A stretch of DNA of 48,826 bases, taken from contig VEMX01000010.1 of assembly GCA_009711805.1 (NCBI GenBank), positions 1 through 48,826 on the forward strand, in the 5' to 3' direction. How positions within the stretch are numbered: position 1 is the first letter of the stretch; the number at the start of each line of letters is the position of its first letter. The position numbers and the translations under genes were made by a program. Positions 1-48,826 of the stretch are shown here, piece by piece. The notes beneath the pieces were generated by a model. That model was given only the letters and a program-made list of their open reading frames with translations, searched no databases and was not told where the DNA came from. The stretch is from Balneolaceae bacterium. GTDB taxonomy: Bacteria; Bacteroidota; Rhodothermia; Balneolales; Balneolaceae.

Positions 1-286
1 TAGATTTTTGAACGGCGTAGACACTGGTAAGCTACGAGTTCAAGTCGATAAAAATTTTAATAGCACTTATTCCATTGTACAACAATAAGTTACAAGAATT
101 TATAATTTGCTTAACCGGACACTACTGAAAATGAATAATACAAAACAAAAGAAAACTGTAATAAAACGATTTACTTTAATCATAGGTTTTTAATTAATTT
201 ATGGTTATCAGTATTTAAATATAATATATGAATGTCAATATTTATTTACAATCAGCCTTATTCTGATCCCGGGCAGGACAAATGAA
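1..286. other. AT-rich window edge, no gene seen
   Basis: No convincing reading frame, RNA gene or strong hairpin is visible. The stretch is strongly AT-rich and ends at the 3' end of the leftward hydrolase gene. A coding region cut by the window edge cannot be excluded for the first few dozen bases. Confidence 0.4.
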
Positions 287-1096
287 CTATGGTCTTAAAA
301 TCTCCTCTATCCTATTCACCAGTTCCCGGTTCCTGTAAACCCGGCCGTGTCCCTGCCCTTTCAAAACATAGTGATGGTCCCCTGCTTTCAGGAATTTGGT
401 GAGAGGTAACGATCGCTCAACCGGCAGCACCCTATCTTCGGCTGCATAAAATATGTGTACCGGTTCGCTAATTTGCTGGAGCGCCAAATCATTACGTAAG
501 GGATAGCGAACCAGGAAATCCGGGAGGAAAGGAAACCGGGAGTCTTTCATATCCAACAGGCTGTAAAACGGGGTCCACATAATCAACATTTTGGGATCGT
601 TGGCAACGGCTACCTGTGCGGCTACGCCGGCTCCCAGCGAATATCCCAGCAGAATGATTTCATCCTCATCATACTCACCCAGCACTTCTGAGTATACGAA
701 ATTCATGTCCCCCACCAAATCAGCTTCATTTCTCAGTTCACCCCTGCTTTTACCGTATTGGCGGTAGTCGGGATACAGCACGTCATACCCGTTTTCCAGA
801 AACAGTTCGTACTTGGCAGGATTGGAACGGTTCATGCCTTGGTTGCCGTGGAAGTACATTACCAACCCTTTGGCAGAATCTGCAAAGGCATGGATAGCAT
901 GAATCCGGACTCCTTCTTCAGGCTCAAACCACCGTTCTTCAAAAGGGAACCGGTACTTATAAGTATATCCATCATCCAGCGGCGAAGTCCGGAATATGAT
1001 GGCCTCCTGTATAACATAGAAATATCCGCAAATACAGAGGTAGGCAAAGAAGAGTATGGATCCGGTTGAGATTAATATTTTTTTGGGTCGATCCAT
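287..1096 (-). CDS. membrane-anchored alpha/beta hydrolase
   Basis: A 269-residue serine hydrolase of the alpha/beta fold, Bem46/YfhR-like. Residues about 5-25 form one hydrophobic segment that should anchor it in the inner membrane with the catalytic domain outside. The oxyanion motif HGNQG is near residue 83, the nucleophile elbow GYSLGAG puts the catalytic Ser near 153, and an Asp (AAEDR, about 221) and His (GQGHGR, about 250) complete the triad. I use the ATG at 1096, because the in-frame codon two residues earlier is TTG. The substrate cannot be read from sequence; esterase or peptidase activity is typical of the family. It is divergent from the lyase gene at 1554 with a 457-bp gap and has no operon partner. 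Confidence 0.85.
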   Translation of the reverse strand: MDRPKKILISTGSILFFAYLCICGYFYVIQEAIIFRTSPLDDGYTYKYRFPFEERWFEPEEGVRIHAIHAFADSAKGLVMYFHGNQGMNRSNPAKYELFLENGYDVLYPDYRQYGKSRGELRNEADLVGDMNFVYSEVLGEYDEDEIILLGYSLGAGVAAQVAVANDPKMLIMWTPFYSLLDMKDSRFPFLPDFLVRYPLRNDLALQQISEPVHIFYAAEDRVLPVERSLPLTKFLKAGDHHYVLKGQGHGRVYRNRELVNRIEEILRP

Positions 1097-1102
1097 GAAC
1101 AA

Positions 1103-1477
1103 ATTGATTTGAAAAAGAGGATATAATATATGATAGAAATCTCCGGTGATGAAAAGGATTCTTTCGGACCGTGCCTACCGGGACTATAGGCGGATGGTCT
1201 TGGAGGCTTTAGCACCCCGGATTGCACTGGGGTTATTCGTGGTTTCCCCCCGGTATAATCCCTGTACAGCTTTGTATAATAACACTCGCTCTTTCACATT
1301 TTAACTGTGAGGCTATGATTTTTATGATAGGTTGTGATATCAATGTATCACAAACATCCTGTCGATCACACCTATCCAGTTAAAAACGAAACGAAGAAAC
1401 ATCGTTGTCCAACCTTTGGATCGGCGTTCCAATAACTAAAACAAATAGCATAACATTATTTTAAAATTTATTCTATT
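1103..1477. other. non-coding gap with REP-like palindrome
   Basis: No gene is supported between the hydrolase and the tyrosine phenol-lyase. At 1214-1233 ACCCC and GGGGT arms enclose a short loop, followed by a second C-rich stretch (about 1244-1252). This resembles the GC-rich palindromic debris common in Bacteroidota intergenic DNA. The remainder is AT-rich leader sequence. Confidence 0.4.
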
Positions 1478-1495
1478 TAAGACAAAATAGTCTTA
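1478..1495. promoter_or_regulatory. candidate operator TAAGA-N8-TCTTA (tpl)
   Basis: A perfect inverted repeat with TAAGA and TCTTA arms and the 8-nt spacer CAAAATAG, 58 bp before the lyase start codon. The same arms and spacing, with spacer CAAATAAC, occur upstream of the convergent tryptophanase gene at 4516-4533. This suggests a common regulator. Its family is unknown; an Lrp- or CRP/FNR-type protein would suit the size. Confidence 0.5.
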
Positions 1496-1502
1496 TATAT
1501 AG

Positions 1503-2945
<1,443 letters not shown>

Positions 2946-2961
2946 TCATTATAATGAAATA

Positions 2962-3004
2962 CAGCCTGTCTGAATAAAAAAACTGGTATCAGGCAGGCTG
3001 TTTT
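2962..3004. terminator. bidirectional terminator between tpl and tnaA
   Basis: A 12-bp stem (CAGCCTGTCTGA with TCAGGCAGGCTG, one G-U pair) with a 15-nt loop, followed by TTTT on the plus strand. It lies in the 89-bp gap between two convergent genes. The plus-strand T tract is short but better than the minus-strand one. Confidence 0.75.
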
Positions 3005-3034
3005 CATATTGCTTTATACAGGCTCAGTCCCTGG

Positions 3035-4426
3035 TCAATCAATTGGTTTCAGTTTAGCTGAAAAATGACGCAATACCTGTGGAGCAGAAACAATTTCATA
3101 GCCCCCTAACATTTCTCTTTGTTCATAAGCTGAAATAATGACTTCTGCCAGATAATCAACGTGGCTTTGGGTGTACATACGCCGGGGAAAAGCCAACCGA
3201 ACCAGCTCCATAGCTGCCGGTTGTTCTGTGCCATTGGGTTGCATGCCGAACATAACCGTGCCAATCTCCACACCGCGGACACCGCCCAGGAGATAGAGTG
3301 TATTATTAAACGACCAGGCGGGATATTGCCTGGAAGAAATATGAGGAAGAATTTCTGCTGCATCCAGATAAACAGCATGCCCGCCGGTAGGCTGAACGAT
3401 AGGAACTCCGGCTTCTGTCAGCTTATCTCCCAGGTAAGCAATTGACCGTATGCGGTATCTCAGGTAATCTTCATCCAGTGCTTCGTAGAGTCCCGTTGCA
3501 ACCGCCTCCATATCGTAACCGGCCATCCCGCCATAGGTAGGAAATCCCTCTGTCAGAATTTCCAGATTGCGGCACTGGCTGGCCCATTCGTCACTGTTGA
3601 GAGCCAGGAAGCCCCCGATATTTGCCATCCCGTCTTTCTTGGCACTCATGGTACAACCATCGGCATAGCTGAACATTTCCTGTGCAATTTCGAGCGGTGT
3701 TTTATCGGCGTATCCCTCCTCCCGGCTTTTGATAAACCACGCATTTTCTGCAAAACGGCAGGCATCAATAAAGAAGGGGATATTATGGGTTCGGGCAATG
3801 TTGGACACCTCTTTAATGTTCTCCATGCTCACCGGCTGCCCTCCACCCGAGTTATTGGTCACCGTAATCATGATAACAGGAATGCGATCTGCTCCCACCT
3901 CTTGTATCGTTTGTTCCAGTTTGTCCAAATTCATATTGCCCTTAAAAGGATACAAGCTGCGTGGCTGGCGACCTTCATCGATCACCAGGTCGCGGGCTTC
4001 GGCTCCGGCATGTTCAACATGGGCGCGGGTGGTATCGAAATGAGTGTTGCTGGGAATGACATCCCCATCCTTAGCTATAGTAGTAAACAGGATATTCTCG
4101 GCTGCCCGGCCCTGGTGGGTGGGGATCAGGTGTTTAAAACCAGTAATTTCCTGCACTGCTGATTCCAACTTATAAAAAGAAGATGACCCCGCATAGGACT
4201 CATCGCTGGCAATCATCCCCGCCCATTGAGCCGAAGACATGGCCCCGGTACCGCTGTCGGTCAGCAGGTCGATTAGTACATCTTTGGCTTTGAGCAGAAA
4301 AGGGTTATAGCCCGCTTTCTCCAGTAACTGCCGCCGTTCGTCCATGGTTGTGAACCGTATGGGCTCCACTGAACGAATTCGAAAAGGTTCAATGATAATA
4401 TCTGAGTGAAAAGGCTGTAGTTCCAT
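3035..4426 (-). CDS. tnaA: tryptophanase
   Basis: A 463-residue PLP beta-eliminating lyase converting L-tryptophan to indole, pyruvate and ammonia. Numbered from the ATG at 4426, the PLP lysine is K264 (MSAKKD). The specificity positions have the tryptophanase state: D131 (HFDTT), I388 (VEIG) and H454 (VLRHF). The C-terminus matches the E. coli TnaA ending closely. A GTG 13 codons upstream (4465) is possible, but the ATG at 4426 has a GGAG 9 nt upstream and gives the usual family length. No TnaC-like leader peptide or TnaB-type permease is evident. Indole from this gene and phenol from its neighbour would be volatile by-products of aromatic amino acid catabolism. Confidence 0.92.
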   Translation of the reverse strand: MELQPFHSDIIIEPFRIRSVEPIRFTTMDERRQLLEKAGYNPFLLKAKDVLIDLLTDSGTGAMSSAQWAGMIASDESYAGSSSFYKLESAVQEITGFKHLIPTHQGRAAENILFTTIAKDGDVIPSNTHFDTTRAHVEHAGAEARDLVIDEGRQPRSLYPFKGNMNLDKLEQTIQEVGADRIPVIMITVTNNSGGGQPVSMENIKEVSNIARTHNIPFFIDACRFAENAWFIKSREEGYADKTPLEIAQEMFSYADGCTMSAKKDGMANIGGFLALNSDEWASQCRNLEILTEGFPTYGGMAGYDMEAVATGLYEALDEDYLRYRIRSIAYLGDKLTEAGVPIVQPTGGHAVYLDAAEILPHISSRQYPAWSFNNTLYLLGGVRGVEIGTVMFGMQPNGTEQPAAMELVRLAFPRRMYTQSHVDYLAEVIISAYEQREMLGGYEIVSAPQVLRHFSAKLKPID

Positions 4427-4515
4427 ATTCCGGATCTCCATTTGGCCCGGCAGCCTGACCTTCACTGCAATTGCAAACCGGAATTAATTAAAAGTAATTA
4501 TTACAGCCGGTAATT

Positions 4516-4533
4516 TAAGACAAATAACTCTTA
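4516..4533. promoter_or_regulatory. candidate operator TAAGA-N8-TCTTA (tnaA)
   Basis: A perfect inverted repeat with the same arms and the same 8-nt spacing as the site before tpl. It lies 89 bp upstream of the tnaA ATG. The spacers CAAAATAG and CAAATAAC are also alike, so common ancestry or a common regulator is likely. Confidence 0.5.
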
Positions 4534-4905
4534 ATTCGAATACAAATGTCGTATCGAATTCACTTTCTTTCCAATCCTTCGATACAGAAACAGAAGAGTA
4601 ATTCCAGCTAATTTGATCAAAAGCTTTTATGCTCATTAAGAAGCCCCGGCTTCTTCTGCCTTCTGCCCTCTCCCTTCCATACTCATTAACTCAATCCCTA
4701 TTCACCCATAACATTCCCAGCCCTCCGGCTCCGAGAGGTGGCCTTGATCATTGATCAGACCGGTAATCGGTCAAATCGAGGACAGAGTGGTTTTCCAATG
4801 GTTCCAGCCAAGATCTCAGACACTACACAAAATTCATAAGTATAAAATTCGAAGCTTGGCTGGCTTTATCGTATTTTCGGCATTGAACATTCAGAAAAGA
4901 AAATC
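4534..4905. other. non-coding gap with hairpins
   Basis: No gene supported. It holds a perfect 8-bp hairpin (AAGAAGCC / GGCTTCTT, 4638-4655), a low-complexity CTTCTGCC tract and the dispersed palindromic repeat at 4738-4783. It then contains the leader of the reductase gene at 4906. Confidence 0.5.
4738..4783. repeat. dispersed palindromic repeat, copy 1
   Basis: Centred on GACCGGTAATCGGTC (4758-4772, arms GACCG/CGGTC) and flanked by GTGGCC on the left and AATCG on the right. A second copy with the same order of blocks is at about 30074-30118, 25 kb away. The repeat looks like a small REP-type element. Confidence 0.55.
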
Positions 4906-5835
4906 ATGTCGTTACTGCTCGTTGCTCCCAACAGAAACTTAAAGGCACTTAAGGAGGCTATTCTTGAGGAAGACCCCAATATTGAAATTGATATATGGCC
5001 GGCCATCTCTAATAAAGAAAAAGTCAACTTTGCAGTCTGCTGGAAACACCCCGATCATCTGCTCGGGCAGCTGCCCAACTTACAGGCAGTGAGTTCGCTG
5101 GGCGCCGGTGTAAACCACCTGTTGAATGACGATGGAATCTCCGAAAACACCAAGCTATGCCGAATTGTTACCCCCACCCTCAAAGAGCAGATAGCCGACT
5201 ATGTGTTGAATGCCATCTCAAACTATCGGCATCACACACTTCAGTATATAACAGACAAAAAAAATAGTCGGTGGGAGCAACAATACACCTTGCTTAAAAA
5301 AAATTGTACTCCGGGAATTATGGGCTTGGGAGAGATGGGACTATCTGTTGCTTCGCTTCTTGTCAAAAATGGCTACCAGGTTAATGGCTGGTCAAATTCG
5401 AAAAAGGAGATTGAGCATATAACCTCCTATGCCGGGGAAGAAGAGTTTGAGGCATTTCTGAACGATACCAATATTCTTATTTGTCTGTTACCCCTTACCC
5501 AGGAGACCAAAGACATTCTGGATCTGAGTGTCTTTCAAAAATTGAAACAGCCTGCTTATCTCATTAACGTGGGGCGGGGTGAGCACTTGGTGGAAGAGGA
5601 TTTAATATATGCCCTGGATACCGAAACTCTGGATGGTGCCTGCCTGGATGTATTCAATGAAGAGCCCCTGCCGGCCAAACATACTTTCTGGAATAGATCT
5701 AATATTATGATAACCCCGCATATAGCAGCTGTTACCCCCCCCGAAGAAGCAGCCCCTATTATCGTGGAGAACTATAAACGGACCTTATCCGGAATGGAAT
5801 TAAAAAATGAAGTGGATCGAAAAAGAGGGTATTAG
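4906..5835 (+). CDS. D-2-hydroxyacid dehydrogenase, GhrA-like
   Basis: A 309-residue NAD(P)H-dependent reductase of the D-isomer 2-hydroxyacid dehydrogenase family, close in length and layout to glyoxylate/hydroxypyruvate reductase A (GhrA). The nucleotide-binding GLGEMG is near residue 141. The catalytic Arg sits in NVGRGEHL (about 225), the Glu in FNEEPLP (about 253) and the His in TPHIAAV (about 272). It should reduce glyoxylate or hydroxypyruvate to glycolate or glycerate in the cytosol; the exact substrate is inference. It is convergent with crcB with a 19-bp gap and no obvious terminator. Confidence 0.85.
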   Translation: MSLLLVAPNRNLKALKEAILEEDPNIEIDIWPAISNKEKVNFAVCWKHPDHLLGQLPNLQAVSSLGAGVNHLLNDDGISENTKLCRIVTPTLKEQIADYVLNAISNYRHHTLQYITDKKNSRWEQQYTLLKKNCTPGIMGLGEMGLSVASLLVKNGYQVNGWSNSKKEIEHITSYAGEEEFEAFLNDTNILICLLPLTQETKDILDLSVFQKLKQPAYLINVGRGEHLVEEDLIYALDTETLDGACLDVFNEEPLPAKHTFWNRSNIMITPHIAAVTPPEEAAPIIVENYKRTLSGMELKNEVDRKRGY

Positions 5836-5854
5836 AGCATGGTATTCTGGTTGA

Positions 5855-6244
5855 TCAGAACAGCCTCACCATCATATACCCCAACCACACCAGCACCAAT
5901 CCCAATACAATTTGAAGGCCTAAATTAAGCAGTGCAAACAGACTTTCGCCGGTTTCCCACAGAAGAAAAGATTCGTGGGCAAAGGTAGAAAAGGTGGTAA
6001 ACCCACCGAGCATTCCCACAAACAGAAACAGCCGAAGTTCTTCCTGCCCCCACTCGTATTTCTGAAATAATGCAGCCAATACACCTATAATAAAACAGCC
6101 TAAAAGATTAGCTATAGCTGTTCCGTAGGGTATGTCTGTATTCTGAAATTGCTGGACGGCAAGTACCGAGACAAGGTAACGGCCGGAAGCTCCTATAAAA
6201 CCGCCGGCCCCTACTGCAAGAATCTTTATCAGGTCAACATTCAT
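5855..6244 (-). CDS. crcB: fluoride channel CrcB/Fluc
   Basis: A 129-residue four-helix membrane protein of the Fluc family, which forms antiparallel dimers that let fluoride leave the cell. The N-terminal AGGFIGASGRY with the conserved Arg, the ANLLGCF helix with its Asn and the hallmark GGFTTFSTF (residues 80-88) are all present. The start codon lies 2 nt after the ilvE stop, so the two are probably co-transcribed. No fluoride riboswitch is recognisable upstream of either gene. Single-gene Fluc homodimers are the usual arrangement when only one copy is found. Confidence 0.93.
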   Translation of the reverse strand: MNVDLIKILAVGAGGFIGASGRYLVSVLAVQQFQNTDIPYGTAIANLLGCFIIGVLAALFQKYEWGQEELRLFLFVGMLGGFTTFSTFAHESFLLWETGESLFALLNLGLQIVLGLVLVWLGYMMVRLF

Positions 6245-6246
6245 TG

Positions 6247-7335
6247 TTAAATATTAACGGAATGTATCCAGTTGTGCCTGTCATCAACTTTACCATATTG
6301 AATACCGGTTATTTCATCAAAGCATTTCTGGGCAAATTCGCCGGGCTTCTCCCGGTCCAGTTCAATGGTTCGTCCATTATGTTCTATCAATCCCACCGGA
6401 GATACTACAGCGGCTGTACCGGAACCAAATACTTCTTTCAGGCTTCCTGACTCATGTGCCTCAAACACTTCTTCCAGAGCAATTTTTCGTTCTTCAACAT
6501 TTAATCCCCATTCTTTGGCCAAAGCTAACACCGAACGGCGGGTTACGCCTGGTAATATTGAACCATTTAAGGCTGGTGTTACCAATGTATCATCAATAAG
6601 GAAGTGAATATTCATAGTTCCTACTTCCTCTACATACTTATTTTCTTTGGCATCCAGCCACAGTACCTGGGTATAGCCCTGTTCTTTGGCTTTTTTAGCG
6701 GGAAGAAAGCTGGCTGCGTAGTTGCCGGCCGTCTTTACGTTTCCAGTACCCCCCTGTACCGCCCGCACATATTTGTCGGAGGTGGTCAAAGAAACCGGGT
6801 TAAATCCTTCGCTGTAATAAGCCCCTACCGGAGAAGTAATAATGTAATAATTGAATTTATCGGACGAGCGGGCGGCCAGCAGATCATCGGAAGCAAAAAT
6901 AAACGGACGGATATAGAGCGATGTGCCCGGTTTCTTAGGCACCCATTGGTGATCGAGACGCAAAAGAGTTTCCAGCGCTTCAATAAAAATTTCGTACTCT
7001 GTTTCTGGGATACAGATACGTCGGGCCGAAAAATTAAACCGGTCATGGTGGGTTTTGGGACGGAATATATTTACCGTATTCTCATCCTTATAAAAAGCCT
7101 TCATCCCTTCAAAAATAGCCTGCCCGTAGTGAAACACATTCATTGCAGGCGAGACCTGGAAAGCTCCATAAGGCTTGACAGCGGGTTTCCCCCATTTTCC
7201 ATTCTCATATTCCATCACAAACATATGATCAGAGAATTGCCGGCCAAATACCAGGTTATCAAAATCCACTTCGTGAATTCGGCTTTGTTTTGTTGTTTCT
7301 ATGTCCAAATCGGCATGTATAATTGTTTCGCTCAT
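6247..7335 (-). CDS. ilvE: branched-chain amino acid aminotransferase
   Basis: A 362-residue class IV PLP aminotransferase of the longer, mammalian/Bacteroidota-like BCAT type. It interconverts Leu, Ile and Val with their 2-oxo acids using glutamate/2-oxoglutarate. The PLP lysine is K201 in GNVKTAGNYA. The family signature continues with EVGTMNIHF and FGSGTAAVVSPVG, and FHYGQAIFEGMKAF lies near the N-terminus. The downstream partner is crcB, 2 nt away. No leader peptide or attenuator is visible in the 328-bp upstream gap. The gene stands apart from any ilv/leu cluster in this window. Confidence 0.93.
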   Translation of the reverse strand: MSETIIHADLDIETTKQSRIHEVDFDNLVFGRQFSDHMFVMEYENGKWGKPAVKPYGAFQVSPAMNVFHYGQAIFEGMKAFYKDENTVNIFRPKTHHDRFNFSARRICIPETEYEIFIEALETLLRLDHQWVPKKPGTSLYIRPFIFASDDLLAARSSDKFNYYIITSPVGAYYSEGFNPVSLTTSDKYVRAVQGGTGNVKTAGNYAASFLPAKKAKEQGYTQVLWLDAKENKYVEEVGTMNIHFLIDDTLVTPALNGSILPGVTRRSVLALAKEWGLNVEERKIALEEVFEAHESGSLKEVFGSGTAAVVSPVGLIEHNGRTIELDREKPGEFAQKCFDEITGIQYGKVDDRHNWIHSVNI

Positions 7336-7663
7336 ATTTCTAAGATAACAGCTTTCAGTTTAAATAGAAGGTTGTAATGTTAATTAATCATCCACAGAAT
7401 GACCGATATCTGACTTACTTATCATCTCTGCTATGATTACCGTTCTTCGAATAGTGATTCACACTCAGATTTATCTTTTCTCTCCCGGGAAAAATCTGAA
7501 TACTATTTAGCTAACCAATAAATGAAGATACAATAATATTGAATTTTATGATACTTTGGAACGGTTTTATGGCATTGGTGATTGGCTGATTCAGCTATAC
7601 CCAACTAAACATACCAACTGCTATATTCCACCAAAATTTCAACCTATTTAAGAACCTAACACT
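7336..7663. other. divergent promoter gap
   Basis: An AT-rich 328-bp region between the divergent ilvE and tag genes. It should hold both promoters, but I can define no operator or hairpin. Confidence 0.4.
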
Positions 7664-8236
7664 ATGCCGCACAAAAATCGTTGCAACTGGGCTAACGATC
7701 AATTCCAGCAGTATGTTGACTACCATGACCTCGAATGGGGTGTTCCTGTCCACGATGACCGAACTCTTTTTGAATTTTTGATCCTGGAAGGTGCACAGGC
7801 CGGTTTAAGCTGGGCTACCATCCTGAAGCGAAGAGAGGGCTATCGTACGTCCTTTGCAAACTTTGACCCCCAAAAAGTAGCGCTGTTTACCGAAGAAAAA
7901 ATCCAGGAACTGCTACAGTTTAAAGGGATCATCCGAAATAAACTGAAGGTACGATCCGCGGTTACCAATGCACAGCATTTTCTGGAGATACAGGAAGAAT
8001 TCGGAAGTTTTGATGCTTACCTATGGCAATTTGTGAATGGCGAGCCTATCATCGGCCACTGGGATAGTATGGGTGACGTCCCTGTTACCACGAAAGAATC
8101 GGATGCCCTCAGCAAAGATCTGAAAAACCGGAGCTTTAAGTTTGTAGGCAGCACAATCATATATGCCTATATGCAGGCCTGTGGATTGGTAAACGACCAT
8201 ACCATCAACTGTTTTAGATATAAGGAAATGGTTTGA
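7664..8236 (+). CDS. tag: DNA-3-methyladenine glycosylase I
   Basis: A 190-residue base-excision repair enzyme that releases 3-methyladenine from alkylated DNA. It has the Tag zinc set C7, H21, H179 and C183, equivalent to Cys4, His17, His175 and Cys179 of E. coli. The LEGAQAGLSW segment with the conserved Glu (E42) lines the base pocket, and the C-terminal motif is NDHTINCF. Length and architecture are normal. It is monocistronic in this window and is followed by the repeat-rich non-coding stretch. Confidence 0.95.
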   Translation: MPHKNRCNWANDQFQQYVDYHDLEWGVPVHDDRTLFEFLILEGAQAGLSWATILKRREGYRTSFANFDPQKVALFTEEKIQELLQFKGIIRNKLKVRSAVTNAQHFLEIQEEFGSFDAYLWQFVNGEPIIGHWDSMGDVPVTTKESDALSKDLKNRSFKFVGSTIIYAYMQACGLVNDHTINCFRYKEMV

Positions 8237-8304
8237 TGGTGAGCAATTAAGACAGAATACCAAGTACAGTGATTCCCCCACAGTGAAATAGCAAAAATGA
8301 GTAA

Positions 8305-8363
8305 ACGATCTATTGGTTGGCCAGCAAGTCCTCTCCTCCAGAAGAGGGTTGGGTGAAGTGAAA
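8305..8363 (+). repeat. truncated REP-like element end
   Basis: Matches the right part of the elements at 8938-9000 and 9342-9424 in block order: a CRATCTAT-like block, AGTCCTCTCCTCCAG-AGAGG, then a GGTGA-GT-like end. The core palindrome is already mutated (GAAGAGG for GGAGAGG). Confidence 0.5.
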
Positions 8364-8440
8364 GATAAAAGCTGTTATTCTATTATAGCTTGAAGCATAT
8401 TCTTAGCTGAAAACGAAAAAGATCAGTGGAATCCTCAGTC

Positions 8441-8458
8441 AAACCCCGAACGGGGTTT
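8441..8458. repeat. perfect GC-rich hairpin
   Basis: AAACCCCG and CGGGGTTT separated by AA. It sits at the left edge of composite repeat copy A. There is no T run, so a terminator role is less likely. Confidence 0.5.
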
Positions 8459-9060
8459 CATTACAGCAAACGAAGCCCGTCGAGCGCTGACTTGCTTTAG
8501 GAGGAAAAGTTGTTGTACGTGCGCCTCCAACCCCATCTCATTTAATGTTAGGGGCAATACATGGTGCGATGCCCGGATGGAAGTCAGAGACTTCCCGGTC
8601 ATATACTTTTCAGTCACCGCTCCGCTCAAGACCGAAAAATCCGGAGGGCTATGGTAACAGCGTTGAGGTATATCCCAACCATATTTAGGGAGATCGCCGC
8701 CTCGGAGCTATACCAGGCCTAATTAAAGTCCCAGGCTCCTCGCGAATGGAGGTCTTTACTACTTTTCAAAAGAATCAATAAACATATCCTTATCACCGGA
8801 GCATCGGTTTTGTTTGTGAAGAGCAACCAGCCAAAACAATACTCATTGCCCTTTACCTCCCACCTCACCCTGCTGAAAACATCTGTAGTACCACAAAGAG
8901 AGAGCTTTCCAATAGGTCCCAAAATCTCAGCAGTAAGTAACCGATCTATAGATGAGCCAGGCAAGTCCTCTCCTCCAGGAGAGGATTTAGGTGAGGTGGA
9001 GTACACAGCAGTATCAGCCTTCATAGCAACTAACCATATCAATGCTGATTGAGGTAGTGA
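8454..9060 (+). repeat. composite REP/MITE-like repeat, copy A
   Basis: The left module starts TTTCATTACAG and contains the TCGAGCGCTGACTT block. The main module is bounded by CCACCTCACC (8860-8869) and its reverse complement GGTGAGGTGG (8990-8999), with a perfect inner hairpin TCCTCTCC / GGAGAGGA (8966-8985). It ends with a block shared with copy B (CAGCCTTCATAGCAACTAAC). The order of blocks is the same in copy B. Confidence 0.6.
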
Positions 9061-9101
9061 TTACCCTAAAGCACTCTTAAGTCTTACAGCGAGTATTGGG
9101 G

Positions 9102-9500
9102 GTTTCATTACAGAGAACCAAGCCCATCGAGCACTGACTTAAGAGGCAACAGCCTCGCAAGGCTCTGATTTGCTGCAGGAGAAAGAATTGATATACGTAC
9201 CCTCCAACAAGTATAGAACCAGAAAATACCATTCACTCCCCTTTCCCCCGACCTCACCCTGCCTTGACATCCCTTCGGGATACCCTCTCCTTCCACAAAG
9301 AGAGAGCTTTCCAATAGGTCCCAAAATCTCAGCAGTAAGTAACCAATCTACAGATGAGCCATCAAGTCCTCTCCTTCAGGAGAGGATTTCCCCATAAGGG
9401 GTGCCTTCGGCAAGGTGAGGTAAAAGTATATGGCAACCTCAGCCTTCATAGCAACTAACCATATCAATGCTAATAGAAGTAATACCCATATTTAACAAAA
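9102..9500 (+). repeat. composite REP/MITE-like repeat, copy B
   Basis: The second tandem copy. TTTCATTACAG and the TCGAGCACTGACTT block come first, then ACCTCACC (9251-9258) and GGTGAGGT (9414-9421) as bounding arms. The inner hairpin TCCTCTCC-TTCA-GGAGAGGA is at 9367-9386. The central block from CACAAAGAGAGAGC to GATGAGCC is nearly identical to copy A, while the left module is shorter. Confidence 0.6.
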
Positions 9501-9608
9501 TCGCCGCATCAATGAGAAGCCGCTTTTCCTTAGATGCCATCCTCCTCGCCTGCCGCAGACACATCCCCACGGGGAAGAGGAGTCTTTGAAAAAGATCATA
9601 ATTGGGGT

Positions 9609-10367
9609 TTAAAACAAGTTGGTCCACATAATGTAAGCCCCCATCACTGTCAGGAAAAAACCGAATCCTTTGCGAAGTTGTTTTTGGGATATCTTCTCTC
9701 CCACTTTACCCCCAATAAAGCTTCCTACAATCCCTATAAGGGAGAATACAATCAGTAAATCCCAGTCCATATATAAATCAGCTTCTGCCAGTACTTCTAT
9801 GTATTTATAAAATCCCAGAGAGCTCTTCAGGGTAATAATGAGTAAACTGGTTCCCACAGCTACCCGTATGGGTAAACCGCTTACCAGAACCAGGACCGGA
9901 ATAATCAGGAAACCGCCTCCTACCCCAACCAACCCAGTTAACACTCCCACACCCAAACCTTCTGCAACCAACAACCACTTTGAGATGTGTATTTCTTTGG
10001 TGGGATCTAAGCGAGTGTTATCGCGAATCATCATTACAGCGGCAACCAACATCACAATGGCAAATATGATTAACTGTACATTACCGCTCACATATTTTGA
10101 GACGGCAGCTCCGCCATACGTACCCGCCATGCCTGGAATCCCAAAATAGATAAAACTCTTCCAGTCTACTTCCTTTTTTATGATATAAGGGATAGAACCC
10201 ACTCCACTGATAGCTGCTACTATACCCAGCGATTCAGCAATAGCCAGTTTCTCCGGTACATCCACAATATAGACAAGCACAGGAACGGTAAGAATAGACC
10301 CTCCGGAGCCCAATAATCCCAACGAAATTCCAATTAATAAAGCACCAAGCCAGGCCCAAGCCATCAA
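9609..10367 (-). CDS. TauE/SafE family sulfite/anion exporter
   Basis: A 252-residue polytopic inner-membrane protein of the TauE/SafE (DUF81) family, proposed to export sulfite, sulfoacetate or other organosulfur anions. About seven to eight hydrophobic helices are visible. The two duplicated glycine-rich motifs are GLLGSGGSILTVPVL near the N-terminus and GLVGVGGGFLIIPVL in the middle. The start overlaps the stop of the persulfide dioxygenase gene by 4 nt (ATGA type), so the two are translationally coupled. That pairing favours sulfite, the dioxygenase product, as the exported species. It is the last gene of the long leftward operon. Confidence 0.88.
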   Translation of the reverse strand: MMAWAWLGALLIGISLGLLGSGGSILTVPVLVYIVDVPEKLAIAESLGIVAAISGVGSIPYIIKKEVDWKSFIYFGIPGMAGTYGGAAVSKYVSGNVQLIIFAIVMLVAAVMMIRDNTRLDPTKEIHISKWLLVAEGLGVGVLTGLVGVGGGFLIIPVLVLVSGLPIRVAVGTSLLIITLKSSLGFYKYIEVLAEADLYMDWDLLIVFSLIGIVGSFIGGKVGEKISQKQLRKGFGFFLTVMGAYIMWTNLF

Positions 10368-11788
10368 TTAGCCCCGCTCCACTTATGCTGTTCCAGCCAG
10401 GGCTCCACCTTATCATCTACATACTTAATCTGGAAGCCGGCTCGCTCCAGCATAGCTGAAGCAGCGGATGCTCTTGCTCCCGACCGGCAGTGTACCAACA
10501 CTTCCTTGTCTTTGGGTATCTCATCCAGCCGGGCCAATAAACGGGTGTGAGCTATATTCTGAGCTTCCGGATGGTGACCTTCATCAAACTCTGATTTCTT
10601 ACGAACATCCAGCAGGTGCGTCCCCTCTTGTTCCATATACTCATCCACTTCTGCGAAATCAATGGTATCGGTCTTAAAAAGCTTTCCGCCTGCTTCAGAA
10701 AAAGCTTTTAGTTCGTCCGGAGTTGCATACCCTTTGATATTATCAAGCCCGATCCGTATTAAATCCCGAACGGCATCTTCTACCTTATTGTCTGAAATAA
10801 TGAGATAAATATCTTCATCTTCTTCCACATAAGAACCTACAATGGTGTTGAACTGCTTATTCATTGGAGACAGTAGAGATCCATGAATATGCTCCTTCAT
10901 AAAGCTGGTACGATCACGGGTATCCACAATCACTGCCTGGTTCAACCGTACTTCACCTATCATTTTTTCTATGGTGATATGCCTGGGGGCCGGCATAGAA
11001 CCCAACACCTTTGGGCCACTCCTGTTATCTCTTTTCATTCTCGCAAAATACAGGGGAGGTTCAGGCTGTCCCTTCAAGATAAAGTCCACAAACTCTTGCT
11101 GGCTGGTAGCCGCCCGGATTGAGCCGTTAAAACGTTGTTCGTATCCAACCGTAGATTCCGGTACAGCCCCAAGAGCTTTTCCACATGCACTTCCTGCTCC
11201 ATGTCCCGGCCATAACTGAAGGTAATCGGGTAGTTCCCTGAATTTTTCCAGCGATTTATATAAAACCTCAGCAGAACTCTTCATCACTCCTTTTTGTCCG
11301 GCTGCCGATTCAAGTAAATCTGGCCGGCCAACATCACCTACAAACACAAAATCGCCAGACAGCAGCCCCATGGGCTCATCTGCCGCCGCACCATCCGTAA
11401 CCAGGTATGCAATGTGCTCAGGGGTATGTCCCGGGCTGTGCATTACCGTAAACCGGATGTTTCCAATTGAAAATAGCCCCCCCTCCTTCAATAACTCATA
11501 ATTGTAGGTACTGTCCTTCAACCATTCGTATTTCCAGTCATCGCCGCCTTCATCCGAAGCATATACTTTAATTCCCTTTTCAGCCAGTTCTCTAAGTCCG
11601 GTTAGGTAATCGGCGTGAATATGAGTGTCGGCTGCGGCAACAATCTTTAAATCGTTTTTATCTGCGAGTTTCTGATAGCGATCTATATCACGCATGGGAT
11701 CAATAATAATAGCTTCACCGGAAGCCTGACAACCAATCAAATAGGCATATTGTGCCAATTTTTCTTCAAATATTTGCTGAAAAAACAT
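10364..11788 (-). CDS. CstB-like persulfide dioxygenase-rhodanese fusion
   Basis: A 474-residue cytosolic enzyme combining an ETHE1-type metallo-beta-lactamase dioxygenase (1 to about 250) with two rhodanese-like domains (about 270-365 and 375-470). Likely Fe ligands are H56 (THIHADY), H121 (SPGHTPEH) and D146 (LLSGDF). H196 in WPGHGAGS is also conserved. The first rhodanese domain has lost its Cys (YLIISDN), while the second keeps the active-site loop CRSGAR with C434. This is the layout of Staphylococcus CstB, which oxidises low-molecular-weight persulfide to sulfite and thiosulfate. It is coupled to a TauE/SafE exporter, and a periplasmic rhodanese precedes it. Function by family is well supported; the in vivo substrate is inference. 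Confidence 0.9.
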   Translation of the reverse strand: MFFQQIFEEKLAQYAYLIGCQASGEAIIIDPMRDIDRYQKLADKNDLKIVAAADTHIHADYLTGLRELAEKGIKVYASDEGGDDWKYEWLKDSTYNYELLKEGGLFSIGNIRFTVMHSPGHTPEHIAYLVTDGAAADEPMGLLSGDFVFVGDVGRPDLLESAAGQKGVMKSSAEVLYKSLEKFRELPDYLQLWPGHGAGSACGKALGAVPESTVGYEQRFNGSIRAATSQQEFVDFILKGQPEPPLYFARMKRDNRSGPKVLGSMPAPRHITIEKMIGEVRLNQAVIVDTRDRTSFMKEHIHGSLLSPMNKQFNTIVGSYVEEDEDIYLIISDNKVEDAVRDLIRIGLDNIKGYATPDELKAFSEAGGKLFKTDTIDFAEVDEYMEQEGTHLLDVRKKSEFDEGHHPEAQNIAHTRLLARLDEIPKDKEVLVHCRSGARASAASAMLERAGFQIKYVDDKVEPWLEQHKWSGAN

Positions 11789-11900
11789 CTACTCTTTATC
11801 GATTTATTTTGAACGTTAAAATAGCATCTTTCACATTGAGAGAACCACAATGTATAATTGTCCACCTTTTTTTATGATGAACCCTGCGATACCCAGGCAT

Positions 11901-12293
11901 TTATTCAGCCTTTAGGCCCGCTTGAACTAATTGCTGAAAGCCGCCGATATTATACACTTTTTCAAACCCTTTTTCTTTCATCAGTTTTGCCGCCTGACCG
12001 CTTCTATTACCCGATCGGCAGTATAAATAGTAGGTTTCATCTTTGGTGAGATTATCGATTTGTGCTTTAAACTCACCATTTCGGAAGTCATAGTTATGAT
12101 CGGCCAGTTCCAGATGTCCGTTGTTGAATTCTTCTTTGGTGCGTACATCAATAACCAAGCCGGGGTTCTCTTTATGTTTTTGTTTAAAGGTCTCCGCATC
12201 TATACGGGTAGCTTTGTTTTCGTTCCCGGAGGTAACATAAAAGAAAACAAAAGCTGCTACGGTTAATGCGATTACGGTTAATATAATTTTCAT
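11901..12293 (-). CDS. membrane-anchored periplasmic rhodanese
   Basis: A 130-residue single-domain rhodanese behind an N-terminal hydrophobic anchor (residues about 3-21). The active-site loop YCRSGNRS holds the persulfide-forming C92, and the CH2A-like VIDVRTKEEF is at 47-56. It should move sulfane sulfur (thiosulfate or persulfide) outside the inner membrane. It lies between the DUF2892 gene and the CstB-like gene in the same operon, 112 bp upstream of the latter. In E. coli YgaP a rhodanese is fused to a DUF2892-type membrane hairpin; here the two pieces are separate adjacent genes. Confidence 0.88.
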   Translation of the reverse strand: MKIILTVIALTVAAFVFFYVTSGNENKATRIDAETFKQKHKENPGLVIDVRTKEEFNNGHLELADHNYDFRNGEFKAQIDNLTKDETYYLYCRSGNRSGQAAKLMKEKGFEKVYNIGGFQQLVQAGLKAE

Positions 12294-12353
12294 TATGATA
12301 TGATTTTATTAGATGTTATCCCTTTTTACTGATGTGTAGTATGTTTTTTTCTC

Positions 12354-12581
12354 CTACCGTTCAACCCCAAACCAGCTGAAAATATCTTCAGCCAGGCACC
12401 ATTTAGTAAAGGATGATTGCAAGAGATTAATTCCTACAAAAAGGGTTAGTATAATCCAGTAGGGATTCACAAAACATGCAAGTACGGCACTCAAAATTAC
12501 CATTGTTCCTGCAAGTCTGCGTATTCCCATTTCCATTGGGCTCATTACTGAGCATGACGATTGCTGTTTCTGTTCTTTCAT
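12354..12581 (-). CDS. DUF2892 family membrane protein (YgaP-tail-like)
   Basis: A 75-residue protein with two hydrophobic segments (about 22-35 and 40-58), matching the DUF2892 membrane hairpin found at the C-terminus of YgaP. It starts with a Cys-containing tail (QSSCSVMSPM). The ATG at 12581 avoids overlapping the upstream gene; an ATG 8 codons earlier (12605) is also possible. It sits directly before the rhodanese gene, so the pair may act as a split YgaP. Its biochemical role is unknown. Confidence 0.75.
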   Translation of the reverse strand: MKEQKQQSSCSVMSPMEMGIRRLAGTMVILSAVLACFVNPYWIILTLFVGINLLQSSFTKWCLAEDIFSWFGVER

Positions 12582-12585
12582 GATG

Positions 12586-12897
12586 TTAAGCTGAGGCCTC
12601 CACATTTAATTGATAGGCATGTATGGGTGAATACCTGGTTTCGCTGTGCTCCCGATTGTATTGTTTAACCGCATCAAGCACTCTTGAAACGGCTTGTTCT
12701 TCCTGGAAAGTGAAAAACATTTTCGAAAACCGTTCGTCCTGATTTTGAGCAAACCAGTTCGAAAGATCTGGTTTATGTTCTTCGGTGTTAAATCCGTAGA
12801 TCTCGGTTTCGCTGTACATAGGCACGCCTTCTTCCCGGAGCAATTTCCGTACCTCTTGCGTATGCTCCTCAATAGATAGAATAATTAGTAGTTTCAT
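12586..12897 (-). CDS. small PII-like protein linked to RND pump
   Basis: A 103-residue soluble protein with a predicted ferredoxin-like alternation (beta strand MKLLIILSI, helix, beta strand around ETEIYGF). This suggests a GlnB/PII-like or DUF3240-like fold. Similar small proteins occur beside metal RND pumps. The start lies 4 nt after the RND stop codon, so it is surely co-transcribed. It lacks a recognisable T-loop tyrosine motif, so nitrogen sensing is unlikely. A trimeric ligand sensor or pump regulator is an inference. I could not assign a named family with certainty. Confidence 0.6.
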   Translation of the reverse strand: MKLLIILSIEEHTQEVRKLLREEGVPMYSETEIYGFNTEEHKPDLSNWFAQNQDERFSKMFFTFQEEQAVSRVLDAVKQYNREHSETRYSPIHAYQLNVEASA

Positions 12898-12901
12898 ATA
12901 C

Positions 12902-15900
12902 TTAGGTATTGGATGTTAAAGATTCGGTCTCTTTTCGGTTATGCTGAAATCGAATGGTCATATAATAGATCAGTGGTACCATCAGCAGGGTTAGAGCGGT
13001 AGATGCGATGGCTCCTCCCATCAACGAGATAGCCAGTCCCTGAAAAATAGGATCAAATAAAATCACAAAGGCACCAATCACTACGGTACCTGCCGTAAGC
13101 AAAATTGGCATAGTACGCACCGCACCGGCTTCAATAACCGCCTGTTTAAGCTCAACCCCATCTCCCAGACGAAGCTGAATAAAATCTATCAGCAGTACCG
13201 AGTTACGTACCATAATTCCCGCCAGAGCGATCATCCCGATCATGGAAGTAGCTGTAAAAAAAGCTCCCAGAATCCAGTGCCCCAATATAATACCCACTAA
13301 AGAAAGCGGGATAGCTACCATCATTACAATGGGCACCTTGAAATCCTGGAACCATCCTATAATCAGCATATAAATGATGATCAAAACAATCCCAAAAGCA
13401 ATTCCCAGGTCGCGGAACACCTCGTAAGTAATCTGCCACTCCCCATCCCATTTCAGCGTGTAATCTTCTTCCATAAACGGCTGACCTGAAAATATTTGGG
13501 TTATACTATATCCTTCGGGAACGGCTATTTCCTCCATTTTTTCGCCCGCATCCAATAAAGCATATACCGGGCTTTCGATGGCACCGGCTACTTCAGCTGT
13601 CACATATATCACATTGCGCTGGTTCTTCCGGTACATGCTTGGTTCGCGTGATTCTTCACTTAAGGTGATTAAATCTGAAATGGGAATCATAGTTCCTGTA
13701 CTGCTTTTCACATATACTTGCCCCAATTCTTCTACTCCGGAGCGATACCCTTCGGCCAATTGAAGCACAATAGGCACTTCATTAATGTCATCCCCGCTGT
13801 GAATTCGCCCCGTTGTTGTTCCGTTTAAAGCGGCAGAAACAGTCTGCACTATTTGTCCCGGAGTTACTCCTGCCTGCAATGCTTTCTGGGTTTGGATGTC
13901 AAACTTAAAGCGGGGCTGTGGTGCCTCCCTCATCCAGTCTACATCTACCACCCCATCCAGCTGATCGAAAATACTCATTACTTCTCCGGCTATTCGCTCT
14001 CTTTCCTCTTCTTTTGGTCCATATACCTCAACTACCAGGGTGGAAAGTACCGGAGGACCGGGCGGCACCTCTACCACTTTAATATTGGCATCGTACTTCT
14101 CTCCCACTTTTTGCACAAGCGGGCGAATTTTCTTTGCAATTGCATGACTCTGATCTTCTCTGAGAGATTTATCTACCAGGTTCAGCTGAATATCAGCAAT
14201 ATTGGAACCTTTCCGTAGATCATAATGGCGTACAAGTCCGTTAAAATTAATAGGGGCATTTGTCCCGGTATAAATCTGGTAATCGTGTAATTCAGCCACT
14301 TCATCCAGGATCAATGCTACTTCTTTAGCCACTACATTCGTTCGCTCCAGGGTGGTGCCTTCCGGCATATCCATAATAAGCTGAACTTCATTTTTATTGT
14401 CGAAAGGTAGCATCTTTACTTCCACCATTCGGAATACAAAAAGTAAAGTAGAAGCCAGTAACAACACGGTAACGCCGATTATAAAACTCCACCTTTTCTT
14501 TCCGCTGTCCAGTAAGGGTTTCATAGATTTGTAATACAGTCTGTAGATCAGGGTCTCCTCCAGGTTATAGGAAGCCTGCTCTCCTTCATCACCCTCCTTA
14601 ACATAGGGTAGCAGTTTATAGGCCAGCCAGGGAGTAATAATCAGGGCCACGATAAGAGAGAAAATCATAGCCAGCGTAGCCCCTATAGGCATTGGACTCA
14701 TATATGGTCCCATCAACCCAGACACAAAAGCCATAGGCAGTACGGCCGCAATAACGGTAAATGTGGCCAGTATGGTAGGATTTCCTACTTCGTTGATAGA
14801 GGCAATTGCCGCCTGCCGGAGCGGGAGTTTTCGCATCTTAAAATGGCGGTGCATATTCTCAGCAATGATGATGGAATCGTCCACCACAATGCCTGTGACA
14901 AATACCAATGCAAATAGCGTAATCCTGTTCAGGGTATAGCCGAACATATAATACAGAAACAAGGTGAGCGCAAAAGTTACCGGCACCGACAGAAATACCA
15001 CCAATCCGCCTCTCCATCCCATCGAAAGAGCAACAACGATGGTTACTGCTATAATAGCCGCTAATAAATGCTCCAGCAGCGAGGATACTTTTTTGGCCGC
15101 TGTTTCTCCATAATTACGTGTGGTACTCACGGTTACTTCAGATGGGATCAATGTCCCTTTTAAAGCCTCCGTTTTTTCTTCAATCAGAGAAGCGATAGCC
15201 ATGGCATCCGTCCCCGAACGTTTGGCAATTGAAATGGTTACCGCAGGGTATGAAACCCCGGGCGTGCCTTTATCGCCTGCGGCCCCTACGCCATACGACA
15301 CATAAGCAGCAGGTTCAGAAGGGCCTTCTTGTACATCTGCTATGCTCCCTAAATACACAGGGTCTCCCTCTTTAACATCTATGATAAGATGTTCGATATC
15401 GGCTGCCTCTTTTAGAAAAGAACCTGTTTTAACCTGGTATTCAACATCATTTTTATTAAATACCCCGGAAGACAATTCCTGATTTGAGGCGTTAATCATT
15501 CTTTTTACCTGGGCGATACCAATTCCATATGCAGCCATTTTGGTTTTATCCAGCACCACGTTTAGCTGCCGACTTCTGCCACCGTGAACTTTTACTTCTG
15601 CTACATCCGTGATTTTTTTAAGCTCAGTGCCGAGTTCATCCGCTAGCCGTTTTATTTCATAATCAGAATACACTTCACTCCACAAGGTGAGTGTCATCAT
15701 AGGCACATCATCTATGGAGCGTGTCTTTATAAGCGGTTGTGTGGCGCCTCCCGGCATTTTATCGGAGTGCTTCATCAACTCGTTGTACAATCGAACCAGG
15801 CTACGTTCCACATCTTCCCCTACATAAAAACGAGCCGATACCATAGCTTTCCCCTCCATGGATGTAGAATACACATACTCTACCCCTTTTATATTGGAAA

Positions 15901-16126
15901 GTACTTTTTCCAGGGGAATGGCTACCCTCTGTTCAACTTCGTCTGGAGATGCCCCGGGATAACCTATAAAGATATCCGCCATGGGCACATCAATTTGTGG
16001 TTCTTCTTCTCGTGGTGTGAGATAGGTTCCATATACCCCCAGTGCCAGAAAGGCAATCATTAACAAGGGCGTTAATTTTGAATGTATAAACGCCTGAGCA
16101 ACCGTACCTGCAATACCTGTTTTCAT
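12902..16126 (-). CDS. RND efflux transporter permease
   Basis: A 1074-residue inner-membrane proton antiporter of the AcrB/MdtB/CzcA superfamily. TM1 is at about 15-35, a large periplasmic loop follows, TM2-6 cluster at about 350-500, and a second half repeats the layout. The TM4 proton-relay pair is D416-D417 in GIVVDDSIIIAEN. CzcA-type metal pumps usually have DFGxxxD here, so heavy-metal substrates are less likely. The NIKGVEYVYS and RITLFALVF stretches are typical of Bacteroidota and proteobacterial pumps of unknown substrate. It is encoded with its own fusion protein and TolC-type channel upstream and with sulfur genes downstream, so the cargo may be sulfur- or thiol-related; this is inference. 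Confidence 0.92.
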   Translation of the reverse strand: MKTGIAGTVAQAFIHSKLTPLLMIAFLALGVYGTYLTPREEEPQIDVPMADIFIGYPGASPDEVEQRVAIPLEKVLSNIKGVEYVYSTSMEGKAMVSARFYVGEDVERSLVRLYNELMKHSDKMPGGATQPLIKTRSIDDVPMMTLTLWSEVYSDYEIKRLADELGTELKKITDVAEVKVHGGRSRQLNVVLDKTKMAAYGIGIAQVKRMINASNQELSSGVFNKNDVEYQVKTGSFLKEAADIEHLIIDVKEGDPVYLGSIADVQEGPSEPAAYVSYGVGAAGDKGTPGVSYPAVTISIAKRSGTDAMAIASLIEEKTEALKGTLIPSEVTVSTTRNYGETAAKKVSSLLEHLLAAIIAVTIVVALSMGWRGGLVVFLSVPVTFALTLFLYYMFGYTLNRITLFALVFVTGIVVDDSIIIAENMHRHFKMRKLPLRQAAIASINEVGNPTILATFTVIAAVLPMAFVSGLMGPYMSPMPIGATLAMIFSLIVALIITPWLAYKLLPYVKEGDEGEQASYNLEETLIYRLYYKSMKPLLDSGKKRWSFIIGVTVLLLASTLLFVFRMVEVKMLPFDNKNEVQLIMDMPEGTTLERTNVVAKEVALILDEVAELHDYQIYTGTNAPINFNGLVRHYDLRKGSNIADIQLNLVDKSLREDQSHAIAKKIRPLVQKVGEKYDANIKVVEVPPGPPVLSTLVVEVYGPKEEERERIAGEVMSIFDQLDGVVDVDWMREAPQPRFKFDIQTQKALQAGVTPGQIVQTVSAALNGTTTGRIHSGDDINEVPIVLQLAEGYRSGVEELGQVYVKSSTGTMIPISDLITLSEESREPSMYRKNQRNVIYVTAEVAGAIESPVYALLDAGEKMEEIAVPEGYSITQIFSGQPFMEEDYTLKWDGEWQITYEVFRDLGIAFGIVLIIIYMLIIGWFQDFKVPIVMMVAIPLSLVGIILGHWILGAFFTATSMIGMIALAGIMVRNSVLLIDFIQLRLGDGVELKQAVIEAGAVRTMPILLTAGTVVIGAFVILFDPIFQGLAISLMGGAIASTALTLLMVPLIYYMTIRFQHNRKETESLTSNT

Positions 16127-16145
16127 TTTCTAAACCCTCTCTTAA

Positions 16146-17246
16146 TTAATTAACTGCTTCTACCTTAATGCCGTCTCTGGATATGCGCTCACTATTTTTT
16201 ACATAGTATTCGCCCTCTTTCAAGCCTGACAGTACTTCTACCATCCCATCTTTTTCCTGTCCGGTGCGGATCCACCGCAGCAACGCCTCTTGATTTTCAT
16301 TCAATGTGTACACACCGGTAAGCTGGCCTCTTTTAACCAATGCCTCTGTAGCAACAGCCACAACCCGCTCTTTATGCCGGGGGAAGTATACGATTGCATA
16401 CATCCCGGAATGTAATGCTGAGGTTTCCTCAGCATCTGTAAATTTCAATTCAGCAGAATACTGCCGGCTTCCCGGGGCAGCTGAAGTTCCCACCCTGGCT
16501 ACTACAGCCCTTTGATATGCTGAAGCTGCTGCAGGCACCTGAAGCTGGAGGGTGTCACCCCGACTGACTGACTGTATGATTGACTCAGGAATAGCTACCA
16601 CTACTTTAAACCCACCTTGCTTTTCGATCGCCAATAATGGGTATCCCGGATTGGCCATATCTCCTTCGTCAACATATTTGGCCACAATTACCCCATTATA
16701 GGGCGCTTTAATTTGAGTATAGGTCAGCATATCATTAATCTCGTTCAATTGACCTTGGGCTGATCTCAACCGGGCCTCCGCCGACTGATATGCGGCTTCT
16801 ATGTCATCCCACTCTTTTTGAGTAGCACTACCTTGTTCAACCAGTGTTTTTATTCTGTTATAATTCTTTTTGGTGTTTTGGAAATGCACACTGGCCTGGA
16901 TGATCGCAGCTTCAACCTGGTCTTTGCGGGCTTCCAGATGATCATCCTTAATATGTACAATAAGCTCTCCCTTACGTACTTCATCTCCAATATCAAATGG
17001 GATAGATTCAATTTCTCCACTTGTCCTGGTTCCTATCTCACTTCTGATTTCACTTTTAACGGTGCCGCTTAACTGAAGGGAAGATAACAGCACTTGCCGT
17101 TCAGCCTTCAAAATTTCAGCCTGAATTTCTGCTCCTTTTTGTTGAGCTGCAGAAGTATCCTGGTTTCCTGAACAAGCCGATGTTAGTACTGCCAGACCCA
17201 TCAGAATAGTCCCTAATAATGTATTGTAGTTCGTTAATACGTTCAT
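16146..17246 (-). CDS. RND periplasmic membrane fusion lipoprotein
   Basis: A 366-residue adaptor of the HlyD/AcrA family linking the RND pump to the outer-membrane channel. A lipoprotein signal ends at C25 (LTSAC). A beta-barrel and lipoyl domain (GEIESIPFDIGDEVRKGELI) and an alpha-helical hairpin (about 115-175) follow. The second lipoyl half is around APYNGVIVAKYVDEGD. I use the ATG at 17246 rather than the one 60 nt earlier, because it starts a clean lipoprotein signal and avoids overlapping the upstream channel gene. The RND gene follows 19 nt downstream. Confidence 0.9.
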   Translation of the reverse strand: MNVLTNYNTLLGTILMGLAVLTSACSGNQDTSAAQQKGAEIQAEILKAERQVLLSSLQLSGTVKSEIRSEIGTRTSGEIESIPFDIGDEVRKGELIVHIKDDHLEARKDQVEAAIIQASVHFQNTKKNYNRIKTLVEQGSATQKEWDDIEAAYQSAEARLRSAQGQLNEINDMLTYTQIKAPYNGVIVAKYVDEGDMANPGYPLLAIEKQGGFKVVVAIPESIIQSVSRGDTLQLQVPAAASAYQRAVVARVGTSAAPGSRQYSAELKFTDAEETSALHSGMYAIVYFPRHKERVVAVATEALVKRGQLTGVYTLNENQEALLRWIRTGQEKDGMVEVLSGLKEGEYYVKNSERISRDGIKVEAVN

Positions 17247-17277
17247 AATGTATATTTTTAAAAATGATCTGTGATGT

Positions 17278-18618
17278 CTACAGCTGCTCTTCCAGTAAAT
17301 ATTCAAGAGTAGCGATTGAAATATGATATTGATACAGCGCTTGCAGCCATCTCAGTTTATTCTCCAGGTTTTTCGTTTCTGCAAGCAGTACATCTGCGGT
17401 TTTCTCCAGCCCTTGTTGGTAGCGGTCGTTTCGTATTCTCAGGTCCTCTTCCGATTGTTCTATCGAAGCCTCCATCAGCTCTACGCTTTGCAGTGCTTCT
17501 CCCAAAGATCGCCGGGCTTCATTGATCTTAAATTCATGCTGAAGGCGATGCTGCTCGTATTGTAATTCAGATTGCTTTAGTTCAGCCTTGCGCTGGCTAA
17601 CCAATCCTGTCTGTTTCATGCCCTTAAAAAGATCCCATTTTAAACTGGCTCCCACCATGTAGTTGTCTGCGTCATTCCCGAAGGCGCCGGAGGCATGCAG
17701 TTCGTAGGCTCCAAAAACAGTTAAAGTGGGAAGAAAACCTGATTTTGCGGCTTTAAGCATTTGACCTGAGGCCTTCATCCGGTTCTCCAAAGCCAACAGC
17801 GATGAGTTAGAATATTCTTCAGGCAGGGACAGAGAACCGGATGCCGCTGTTTCAAGTTTGTTGGTTGTTTGGATGGTATAAGTGCTCTTCATCCCCATAA
17901 GCATCAGCAGCCGATCGTTTACTGAATCCCGTTGGTTTTTTGCTTTAAGGAGTTCCCGTTCAGTATTTAGCACACTTACACTTGCCTGCAGGTATTCAGC
18001 CTTTGACACCATTCCCTGCTCCATATAATCGGAAACCTGTTTTTTGAAAGCTTGTGTGGTTGCCAGGTGTTTCTCTAAAACCTCAAGCTGCAAATCCTTC
18101 ATTGACAACTGGTAATACAGCTCTTTTACCTTCAGCTTTGTGTATTCTAAAGTCGCATTCAACTGGCTGGCTGCAGACGTATATTGATATGTGGATGCAC
18201 TCCGCTTAAATAGTCCCTCTGCATTCAGAATAGGTTGTACCACCTCCACTTTTGTAGTAAAGTTATGGGTGGCATCCGGGGCATTGAGGTTAGCCGGGGC
18301 AAAATCTGCCTGTGTAATAATACCCTGCCGCAGCTTAATGCCAAACACCCCAATCGGATCATTGGTTTTAACTGCAGCCTCTTCAATTGAAATACGCGGC
18401 AGGAAAACGGCATTAGCCTGCTGCATACCTGCTTTTGCTGCCCTTTGCTGTTGCCTGGAAAGGCGTACCTCATAGCCTTCGGAAGATGCTTTATTTAAGG
18501 CTTCTTCTAATGATAGCAGCAAGCCTTCTTTATCCTGAGTATCCATTTGTGCAATGGATGGCAAAGCAAACGTAGACAATACAATGCCAAGCCAGGCTGT
18601 TTTAGTTAGTCTGTTCAT
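17278..18618 (-). CDS. TolC-family outer membrane efflux channel
   Basis: A 446-residue outer-membrane factor with a cleavable signal peptide ending ALPSIAQ (about 24). Two repeats of long amphipathic helices rich in Gln, Glu and Leu follow, as in TolC trimers that cross the periplasm. The N-terminal LSLEEALNKA and mid-protein GASLKWDLFKGMKQ strands are family-like. It is the second gene of the operon and precedes its adaptor by 31 nt, which completes a dedicated tripartite pump. Confidence 0.9.
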   Translation of the reverse strand: MNRLTKTAWLGIVLSTFALPSIAQMDTQDKEGLLLSLEEALNKASSEGYEVRLSRQQQRAAKAGMQQANAVFLPRISIEEAAVKTNDPIGVFGIKLRQGIITQADFAPANLNAPDATHNFTTKVEVVQPILNAEGLFKRSASTYQYTSAASQLNATLEYTKLKVKELYYQLSMKDLQLEVLEKHLATTQAFKKQVSDYMEQGMVSKAEYLQASVSVLNTERELLKAKNQRDSVNDRLLMLMGMKSTYTIQTTNKLETAASGSLSLPEEYSNSSLLALENRMKASGQMLKAAKSGFLPTLTVFGAYELHASGAFGNDADNYMVGASLKWDLFKGMKQTGLVSQRKAELKQSELQYEQHRLQHEFKINEARRSLGEALQSVELMEASIEQSEEDLRIRNDRYQQGLEKTADVLLAETKNLENKLRWLQALYQYHISIATLEYLLEEQL

Positions 18619-18661
18619 TTTCTTATCTCTTATGTGTGATTAGATCTGTGTAAATGACGCG

Positions 18662-19051
18662 CTATAACGCATCAATCGCTTTCTCCAGACGTTGCTTTAC
18701 CTCTTGGGCAATACCTCCCAGGGAGTCGTTTTGTACTGCCTGCATAGAAGCAACCGGATCTACTGCCGTAACTTCTACGCTCCCGTCTTCATGTTCTTCT
18801 ACAATTACATTGCAGGGAAGCATAACCCCAATCTTGTCTTCCTTCTCAATAGCCTGATGCGCAAAATTCGGATTGCAGGCACCTAAAATCCGGTATTTCT
18901 TAAAATCCAGATCCAGTTTCTTTTTGAACACTTCATTTACCTTGATTTCTGTGAGGATACCGAAACCTTCTTCTTTTAAGGCTGCGGTTACGCTCTCAAT
19001 TGCTTCTTCAAAATTCTCTTCAACTATTTTTGACTTGTAATAACTCATCAT
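18662..19051 (-). CDS. DUF302 domain protein
   Basis: A 129-residue cytosolic protein of the DUF302 family. The characteristic parts are the N-terminal helix and FGILTEIKVNEVFKKKL, the central YRILGACNPNFAHQA with a Cys, and MLPCNVIVEE with a second Cys. The function of the family is not settled; members often neighbour sulfur, copper and thiol genes. It is the first gene of the leftward operon, 87 bp from the divergent regulator. AGGAG precedes a double ATG, and the second ATG has the better spacing. The two conserved Cys fit a thiol or metal role, which is inference. Confidence 0.88.
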   Translation of the reverse strand: MMSYYKSKIVEENFEEAIESVTAALKEEGFGILTEIKVNEVFKKKLDLDFKKYRILGACNPNFAHQAIEKEDKIGVMLPCNVIVEEHEDGSVEVTAVDPVASMQAVQNDSLGGIAQEVKQRLEKAIDAL

Positions 19052-19097
19052 GGTCTCCTGTTTTTAGTTCAGAAGCAGAATACGGAGGATTTTTCAT

Positions 19098-19118
19098 TTG
19101 TAACAACATGTTATAACA
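19098..19118. promoter_or_regulatory. candidate GntR operator pair
   Basis: Two adjacent palindromes, TTGTAACAA (19098-19106) and TGTTATAACA (19109-19118), lie in the 87-bp gap between the DUF302 operon and the gntR gene. HutC-type GntR proteins bind short GT...AC palindromes, so these fit an autoregulated divergent operator. Binding is not shown. Confidence 0.55.
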
Positions 19119-19138
19119 AGTATATTCACAACAAAAAA

Positions 19139-19936
19139 ATGATGGCAGAACATATACCTCAATACCAGAAAATAGCCTGCAAGCTCCGGGAAGAGATTGT
19201 GGAAGGATACTACTCGGAAGGTGACAAGCTTCCTTCCGAAAAAAGATTATGCGAATATTTTGATGTAAGCCGTGTCACGGTGCGTCATGCGCTGCAATTG
19301 CTTGAGAATGAAGACCTGATCCACAAAAAACAAGGGTTGGGTGCTTTTGTATCGAACATTGATGTAGCCAACAAATTAGTTCAGCTCACCGATTTTTCCG
19401 AAGACATGCGCAAAGCCGGTTTTGAGAGTAAATCCAAACTCATTTCACTGGAAAAAACAGGCCCCGTTAAAGATGTGAATACATTCCTTGAACTCCGCCC
19501 GGATATGAAGTTAATCCGAATTGACCGGGTCCGACTGGCCAATGATAAAGCCGTTGCCTTTGACAGAACCTGGCTTCCTCCTGCTTATGGTCAACTATTG
19601 TTTGATGAGAATTTAACCACAAACACCCTTTACGAGCTTATTGAAGACAAGTATGAGATTCCCATTATTGGGGGGAAATATCAGATTACCGCTGCAACAG
19701 CAGATGAATACATAGCCAAGCATCTGGGGGTTCCCGTTGGGAGTGCCCTCCTTGAAATTGACCGGTGTTCGCGCACATACGGCAACAAGAAAATTTATTT
19801 TCAAAAAAGATATTACAATCCGGACCAGGTTTCCTATGAGGTTGAACTCTCCAGAAATGAAAATACAGATGTATCTTCCAGGAAAGGATTACCCTTAAAA
19901 GAATTTATTCCAAAATTTGCTAAATACGAGCAATAA
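19139..19936 (+). CDS. GntR/HutC family transcriptional regulator
   Basis: A 265-residue regulator. Residues 8-75 form the winged HTH (QYQKIACKLREEI, PSEKRLCEYFDVSRVTVRHAL, KKQGLGAFV). Residues about 95-240 form a UTRA ligand-binding domain, which places it in the HutC subfamily. It is divergently transcribed from the pump/sulfur operon and very likely controls it. The ligand is unknown. A GntR-UTRA controller is unusual for persulfide genes, which more often use CstR or BigR-type repressors. An M16 peptidase gene follows 46 nt downstream. Confidence 0.9.
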   Translation: MMAEHIPQYQKIACKLREEIVEGYYSEGDKLPSEKRLCEYFDVSRVTVRHALQLLENEDLIHKKQGLGAFVSNIDVANKLVQLTDFSEDMRKAGFESKSKLISLEKTGPVKDVNTFLELRPDMKLIRIDRVRLANDKAVAFDRTWLPPAYGQLLFDENLTTNTLYELIEDKYEIPIIGGKYQITAATADEYIAKHLGVPVGSALLEIDRCSRTYGNKKIYFQKRYYNPDQVSYEVELSRNENTDVSSRKGLPLKEFIPKFAKYEQ

Positions 19937-19982
19937 CAGCATCTTTTCGATACATTTTTTAACAATTCTAAATCGATCTATC

Positions 19983-21488
19983 ATGAAAATTTTCGGGAAA
20001 TTGAGAATACTTGGCATTCTCCTGATACTCATGGGTTTTGGTTATAGTACCACTCAAGCCCAATATCTGGAAGAATTTGAAAACAAAGTCACAGAGTTCA
20101 CCTTAGACAACGGACTCCACTTCATTATTATAGAACGGCATCAGGCTCCTGTTGCCAGTTTCTATACTGCTGTAAATGTTGGCGGAGTAGATGAACCGGT
20201 GGGCAACACCGGTATTGCTCATATCTTTGAGCATATGGCCTTTAAGGGAAATGACTATATAGGCACCACAGACTGGGAAAAAGAGAGCAAAGTCATTGAA
20301 CAAATGGACGAAGCTTACCAGGCATGGCTGGCAGAAAAATATTCTGTTAACCCTGACTCTGTCAAACTTGAAGAATTATGGAGTACGTTCCAGGATCTTC
20401 AGGAAAACTCTAAACAGTATGTAGTTAATAATGAGTTTTCTAAAATTATTGAGAAGAATGGAGGTACAGGTTTAAATGCCTCTACCAGTTCTGATCGCAC
20501 CAATTACTTCTATAGCCTCCCTTCCAACCGGGCCGAGCTGTGGTTTAACCTGGAAGCAGGACGTTTCAAGAAACCGATATTCCGGGAATTTTATGTAGAA
20601 AAAGAAGTAGTACGGGAAGAGCGGCGAATGAGAACCGAATCTAATCCCGTAGGCCGCCTTGTTGAAGAATTTATTGCCGTGGCCTATACCGCCCATCCGT
20701 ATGGACGACCCGTTGTCGGCTGGAATTCAGACATTACCGCTACTACTATTGAAGATGCCCATGATTTTTATGAAAAATACTATGTGCCCAGTAATATGAC
20801 CATGGCTATTGCCGGTGACGTAGATCCGGATAGAATGAAAGAACTGGCCGAAACCTATTTTGGAGATCTGGAGGCAGGAGAACCGGCTCCGAAGGTAACT
20901 ACGATTGAGCCACCCCAGCGGGGAGAACGCCGTTTTACAATTGAAGGAAAATCTCAACCCATTTTGTTAATGGGATATCATGGAGTATCTCAATCGCATG
21001 AAGATTTTGAGGCCTTAAACCTCATGGGGAATATGATTTCAACCGGCCGTACCTCGCGTCTTTATAAAAAACTGGTGGAAGAAGAGAAGATGGCCCTCCA
21101 GGTTGGAGCCTTTAATGGTTTTCCGGGATCCCGCTTTTCATCTCTGTTTCTGACCCTGGCTGTTCCCAACAGAGGTATTGATGTGGACTCTCTTGAACAA
21201 GCCGTTTATACAGAAATTGAAGCGGTAAAAGAAGGAGATCTCACCCAGGAAGAATTAGACCGTGCACGCACCAACATCCGTGCTAACCTGATACGGGGAC
21301 TTAATAACAATACCGGTTTAGCTCTTTCTTTCGCCAATGCCCATATGGACCAAGGCAACTGGAGAGAAGTATTCCGCCGATTAGACAGGATTGAACAGGT
21401 TACTCTTGAAGATATCCAGCGTGTAGCCAAAAAATACCTGGTAAAAGACCAAAGAACTGTTGGCGCTACCGTCAAAGCCGATTCCTAA
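19983..21488 (+). CDS. M16 zinc peptidase, catalytic subunit
   Basis: A 501-residue periplasmic pitrilysin-family peptidase with a signal peptide ending TTQAQ (about 27). The inverted zinc motif is intact: H80-IF-E83-H84. The distal acidic region YVEKEVVREERRMRTES is present after an insert of about 60 residues. The second M16 half follows (GRTSRLYKKLVEE). I use the ATG at 19983, which begins the signal peptide. The next gene, 32 nt away, encodes a partner lacking the zinc motif, so a heterodimer is likely, as in other bacterial M16 pairs. It degrades peptides or misfolded envelope proteins; the substrate is unknown. Confidence 0.9.
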   Translation: MKIFGKLRILGILLILMGFGYSTTQAQYLEEFENKVTEFTLDNGLHFIIIERHQAPVASFYTAVNVGGVDEPVGNTGIAHIFEHMAFKGNDYIGTTDWEKESKVIEQMDEAYQAWLAEKYSVNPDSVKLEELWSTFQDLQENSKQYVVNNEFSKIIEKNGGTGLNASTSSDRTNYFYSLPSNRAELWFNLEAGRFKKPIFREFYVEKEVVREERRMRTESNPVGRLVEEFIAVAYTAHPYGRPVVGWNSDITATTIEDAHDFYEKYYVPSNMTMAIAGDVDPDRMKELAETYFGDLEAGEPAPKVTTIEPPQRGERRFTIEGKSQPILLMGYHGVSQSHEDFEALNLMGNMISTGRTSRLYKKLVEEEKMALQVGAFNGFPGSRFSSLFLTLAVPNRGIDVDSLEQAVYTEIEAVKEGDLTQEELDRARTNIRANLIRGLNNNTGLALSFANAHMDQGNWREVFRRLDRIEQVTLEDIQRVAKKYLVKDQRTVGATVKADS

Positions 21489-21520
21489 CCCAAGATTTTT
21501 AATTCTTAAGAATATACATT

Positions 21521-23596
21521 ATGAAACGACTAATAATCTTATCATTTGTCATGATGTTTTCGCTGTCTCTGATGGCTCAAAAACGTTATGATGAAATCGA
21601 ATATCCCGAATTAAATGAAATTGAAACTCCCGCTATCGAAGAATTTAGCCTCGATAACGGAATTAAATTTTACCTGGTTGAAGACCACGAACTACCCCTC
21701 GTTAATGTACGGATATTAGTACAGTCAGGAAGTATCCTGGAGCCCAAAAGCAAAACGGGACTGGCTAGTATGACGGGCACAGTAATGCGAAGCGGTGGTT
21801 CCGAGAACTACCCGGCAGATAAGCTCAATAAGCTGCTTGAAGATAATGCAGCAAACCTATCTACTTATTTGGGATTCAGTTCCGGTGGAGCCAGCCTCAA
21901 TGTGCTCAAAGAAGATTTTGATGACATATTACCTGTGTTTGTAGATGTACTTCAAAATCCTGCTTTCCCCGAGGATAAAGTTGACCTGGCTAAAACACAG
22001 ACCAAAAGCGGTATATCTCGCAGAAACGACAATCAACAAGCTATTGGAAGCCGGGAATTCAGAGATCTTATATATGGTGAAAATTCCATCTATACCCAGC
22101 AAACAGAATATGAAACCGTAAATAATATCAGCCAGAACGATCTCATAAACTTTCACAAAGATGCTTTTGTAGGCAACAATATGATGATTGGTATTGTTGG
22201 GGATTTTAATACCGAGGAAATGAAGCAGAAGCTGGAAGAAGCTTTTAGCAGTTTCCCCGCCGGAGAGGAAACAAACATTATTTTTCCCGAAGTCAATTAT
22301 GACTATCCCGTCACCATTAATTTTGTAGACAAACCTGATGTTAACCAAAGTTTTGTAACACTCGGCCATATAGGTGGTCTGCGTGAAAACCCCGACTATC
22401 CGGCTATACAGGTTATGAACCAGGTGTTGGGAGGTGGATTCTCAGGACGTCTGTTCCAGAAAGTAAGAACTGAGCTTGGATTAGCTTACTCGGTAGGTGG
22501 AGGATATCGTTCTAATATTAACTATCCAGGCTCTTTCCAGATAACCACTATGACGAAAAGCTCTACCACAGCCGAAGCCATAGACGCCATTATTGAGGAG
22601 ATAGAGCGAATGAAGACAGAACCGCCCACAGAAGAAAAACTGCAGGAAACCAAAGATCAGTTTTTAAACTCACTGGTATTTCGGTCGGTTAGCAAGTCTC
22701 AGATACTAAATCGTCAGATGAACAACGAATATAATGGGCTTTCTCCTGAAGCCTTTAATGAACTTATTGAAGGCATTAAAGCAACTACTCCTGCCGATGT
22801 ACAAAGTGTAGCCAAAAAGTACCTGCGCCCTGACAAGCTGCAAATTCTTGTAGTGGGCAATAAAGAAGAAATTGGGGACCAACTCGATAAATATGGCAAC
22901 ATAAATGAACTGGATATCTCCATTCCACAACCTCCCGCTGAAAAAAAAGAACAAGAAGCTGGTGATGCTAATCAAGGAAAGGAATGGTTAGCCAAAATGG
23001 CTGAAGCTGTTATCGAAGCCGGCACTGAAGTTACTTCTATTGCGCAAACGGGTTCACAAACTATTGTTACCCCTCAGGGAGCAGTTGATATACCAGGTAC
23101 CATAACAAATAACTATGCAGAAGATAAAGTGAAAGCAATACTGAATGCTCCTCAGGGTACAATTGAAATGACTGTACAGGACGGAAAGGGCACTCAAAAA
23201 ATGGCTGGTCAGGAATTCCCTATGCCGCCGGCTTCGGTAAAACAAATCCAACAAGAATTAGAGCGAGATTACATTAATATAGCATTATCTTATGCATCTC
23301 TGGAAGCCGAATATCTTGGAAAAGAAAGTATTGACGGTACAGAATATGTGAAATTGCGTGTTAATTTTGACACCCCGGTAACCTATTACCTGGATCCTGC
23401 GACCAATTTACCGAATATACTGACTTATGAGCAGTTCAATCCACGATTAGGTAAATCCCAACAAGTTAAAACCACCTACAGCAACTGGAAAACCGTAGAT
23501 GGTGTTACTTTTGCCTTTACGGTAGAAAGTACTGCTGATGGTGAGAAAACCTCATCGCAGAGCATCGAGAGCATTGAGGTAAACAAAGAAAACTAA
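21521..23596 (+). CDS. M16 peptidase-like partner without zinc site, C-terminal extension
   Basis: A 691-residue secreted protein with a signal peptide ending SLMAQ (about 19). Residues about 30-455 form two M16 halves, but the HxxEH motif is replaced by GLASMTGTVM, so this chain cannot bind zinc. It keeps the glycine-rich substrate loop GLAYSVGGGYRS, as in mitochondrial alpha-MPP. Residues about 480-691 are an extra domain after a Lys/Glu-rich linker, with beta strands (LEAEYLGKESIDGTEYVKLRV, PNILTYEQFN) resembling lipoprotein-sorting LolA/outer-membrane-lipoprotein folds. It is co-transcribed with the catalytic subunit and followed by a strong terminator. Confidence 0.88.
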   Translation: MKRLIILSFVMMFSLSLMAQKRYDEIEYPELNEIETPAIEEFSLDNGIKFYLVEDHELPLVNVRILVQSGSILEPKSKTGLASMTGTVMRSGGSENYPADKLNKLLEDNAANLSTYLGFSSGGASLNVLKEDFDDILPVFVDVLQNPAFPEDKVDLAKTQTKSGISRRNDNQQAIGSREFRDLIYGENSIYTQQTEYETVNNISQNDLINFHKDAFVGNNMMIGIVGDFNTEEMKQKLEEAFSSFPAGEETNIIFPEVNYDYPVTINFVDKPDVNQSFVTLGHIGGLRENPDYPAIQVMNQVLGGGFSGRLFQKVRTELGLAYSVGGGYRSNINYPGSFQITTMTKSSTTAEAIDAIIEEIERMKTEPPTEEKLQETKDQFLNSLVFRSVSKSQILNRQMNNEYNGLSPEAFNELIEGIKATTPADVQSVAKKYLRPDKLQILVVGNKEEIGDQLDKYGNINELDISIPQPPAEKKEQEAGDANQGKEWLAKMAEAVIEAGTEVTSIAQTGSQTIVTPQGAVDIPGTITNNYAEDKVKAILNAPQGTIEMTVQDGKGTQKMAGQEFPMPPASVKQIQQELERDYINIALSYASLEAEYLGKESIDGTEYVKLRVNFDTPVTYYLDPATNLPNILTYEQFNPRLGKSQQVKTTYSNWKTVDGVTFAFTVESTADGEKTSSQSIESIEVNKEN

Positions 23597-23619
23597 ACAA
23601 GTTCTATCTTTAAATATTG

Positions 23620-23657
23620 ATCCTGCATCTCTTTATTGAGGTGCGGGATTTTTTTTA
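23620..23657 (+). terminator. Rho-independent terminator after M16 operon
   Basis: A 12-bp stem (ATCCTGCATCTC with GAGGTGCGGGAT, two G-U pairs) with a 6-nt loop, followed by at least eight T. It lies 24 nt after the M16 partner stop. Confidence 0.88.
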
Positions 23658-23717
23658 GCCTTTCAGTGTTTGATTTGGTATATATTCAATAGTTCAAAAA
23701 AATAAAGATTATTATTT

Positions 23718-24242
23718 ATGTCAGTTTGGAATAAAGAATATCCAGCACCTTCCGAATACGCCCATTATTACTCTGGATATGTAGAGCATGTACCCAAGAG
23801 TAACATCATTGAGACCTTAAACTCACAAATGCATGAGTTCTATACCTTCATTAATACCATCCCGGGCGAAAAAGCTTTTTCTTCCTATGAAAAAGGAAAG
23901 TGGACCATTAAGCAGATTGTAGGACACCTCATTGAAACGGAACGGGTGTTTGCACATCGCGCACTTTGTTTCAGCCGAAGGACTCCCTATGATTTGCCTT
24001 CTATGAAACAGGACGATTGGGTGAAGTACTCCAATCACAACAGCCGGAAACTAAGTAACCTGGGGAATGAGTACCTGGCAGTCCGTATTTCAAGTATTCA
24101 CTTGTTTCAAAATATGACCAAGGAAATGCTCTCATTAAAAGGCACAGCCAGTGGGGTGGAATTTACAGTACGTTCTATTCCCTTCATCATTGCCGGCCAT
24201 GAACTCCATCATTTAGATATTATTAAAGAAAAGTACCTGTAA
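23718..24242 (+). CDS. DinB-like metal-binding protein
   Basis: A 174-residue four-helix-bundle protein of the DinB/YfiT-like superfamily. The metal-binding His set is H70 (VGHLIETE), H161 and H165 (GHELHH). Members act as thiol-dependent (for example bacillithiol) S-transferases or remain uncharacterised. It is monocistronic, convergent with a glycosyltransferase gene 22 bp away. The specific activity is unknown. Confidence 0.85.
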   Translation: MSVWNKEYPAPSEYAHYYSGYVEHVPKSNIIETLNSQMHEFYTFINTIPGEKAFSSYEKGKWTIKQIVGHLIETERVFAHRALCFSRRTPYDLPSMKQDDWVKYSNHNSRKLSNLGNEYLAVRISSIHLFQNMTKEMLSLKGTASGVEFTVRSIPFIIAGHELHHLDIIKEKYL

Positions 24243-24264
24243 TACCCCGGCAATCACTCAAACC

Positions 24265-25317
24265 TCAGTTCATAGCATTGGCTTTTCTCAGGTCTGATGT
24301 AGAAAAGCCGGAAGTATCATCTTCGGTTGAGCCTTGTCCTGCGTTTAGGATTCTTTGCATCAATACGTCTTGATCGGATGTTTCCTTCAAACTCAGACTC
24401 TTCCCATGGGCAATCCACTTTTTTATTTTCTCTACAAAATCAGATCCTATGCGATATACCACAGTGGCTCCGAGATCTTGCAGGGCTGCCGCATTGCAGA
24501 GCTGTTCATATTGGTTGCGGATGGGAATAGTTAAAAGTTTCTTACCGAGATACATAGCCTCAGAAGTAGTCTCAAAACCAGAAGCCGATATAATACCTAT
24601 GCAGCTTTCAATACTTTTCAAAAAACAGTCCTTTCCTGTAGGCTGTACCTTCACATTTCCTCTTTCATAGGCATGCTTGCAATAGGGTGAAAAAATATGC
24701 CATTCCACCGATTTAATCTGTACCAGGATACTGCACAATGTCTGGTAATCGAAAGCCGGAAGGTATACTGTCACATGATTCTTCTGTAATGGATTTAATG
24801 CTTTGATTTGATCCCGGATGATAGGCGGTTCAATAAAATCATCATAACGGATATAATGTGATCCCACAGCGGCGGTACAGGGTGCAAAGTACCTCAATAT
24901 TTGTTCCGAGACAAAAGATTTACGGGAAGGCCGGGGCACTTCAACAGACAAAAAGGAAGCCTGATGACTAATAGCCACACAAGGGATACCGGCCGTGCGG
25001 GCTGCCCAAGCTGATACAGGTTCAAAATCGTTGACAACAAAATCATAGGCATCCACCGGGAGTGTTCCAACATCCCGCATGAACTGCATAGGTTGAAGGT
25101 TCAGTGCTGTATCCAAAAAATCTATACTCCCTTTATTATCATAGGAGAAGCTAATTCCACGTGGTTTATAAGCAATTTCACCTTCCACATTCAGCTTATA
25201 ATTATAGCCGCTGATCAGTACTTCTACTTCTGCAAATTCCCTGAGTTTTGGTAAAACTACCCGGGCCCGGCTTATATGCCCATGCCCGGTTCCCTGAATA
25301 CCGTATAAAATTTTCAT
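24265..25317 (-). CDS. glycosyltransferase, MurG/GT28-like fold
   Basis: A 350-residue GT-B glycosyltransferase. The N-terminal GIQGTGHGHISRA is the glycine-rich acceptor-side motif. The C-terminal half carries SASGFETTSEAMYLGKKLLTIP followed by NQYEQLCNAAAL, the nucleotide-sugar binding region typical of GT1/GT28 enzymes. It overlaps the upstream metallophosphatase gene by 4 nt. This two-gene pair suggests envelope glycolipid or lipid A-related chemistry; acceptor and donor are unknown. The last 25 or so residues are low-complexity. Confidence 0.82.
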   Translation of the reverse strand: MKILYGIQGTGHGHISRARVVLPKLREFAEVEVLISGYNYKLNVEGEIAYKPRGISFSYDNKGSIDFLDTALNLQPMQFMRDVGTLPVDAYDFVVNDFEPVSAWAARTAGIPCVAISHQASFLSVEVPRPSRKSFVSEQILRYFAPCTAAVGSHYIRYDDFIEPPIIRDQIKALNPLQKNHVTVYLPAFDYQTLCSILVQIKSVEWHIFSPYCKHAYERGNVKVQPTGKDCFLKSIESCIGIISASGFETTSEAMYLGKKLLTIPIRNQYEQLCNAAALQDLGATVVYRIGSDFVEKIKKWIAHGKSLSLKETSDQDVLMQRILNAGQGSTEDDTSGFSTSDLRKANAMN

Positions 25318-26129
25318 CCCAGCATTTTTTTATGATCCATTGAGTGAGCATGCATCAATTTGTTGATTTTTGGATTTTCCTGAAGAATGATATCCTCACT
25401 GTATCGGTACAAATTCCATTCATACCCGTCATATTCCAGGGAAGTCAGATTCTCAACCCAGTCCCCTGAATTCAGATAAATAACCGATCCTTCTTCATTC
25501 TCATACCCTCTTATCTTCGGTTGATGGATGTGCCCGCACACTACGTAGTCATAGCCTTCTTCAATGGCCAGTTTCATGGCTGTCATCTCAAAATCATCAA
25601 TAAAGCTGACCGCCTGTTTCACACTGTCTTTTATTTTCTTTGACAGAGAAAATCTTCCATATCCCAGTTTGTCGGATATATAGTTGGTCATGCGGTTCAG
25701 TAGAATAAGCAGCTCGTACCCATGCCCTCCTATTTTGGCAATCCACCGGCTGTGCTTCATCACTATATCAAAAATATCCCCATGAAAGAACCATACTTTC
25801 TCTCCATTCAAATCCAGCACCAGTTTATCACGAATAAACAAAGGGCCCAATTGCAGGCTCGACACTTTGCGAAGCATGTCATCATGATTCCCAGTGAGGT
25901 AATAAATATCTACTCCATTGGTCATCATGTTGATAAGTGTTCGAATGACATGCATATGAGCTTCGGGCCAGTAATACTTTTTAAAATTCCACATATCAAT
26001 AAAATCGCCATTCAAAATTATGCGTTTTGGATTTATGGAGTTCAGATATTGAACCAATTCTACAGCATGGCAACCTACAGTTCCCAGATGAACATCCGAT
26101 AATACAACAGTGTCAAGAGATCGTTTCAT
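25314..26129 (-). CDS. LpxH-like calcineurin-type metallophosphatase
   Basis: A 271-residue metallophosphoesterase with the full metal set: D12 and H14 (SDVHLG), D42 (NGDFIDMW), N81-H82 (TGNHDD), H116 (FFHGD), and H200 and H202 (CGHIHQPK). It resembles UDP-2,3-diacylglucosamine pyrophosphatase relatives but is longer than LpxH. The helix-rich insert (about 130-180) holds aromatic residues that could contact a lipid. It is translationally coupled to the glycosyltransferase. A role in lipid A or another membrane glycolipid is likely; whether it is the true LpxH of this organism cannot be decided here. Confidence 0.85.
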   Translation of the reverse strand: MKRSLDTVVLSDVHLGTVGCHAVELVQYLNSINPKRIILNGDFIDMWNFKKYYWPEAHMHVIRTLINMMTNGVDIYYLTGNHDDMLRKVSSLQLGPLFIRDKLVLDLNGEKVWFFHGDIFDIVMKHSRWIAKIGGHGYELLILLNRMTNYISDKLGYGRFSLSKKIKDSVKQAVSFIDDFEMTAMKLAIEEGYDYVVCGHIHQPKIRGYENEEGSVIYLNSGDWVENLTSLEYDGYEWNLYRYSEDIILQENPKINKLMHAHSMDHKKMLG

Positions 26130-26303
26130 AACCAGCTATTGATGATTTTTCACAAATATCGATTATACATATTATCTGTGATTTGTCCAGGAATGATCAA
26201 TTCATTATCTCTGTGTTAGCGAATTATTACGCTTGACTGAGAAAACTGAATGATTAAATTGAGGCTCTTGTATAAATCTGAACCTGAACCACTATACATA
26301 ATC

Positions 26304-26753
26304 ATGAGTGACGCAGCTAAAAAAATTGTCCACGTACATCTCCCAAAAGACGAAGCATTCAAAACAACACTGACCGCCGGCAAACATGAGTTAATTGCTG
26401 ATGAGCCGGAACATGTGGAAGATGGCAAAGATCAGGGACCAGATCCCTACGACTATTTGCTGATGAGTCTTGGCACCTGTACAGTTATGACCATAAAAAT
26501 GTATGCCCGCAGGAAAGAATGGACGGTCGAAGATATTTACCTGGAACTGCGGCATAACAAAAGCCATGATGAAGACTGTGAGAATTGTGAAGACAAGAAC
26601 AGTAAAATTGATGTAATCGAAAAAGAACTTATTGTAAAGGGGGACTTATCCGACCAACAAATGCAACGACTCCTGGAGATATCTAAAAAATGCCCGGTGC
26701 ACCGAACACTCCAAGGTGATATTAAGCTAAAAAGTACGATTGCGGCAGGATAA
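26304..26753 (+). CDS. OsmC family protein
   Basis: A 149-residue OsmC/Ohr-fold protein acting on hydroperoxides or related thiols. The two redox Cys are in LGTCTVMT and KKCPVHRTL. The loop HDEDCENCEDKN between them is typical of a Bacteroidota/proteobacterial subgroup. I chose the ATG at 26304, because the frame extends 18 codons upstream without family similarity. A 92-residue hypothetical gene follows 84 nt later. A decayed copy of this gene's 3' part and of the following gene lies at about 30.45-30.83 kb. Confidence 0.9.
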   Translation: MSDAAKKIVHVHLPKDEAFKTTLTAGKHELIADEPEHVEDGKDQGPDPYDYLLMSLGTCTVMTIKMYARRKEWTVEDIYLELRHNKSHDEDCENCEDKNSKIDVIEKELIVKGDLSDQQMQRLLEISKKCPVHRTLQGDIKLKSTIAAG

Positions 26754-26837
26754 AACTTTCTCAAGTTTTGTGAATTATTTATTGTCCACACTGATCATCC
26801 GCTATTAATCTTGTATTACTTCATTCCATAGATTTAC

Positions 26838-27116
26838 ATGCGCAACTCAGCAAAAAGAATACTAACCAACGCTATCCTTGAAGCTCAAACCTGGAAACCC
26901 GACCGGTCCCGTTTAGCGCTCGAAAATGATTTTTATGAACTCATGCTCCGCGGCCCTTCCCTGGATGAATATCCGGAGCTTTGGAGAGACCTCAGAATAG
27001 CCCTGGCAGAAAATGAGTTTTTAGAGAATCCGGACCTGCAAGAGTTTCTGAGCCGCACCGATTATGCCCGAGAAGGCTATTGGTGGTTCGATCCTGCGGA
27101 GTGGAAAAACTTTTAA
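26838..27116 (+). CDS. hypothetical 92-residue protein
   Basis: A small acidic soluble protein, rich in Trp, Glu, Leu and Arg (LRGPSLDEYPELWRDL, GYWWFDPAEWKNF), without signal peptide or membrane segment. No family is recognised. It is supported as a real gene by codon-like composition, by its position behind osmC and by a degenerate second copy at 30641-30830 in the same order relative to an osmC remnant. Confidence 0.7.
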   Translation: MRNSAKRILTNAILEAQTWKPDRSRLALENDFYELMLRGPSLDEYPELWRDLRIALAENEFLENPDLQEFLSRTDYAREGYWWFDPAEWKNF

Positions 27117-27181
27117 GTGCCGGGTTTAAAAAACGGTTTGTATGATTGCACATTATCATCTGTAGGTATAACACTCATTTC

Positions 27182-27832
27182 TCATGCGGTTTCAAGTCTT
27201 CTGAAGCTGCAAAAGATGAAGTTTTGAATAGTGTCAAACGGTGTTTTGTGGTCAACGGATATGCATTTTATCTTTTCAAAGAAATCCTGTAGCAGTTTAG
27301 CCATTGTCTGCTCGGAGTATTGGTTAATTTCAATACCGCTGCACTTTTTGGGCCCTTGCTCGGAGAATGTCCCGATCACCAAATAACCTTCAGGTTTTAT
27401 GTTAGACCTGATCGTCTTGAGATAGCTTTCTATTTCCTTTTCGTTGGTCAGGAAGTGAAATGCGGCCCGGTCGTGCCAGAAGTCATACTTGTCTTCAGGG
27501 TTAAAATTTGCAGCATCAGCAACTATCCATTTTACTTTTCGCGCATTCTCTCCAAGTCGTTGCCTGGCTTTTTTAATGGCTTTCTCTGAAATATCGAGAA
27601 CGGTAATGTCTTGGTATCCCATATCAATCAGGTGATCAACAAAAAAACTGTCGCCCCCACCAATGTCTATGATTTTTGCTTTTTTGGGGAGATCAAATTG
27701 CTTTACAAAATCCAGCGAAGTTGTTGGTGTGGGTTGAAACCAACTTACTTCGTCAATGCGCTTATTGGTGTAAATGTTCTCCCAGTGCTTCTTCCTGTCA
27801 AAGTTTTCCATCATTCTCTTTTTATTAGCCAT
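27182..27832 (-). CDS. class I SAM-dependent methyltransferase
   Basis: A 216-residue cytosolic Rossmann methyltransferase. Motif I is IIDIGGGDSFFVDHL (about 54-68), an acidic VLDIS loop follows, and the motif IV-like YDFWHDRAAFHFL is near 116. The WHDRAAFHFL form resembles small-molecule thiopurine/tellurite-type methyltransferases. Its substrate is unknown. The start codon overlaps the stop of the upstream 72-residue gene (TAATG), which supports both the start at 27832 and coupling. Confidence 0.85.
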   Translation of the reverse strand: MANKKRMMENFDRKKHWENIYTNKRIDEVSWFQPTPTTSLDFVKQFDLPKKAKIIDIGGGDSFFVDHLIDMGYQDITVLDISEKAIKKARQRLGENARKVKWIVADAANFNPEDKYDFWHDRAAFHFLTNEKEIESYLKTIRSNIKPEGYLVIGTFSEQGPKKCSGIEINQYSEQTMAKLLQDFFEKIKCISVDHKTPFDTIQNFIFCSFRRLETA

Positions 27833-28050
27833 TACAACTTATTCTGCACCATTTCCCTGATTTTAACAGCTTTCTCAAAGTGATCAAGTTTATGCTTCAT
27901 TATCCACCATTCCGCAACGTCCATTAACAGTTGTGGATTGGTATTTTTATTCTCAAAAAAAGCATAAAATGAAAGTCCTACATTTTCCCCTTTCTTCTCG
28001 ATCTTTTTATTACAGGTCGCAATTATCTTTTCGGCTATTATTTCATTCAT
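27832..28050 (-). CDS. hypothetical 72-residue protein
   Basis: A small Lys/Glu-rich protein (MNEIIAEKIIATC...) ending VKIREMVQNKL. No known family is recognised. The ATG at 28050 gives a compact protein; the frame extends 24 codons further with poor composition. It is translationally coupled to the methyltransferase (shared TAATG). Confidence 0.55.
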   Translation of the reverse strand: MNEIIAEKIIATCNKKIEKKGENVGLSFYAFFENKNTNPQLLMDVAEWWIMKHKLDHFEKAVKIREMVQNKL

Positions 28051-28451
28051 TATGTTCAATCTTTGATAAAGAGTTTTGAAAAACCGAGATTTCAACCGGC
28101 AGGTAACGCAAACATTGGGCAAAAACCGGTTTTACAAAGCGTTCTGATAAATTTCTTTTCTGTACTTGCAGCCAGCATTGGCATAATAACGAGTAAAAAG
28201 GAATAAATCGGAGTTAATTTAAAATATAAACAACGCCTTGTTCAGTCTTTTCAAAACGATGTACAGACTTATTCTATACGAAATTCCGCGTTTGGACGAA
28301 GTCAAAGGGGCAACTCAATGCTATAATATTATGATCGCGAACTATAGCCTCACTTATTTATTATTGCTTGAAATCGGACAGTGTTAAAATTTCTATTTAT
28401 CAAATATTTCTTTCCAGAGTATGAATGCATTTATCTTTTGTTATCGTTTTT
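28051..28451. other. AT-rich gap
   Basis: No gene is supported. At 28090-28130 two CCGG-centred blocks (CAACCGGC and AACCGGTT) flank a short AT-rich core, possibly a degenerate inverted repeat. The remainder shows no clear structure. Confidence 0.35.
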
Positions 28452-28847
28452 TTATGAATTCAACCTTTCTAATTGTCCTTTTCTTTTCACAATGTTTTTA
28501 TAGTCCCATTGTATTTCTCTTGATTTCTTTAACCATCTTTTTAAGTCATTCAAATCAACTTGGGCTGTCGAAGTGTAACGAATTGATGCATCTTTAAATT
28601 TACCTGTACCCATTTTAAGTTTTTCTTCTCCAAAATCTGCACCGCTCCAAAACATCAGTCGGATACAGTCTTTCAGTTTGCTGTAACCCACAATTGGATT
28701 ATCATCTAAAAACCAAACAGGGTGAGCGTGCCAAATTTTGTTTTCTGCTTCGGTCAGTTCTCTGTCAATTGTCGTGGCAAGGAGGTCACATATTTCTTTG
28801 TCAACTTTTGCTTGTTTGTTGTTATATGCCTGAGTTTCATCTTTCAT
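28452..28847 (-). CDS. DUF1801 domain protein
   Basis: A 131-residue soluble protein of the DUF1801 (YdhG-like) family. Its core AENKIWHAHPVWFLDDNPIVG and the LMFWSGADFGEEKLKMGTGKF segment follow the family pattern. The function of the family is unknown. It is AT-richer than the flanking core genes and is preceded on its strand by an attC-like GTTAGAT motif, fitting an accessory cassette-type gene. Confidence 0.82.
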   Translation of the reverse strand: MKDETQAYNNKQAKVDKEICDLLATTIDRELTEAENKIWHAHPVWFLDDNPIVGYSKLKDCIRLMFWSGADFGEEKLKMGTGKFKDASIRYTSTAQVDLNDLKRWLKKSREIQWDYKNIVKRKGQLERLNS

Positions 28848-28849
28848 AT

Positions 28850-28925
28850 TTACCTGGTTGTGCCGTTATCTAACATTATAATCAACGTGATTGTGTATGA
28901 TTTCGTCGCGTGTTTAAGCATCTAA
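28850..28925 (-). repeat. attC-like site candidate upstream of DUF1801
   Basis: On the minus strand GTTAGAT (28868-28874) matches the integron core GTTRRRY. About 50 nt upstream a TTAAAC-type half site and complementary short blocks give an imperfect hairpin. The match is suggestive only. Confidence 0.3.
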
Positions 28926-29004
28926 TTTAGCAAATACAAACCGAATAGAAAATCCGCGAAGATTTTCATAAGGAGGCAAGTACTTGCAATGAATTATACA
29001 TAGT

Positions 29005-29017
29005 GTTGGCGGTAGTT
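29005..29017 (+). repeat. left inverted repeat flanking phzF-like gene
   Basis: GTTGGCGGTAGTT, just outside the 3' end of the PhzF gene. Its counterpart on the other side is AATTACCGCCCACAAC (29825-29840). The pair encloses the gene almost exactly. Confidence 0.55.
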
Positions 29018-29018
29018 T

Positions 29019-29807
29019 TTATTCTATCCATAAGTTTCCAATTGAATAAGTTTTCGCTTTCCCACTTATAATGACTCTATCCTTTTTGTTTTGGCATTGT
29101 AATTTTCCAATTCTGTCAGAAATTTGTATTGCATTTAATTCTTTTTTTCCAAGTCTTGATGACCAAAATGGAACTAATGAACAATGTGCTGAACCAGTAA
29201 CTGGGTCTTCCAATATTGATGCTTGTGGGGTGAAAAATCTTGATACAAAGTCACAATTCTCTCCTTTTGCTGTAACAATTACTCCGCCAGGATCAAGATT
29301 TATTCTGTCAAATATTTGTCTGTTAACTTTGATGCTTTCGATTTCTTGCTCTGTATCATAGACCAATAAATAATCTCTTGATTTATAAACTTCTTTAGGT
29401 TGTATATTCAAAGATTTTATAATCGTTTCAGGTAGCTCTGATGCAATAGGCATACGTGATGGAAAGTCCAAAAAGTATAAATCATTTTCTACTAAAACAG
29501 TCAATTCTCCACTTAATGTTTCAAATATTATTTTGTCATTAGGATAGTTTAAAATTGACTTTAAGCAATGGGCTGTTGCAAGTGTTGCATGACCACACAA
29601 GTCCATTTCAATTTCTGGTGTAAACCACCGTAAATGTATTTTATCTCCTTTATCTACAAAAAATGCAGTTTCAGCAACTGCATTTTCTTTTGTGATGTTA
29701 AACAATATGTTATCAGGTAACCAATCTGTTAGAGGAACAACACAAGCTGGATTTCCACCAAACGTTTTATCTGTAAATGCATCTATTTGATATAGTTCAA
29801 GTTTCAT
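29019..29807 (-). CDS. PhzF family isomerase-like protein
   Basis: A 262-residue cytosolic protein of the PhzF/diaminopimelate-epimerase fold. It keeps the glycine-rich GGNPACVV, the catalytic Glu (E46 in NAVAETAFF), MDLCGHATLA and EDPVTGSAHC motifs. Most PhzF homologues are isomerases of unknown substrate, and no phenazine cluster is present here. The gene is AT-rich and bounded by inverted repeats (29005-29017 and 29825-29840), suggesting capture as a unit. Confidence 0.88.
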   Translation of the reverse strand: MKLELYQIDAFTDKTFGGNPACVVPLTDWLPDNILFNITKENAVAETAFFVDKGDKIHLRWFTPEIEMDLCGHATLATAHCLKSILNYPNDKIIFETLSGELTVLVENDLYFLDFPSRMPIASELPETIIKSLNIQPKEVYKSRDYLLVYDTEQEIESIKVNRQIFDRINLDPGGVIVTAKGENCDFVSRFFTPQASILEDPVTGSAHCSLVPFWSSRLGKKELNAIQISDRIGKLQCQNKKDRVIISGKAKTYSIGNLWIE

Positions 29808-29824
29808 TTATGCTCATTTTTTCT

Positions 29825-29840
29825 AATTACCGCCCACAAC
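29825..29840 (+). repeat. right inverted repeat flanking phzF-like gene
   Basis: AATTACCGCCCACAAC; its reverse complement is GTTGTGGGCGGTAATT. It matches the left copy GTTG-GCGGTAGTT apart from a 3-nt insertion and one mismatch. Confidence 0.55.
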
Positions 29841-30073
29841 AGGGTAAAATGAATAAATCATAGTGAATTTCAAAGTACGAACATCAGTTTATGCTAAAGA
29901 ACTATAATGAGAATACCTTAAAAACTTATCTAAATGAGATGAATATTTTTCTGGAGTATTTGGCATGAATCGGGTTCAGGATGGTTTGATTACCTCCTTG
30001 GTTTCACGGCTGTAATCCGTCCGATTACTGGATCCGAACTACCCAATCTTTCTCTTTCCTCAATTCAGGTAGT

Positions 30074-30118
30074 GTGGCCCTAATTCATCGACCAGACCGG
30101 TGATCGGTCAGATCGGTT
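30074..30118. repeat. dispersed palindromic repeat, copy 2
   Basis: GTGGCC on the left, then GACCGGTGATCGGTC (30095-30109), then AGATCG. It has the same order of blocks as 4738-4783. Confidence 0.55.
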
Positions 30119-30272
30119 ATGAGGTAGTTTGTCTTGCTATGCTTGCACAGTGCAAGAGGAGTTATCTAAAACCGATGTTATCCTGTAGATGTTAAATCAT
30201 TCAGTGACAAATCCCAGGTCAAAATCGGCTTTAGTATGATGAGCCTGCTAAGCATTCCCAGCCGGGAGTTTT

Positions 30273-30290
30273 GTCCCGGGTGGTCGGGAC
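30273..30290. repeat. REP-like hairpin
   Basis: A perfect 6-bp inverted repeat GTCCCG / CGGGAC with a 6-nt loop, in gene-free DNA. There is no T tract, so it is probably not a terminator. Confidence 0.4.
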
Positions 30291-30452
30291 CGGTACAAAG
30301 CATAGAAATCCCTCTCAACATCTCTGTATTTTTGCCTTCTGCCTTTTTATTCTCACATGCTGGTCATTTCGTTCATTTGAGCCCCATCGCGATAACATCA
30401 GGGGATTGGTCAATGGTTGGATTGAATATTGAAATGAGAGGAAAAAAGTAAA

Positions 30453-30572
30453 AATGAACTTATCGTAAAGAGAATCTCACCGACAAACAAGTGCAGCGGC
30501 GACTTGTAATTTCCAGAAAGTAGCCGGTTCATCATCCCCTTCAAATAGAAAATACAATTATCCGGGGATAAG
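30453..30572 (+). pseudogene. remnant of osmC 3' end
   Basis: Aligns by eye with the last third of the osmC gene (about 26630-26765). Shared blocks include GAACTTAT-GTAAAG, GACAAACAA-TGCA-CG and GGATAA-ACTTT-TCAAG. Frameshifts and an early stop leave no usable frame. The upstream two thirds are missing. Confidence 0.7.
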
Positions 30573-30640
30573 ACTTTATCAAGTCCCTTTAATTAATTAT
30601 CGTCCAAGCCAGCATATTGCTTTTAATTTTGTCCCATTTT

Positions 30641-30830
30641 GCACTCGAAAATGATGTTTATGAATGAATACTTTGCAGCCCGGCCCTGGATGAATACCCT
30701 GAGCGATAGATAGATTTTTAGCATTGCCTGGCAGAAAATAAATTTCTTGAAAACCAGAACCAGCGAGAATTTCTCACCCCGTACCGATTATGTCTGGGAA
30801 AGCTACGGGTGGCTCAATCCTCAGAATTGA
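30641..30830 (+). pseudogene. remnant of the 92-residue hypothetical gene
   Basis: Aligns with about 26917-27110. Shared blocks include CTCGAAAATGAT-TTTATGAA, CCCTGGATGAATA, GCCTGGCAGAAAAT and CACC-G-ACCGATTATG. The frame is broken early (GAATGAATA), yet the block order and the position behind an osmC remnant are preserved. It indicates a past duplication of the osmC-hypothetical pair. Confidence 0.75.
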
Positions 30831-30863
30831 GAAAGAAACACAACTTCTTAATTAACCAAAATT

Positions 30864-31505
30864 ATGATTAAAACCACGCTTAAAAATCTCACCCTTGGCT
30901 TGCTTGCATTTGGTATGGCTATGCCGGTTCTGGCTCAGAAAAACGATAGGGTCATAACCAGGGAAATTCAACATTATCGGGATAGTTTGAATACTGCCTT
31001 CAAAAATCCCGATAAATCTCCTCTGCTACCCGACGATTTTAAAGCATTTGATTCCCTGTCTGTCTTCCCTGCAAACACAGATTATTATATACGGGCTAAG
31101 TTTGTTCGCACGCCTAACCAGGAGCCCTTTCGCATGGCAACTACTTCACCGGATCGTAACCCCTGGTATGAAAAATATGGAGAAGCTCATTTCGATCTAA
31201 ATGGAAATAATATTTCCGTCAATATTTATCAAAGCCATGAGCTTCGGAAAACGGAAAAATACCGTAACTACCTTTTTCTCCCCTTTCGGGATAAAACCAA
31301 CGGCAATACCACTTATGGCGGTGGACGATATGTAGAATTATCTATTCCAAAGGGAGATTCCATTACCATTGGTTTCAACAAAGCCTATAATCCCTATTGT
31401 GCGTACAATGCTTCCTATGCCTGCCCGTTGGTTCCGGTTGATAACCACCTTTCCATTGAAGTTCCTACAGGAGTTAAGGCATTCAAAACCAAGAAAAAAA
31501 AATAA
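30864..31505 (+). CDS. DUF1684 family secreted protein
   Basis: A 213-residue exported protein with a signal peptide ending MPVLAQ (about 25). The DUF1684 core follows: DDFKAFDSLSVFPANTDYYI, NPWYEKYGEAHFDLNG, a FLPFRDKTNGNTTYGGGRY segment, then NPYCAYNASYACPLVP and NHLSIEVPTGVK. Members are envelope proteins of unknown function with conserved Cys, Tyr and Asn near the C-terminus. The stop follows a Lys run. It lies directly downstream of the decayed osmC copy and is followed by a poly-G run. Confidence 0.85.
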   Translation: MIKTTLKNLTLGLLAFGMAMPVLAQKNDRVITREIQHYRDSLNTAFKNPDKSPLLPDDFKAFDSLSVFPANTDYYIRAKFVRTPNQEPFRMATTSPDRNPWYEKYGEAHFDLNGNNISVNIYQSHELRKTEKYRNYLFLPFRDKTNGNTTYGGGRYVELSIPKGDSITIGFNKAYNPYCAYNASYACPLVPVDNHLSIEVPTGVKAFKTKKKK

Positions 31506-31580
31506 TCACCGGGCCAAGGTGGCCGAAGCTTGGGCAACTATTGTTTCAATGCCTCCCTTGCCCAACCCTGCAATAACGCC

Positions 31581-31604
31581 GGGGGGGGGGGGGGGGGGGG
31601 GGGG
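31581..31604 (+). repeat. homopolymer run of 24 G
   Basis: Twenty-four consecutive G flanked by CGCC and TAATG. It is the only homopolymer of this length in the window. It is either a slippage-prone tract or an assembly or sequencing artefact. Confidence 0.85.
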
Positions 31605-31730
31605 TAATGTGCCCATGGGATGTCTGAGGCAGGTGATTATGTTCCTCTCCTCCATCGAATAATTTCACACTCAGGGTGACAGCCTTGATTCTTGGGTAGT
31701 CCCCAAATCAAAGTAATGAACATAGGAACA

Positions 31731-31759
31731 AAATTTCTTGGTGGATAATCCGGGTTAAC
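31731..31759 (-). repeat. solo end of TTAA element
   Basis: Matches the reverse complement of the left end of the element at 42404-42431 at 27 of 28 positions (ends in CCGGGTTAA). The other end is not recognisable nearby, so it is a truncated or deleted copy. Confidence 0.7.
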
Positions 31760-31760
31760 A

Positions 31761-31787
31761 AAAAGGAGAGCTTATCGCTCTCCTTTT
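31761..31787. terminator. bidirectional terminator (DUF1684 / gcvP)
   Basis: A perfect AAAAGGAGAG / CTCTCCTTTT stem with a 7-nt loop; both strands end in T-rich DNA. It is placed between two convergent genes. Confidence 0.88.
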
Positions 31788-31827
31788 GTAATTACGTTGA
31801 ATGAGGTACTTTAAAACTAATGTTTCC

Positions 31828-34728
31828 TTAGTCTATGGCTTCTATCCCTTCCTCATATGCTTCCATGGGGATGCATGAGCACACCAGGTTACGGTCACCA
31901 TAGGCATCATCAACCCTGGAGGTGGCCGGCCAGAATTTGTTGTACTTGAGATGCTCTAACGGAAAAGCTCCCTTTTCGCGGGAATAGCTTCGCTTCCATT
32001 CATCGACCGTGACCACCCGTTGGGTATGTGGGGCATGTTTTAGTACATTATCTTCACGATCGGCCAGGCCATCTTCAATTTCCCGGATTTCCTTGCGGAT
32101 TGAAATCATCGCCTCACAAAAACGATCCAGTTCTTCTTTGGATTCACTTTCAGTAGGTTCAATCATAAGCGTACCCGGAACCGGGAAACTCATGGTTGGC
32201 GCATGGAAACCATAGTCCATCAGACGCTTGGCCACGTCTACCGATTCTACTCCTGCAGATTGTTTAAACGGTCGCAGATCTACAATAAACTCGTGGGCAG
32301 ATCTTCCACTCTTACCGGTATACAAAACCGGGTAATGATCCTTGAGGCGGTCTTTCAGGTAATTGGCATTTAGTATAGCATAACCGGTAGCGTCTGTAAG
32401 CCCCTGTAGCCCCATCATCTGTATATATGCGTAAGAAATGGCAACAATACTAGCACTGCCATAGGGAGCTGCAGAAATGGCTGTTACCCCTTTTTCTCCT
32501 CCCGTTTTAACAACCGGATGAGAAGGTAAAAAGGGTGCAAGATGCTCGGCCACTCCTATCGGTCCCATACCCGGACCGCCTCCGCCGTGTGGAATACAGA
32601 ATGTCTTGTGCAAGTTCAGGTGACATACATCGGCACCAATTACTCCCGGACTGGTTAACCCAACCTGGGCATTCATATTGGCACCATCCATATATACCTG
32701 CCCGCCATGCTCGTGAGTAATTTCACAAATCTCTTTAATGCTATGCTCAAACACCCCATGAGTTGATGGATAAGTTACCATCAGGGCTGCCAGGCGATCG
32801 CTGTATGCGGCTGCTTTTTCTTTGAGATCATCTTTAGAAATATTTCCATGCTTGTCGCAGGCTACCACTACCACATCCATACCCGCCATTACCGCGCTGG
32901 CCGGATTTGTTCCGTGAGCAGATGATGGTATTAAAGCTACATTTCGCTGATGATCCCCATTATTTTCGTGATAGGCACGGATAGTCATCAATCCTGCATA
33001 TTCACCCTGAGCACCGGAATTTGGCTGCAGCGACATCGTATGAAAGCCTGTAATTTCGCAAAGCCAGTTGTTGAAGTTTTCGAATAATTCGGTATATCCT
33101 TCAGCCTGTTCCTGAGGTACAAATGGATGTATTTGTCCAAACTCGGGCCAGGTAACCGGTATCATTTCAGCAGTGGCATTCAGTTTCATGGTGCACGATC
33201 CCAAAGATATCATAGAATGTACCAGGGAAAGATCTTTATTCTCCAACTGTTTAATGTACCGAAGCATCTCATGTTCCGAATGATACAGGTTGAACACCTC
33301 ATGATCGAGGTATGCACTTTTTCGGCTTATCTCTTCCGGAAAGTCTACTTTTGTTTGTGTTGAAGCTTCATACACATTAAAATCCTGTGTTGTATCCAAT
33401 GCTTCGGCAAACACATTGAGTACCTCCTCTACATCCTCAAGATTCTTTGCTTCATCAAATGCAATACCTGCTCTCCCGTCCTCAAAATAGCGGAAGTTTA
33501 CTTCGTACTGCTCGGCAACAGATTTCACTTTTGCCTGATTGGCAACCTCAACCGTCAGAGTATCAAAAAACGTTTCATTCAATACCTTTACACCCAGCTT
33601 ACTTAATCCCTGCTTCGCCAGTTTGGCAAGTCCGTGAATTTTGGAGGAAATTTTCTTTAGTCCCCCGGGACCGTGATATACGGCATACATACCAGCCATC
33701 ACTGCCAGCAAAACCTGTGCAGTACAAATATTGGATGTGGCTTTCTCCCGACGGATATGTTGTTCGCGTGTCTGCAATGCCATACGGTAGGCTGGGTTTC
33801 CTTCTGCATCCTGGGTTACCCCAATGATACGACCCGGCAAGCGGCGTTTAAACTTTTCGATGGTTGCAAAATAAGCGGCATGCGGCCCACCATAACCCAT
33901 GGGCACTCCAAAACGCTGGGTAGAACCGACTACTACATCTGCTCCCATCTCGCCCGGTGCTTTCAGCAAAGCCAGGCTCATCAGGTCGGCAGCTACTACA
34001 GCATATACTTTATGTTCGCTGGCTGCACTAAACAGGTTGGTGTAATCTTCAACCGAACCGTCTGTTGCCGGGTACTGAACCAATACTCCAAATAATTCAG
34101 GATCAGTCACATCCAGCTCTTTATGATTGCCCACCTGTATCTTCACACCAATGGGTTCGGCACGGGTTTGTAAAATCTCGATCGTTTGCGGATGACATAA
34201 TTCTGAAACAAAAAATACATCCGCTTCTTTTCTTTTAGCTCCCTTGCGCTGTCCATACAGCATGCTCATCGCTTCTGCAGCTGCTGTACCTTCATCCAGC
34301 AAAGAGGCATTGGCCAGCTCCATGCCAGTTAAGTCACTTACCGCGGTTTGAAAGTTAATAAGCGCTTCAAGGCGGCCCTGCGCAATCTCGGCCTGATAAG
34401 GTGTATAAGCAGTATACCATCCGGGATTCTCTAATACATTCCGTTTTATCACATTAGGAACCAGTGTATCATAATACCCCATCCCTATAAATGATTTGTA
34501 GATCTTATTCTTCCCGGCTAGTTTTCTGAAAGCTGTTAAAAAGTCCTGTTCACTTAAAGCTTCTGGCAAATCAAGGGGTTTTTGAAGTCGGATACCTGCC
34601 GGAATAGTTTCATCAATGAGCTGATCAACTGAATCCGCCTGTACCTGTTCAAGCATTTCTTTTGTGGATTCAGGGGTAGGTCCGTTGTGGCGATTCGCGA
34701 ATACTTCTTTATTAAAATTAATGTGCAT
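31828..34728 (-). CDS. gcvP: glycine dehydrogenase (decarboxylating), P protein
   Basis: A 966-residue PLP protein, P subunit of the glycine cleavage system. It decarboxylates glycine and passes aminomethyl to the lipoyl H protein. It is the fused, full-length form. The N-terminal half has GMGYYDT and [19 protein letters not shown], and the C-terminal half carries the PLP lysine K708 in [18 protein letters not shown]. No gcvH or gcvT lies in the window. It is divergent from the LVIVD gene across 217 bp, and no glycine riboswitch was recognised upstream. Confidence 0.96.
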
Positions 34729-34945
34729 CAGTGTGCAGAATGGGTTAAAATTTAAAGGATGACAAACGGTTATTGAATAGTCTTTGATTCCATGCTTTTA
34801 GTGCAAAGATTGACGATTCTGTAAAATAAGGAAAAATAGCTTCATTTTGCTCAACGATTATCCGGTAAATAGTTCAATTTCTCAGTTTTTTTTGATTTAT
34901 TGTGATTCTTCACTGAAAAACATACACCTAATCAATTTATGAGTT

Positions 34946-36940
34946 ATGGGAAAAGCAGTAAAATTTTTATTGATAATTTTTGTTATAGGATCATACCAGG
35001 TTTCGGCCCAGGATACAACCGGGGAAGAATCTCAGGTACAGATTGTAGTTGAGAATGACAACCTTGAGTTGAATGTAGGAGATGAGGCGGTCATTAACGC
35101 TAAAGTGGTAGACAGCGAAGGGACAACGCTGGCCGATACCCTTATTTTCTTTTCCAGAAACAGACGTGCGCTTTCTGTAACCAGAGATGGCCACATAAAA
35201 GCCCTGAAACCGGGAACATATAATGTCTTTATTTTTAAGACCCAGCAAAATGGAAATCCCCGGCTGCGCTCCCAGGCTACCGTAAATGTAATCTACCCTC
35301 CACTCGACCGTATTGCTTTTAACACCACTCCCGAACAACTCTATGAAGGTACCAGCATTCAACTTGAAGCCAGGGTATATGACAAATTAGACTTTCACCG
35401 GGAAGACCTTGAAGTCGACAATATTACTTCTTCGAATCCGGAGGTAGCTGAGGTGGACAAATTCGGCAAACTACGAGCTAAGTCACCGGGATCGTTTACC
35501 ATAACAGCTTTAATAGAAGATGTAACAACAGAATGGTCATCTGAGGTAATAGCGAATCCTGTAACTTCGGTTGATCTCTCAGTGAATAGTGATGTTGTGC
35601 GAACCGGGGATGTGATTAACATCACAGCTGTACCTAAAGATCAAAACGGAAATGTGGTTCAGGATGCTCCTGTCACCTATTCCTTTACCGCGCAACCCGA
35701 TGACGACCGTGGCCCTGCGGCTCCGGCCCAAATTGAACAAGATGGCCGATTTGTAGCCAATAAATCTGGCTTATATACCATCATGGCAAAAAATGCTTCT
35801 ACAATCTCGGAAACAACCGTTCGTGTTAACCCTCGGAATGTAAGCCAAAAAATTGAAGTAGTAGGACATGGTGAAGTAACAGATGTTCCCACCTCAGATC
35901 TGTGGGTATGGGAAGGAGTTGATGGAAAGGATTATGCCGTTACCGGAACCCATGTAGGACGCGGCGAAGCTTTCTTTTGGGATGTAAGCGATCCCGAGAA
36001 TATGGTAACCATTGATACCGTCACTGTAGATGCACGTGTAGTGAATGATGTTAAAGTTTCGGAAGACGGTCGTATAGCCGTTATTTCGCGTGAGGGTGCC
36101 TCTAACCGCAAAAACGGACTCGTAATTTTGGATGTAACCGATCCGGCTAATGTTAAGATTTTATCCCGTTTTGATGACGGGCTCACGGGCGGAGTGCATA
36201 ATGTCTTTATCTATGAGGATCATGTGTACGCCATCAACAACGGCCGGCGATATGATATTATCAATATTGAGGATCCTGAAAACCCATATCGTGTGAGCAA
36301 GTTTGAGCTGGATACCCCTGGACACTCCGTCCATGATGTGTGGATTGAAGATGGAGTGGCTTATTCTTCGAACTGGACCGACGGCGTTGTGGCTGTTGAT
36401 GTGGGCAGTAATATGAGTGGCGAAATGCAAGGAGCAGGCGGCTCCCCTGAGAATCCCAAAAAACTGGGGAGTTTCACCTACCCAAGCGGATGGAACCATG
36501 CAGCTTTTCCATTCAAAAGCCAATCTACTGACGATTTTTATGTTATTGCCGGAGATGAGACTTTTCCCGATGGCATACCTGCCGGCTGGATTCACTTTTT
36601 TAAATTGAATAGCTGGGAAGAAGCAGAAGAAGTAGCACGATATGAAGTTCCCGAGGCTGGTACCCACAATCTCTGGGTTAAAGATGACGTTTTGTATGTT
36701 GCCTATTATCAAGGTGGACTCAGAATCGTTGACATTTCAGGAGAATTAATGGGTAACTTATATGATCAGGGTCGTGAAATTGCTAAGTTCTTGCCCAAAG
36801 CCGGTGAAGGCAGAAGCCCCAATTCACCTATGGCCTGGGGCCCACAACCATACAAAGACTTAATTTTTGTGGCAGATATGAACTCAGGACTGTGGGCATT
36901 GAAACTCCAGCCTGTTGAAGAAACTGCCAGCGCAGAATAA
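34946..36940 (+). CDS. secreted Ig-like / LVIVD beta-propeller protein, copy 1
   Basis: A 664-residue exported protein with a signal peptide ending QVSAQ (about 22). Three Ig-like modules (about 30-115, 116-205, 206-300) follow; the first is Big2-like with LNVGDEAVINAKVVDSEG. A LVIVD-repeat propeller covers about 300-655 with ENMVTIDTVTV, GLVILDVTDPANVKIL, YDIINIEDPENPYRV and GLRIVDISGEL. Such proteins are usually surface or periplasmic binding scaffolds; the ligand is unknown. A close paralogue follows 34 nt downstream. The mature protein is acidic and Asn/Asp rich, fitting a halophile envelope. Confidence 0.85.
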   Translation: MGKAVKFLLIIFVIGSYQVSAQDTTGEESQVQIVVENDNLELNVGDEAVINAKVVDSEGTTLADTLIFFSRNRRALSVTRDGHIKALKPGTYNVFIFKTQQNGNPRLRSQATVNVIYPPLDRIAFNTTPEQLYEGTSIQLEARVYDKLDFHREDLEVDNITSSNPEVAEVDKFGKLRAKSPGSFTITALIEDVTTEWSSEVIANPVTSVDLSVNSDVVRTGDVINITAVPKDQNGNVVQDAPVTYSFTAQPDDDRGPAAPAQIEQDGRFVANKSGLYTIMAKNASTISETTVRVNPRNVSQKIEVVGHGEVTDVPTSDLWVWEGVDGKDYAVTGTHVGRGEAFFWDVSDPENMVTIDTVTVDARVVNDVKVSEDGRIAVISREGASNRKNGLVILDVTDPANVKILSRFDDGLTGGVHNVFIYEDHVYAINNGRRYDIINIEDPENPYRVSKFELDTPGHSVHDVWIEDGVAYSSNWTDGVVAVDVGSNMSGEMQGAGGSPENPKKLGSFTYPSGWNHAAFPFKSQSTDDFYVIAGDETFPDGIPAGWIHFFKLNSWEEAEEVARYEVPEAGTHNLWVKDDVLYVAYYQGGLRIVDISGELMGNLYDQGREIAKFLPKAGEGRSPNSPMAWGPQPYKDLIFVADMNSGLWALKLQPVEETASAE

Positions 36941-36974
36941 TATTAAACCAATACAACATTTATTTACCCTTATC

Positions 36975-38999
36975 ATGAAAAAATACTCTACAACACTATT
37001 TTCGGCACTTTTAATACTGATGACGGGACTTTCTCCCCAACTCCAGGCTCAGGATGCTGAAGAAAACAACTCGCATACCGTAGTTACAGCCCCTTCTTCT
37101 CTTCATTTAGAAATAGGTGAAGAAGTTCAGTTAACAGGCCATGTAGAAGATGCTGAAGGAAATATTGTTTCCGATTCCCTGATCTTCTTTACAAGAGCCC
37201 GCCGCTCGTTACAGATTACTACTGACGGTAAAATTAAAGCGCTTAAACCGGGTTCTTTTACCGTAATAGCCCGTTCCATTCAAGGAGGATGGCAAGATGC
37301 TCCCCGCACAAATGTTCCGGTACAAGTAGCATATCCACCAGTAGCCGAGGTATCTCTGAATGGGATACCGAATAACTTGTACGCTGGTACCTCCCTTCCT
37401 GTTAAAGTCTTAATTGAGGATACTATGGGAGAAATGAGAACTAATGTTGATTATACAATAAGTAGCTCAAAACCATCCATAGCTACCGTTGATAATTTCG
37501 ATAACCTGCAGTTACACCAACCAGGAACATTTACCTTAACGCTACAAGCAGAAGATCAGTCTTCTTCAATTACCAAAAAGGTTCAACAAAATCCTACTGC
37601 TGAACTGGCTCTCTCCCACAACTATACTCATAAAACGGTACGTACCGGAGATGTGGTGCAATTCAACGCTCAGGCTAAAACAGCCGGCGGAAGTGCGGTA
37701 CAAGATGCTCCCATAACCTATTCATATATAGGAGAGCCTAATGACGATCTGGGACATGGTTCTATTGCTCAAATTGAGCAGGACGGTCGTTTTGTAGCCA
37801 ACAAACCCGGCAAATACACCGTTATGGCAAAATCAGGTAATACCTTTGTTGAGCATACCTTCCGGGCAGTTCCCCGAAATGTACAACAAGAAATAGAAGT
37901 TGTAGGCCAGGGACTTGTTAGCCACACCCGCACTTCTGACCTATGGATTTGGGAAGGGGTTGACGGTCGCGACTACGCTGTTACCGGAACCTGGGGGGGT
38001 AATGGTGAAGCTATATTTTGGGATGTCACCGACCCCAAAAATATAACAGCTATTGATACGGTAACTGTAGATGCCCGAACCGTGAACGATGTAAAAGTTA
38101 ACGAGCGCGGTGATATTGCTGTAATTACCCGTGAAGGTGCTTCTAACCGCAAAAACGGAATCATCATTTTGGATGTAACCGATCCCTCCAATGTGGAAAT
38201 ACTTTCGGAATACAATAAAGACCTAACCGGAGGGGTGCACAATACCTTTATCTACGAAGATCATGTATATGCGGTAAACAACGGCCGAAGGTATGATATC
38301 ATCAATATTGAGGATCCCAGGAATCCCTATACTGTTAACAAGTTCGAGCTCGGCACCCCCGGTCATTCCATCCATGATGTTTGGATTGAAGATGGCATTG
38401 CCTACTCTTCTAACTGGTCGGATGGTGTGGTTGCTGTAGATATCGGCAGTAAGAACAGTGCTGAGATGCCCGGTGCAAATGGCTCTCCCGAAAACCCTGT
38501 GCAGTTGGGAAGCTATGCCTACCCAAGTGGTTGGAATCATGCCGCATTTCCGTTTAAAAGTGAATCAACCGGAGACTTTTATGTAGTGGCCGGCGATGAA
38601 TCTTTCCCCTACGGCCTGGATACCAATGGTGCAAACCGTGCCGCCGGATGGGTACACTTTATTAAGTTTGATGACTGGGGTTCTCCAAAGGAAGTAGCTC
38701 GCTACAAAGTGCCGGAAGCAGGATCTCATAACTATTGGATTGAAGGAGATAAACTCTATGCTGCCTTCTATAACGGCGGATTACGAGTCGTGGATATCTC
38801 GGGAGAACTTATGGGCGATTTATACGAGCAAGGCCGGGAAATCGCTTCCTTCTTTCCCCGGGATAATGAAGCCTTTATTCCCAATGCTACTTTTACTTGG
38901 GGACCACAGCCATATAAGGGATATATCTATCTCTCTGACTGGAACTCCGGGCTCTGGGCGCTGAAACTTAAAGACAATAATGCAAACGGTACTGATTAA
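36975..38999 (+). CDS. secreted Ig-like / LVIVD beta-propeller protein, copy 2
   Basis: A 674-residue paralogue of the preceding protein with the same order of parts: signal peptide ending PQLQAQ (about 25), three Ig-like modules, then the propeller. The propeller is the most conserved part (VWIEDGVAYSSNW against VWIEDGIAYSSNW, EGASNRKNG in both), whereas the Ig modules have diverged. It has a short insert near the end (LDTNGANRAAGWVHF). The ATG at 36975 starts a clean signal peptide; the frame begins 20 codons earlier inside copy 1. The two are probably co-transcribed. Confidence 0.85.
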   Translation: MKKYSTTLFSALLILMTGLSPQLQAQDAEENNSHTVVTAPSSLHLEIGEEVQLTGHVEDAEGNIVSDSLIFFTRARRSLQITTDGKIKALKPGSFTVIARSIQGGWQDAPRTNVPVQVAYPPVAEVSLNGIPNNLYAGTSLPVKVLIEDTMGEMRTNVDYTISSSKPSIATVDNFDNLQLHQPGTFTLTLQAEDQSSSITKKVQQNPTAELALSHNYTHKTVRTGDVVQFNAQAKTAGGSAVQDAPITYSYIGEPNDDLGHGSIAQIEQDGRFVANKPGKYTVMAKSGNTFVEHTFRAVPRNVQQEIEVVGQGLVSHTRTSDLWIWEGVDGRDYAVTGTWGGNGEAIFWDVTDPKNITAIDTVTVDARTVNDVKVNERGDIAVITREGASNRKNGIIILDVTDPSNVEILSEYNKDLTGGVHNTFIYEDHVYAVNNGRRYDIINIEDPRNPYTVNKFELGTPGHSIHDVWIEDGIAYSSNWSDGVVAVDIGSKNSAEMPGANGSPENPVQLGSYAYPSGWNHAAFPFKSESTGDFYVVAGDESFPYGLDTNGANRAAGWVHFIKFDDWGSPKEVARYKVPEAGSHNYWIEGDKLYAAFYNGGLRVVDISGELMGDLYEQGREIASFFPRDNEAFIPNATFTWGPQPYKGYIYLSDWNSGLWALKLKDNNANGTD

Positions 39000-39134
39000 G
39001 TATCAATAGCAGCCTGTAACAGAAGAGCATATAATATTATTCAGTATGATTATGTTCTTCTGCTAAGGTATTCCGGAATATGACTTAAGAAATACAGAAC
39101 GAGTTAAACCCAACCAAAAGAATTACTCAAAAGC

Positions 39135-40235
39135 ATGAAGTTTTTAAAGCCATTATTTACACTGGTGCTATTTGTTGTTATTGCAGGCACTGAAAACTTG
39201 CAGGCGCAAGATTACTATGCCTACGTTGCAGCCGAATCTGAGGACATGGTACACCTGATACACTTTAATGCAGAAACCCAACAAGCTACCATAGCAGAAA
39301 CAATAGAAGTAGGTCGATATCCTACTGAAACGGATGGTCCGCATGGAATTACAGTAGCCCCCGACGGGAAACACTGGTTTGTTTCCATTGCACATGGCAA
39401 CCCATATGGCATGCTGGCCAAATACAGTACTGAAACTAATAAACTGGTATCAACCACTGACCTGGGCATGTTTCCGGCCAGTATGGAGATTTCTGAAGTA
39501 ACCGGCCTGCTCTATGTTGTCAATTTTAACCTGCACGGAGAAATGAAACCCAGTTCTGTTTCTGTTGTTGAGCCGGAAAGCATGACACGTATTACAGATA
39601 TTGAAACCGGTATAATGCCTCATGGCTCGCGAATTGGGGCTTCCGGTAAGTACCAATATCATGTTTCTATGATGACTGATGAGCTTATCCAGATTAACAC
39701 CCAAACCCTGGAAGTATCTAAGCGCTTTAAGCTCTCAGAAACTAAAGGCGGAATGAGTGGCCACAAGGATATGGACCATAGCAAAATGGAGCACAAGCCC
39801 GTTGAAAAACCTACCTGGGCCCACCCGCATCCAACCAAACCACTCATATATGTAGCCGCTAACGGTTCAGATGAGCTGCTTGAAATCAATACCAAAAAAT
39901 GGGAAATAACCCAACGGTATAAAACAGGAAAAGCCCCCTACAACCTGGAAGTAACTCCTGATGGTAAATATGTTGTTGTCACCTATAAAGGAGAAGGAGC
40001 AACCGGAATCTGGGATCTTGAGGAAGGAAAAGAAGTTGCAAAAATAGAAAACAGCCGAAAAGTATCTCACGGGGTTACCATATCGCCTGACAGCAAATAT
40101 GCATTTATTTCGGTAGAAGGCATTGGTGGAGAACCTGGGTCAGTTGAGGTTATCAACCTTCAAACACTGGAACGTGTGGATGTGGTTGAAACCGGGAAAC
40201 AAGCAGGCGGCATCTACTTCTGGAAACAATCTTAA
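39135..40235 (+). CDS. YncE-like secreted beta-propeller with His/Met loop
   Basis: A 366-residue exported protein with a signal peptide ending ENLQAQ (about 25). Seven or so repeats of the YncE/cytochrome-d1-like propeller (YVAAES, PHGITVAPDGKHWFVS, YVVNFN, VTPDGKYVVVTY, ISPDSKYAFIS) follow. A non-repeat loop at about 210-225 reads GHKDMDHSKMEH, with four His and two Met in twelve residues, suggesting copper or other soft-metal binding. It follows the two LVIVD genes with a 135-bp gap. Function is unknown; a metal-related periplasmic role is inference. Confidence 0.82.
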   Translation: MKFLKPLFTLVLFVVIAGTENLQAQDYYAYVAAESEDMVHLIHFNAETQQATIAETIEVGRYPTETDGPHGITVAPDGKHWFVSIAHGNPYGMLAKYSTETNKLVSTTDLGMFPASMEISEVTGLLYVVNFNLHGEMKPSSVSVVEPESMTRITDIETGIMPHGSRIGASGKYQYHVSMMTDELIQINTQTLEVSKRFKLSETKGGMSGHKDMDHSKMEHKPVEKPTWAHPHPTKPLIYVAANGSDELLEINTKKWEITQRYKTGKAPYNLEVTPDGKYVVVTYKGEGATGIWDLEEGKEVAKIENSRKVSHGVTISPDSKYAFISVEGIGGEPGSVEVINLQTLERVDVVETGKQAGGIYFWKQS

Positions 40236-40253
40236 TTTGGCTTAGCTGCCTTT

Positions 40254-40964
40254 TTATTCTTTTAAATGAATGGAGTGACTGGCATTGCCACCACTCCTTT
40301 CTATTTCTCTCCGCTCCTCTTCCTCAAGTACCTTCACTACATATCCAAGTCGGTCAGCTATACCTATAATCAACGATTCAAGCCTCCCCCGGTCGGTATT
40401 AAACTTTACAAGCGCCCCCTTCGACCGAAGATCTATTTTCTGGATGGCCCGGCTGATCATATCAATACATTTCATGATTTCATCAGCTTTAAACTCTTTT
40501 GTACCCGTAATCTTTGGAGGGACATATTTCTTTTTGAACTCACTTAAGATTCGAATTTCCCCGGTCTCATTATCTTGTTCCAGCCACTGTAATTTGTGCT
40601 CCAGATTTTTTATATGATAACACAAATAGCGGGGTTTTTGGCTCTCTATGTAAAAATTGTATTCCGAGATCCAGTAATCCTTTACCTTCTCCATTTCCGT
40701 ATCAAACCAGATCCCCCCTTCTTCTAAATCAAAAAAATATTCCGGTGGCTTGGTTTTCTTATCTGCGACTACCAACGGATGAATCTTTTCAAAAACCCGG
40801 TTAAGATTATTCTGTTCATCCTCCATTTCTACCCTCAGTACAGGCTGATCTTCTTCAACATCTACAAAATCCGGTGCATCATTCTCAACCGTGCAATGTA
40901 TAGAATTAATTGTGATCAGTACGCGAACCAGCCCGTCCTCTATATCCTTTGAAAATGCTTTCAT
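40254..40964 (-). CDS. unrecognised 236-residue acidic protein
   Basis: A soluble protein without signal peptide or membrane helix. It is rich in Glu, Asp and Lys, with a coiled-coil-like C-terminus (VLEEEERREIERSGG). Conserved-looking stretches are FDLEEGGIWFDTEMEKVKDYW and LRSKGALVKFNTDRGRLESLI. No family recognised. It is convergent with the propeller gene and divergent from the ZIP transporter, with which it shares the palindrome at 41054-41069. Confidence 0.65.
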   Translation of the reverse strand: MKAFSKDIEDGLVRVLITINSIHCTVENDAPDFVDVEEDQPVLRVEMEDEQNNLNRVFEKIHPLVVADKKTKPPEYFFDLEEGGIWFDTEMEKVKDYWISEYNFYIESQKPRYLCYHIKNLEHKLQWLEQDNETGEIRILSEFKKKYVPPKITGTKEFKADEIMKCIDMISRAIQKIDLRSKGALVKFNTDRGRLESLIIGIADRLGYVVKVLEEEERREIERSGGNASHSIHLKE

Positions 40965-41053
40965 TGATTTCTAATAGTTAAAATTTGACCACTCTAAAAG
41001 TATATAAATTCGAAGTTCATGCCTAATGGATAAACATTATTTAATCCTCTATT

Positions 41054-41069
41054 TTTAGTCTAAACTAAA
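41054..41069. promoter_or_regulatory. DtxR/MntR-like operator candidate
   Basis: A perfect palindrome TTTAGT-CTAA-ACTAAA, 48 bp before the ZIP transporter start, in the divergent gap. It has the TTTAG...CTAAA layout typical of DtxR/MntR boxes. Metal-responsive control of the ZIP gene is a natural reading, not shown. Confidence 0.55.
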
Positions 41070-41117
41070 TTTTTATTAAGTCAACACAAATACCTATATT
41101 AGACGAAAAATTATACT

Positions 41118-41948
41118 ATGGACATATTACCTACTTGGTTCTTCGAATTAAATCCTATTGTACAAGCTCTTCTTGGAGGGCTATTCACCTGGGGAGTAAC
41201 TGCATTGGGCGCTGGCCTGGTGTTCTTCACTAAAAATGTCAGTTATGCCGTACTGGATAGTATGATGGGATTTGCTGCCGGTGTGATGATAGCCGCCAGT
41301 GTATGGTCACTTATTATCCCTTCTATTGATATGGCTGAAGCTCAGGGCATTATTCCCTGGATGCCGGCCGTAATCGGTTTTCTTGTGGGCGGTATTTTCT
41401 TACGAGTGTGTGACCAATATTTACCCCATCTCCATATTGGCATGCCCAAAAGTGAAGCCGAAGGAGTTAAAACTACCTGGAGGCGGGCTACGCTTCTGGT
41501 ACTTGCTATTACGCTTCATAACATACCCGAAGGTCTTGCCATTGGTGTTTTATTTGGTGCTGCTGCATCAGGTGTGGATCCAACTGGAAGTGCCACTATT
41601 GCCGCGGCAGTAACATTATCACTTGGTATTGGAATCCAGAATTTTCCCGAAGGTGTTGCGGTATCTATGCCCCTGAGGCGAGAGGGGGTGGGTATCCTGA
41701 AGAGCTTCAACTATGGACAGTTGTCTGGAGTTGTAGAACCTGTCTCTGCAGTAATTGGAGCTGCTGCTGTCTTAATGATTCAACCCATCCTTCCCTATGC
41801 CCTGGCTTTTGCTGCCGGTGCAATGATCTATGTTGTGATTGAGGAGTTGATTCCCGAAAGCCAGCTGCATGGAAATACCGATTTAGCAACCATGGGAGCT
41901 ATGGTCGGTTTTTGTGTGATGATGGTACTTGATGTAGCCCTGGGTTGA
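41118..41948 (+). CDS. ZIP family metal transporter, GufA-type
   Basis: A 276-residue inner-membrane importer of divalent metals (zinc, iron, manganese). Eight hydrophobic helices are visible. The TM4 metal-site motif is HNIPEGLA (H134, N135, E138) and the TM5 motif is IQNFPEGVA (Q174, N175, E178); the TM5 Gln is typical of the GufA subgroup. A loop with HLHIGMP lies near 104-110. The DtxR/MntR-like palindrome upstream suggests repression by manganese, iron or zinc. Confidence 0.9.
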   Translation: MDILPTWFFELNPIVQALLGGLFTWGVTALGAGLVFFTKNVSYAVLDSMMGFAAGVMIAASVWSLIIPSIDMAEAQGIIPWMPAVIGFLVGGIFLRVCDQYLPHLHIGMPKSEAEGVKTTWRRATLLVLAITLHNIPEGLAIGVLFGAAASGVDPTGSATIAAAVTLSLGIGIQNFPEGVAVSMPLRREGVGILKSFNYGQLSGVVEPVSAVIGAAAVLMIQPILPYALAFAAGAMIYVVIEELIPESQLHGNTDLATMGAMVGFCVMMVLDVALG

Positions 41949-41956
41949 TCAACTAT

Positions 41957-41985
41957 ATTTTTACCGGAACAAACAATCCGGCAAA
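41957..41985 (+). terminator. weak terminator-like hairpin
   Basis: CCGGA / TCCGG with an 8-nt loop and outer T/A arms, right after the ZIP stop. The stem is short and no T run follows, so activity is uncertain. Confidence 0.4.
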
Positions 41986-42035
41986 AAGCTATCTCCGTAA
42001 TGTTACTGTGAATATTATTGATATTAGGAGATGCC

Positions 42036-42407
42036 GTGTTGAGTGATTCCATTAAAATACTCATAGCAGAGGAGAACTATGTAATTTCTCTTGTCCTTCA
42101 ACGAATGATTGAAAAGCTTGATCATCAATGTGTAGGCTTAGCCACTTCTGAACAGGAAATAATAGAACTGACAAGAAATACCACTCCGGATGCAATTATT
42201 TTGGATACTTCTTTTGTGGACGCCAAGGGCTTAAAAAAAATAGAAAAGACAATAGAAGCCATGAATACTTCTATCATCTTTTCTTCAACAAGAAAAACCG
42301 ATGGCATTACTTTTGGAACGGCCCAAAACAGCTCTGGTCACTATCTGTCAAAACCTTATTTAATAACAGATCTTAAATCTGAAATAGAGAAAATACGCCC
42401 CTCTTAA
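42036..42407 (+). CDS. receiver-only response regulator
   Basis: A 123-residue stand-alone CheY-like receiver without output domain. The acidic pair is EE (IAEENY), the phosphorylatable Asp sits in AIILDTSF, the Ser/Thr in IIFSST and the Lys in LSKPY. I use the GTG at 42036, 5 nt after AGGAG; a TTG at 42039 or a longer TTG frame at 42018 are alternatives. No histidine kinase is encoded nearby. The stop codon TAA is part of the left end of the element at 42404. Confidence 0.78.
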   Translation: MLSDSIKILIAEENYVISLVLQRMIEKLDHQCVGLATSEQEIIELTRNTTPDAIILDTSFVDAKGLKKIEKTIEAMNTSIIFSSTRKTDGITFGTAQNSSGHYLSKPYLITDLKSEIEKIRPS

Positions 42408-42625
42408 CCCGGATTATTCACCAAGAAATTTAATCGTACGCAAGGCGAAGTAGAAATGGGAACGGAACTTAAGTACCCCAATTTTCACTTGAACGCAGCG
42501 TACGGGGAAATTTCGCCGCCTAATCCGTACCTCAAAATTGGGCTATTACATAAAGCAATTCAACGGTAATATATTCAAGTGTATAGATCGCCATTTTGCA
42601 TCCATTCGTGAATAATTCGGGTTAA
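42404..42625. mobile_element. non-autonomous TTAA-ended element, long copy
   Basis: About 222 bp with terminal inverted repeats: left TTAACCCGGATTATTCAC, right GTGAATAATTCGGGTTAA, one mismatch. Inside, CCCCAATTTT and AAAATTGGG form a second inverted repeat around a GTACGGGG block. It has no coding capacity. A short copy is at 43518-43608, identical in most of its length but lacking about 130 bp of the centre. The ends carry TTAA and provide the stop codons of both flanking genes. Confidence 0.72.
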
Positions 42626-43065
42626 CAGCATAGCGTGGTTTCAGTTGCCTGAAGGTTTGGTTTACAAGCGGTCGGATTTATTGATAATCCCAACGTCAGT
42701 TCATCAGCAGACTCTTCTACAAGATGAACTTTGTACTTAGCTGCTGAATGTGCGGTATCGCCATACTCGATGTACAAATCCGAATCTACCTCAATGGGCC
42801 TGGATGCATCTATCTTCTGAATGATCGATAGAGCTTTTCCAACGGTCCAGTCTGCTTCACGCGTAGAATGTTCATTCACCCATAACTGAATAACCGTTTC
42901 CTTGAATGAATGTACATTGCCGCCACAGTCAACAGAGTCAATATCCTGGTTCTTGATTTCCGTAATATGGAGATCCCCTCCTATATGCGTACCGTCAGGT
43001 AATTGGAAATTCAGATTGCGGTTTTTATTCGTCTCTAATGTTGTTAATAAAGTGGAAGTATTCAT
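42622..43065 (-). CDS. DUF6428 family protein
   Basis: A 147-residue soluble protein of DUF6428, commonly found beside arsR in Bacteroidota arsenic loci. It starts MNTSTLLTTLETN, with LNFQLPDGTHIGGDLHITEIK typical of the family, and ends with a Cys-rich tail TACK...TLCC. The Cys positions suggest arsenite or metal binding, which is inference. It sits 41 bp downstream of arsR in the same direction. Its stop codon overlaps the right end of the TTAA element. Confidence 0.82.
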   Translation of the reverse strand: MNTSTLLTTLETNKNRNLNFQLPDGTHIGGDLHITEIKNQDIDSVDCGGNVHSFKETVIQLWVNEHSTREADWTVGKALSIIQKIDASRPIEVDSDLYIEYGDTAHSAAKYKVHLVEESADELTLGLSINPTACKPNLQATETTLCC

Positions 43066-43106
43066 TTTATTTATTGTGATATTGCGATTAATTATTCTAA
43101 AAAAAT

Positions 43107-43436
43107 TTAGCAGCAGCTTTTTGGATTAGCAGGTTCGTCCAAAAACAGTGAAATGTCAGCCTTAAATTTTTTAATGGCTTCCGTATTCAGGCAGTAGCAT
43201 ACACTGGTACCTTCAATTTCTCCGGCTATCAGTCCAGCTTTCTTTAGTGCTTTTAGATGCTGCGATACCGTAGATTGAGAAAGCGGCAATTCATCTACAA
43301 TATCACCGCATACACATGATTTTTGCCGTGCCAAAAAGTGAATGATAGCAATACGGGCAGGGTGCCCAATGGCTTTAGCTACTCCAGCCAGGTAATTTTG
43401 GCGATCTGTAAATTCTTCTGATTTAGATTTCCCCAT
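43107..43436 (-). CDS. arsR: ArsR family repressor
   Basis: A 109-residue winged-helix repressor that releases DNA on binding As(III) or a similar soft metal. The metal motif CVCGD (C41, C43) lies at the start of the recognition region as in ELCVCDL-type Ars[18 protein letters not shown] is the recognition helix, and a C-terminal CC pair is present. The palindrome ATCGT-N6-ACGAT lies 7 bp upstream of the start codon. Co-regulated genes are DUF6428 and possibly the acetyltransferase. Confidence 0.9.
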
Positions 43437-43442
43437 TATTTA

Positions 43443-43458
43443 ATCGTTTTATTACGAT
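43443..43458. promoter_or_regulatory. ArsR operator candidate
   Basis: A perfect inverted repeat ATCGT-TTTATT-ACGAT just upstream of the arsR start, the expected site of autorepression. A looser CACAAT/CGAT-type site lies in the 41-bp gap before DUF6428. Confidence 0.6.
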
Positions 43459-43517
43459 CAATAATACCTATAATTTGAATCAGGTGCAAACAAGCCTTTT
43501 ATTTCTTCTTCATACAC

Positions 43518-43608
43518 TTAGCCCGGATTATTCACCAAGAAATTCAACGATAATATATTCAAGTATATAGATCGCCATTTTGCATCCATTCGTGAATAAT
43601 TCGGGTTA
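43518..43608. mobile_element. non-autonomous TTAA-ended element, short copy
   Basis: About 91 bp: TTAGCCCGGATTATTCACC at the left, GTGAATAATTCGGGTTAG at the right. Apart from the missing centre it matches the long copy, with few changes (for example AACGATAATATATTC). It lies inside the 3' end of the acetyltransferase frame and supplies its C-terminal tail and stop. Confidence 0.72.
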
Positions 43609-44003
43609 GCCGATGCCGGACATATTTTTGAAAACTGGGTGCTTTTTTGCACTCCCTCCGGTACCTCTCCCCGTTTTATAACAATGAAGCCAAGCTGCTC
43701 AAAAAAGCCGGTCGTACTTTCTGTGAGTAAGTAGATTGGCTTTCTCCCAAAATCCTGTACCAGCTTTTCAACCAGTTGAGCTCCAATTCTCTTGCCTCTT
43801 TGAGTACTATGAACAGCAACCGATCTCAGTAACAGATTATCACCAAAAGACTGCACCGCTCCTCCAGCTATCACCTTGTTGTTGTTCAAGCCTACCTGGA
43901 AATCAATGGCATCAATATCTACATCCTCTGTTGGAAGGTTACTATCTGCCAGCAGCTTCAGGATTTCCAGGTAATGCCGTTTGTTCGCTTTCTGAATTTT
44001 CAT
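43518..44003 (-). CDS. ArsN2-like GNAT acetyltransferase, element-extended
   Basis: A 161-residue GNAT protein of the arsenic-locus ArsN2 type. The acetyl-CoA loop is RSVAVHSTQRGKRIG, then YLLTESTTGFFEQLGF and the ArsN2-like ending STQFSKICPASA. The last 28 or so residues are encoded by the inserted TTAA element and look foreign. I chose the ATG at 44003; a GTG at 44036 is possible. The gene overlaps the 3' end of the YdbT-like gene by 62 nt, which is long. It may N-acetylate arsenicals such as arsinothricin; substrate not known. Confidence 0.78.
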   Translation of the reverse strand: MKIQKANKRHYLEILKLLADSNLPTEDVDIDAIDFQVGLNNNKVIAGGAVQSFGDNLLLRSVAVHSTQRGKRIGAQLVEKLVQDFGRKPIYLLTESTTGFFEQLGFIVIKRGEVPEGVQKSTQFSKICPASANPNYSRMDAKWRSIYLNILSLNFLVNNPG

Positions 44004-45429
44004 GAGTTCCGATAAGCCATTTATAAGTTTTATCACAATCCTCAGACCTGAGATCGTTTATAGTAAAAGCGATACCATCCGAGCCAGAAGCTGCCATCAC
44101 TTTTAAGTGCTCTATATTTTTTCTCCGCTGAAAAGGATTGCATGACGATTCAATATGTTGAATTCTTTTTTTTCGGACAAGGGCTGTAGTCCGTGCAAGT
44201 ACCCTATACCGCATTCTTAAAAGACTTTCACCAATGCCGAGGGCAGCATCCTTATATCGCAACCATCCAAGAGCAACTGTAAGAGGAGTCAGGAATATCA
44301 GCGTCCATCCATAACTCCAGAACAACCAGGCACCGGGCAACAGTACCAAAAAGAGCAGATAATTTGGGCGACGTATATATCGCATGAAGGATTTTTGGGG
44401 AGGGAAGGTATCATATTCGGGTTCATCAAATTCATCCAGAAACTGATTTAAAAAACCGGTGAGTTCTTCAGCAGCCAGGTAAGGCACCAATACAATAGAG
44501 CGTTCCTTGCTGTTCTGTTCAAAGCCTGCGCTTTCTACATACAGCATTCCATATCCAAAAGGCTGCCTTAATACACCTTCTACATAGCGTACTGCCTGTA
44601 TACGGTCGAACGGAATAGTGATTCGCTTACGCTCAATAAGCCCGCTTGAAACCAACAGTTCTTTTTCATGTTTTTCAACTTTAAAATCGGAGTATTTAAA
44701 AATGACTCCCAGAAAAGACAGCAGCCAGGAAACAACAATAATAAAAAGAATAACTGCGATCACCAGCGATATATTATTAAATCCCGGTAGTTTACTGTAG
44801 AGGTAATTCAGGTTTTCTTCATTTACAAACTGATCCATCTGGCCCGATATGGCACCTAAAATGGATGCAATAAGACCAAAGTTTCCGGAGGTTATAGCTG
44901 CATATACTAAATCCTTTTTAGAGATATTCCAGCTTTCATATTCTATCTCTCTCTCTTCTTGCTCCTTCTCTTTATTATCTTCGGTTTCAACACTTCTCCG
45001 TTTTCGCAGCTCAAGCCGCAGTTGTTCTGCTTCTTCACGGGTAATGGCACTTATGGTAGCCGATTCTGTGCCACTTCCTGCTGTTTTTACTTCTACTTTC
45101 ACAAGCCCGAACATACGCTGGAGGAGTCCTTCTGTAATATCAATAACCTGTATACGCTCTCTGGAGAGATATAAATTACTCCTTCTTAAAATACCTTTTT
45201 TGATTTGAAGCTCTCCATCAATAACACGGTAGGTAAATCTAAACCATCCGAAAATGCCCGCAAAAAAGGCCGTTACCAAACCAATGATAAGGGCATACCA
45301 AAAGTATTCACCACCACTTCCTGTACCTCCGATGAAAAGCAGAATAAGGAGGGTAACAAAATTTTGGCGAATTACTGCTAATAAACGGCTAATTGCTGCA
45401 ACCGGGTGCTGACGCTTAAATTCAGACAT
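43942..45429 (-). CDS. YdbT-like PH-domain membrane protein
   Basis: A 495-residue membrane protein of the YdbT family with three bacterial PH (bPH2) domains. Paired N-terminal helices (about 20-60) are followed by a first domain (about 65-140). Helices about 195-240 precede a second domain with ERKRITIPFDRIQAVRYVEG. A last helix pair (about 350-385) precedes a third domain with VRKKRIQHIESSCNPFQRR. Proteins of this pair act in envelope stress or transport control in Firmicutes; the role here is unknown. It overlaps its YdbS partner by 8 nt. Confidence 0.85.
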   Translation of the reverse strand: MSEFKRQHPVAAISRLLAVIRQNFVTLLILLFIGGTGSGGEYFWYALIIGLVTAFFAGIFGWFRFTYRVIDGELQIKKGILRRSNLYLSRERIQVIDITEGLLQRMFGLVKVEVKTAGSGTESATISAITREEAEQLRLELRKRRSVETEDNKEKEQEEREIEYESWNISKKDLVYAAITSGNFGLIASILGAISGQMDQFVNEENLNYLYSKLPGFNNISLVIAVILFIIVVSWLLSFLGVIFKYSDFKVEKHEKELLVSSGLIERKRITIPFDRIQAVRYVEGVLRQPFGYGMLYVESAGFEQNSKERSIVLVPYLAAEELTGFLNQFLDEFDEPEYDTFPPQKSFMRYIRRPNYLLFLVLLPGAWLFWSYGWTLIFLTPLTVALGWLRYKDAALGIGESLLRMRYRVLARTTALVRKKRIQHIESSCNPFQRRKNIEHLKVMAASGSDGIAFTINDLRSEDCDKTYKWLIGTHENSESEQTALPGNPEAAGR

Positions 45430-45922
45430 CTTCTTTTACTTTCTGGACCAGGCTGGAAATCTTGTTTCGGAGGTCATCAGCTGTTTCATCATCTAAAGCA
45501 GGTATTTCATGCGTGGTAGCTGCCGTAGAAATTGCAACAGATGAAATTTTATATCGTTTGTCAATGGGGCCTTGAATTGTATCTACATGCTGAACCCTGT
45601 TTATAGGAACCAGTGTTCTCTTCTTGATAATAATTCCTCTCAGCAAGTCAATTTCTTTCTCACTCACCTCATACCTCCATCTTCTCCAGCGTATTCGCGG
45701 AAAAAAGAAAACCGTAGCAACATAGAACAGAAAAGTGATCAAAAAAATACCCCCAAATAACCACCAATTGTTATTCTGAAATATTGCTTCCCCTGTTTCA
45801 GCTTTAAGGTTAGTAACGGCAATCAGGTATATGATAGTAGGTATAAACCAGGAAAGTCCATAGAGACTGGCAGCTAAAGTCCATGCTTTTACTGCATTGT
45901 CATGAATTCTTGTTAAAGGCAT
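45422..45922 (-). CDS. YdbS-like PH-domain membrane protein
   Basis: A 166-residue protein with two hydrophobic helices (about 15-40 and 50-75) followed by a single bPH2 domain (WRYEVSEKEIDLLRGIIIKKRTLVPINRVQHVDTIQGPID). It is the first gene of the ydbS-ydbT pair. The overlap with ydbT supports coupled translation and complex formation. Confidence 0.85.
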   Translation of the reverse strand: MPLTRIHDNAVKAWTLAASLYGLSWFIPTIIYLIAVTNLKAETGEAIFQNNNWWLFGGIFLITFLFYVATVFFFPRIRWRRWRYEVSEKEIDLLRGIIIKKRTLVPINRVQHVDTIQGPIDKRYKISSVAISTAATTHEIPALDDETADDLRNKISSLVQKVKEDV

Positions 45923-45943
45923 ATTTCAATTTATTGGTTAAAT

Positions 45944-45971
45944 AAAAAAAGCCACCGACGGTGGCTTTTTT
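45944..45971. terminator. bidirectional terminator
   Basis: A GCCACC-GAC-GGTGGC hairpin framed by A and T runs on both sides. Reading leftward it ends the histone H1-like gene (stop at 45987). The ydbS start lies 22 bp to its left. Confidence 0.9.
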
Positions 45972-45986
45972 GAAAGAATCAAGATC

Positions 45987-46163
45987 TTACATGGCGTTCT
46001 TCTTTGCCTGAATTTCCTGACGCACTTCATGTGCAAGCTTTTTCAAAGACATCAGATGCTTGCGGGCACGGGTACCTGCAGCCTTATTGCCCTTTTCATA
46101 AAATTTTTCCATATCTACTTGCAGTTCATTAACGATTTCGTTGATATCGTCCATTCTACTCAT
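45987..46163 (-). CDS. histone H1-like (Hc1 family) nucleoid protein
   Basis: A 58-residue basic protein beginning MSRMDDINEIVNELQVDMEK and continuing FYEKGNKAAGTRARKHLMSL, then KKLAHEVRQEIQAKKNAM. The FYxKGNKAAGTRxRKxxxxLK motif is that of the small Hc1-type histone-like proteins of Bacteroidota, which bind DNA through lysine and arginine. A GAGGAG lies 7 nt before the ATG, a good ribosome site. It is followed by a strong terminator. It is too short for many gene callers. Confidence 0.88.
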   Translation of the reverse strand: MSRMDDINEIVNELQVDMEKFYEKGNKAAGTRARKHLMSLKKLAHEVRQEIQAKKNAM

Positions 46164-46243
46164 GTGTGTACTCCTCTAAATTTTATTTTTGGGTTAAGGG
46201 TAGTTTAAAAAAAATGGATAAACTCCCATTAATTAAATAAAAA

Positions 46244-46259
46244 TGTCAGCTGTTTGACA
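46244..46259. promoter_or_regulatory. palindrome upstream of histone-like gene
   Basis: A perfect inverted repeat TGTCA-GCTGTT-TGACA, 81 bp upstream of the histone H1-like start. It may be an operator or part of a promoter; nothing identifies the binder. Confidence 0.3.
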
Positions 46260-46325
46260 GTAACAGCAGTAAAACCTGCGTTAATTTAACAAATAACAGC
46301 ATAAAAGCATTTTTTTCTTTCATAT

Positions 46326-47615
46326 TTATACAGGCTTTAAATCCTGTTCCCTATTTGATTTTGCTTCTTTAACGTTATACATCAGTATAAAACCGATTAT
46401 TAGCAAAACAATGATTATGCTCATGCCCCATCGCTGACTGCCCATAAGATAAGTTATCCAACCTACCAGTATAGGCCCTGCAAAGGTAGTTACCTTCCCG
46501 GACAATGCAAAAAAACCATACATTTGATTTCTCTTACCTTTTGGAGCTAACCTTCCCATAAACGTTCGGCTGGCTGCCTGTACGGGGCCAACAAACACTC
46601 CAAGTAATAATCCCCATATCCAAAACCACAATTCAGACCGCACAAAAAGAACAGCAATAACAGGTATAATCAGCCCTAACAAAGACCACAGGATAGTTTT
46701 CTTACTTCCCGAAATATCATCCATCCAGGCAAAACCATAAGCTCCGATCCCTGCTGTTATATTTAAGGCTATTCCAAATAAAAAGATCTGGCCGGTATCA
46801 AAATCGAAGGTTCCGGCAGCGTATACCCCGCCCATTGCAAAGATGGTAGCCAGACCATCGTTGTAAAAAATGCGTGCGATCAGAAACTTTGCTATATCCT
46901 TTTCTTCTTTCAGGAAGTCATAGCTTCGTTTAAGCTCTTTCATTCCATCGCGTACCGAATGCTTGATGGATTTATTGGTTGAGGGTCTATCTTCCGTTTT
47001 CAGGAAAAAAGGGATACTGAACACGGCATACCAAATCCCGGTTAGTAAAAATGTGATCCGTACATTTTCGAGCTTGTCACTATCAAATCCAAATAGAGAA
47101 ACGCCATTTTCTACAAATACATAGTAGCCTATAATAAGGCACAGCAACCCTCCGGCATAGCCCAGGCCCCACGCCCATCCCGACCACCGCCCAATATTGA
47201 GGGAGGTAGTCAAATCCGGTAGCATAGCATTATAGAAGATCAGGGATAGTTCGGCACCCAGTGTAGCTACAAAAGCCATGATTAAAGCAAACCAAATGAA
47301 ACTGCTGTCGGGTTCGGCAAACCACAGGGCACTACACCCCACCACACATAACACGGTAAAAAATAAGATCCAGGGTTTACGCCGGCCTCCTTCATCAGCT
47401 ATAGCTCCCAAAAAAGGCGCCGACAGGGCAATGACTAAACCTGCAATCCCAATCATATTACCCCAAAGTGCTGTTCCCGATGTTTCGTTTTCTGCTATTG
47501 ACTTTGCAAAATAGGCCGCAAATACAAAAGTTTGGATCATCACAAAATAAGCGCTGTTGGCCCAATCGTACAGCGCCCATGAAAGTAACCCTTTAGATTT
47601 CGATGTTTTGGACAT
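46326..47615 (-). CDS. MFS transporter, UMF1 family
   Basis: A 429-residue inner-membrane protein with about 12 hydrophobic helices. The N-terminal SWALYDWANSAYFVMIQTFV is the signature of the UMF1 (Atg22-like) major facilitator family. The loop ADEGGRRKPWI is the MFS motif A position, and SRTFMGRLAPKGKRNQMYG marks the second half. It probably exports amino acids or other small solutes; substrate unknown. It is monocistronic. Confidence 0.88.
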   Translation of the reverse strand: MSKTSKSKGLLSWALYDWANSAYFVMIQTFVFAAYFAKSIAENETSGTALWGNMIGIAGLVIALSAPFLGAIADEGGRRKPWILFFTVLCVVGCSALWFAEPDSSFIWFALIMAFVATLGAELSLIFYNAMLPDLTTSLNIGRWSGWAWGLGYAGGLLCLIIGYYVFVENGVSLFGFDSDKLENVRITFLLTGIWYAVFSIPFFLKTEDRPSTNKSIKHSVRDGMKELKRSYDFLKEEKDIAKFLIARIFYNDGLATIFAMGGVYAAGTFDFDTGQIFLFGIALNITAGIGAYGFAWMDDISGSKKTILWSLLGLIIPVIAVLFVRSELWFWIWGLLLGVFVGPVQAASRTFMGRLAPKGKRNQMYGFFALSGKVTTFAGPILVGWITYLMGSQRWGMSIIIVLLIIGFILMYNVKEAKSNREQDLKPV

Positions 47616-48111
47616 AGTATTTATTAGTGGGGAGTGTGCCCGAATATCGTTGCTGGAAATGGAAAACCAAAATTAATTATTGCTGGCTCTATGCTCCACA
47701 AATTTTGTTCTCACAAATAAGCCTTGGATTCAGGTACTGTAGGAGGTCAAGAAACAAAGGATCCTCAAGCCGGATTGTTGTTGCTAAACTATCTCTCCGG
47801 TCTGTACAGGATGCCACATGAATAATTCCGGGTGGAGCCTGTGCCATCTGTCCAGTTATAGGTAGTCTCGGGGAAGGGGCAGCACAGATCCCCATCAGGG
47901 AAACTTCATCTACACCCATTGCATCGAAAAATATAGATTGAAGGAGCGGGTGCGGTATCTCCCAAGGGGGGCTCTCGGGTTAATCAAGCACCGTGAGCTA
48001 TCGAGGGTTGTGTGATCTATCCAGTCAGGAAATGATCTGTGGAGCAGTCATAATTCTAAGTTTAACCTAAACTGTGTTGATCGCATACCAATGTTGTAGT
48101 ACTTTAAAAGA
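47616..48111. other. gap with a doubtful leftward reading frame
   Basis: A leftward frame (about 47689-47980) reads GVDEVSLMGICAAPSP, then TGQMAQAPPGIIHVASC, with protein-like composition but no recognised family and a stop shortly upstream. It may be a gene fragment. A short palindrome AGTTT-AACCT-AAACT (48059-48073) lies ahead of the membrane protein gene. Confidence 0.35.
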
Positions 48112-48543
48112 GTGAAAGAAATACGAATAAAGAAATATGTTAGGTACTTATTCGGAATAGCGATCCTTATATTTATTCTCAACAAATTATATATAAGGCC
48201 TTGGTTTTTAGTAAATGACATACCTGATATTTTTTTAATTGTTGCTTTTTCAATTCCGAACTTAATAGAGGCAACTATTGGAACACTTTTATTAACTGGA
48301 ATCCTTTTGCAAGTACGTCATTCTTTCGACAAGAAATTTGGGTCAATAAAGGATACATATATCCATTTATTAGCTGTATGCATTGCTTCAATTTATGTCA
48401 TCTCTCAAGAACTAACATTCCATAACCTTGGTGGTAATAATGTCTACGACCCTTACGATATTCTCGCCTCACTTATTGGCTTATTAGCTACTTTCGGTAT
48501 AATTCAATTGTTTGGTTTTACCGAGAAAAAGATTGATGCATAA
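48112..48543 (+). CDS. small polytopic membrane protein, VanZ-like ending
   Basis: A 143-residue protein with four hydrophobic helices (about 10-27, 39-66, 82-97, 115-133) and a GTG start. The C-terminal VYDPYDILASLIGLLATFGI recalls the helix of VanZ-like proteins, but I would not assign the family firmly. It is AT-rich compared with the core genes and followed by a cassette-like palindromic end, suggesting an accessory gene. Confidence 0.65.
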   Translation: MKEIRIKKYVRYLFGIAILIFILNKLYIRPWFLVNDIPDIFLIVAFSIPNLIEATIGTLLLTGILLQVRHSFDKKFGSIKDTYIHLLAVCIASIYVISQELTFHNLGGNNVYDPYDILASLIGLLATFGIIQLFGFTEKKIDA

Positions 48544-48826
48544 CAACATAAAACGGGCTATAATATTAGGTGCAAAACAACGGACAACAGTTTCCTCAAG
48601 TTTTTGCTGCAAAGCAAGCTTTGTATAGGTGGGCAGGTTTATCCTACGTTTCATACCCGAGATCATTAAGCACTTATAAACAATTAATAGGTCGCCCTAT
48701 AACCCCTTCAAAAAGGAAAATGTCAAGTAGATAGTCCTCACCTACCTTAGCATCGTATAACTCCAATAAATCCTTGGTTCAAACCTATCGCTGGCAACCG
48801 GTTTCGGTGATCACGCTCGGACTGCC
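48544..48826. other. right edge, cassette-like end, no gene seen
   Basis: Immediately after the stop, GCATAAC (48538-48544) and TTAGGTGC (48567-48574) form an imperfect attC-like hairpin. A leftward open frame follows but has no recognisable family. The rest shows nothing I can name, and the window cuts the region. Confidence 0.35.

Follow-up and report, generated by a model that had tools for sequence, protein, structure and literature searches.

Within a 48,826-nucleotide stretch of a Balneolaceae bacterium genome (contig VEMX01000010.1; hereafter the window), the reading frame of an ArsN2-like GNAT acetyltransferase crosses the whole of an 84-bp inverted-repeat element and is closed on the element's far side; the fold of the element and the number of its ends in the genome lie far beyond chance. 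The sequence makes it very probable that a MITE-like element, mobilised in trans, inserted six codons before the stop codon of this gene and that the C-terminus of the protein was thereby replaced, with the frame left open and the stop supplied by the duplicated target. Read in this way, the locus shows cleanly how a mobile element can replace a protein C-terminus, and the ancestral end is still legible just downstream. The features concerned are:

43518..44036, minus strand: ArsN2-like GNAT acetyltransferase ORF in its present form (Pfam GNAT families above cut-off; NF040501, 112 bits)
43606..43609, no strand: near copy of the duplicated target TTAG, which reads CTAA in the coding direction and has its TAA outside the reading frame of the gene (from the sequence)
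43522..43605, plus strand: short-form non-autonomous inverted-repeat element, 84 bp, which, read on the minus strand, encodes the greater part of the 29-residue tail (from repeat comparison)
43518..43521, no strand: far TTAG target duplication, the TAA of which now serves as stop codon (minus strand, 43520-43518; from the sequence)
43499..43517, minus strand: stranded former 3' end, with what is left of KCMKKK followed by the ancestral stop, a TAA at 43501-43499 (from the joined flanks)
43107..43436, minus strand: ArsR/SmtB-type regulator downstream of the acetyltransferase gene (from model matches)

The host gene and its new ending

Both PF13508 and PF00583 exceed their cut-offs in the acetyltransferase ORF in a Pfam search, and the best NCBI model is ArsN2 (NF040501). 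The cut-off of that model, 125 bits, is reached neither by the protein as it stands nor with the flanks of the element joined, and for this reason we use the name ArsN2-like. The name itself follows PMC6465285, which places arsN2 in a clade closer to N-acetylglutamate synthases and reports its own work on arsN1. With the regulator approximately 80 bp downstream, the gene lies beside an ars-type regulator, as expected of ArsN2. The ORF comprises 172 residues from a GTG at 44036 and 161 from an ATG at 44003, of which the ATG is the more likely start. A single-sequence AlphaFold2 model reached a mean pLDDT of 42.7 and was discarded, and the PDB profile matches end short of the C-terminal motif (4/4, among the matches listed).

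A gene of ~480-495 residues (window 43942-45429) overlaps or is close to the ArsN2-like gene both here and in several relatives (loci L035, L036, L038, L039, L137, L142 and L145), and most copies share a similar NPFQ..K C-terminal region, which marks it as a conserved neighbour. At two further loci (L131 and L134) the ArsN2-like domain is fused to an extra C-terminal domain that resembles a cupin.

An earlier sequence-only reading of this DNA had proposed that a mobile element supplies the C-terminus with the frame open throughout, and this is borne out, as the minus-strand ORF 44036-43518 spans the entire element (AAC CCG AAT TAT TCA CGA ATG ... GGC TAA). The resulting tail, NPNYSRMDAKWRSIYLNILSLNFLVNNPG, exists as that reading described, at 29 residues rather than the "about 28" it had counted. 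The first tail codon (AAC) is composed of two bases of the target duplication and one base of the element, and the near-end TAA is read out of frame as GCT-AAC, exactly as had been noted. The position given for the stop, at the far end of the element, likewise stands; the codon itself lies entirely within the far copy of the duplicated target and not in the element proper. The term "exonised" does not carry over, since it belongs to eukaryotes, and here a bacterial ORF has received an insertion that duplicated its target. The tail contains a hydrophobic stretch, which might stand in for a lost last strand, and the plus-strand fold has a z of -6.2. Since the window copy shows 0 differences from the short-form consensus, there is no sign of selection on the tail.

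These features most probably reflect the following series of events. A transposase acting in trans would have made a 4-bp staggered cut at a TTAA-like site, and the short element would have entered at a CTAA on the coding strand, six codons ahead of the stop. As the sequence shows, the near TAA lies out of frame, the frame of the element is open and the ORF is closed by the TAA of the duplicated target. Translation would then run straight through the element to that TAA, presumably leaving the GNAT catalytic core whole, with the altered C-terminus either tolerated or accompanied by some loss of stability or activity.

The former C-terminus downstream of the stop

The empty site was reconstructed by a script that removed the element together with one TTAG and joined the flanks. 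The joined coding strand reads GCT AAG TGT ATG AAG AAG AAA TAA, giving the protein end ICPASAKCMKKK-stop, and the former ending ICPASA-KCMKKK-stop continues the family motif Cys-Pro-x-Ser-Ala-x-x-Met. The bases 43517-43499, which hold this former end and its stop, now lie downstream of the present stop and are untranslated. The sequence-only reading had taken ICPASA for the family ending and the element for a pure addition of residues, and on both points it must be amended: the native protein goes on beyond ICPASA, and its conserved last six residues (KCMKKK), including the family Met, were lost as 29 were gained, a net change of +23 that takes the protein from 149 to 172 residues counted from the GTG start.

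Comparison with the family supports the reconstructed ending. The C-termini of homologues continue in the same manner, as in CPASAVLMKKIL (the gene of genome G023), CPVSAVCMTIKI, CPDSAVCMKKEFAL and others, and Met occupies the place four residues past the motif Ser in 32 of 35 distinct homologues, counted by eye (39 loci minus 4 second copies from the same genomes), with Leu there in two and Arg in the remaining one. A search of 296 genomes with the NF040501 profile returned 57 hits at a score of 106 bits or higher, 56 of which reach position 130-133 of 133; only the window protein stops at position 127. Joining the flanks extends its match from 127 to 133 of 133 and raises the score from 112 to 120.9 bits, so that the deficit of nearly 9 bits in the NCBI model score is attributable to the replacement of the C-terminus by the element. 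A home-made profile built from the 35 homologues gives 138.5 bits for the joined form versus 128.3 for the occupied one, and 3 of 5000 random window continuations equal or beat the joined-form score in that profile.

The comparison that the sequence-only reading had suggested, with orthologues that lack the element, came out in its favour, as the tail is absent from all distinct homologues compared (0/35) and the match to each of nine relatives breaks off at residue 141-143 of 172. The empty-site inference draws on the joining of the flanks and on homologues that are 27-37% identical. The same gene with an empty site was not found in a second strain or species (best relative match E 1e-22), a further search gave one distant hit, a plasmid search for close relatives with an empty site gave no match, and viral contigs held 0 relatives and 0 short elements. 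For annotation, the last 29 residues should be left out of homology searches; the tail alone drew in ~60 further sites elsewhere in this genome in such a search.

The element family and its target sites

The family was characterised in the 4.08-Mb draft genome (99 contigs) to which the window belongs. A strict long-form pattern was found at 57 places and a short query gave 70 matches, and ~195 single ends across the genome fit CCCGRATTATTCAC when up to one mismatch is allowed, versus 0 for the reversed control pattern. The ends of the element are CCCGGATTATTCAC, and these terminal inverted repeats are identical at 15 of their first 18 bases in both the consensus and the window copy. Among 67 oriented copies, which are those in the fetched stretches and not a whole-genome total, the length is 228 bp in 51, 84 bp in six and 83 bp in one, with the remainder ranging from 44 to 236 bp, each size occurring once or twice. 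The 228-bp form has stops in every frame and no transposase gene of its own, and its copies agree with their own consensus at 97.4% or more (median 99.1%). Short, bounded by terminal inverted repeats and a 4-bp target duplication, dispersed and in high copy number, the element is MITE-like.

Identical 4-bp flanks accompany 59 of the 67 oriented copies (TTAA 44, CTAA 8, TTAG 4, and TTAC, GTAA and ATAA 1 each). Because the flanks covary between the two sides, they represent target duplications rather than element ends. TTAA, CTAA or TTAG makes up 56 of the 59 duplications, and TAA is present on one strand in all 59. An apparent strand bias of the target on the contig strand (TTAG 11, CTAA 0) was gone once copies were oriented by the element (CTAA 8, TTAG 4). 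Related elements occur in 30 of the 145 other genomes searched. A complete genome from another family of the order (G043) holds ~92 related-element ends, nearly all CCCGCATTATTCA, and the element family is therefore old and abundant in the order. An Rfam search gave no match, and among open-licence full texts no paper on the window element was found.

We also sought a transposase that could act on these ends. Insertion sequences of the IS701, IS5-group and IS1380 families produce 4-bp TTAA/YTAR-like target duplications, with a YTAA-type target in IS701. A profile search of the genome gave two weak hits to PF13701, four hits to PF01609, none of which has element ends nearby, and none to PF13546, which we take as the model for the IS701-type transposase. 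As to derivation from IS701, the 4-bp target fits, but is unspecific, and PF13546 has 0 matches in the genome. In 17 other stretches of the 99-contig draft, most with unpaired ends, no transposase was recognised between the ends, and in three relatives with element ends (9 places in two, 92 in the third) no pair at transposase length was seen by eye. The window element shares a 4-bp, TAA-bearing target duplication with IS701, the IS5 group, IS1380 and also piggyBac, whose target is given as TTAA in PMC10140906, and differs from all of them in that no such transposase with matching ends was found in the genome.

Placement in genes and competing explanations

The placement of copies relative to genes was assessed with a home-made gene finder, trained on long ORFs and unbenchmarked, for 58 of the 59 copies with a target duplication (one lies too near a contig end, and the 8 of 67 without a matching duplication were not classed). 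Of these, 44 are intergenic, seven lie in genes, six on stop codons and one at a gene edge, whereas 1659 control sites from the same stretches fall in genes in 62% and on stops in 2.7% of cases. Insertions on stop codons are thus in excess (6/58 vs 45/1659, p 0.005), and the excess is not significant when only sites outside genes are compared (6/50 vs 35/469, p 0.27), so that loss of gene-breaking copies suffices to account for it. Three of the in-gene copies are near 3' ends, in the window acetyltransferase, a tyrosine recombinase (locus L003) and a truncated EamA permease (L119), and the other four break genes close to their starts. In five of the seven, the element is read from the same entry end and in the same frame, starting NPNYSRMDAK. 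At L003 (G000:C12:172-3262) a further 84-bp copy, read in the same frame, has put NPNYSRMDAKW in place of the last nine residues of the tyrosine recombinase.

A sister element in the window illustrates an insertion on stop codons:

42408..42621, plus strand: sister element, long form, 214 bp, with target duplications TTAA at 42404-42407 and 42622-42625 (from repeat comparison)
42018..42407, plus strand: response-regulator-like gene, its stop TAA within the sister element's left target duplication (from gene calls)
42622..43065, minus strand: DUF6428 gene, its stop TAA within the sister element's right target duplication (from gene calls and a model match)

Its target TTAA is the former common stop of these two convergent genes, and the duplication gave each of them a separate TAA. 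An order-wide family with TAA-bearing targets could serve to gauge how often elements reuse stop codons. A broader proposal holds that the family is pre-adapted to harmless landing at gene ends, with stops duplicated by the TAA-bearing target and a short form that is open from end to end and closed by the target TAA, and that it gave a working resistance enzyme a new C-terminus in a manner that could recur across the order; we regard this as very improbable.

Against replacement of the C-terminus in a functional gene, it could be argued that the loss of the motif and the 29-residue tail destroyed the enzyme, and that the ORF is a pseudogene that has merely not decayed. The lost residues do carry a family-wide motif, the profile score falls by 9-10 bits in the occupied form, and an element copy identical to the consensus allows for an insertion so recent that decay is not yet visible. 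The ORF upstream of the tail is nevertheless intact and coding by gene-finder score, and it shares all 10 columns that are invariant in an alignment of 19 sequences, its own included, such that we consider a pseudogene possible but unlikely. At the other extreme, the tail or hairpin might have been recruited to stabilise the protein or mRNA, or to tune translation of the arsR gene downstream. A strong hairpin is predicted in the mRNA at the element (-25 kcal/mol, z -3.8), between two co-directional genes, and short forms (<110 bp) lie in genes more often than long ones (4/8 vs 3/50, Fisher p 0.005, from few cases). The window copy is undiverged from its consensus, however, other in-gene copies mostly break their host genes and there is no second genome to show conservation, which together make recruitment extremely improbable.

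A further alternative concerns the form in which the element arrived, and supposes that the 228-bp form landed first and was shortened at this site to 84 bp when imperfect repeats recombined. Removing 144 bp from the 228-bp form does yield the 84-bp form; the break falls within an imperfect direct repeat of 11 bp, AAG[AC]AATT[TC]AA, at points that differ slightly among short copies. Seven copies of 83-84 bp nevertheless have nearly the same junction, six of them with their own matching target duplication, for which a mobile short form is the simpler explanation, and the two-stage history appears doubtful. We favour insertion of a mobile short form that replaced the end of the acetyltransferase.

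Insertion events of this type are already published for the QMITEs of Coxiella, the palindromic elements (RPEs) of Rickettsia and the NEMIS of Neisseria. In Coxiella burnetii, PMC5896051 describes QMITE1 and QMITE2 as MITEs that, at gene 3' ends, provide the last residues and the stop (its Table 2), including a 33-residue end of EnhC in strain Dugway, and locates the insertions in genes of known function at 3' ends. The window case is alike in that a MITE at a gene 3' end provides the final residues and stop codon, and differs in element, host, genes and tail, and in having its stop within the target duplication. The Rickettsia elements encode a conserved peptide and nearly half of them lie in ORFs, according to PMC10969869; they resemble the window case as short palindromic elements read in frame within a host protein, and differ in being more frequent in ORFs, as only 7/58 copies of the window family are in genes and most such genes are broken. 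For NEMIS/Correia elements, PMC2229807 describes a 107-bp form with open frames that is found fused to genes and a 155-bp form with stops that is nearly all intergenic. NEMIS is a different element, and the window family shows the same split of short and long forms between gene and intergenic placement, in small numbers.

Elsewhere in the window, positions 8452-9481 contain three families of direct repeats (42-69 bp, 84-97% identity, spacing 402-647 bp), perhaps as a result of local duplication.
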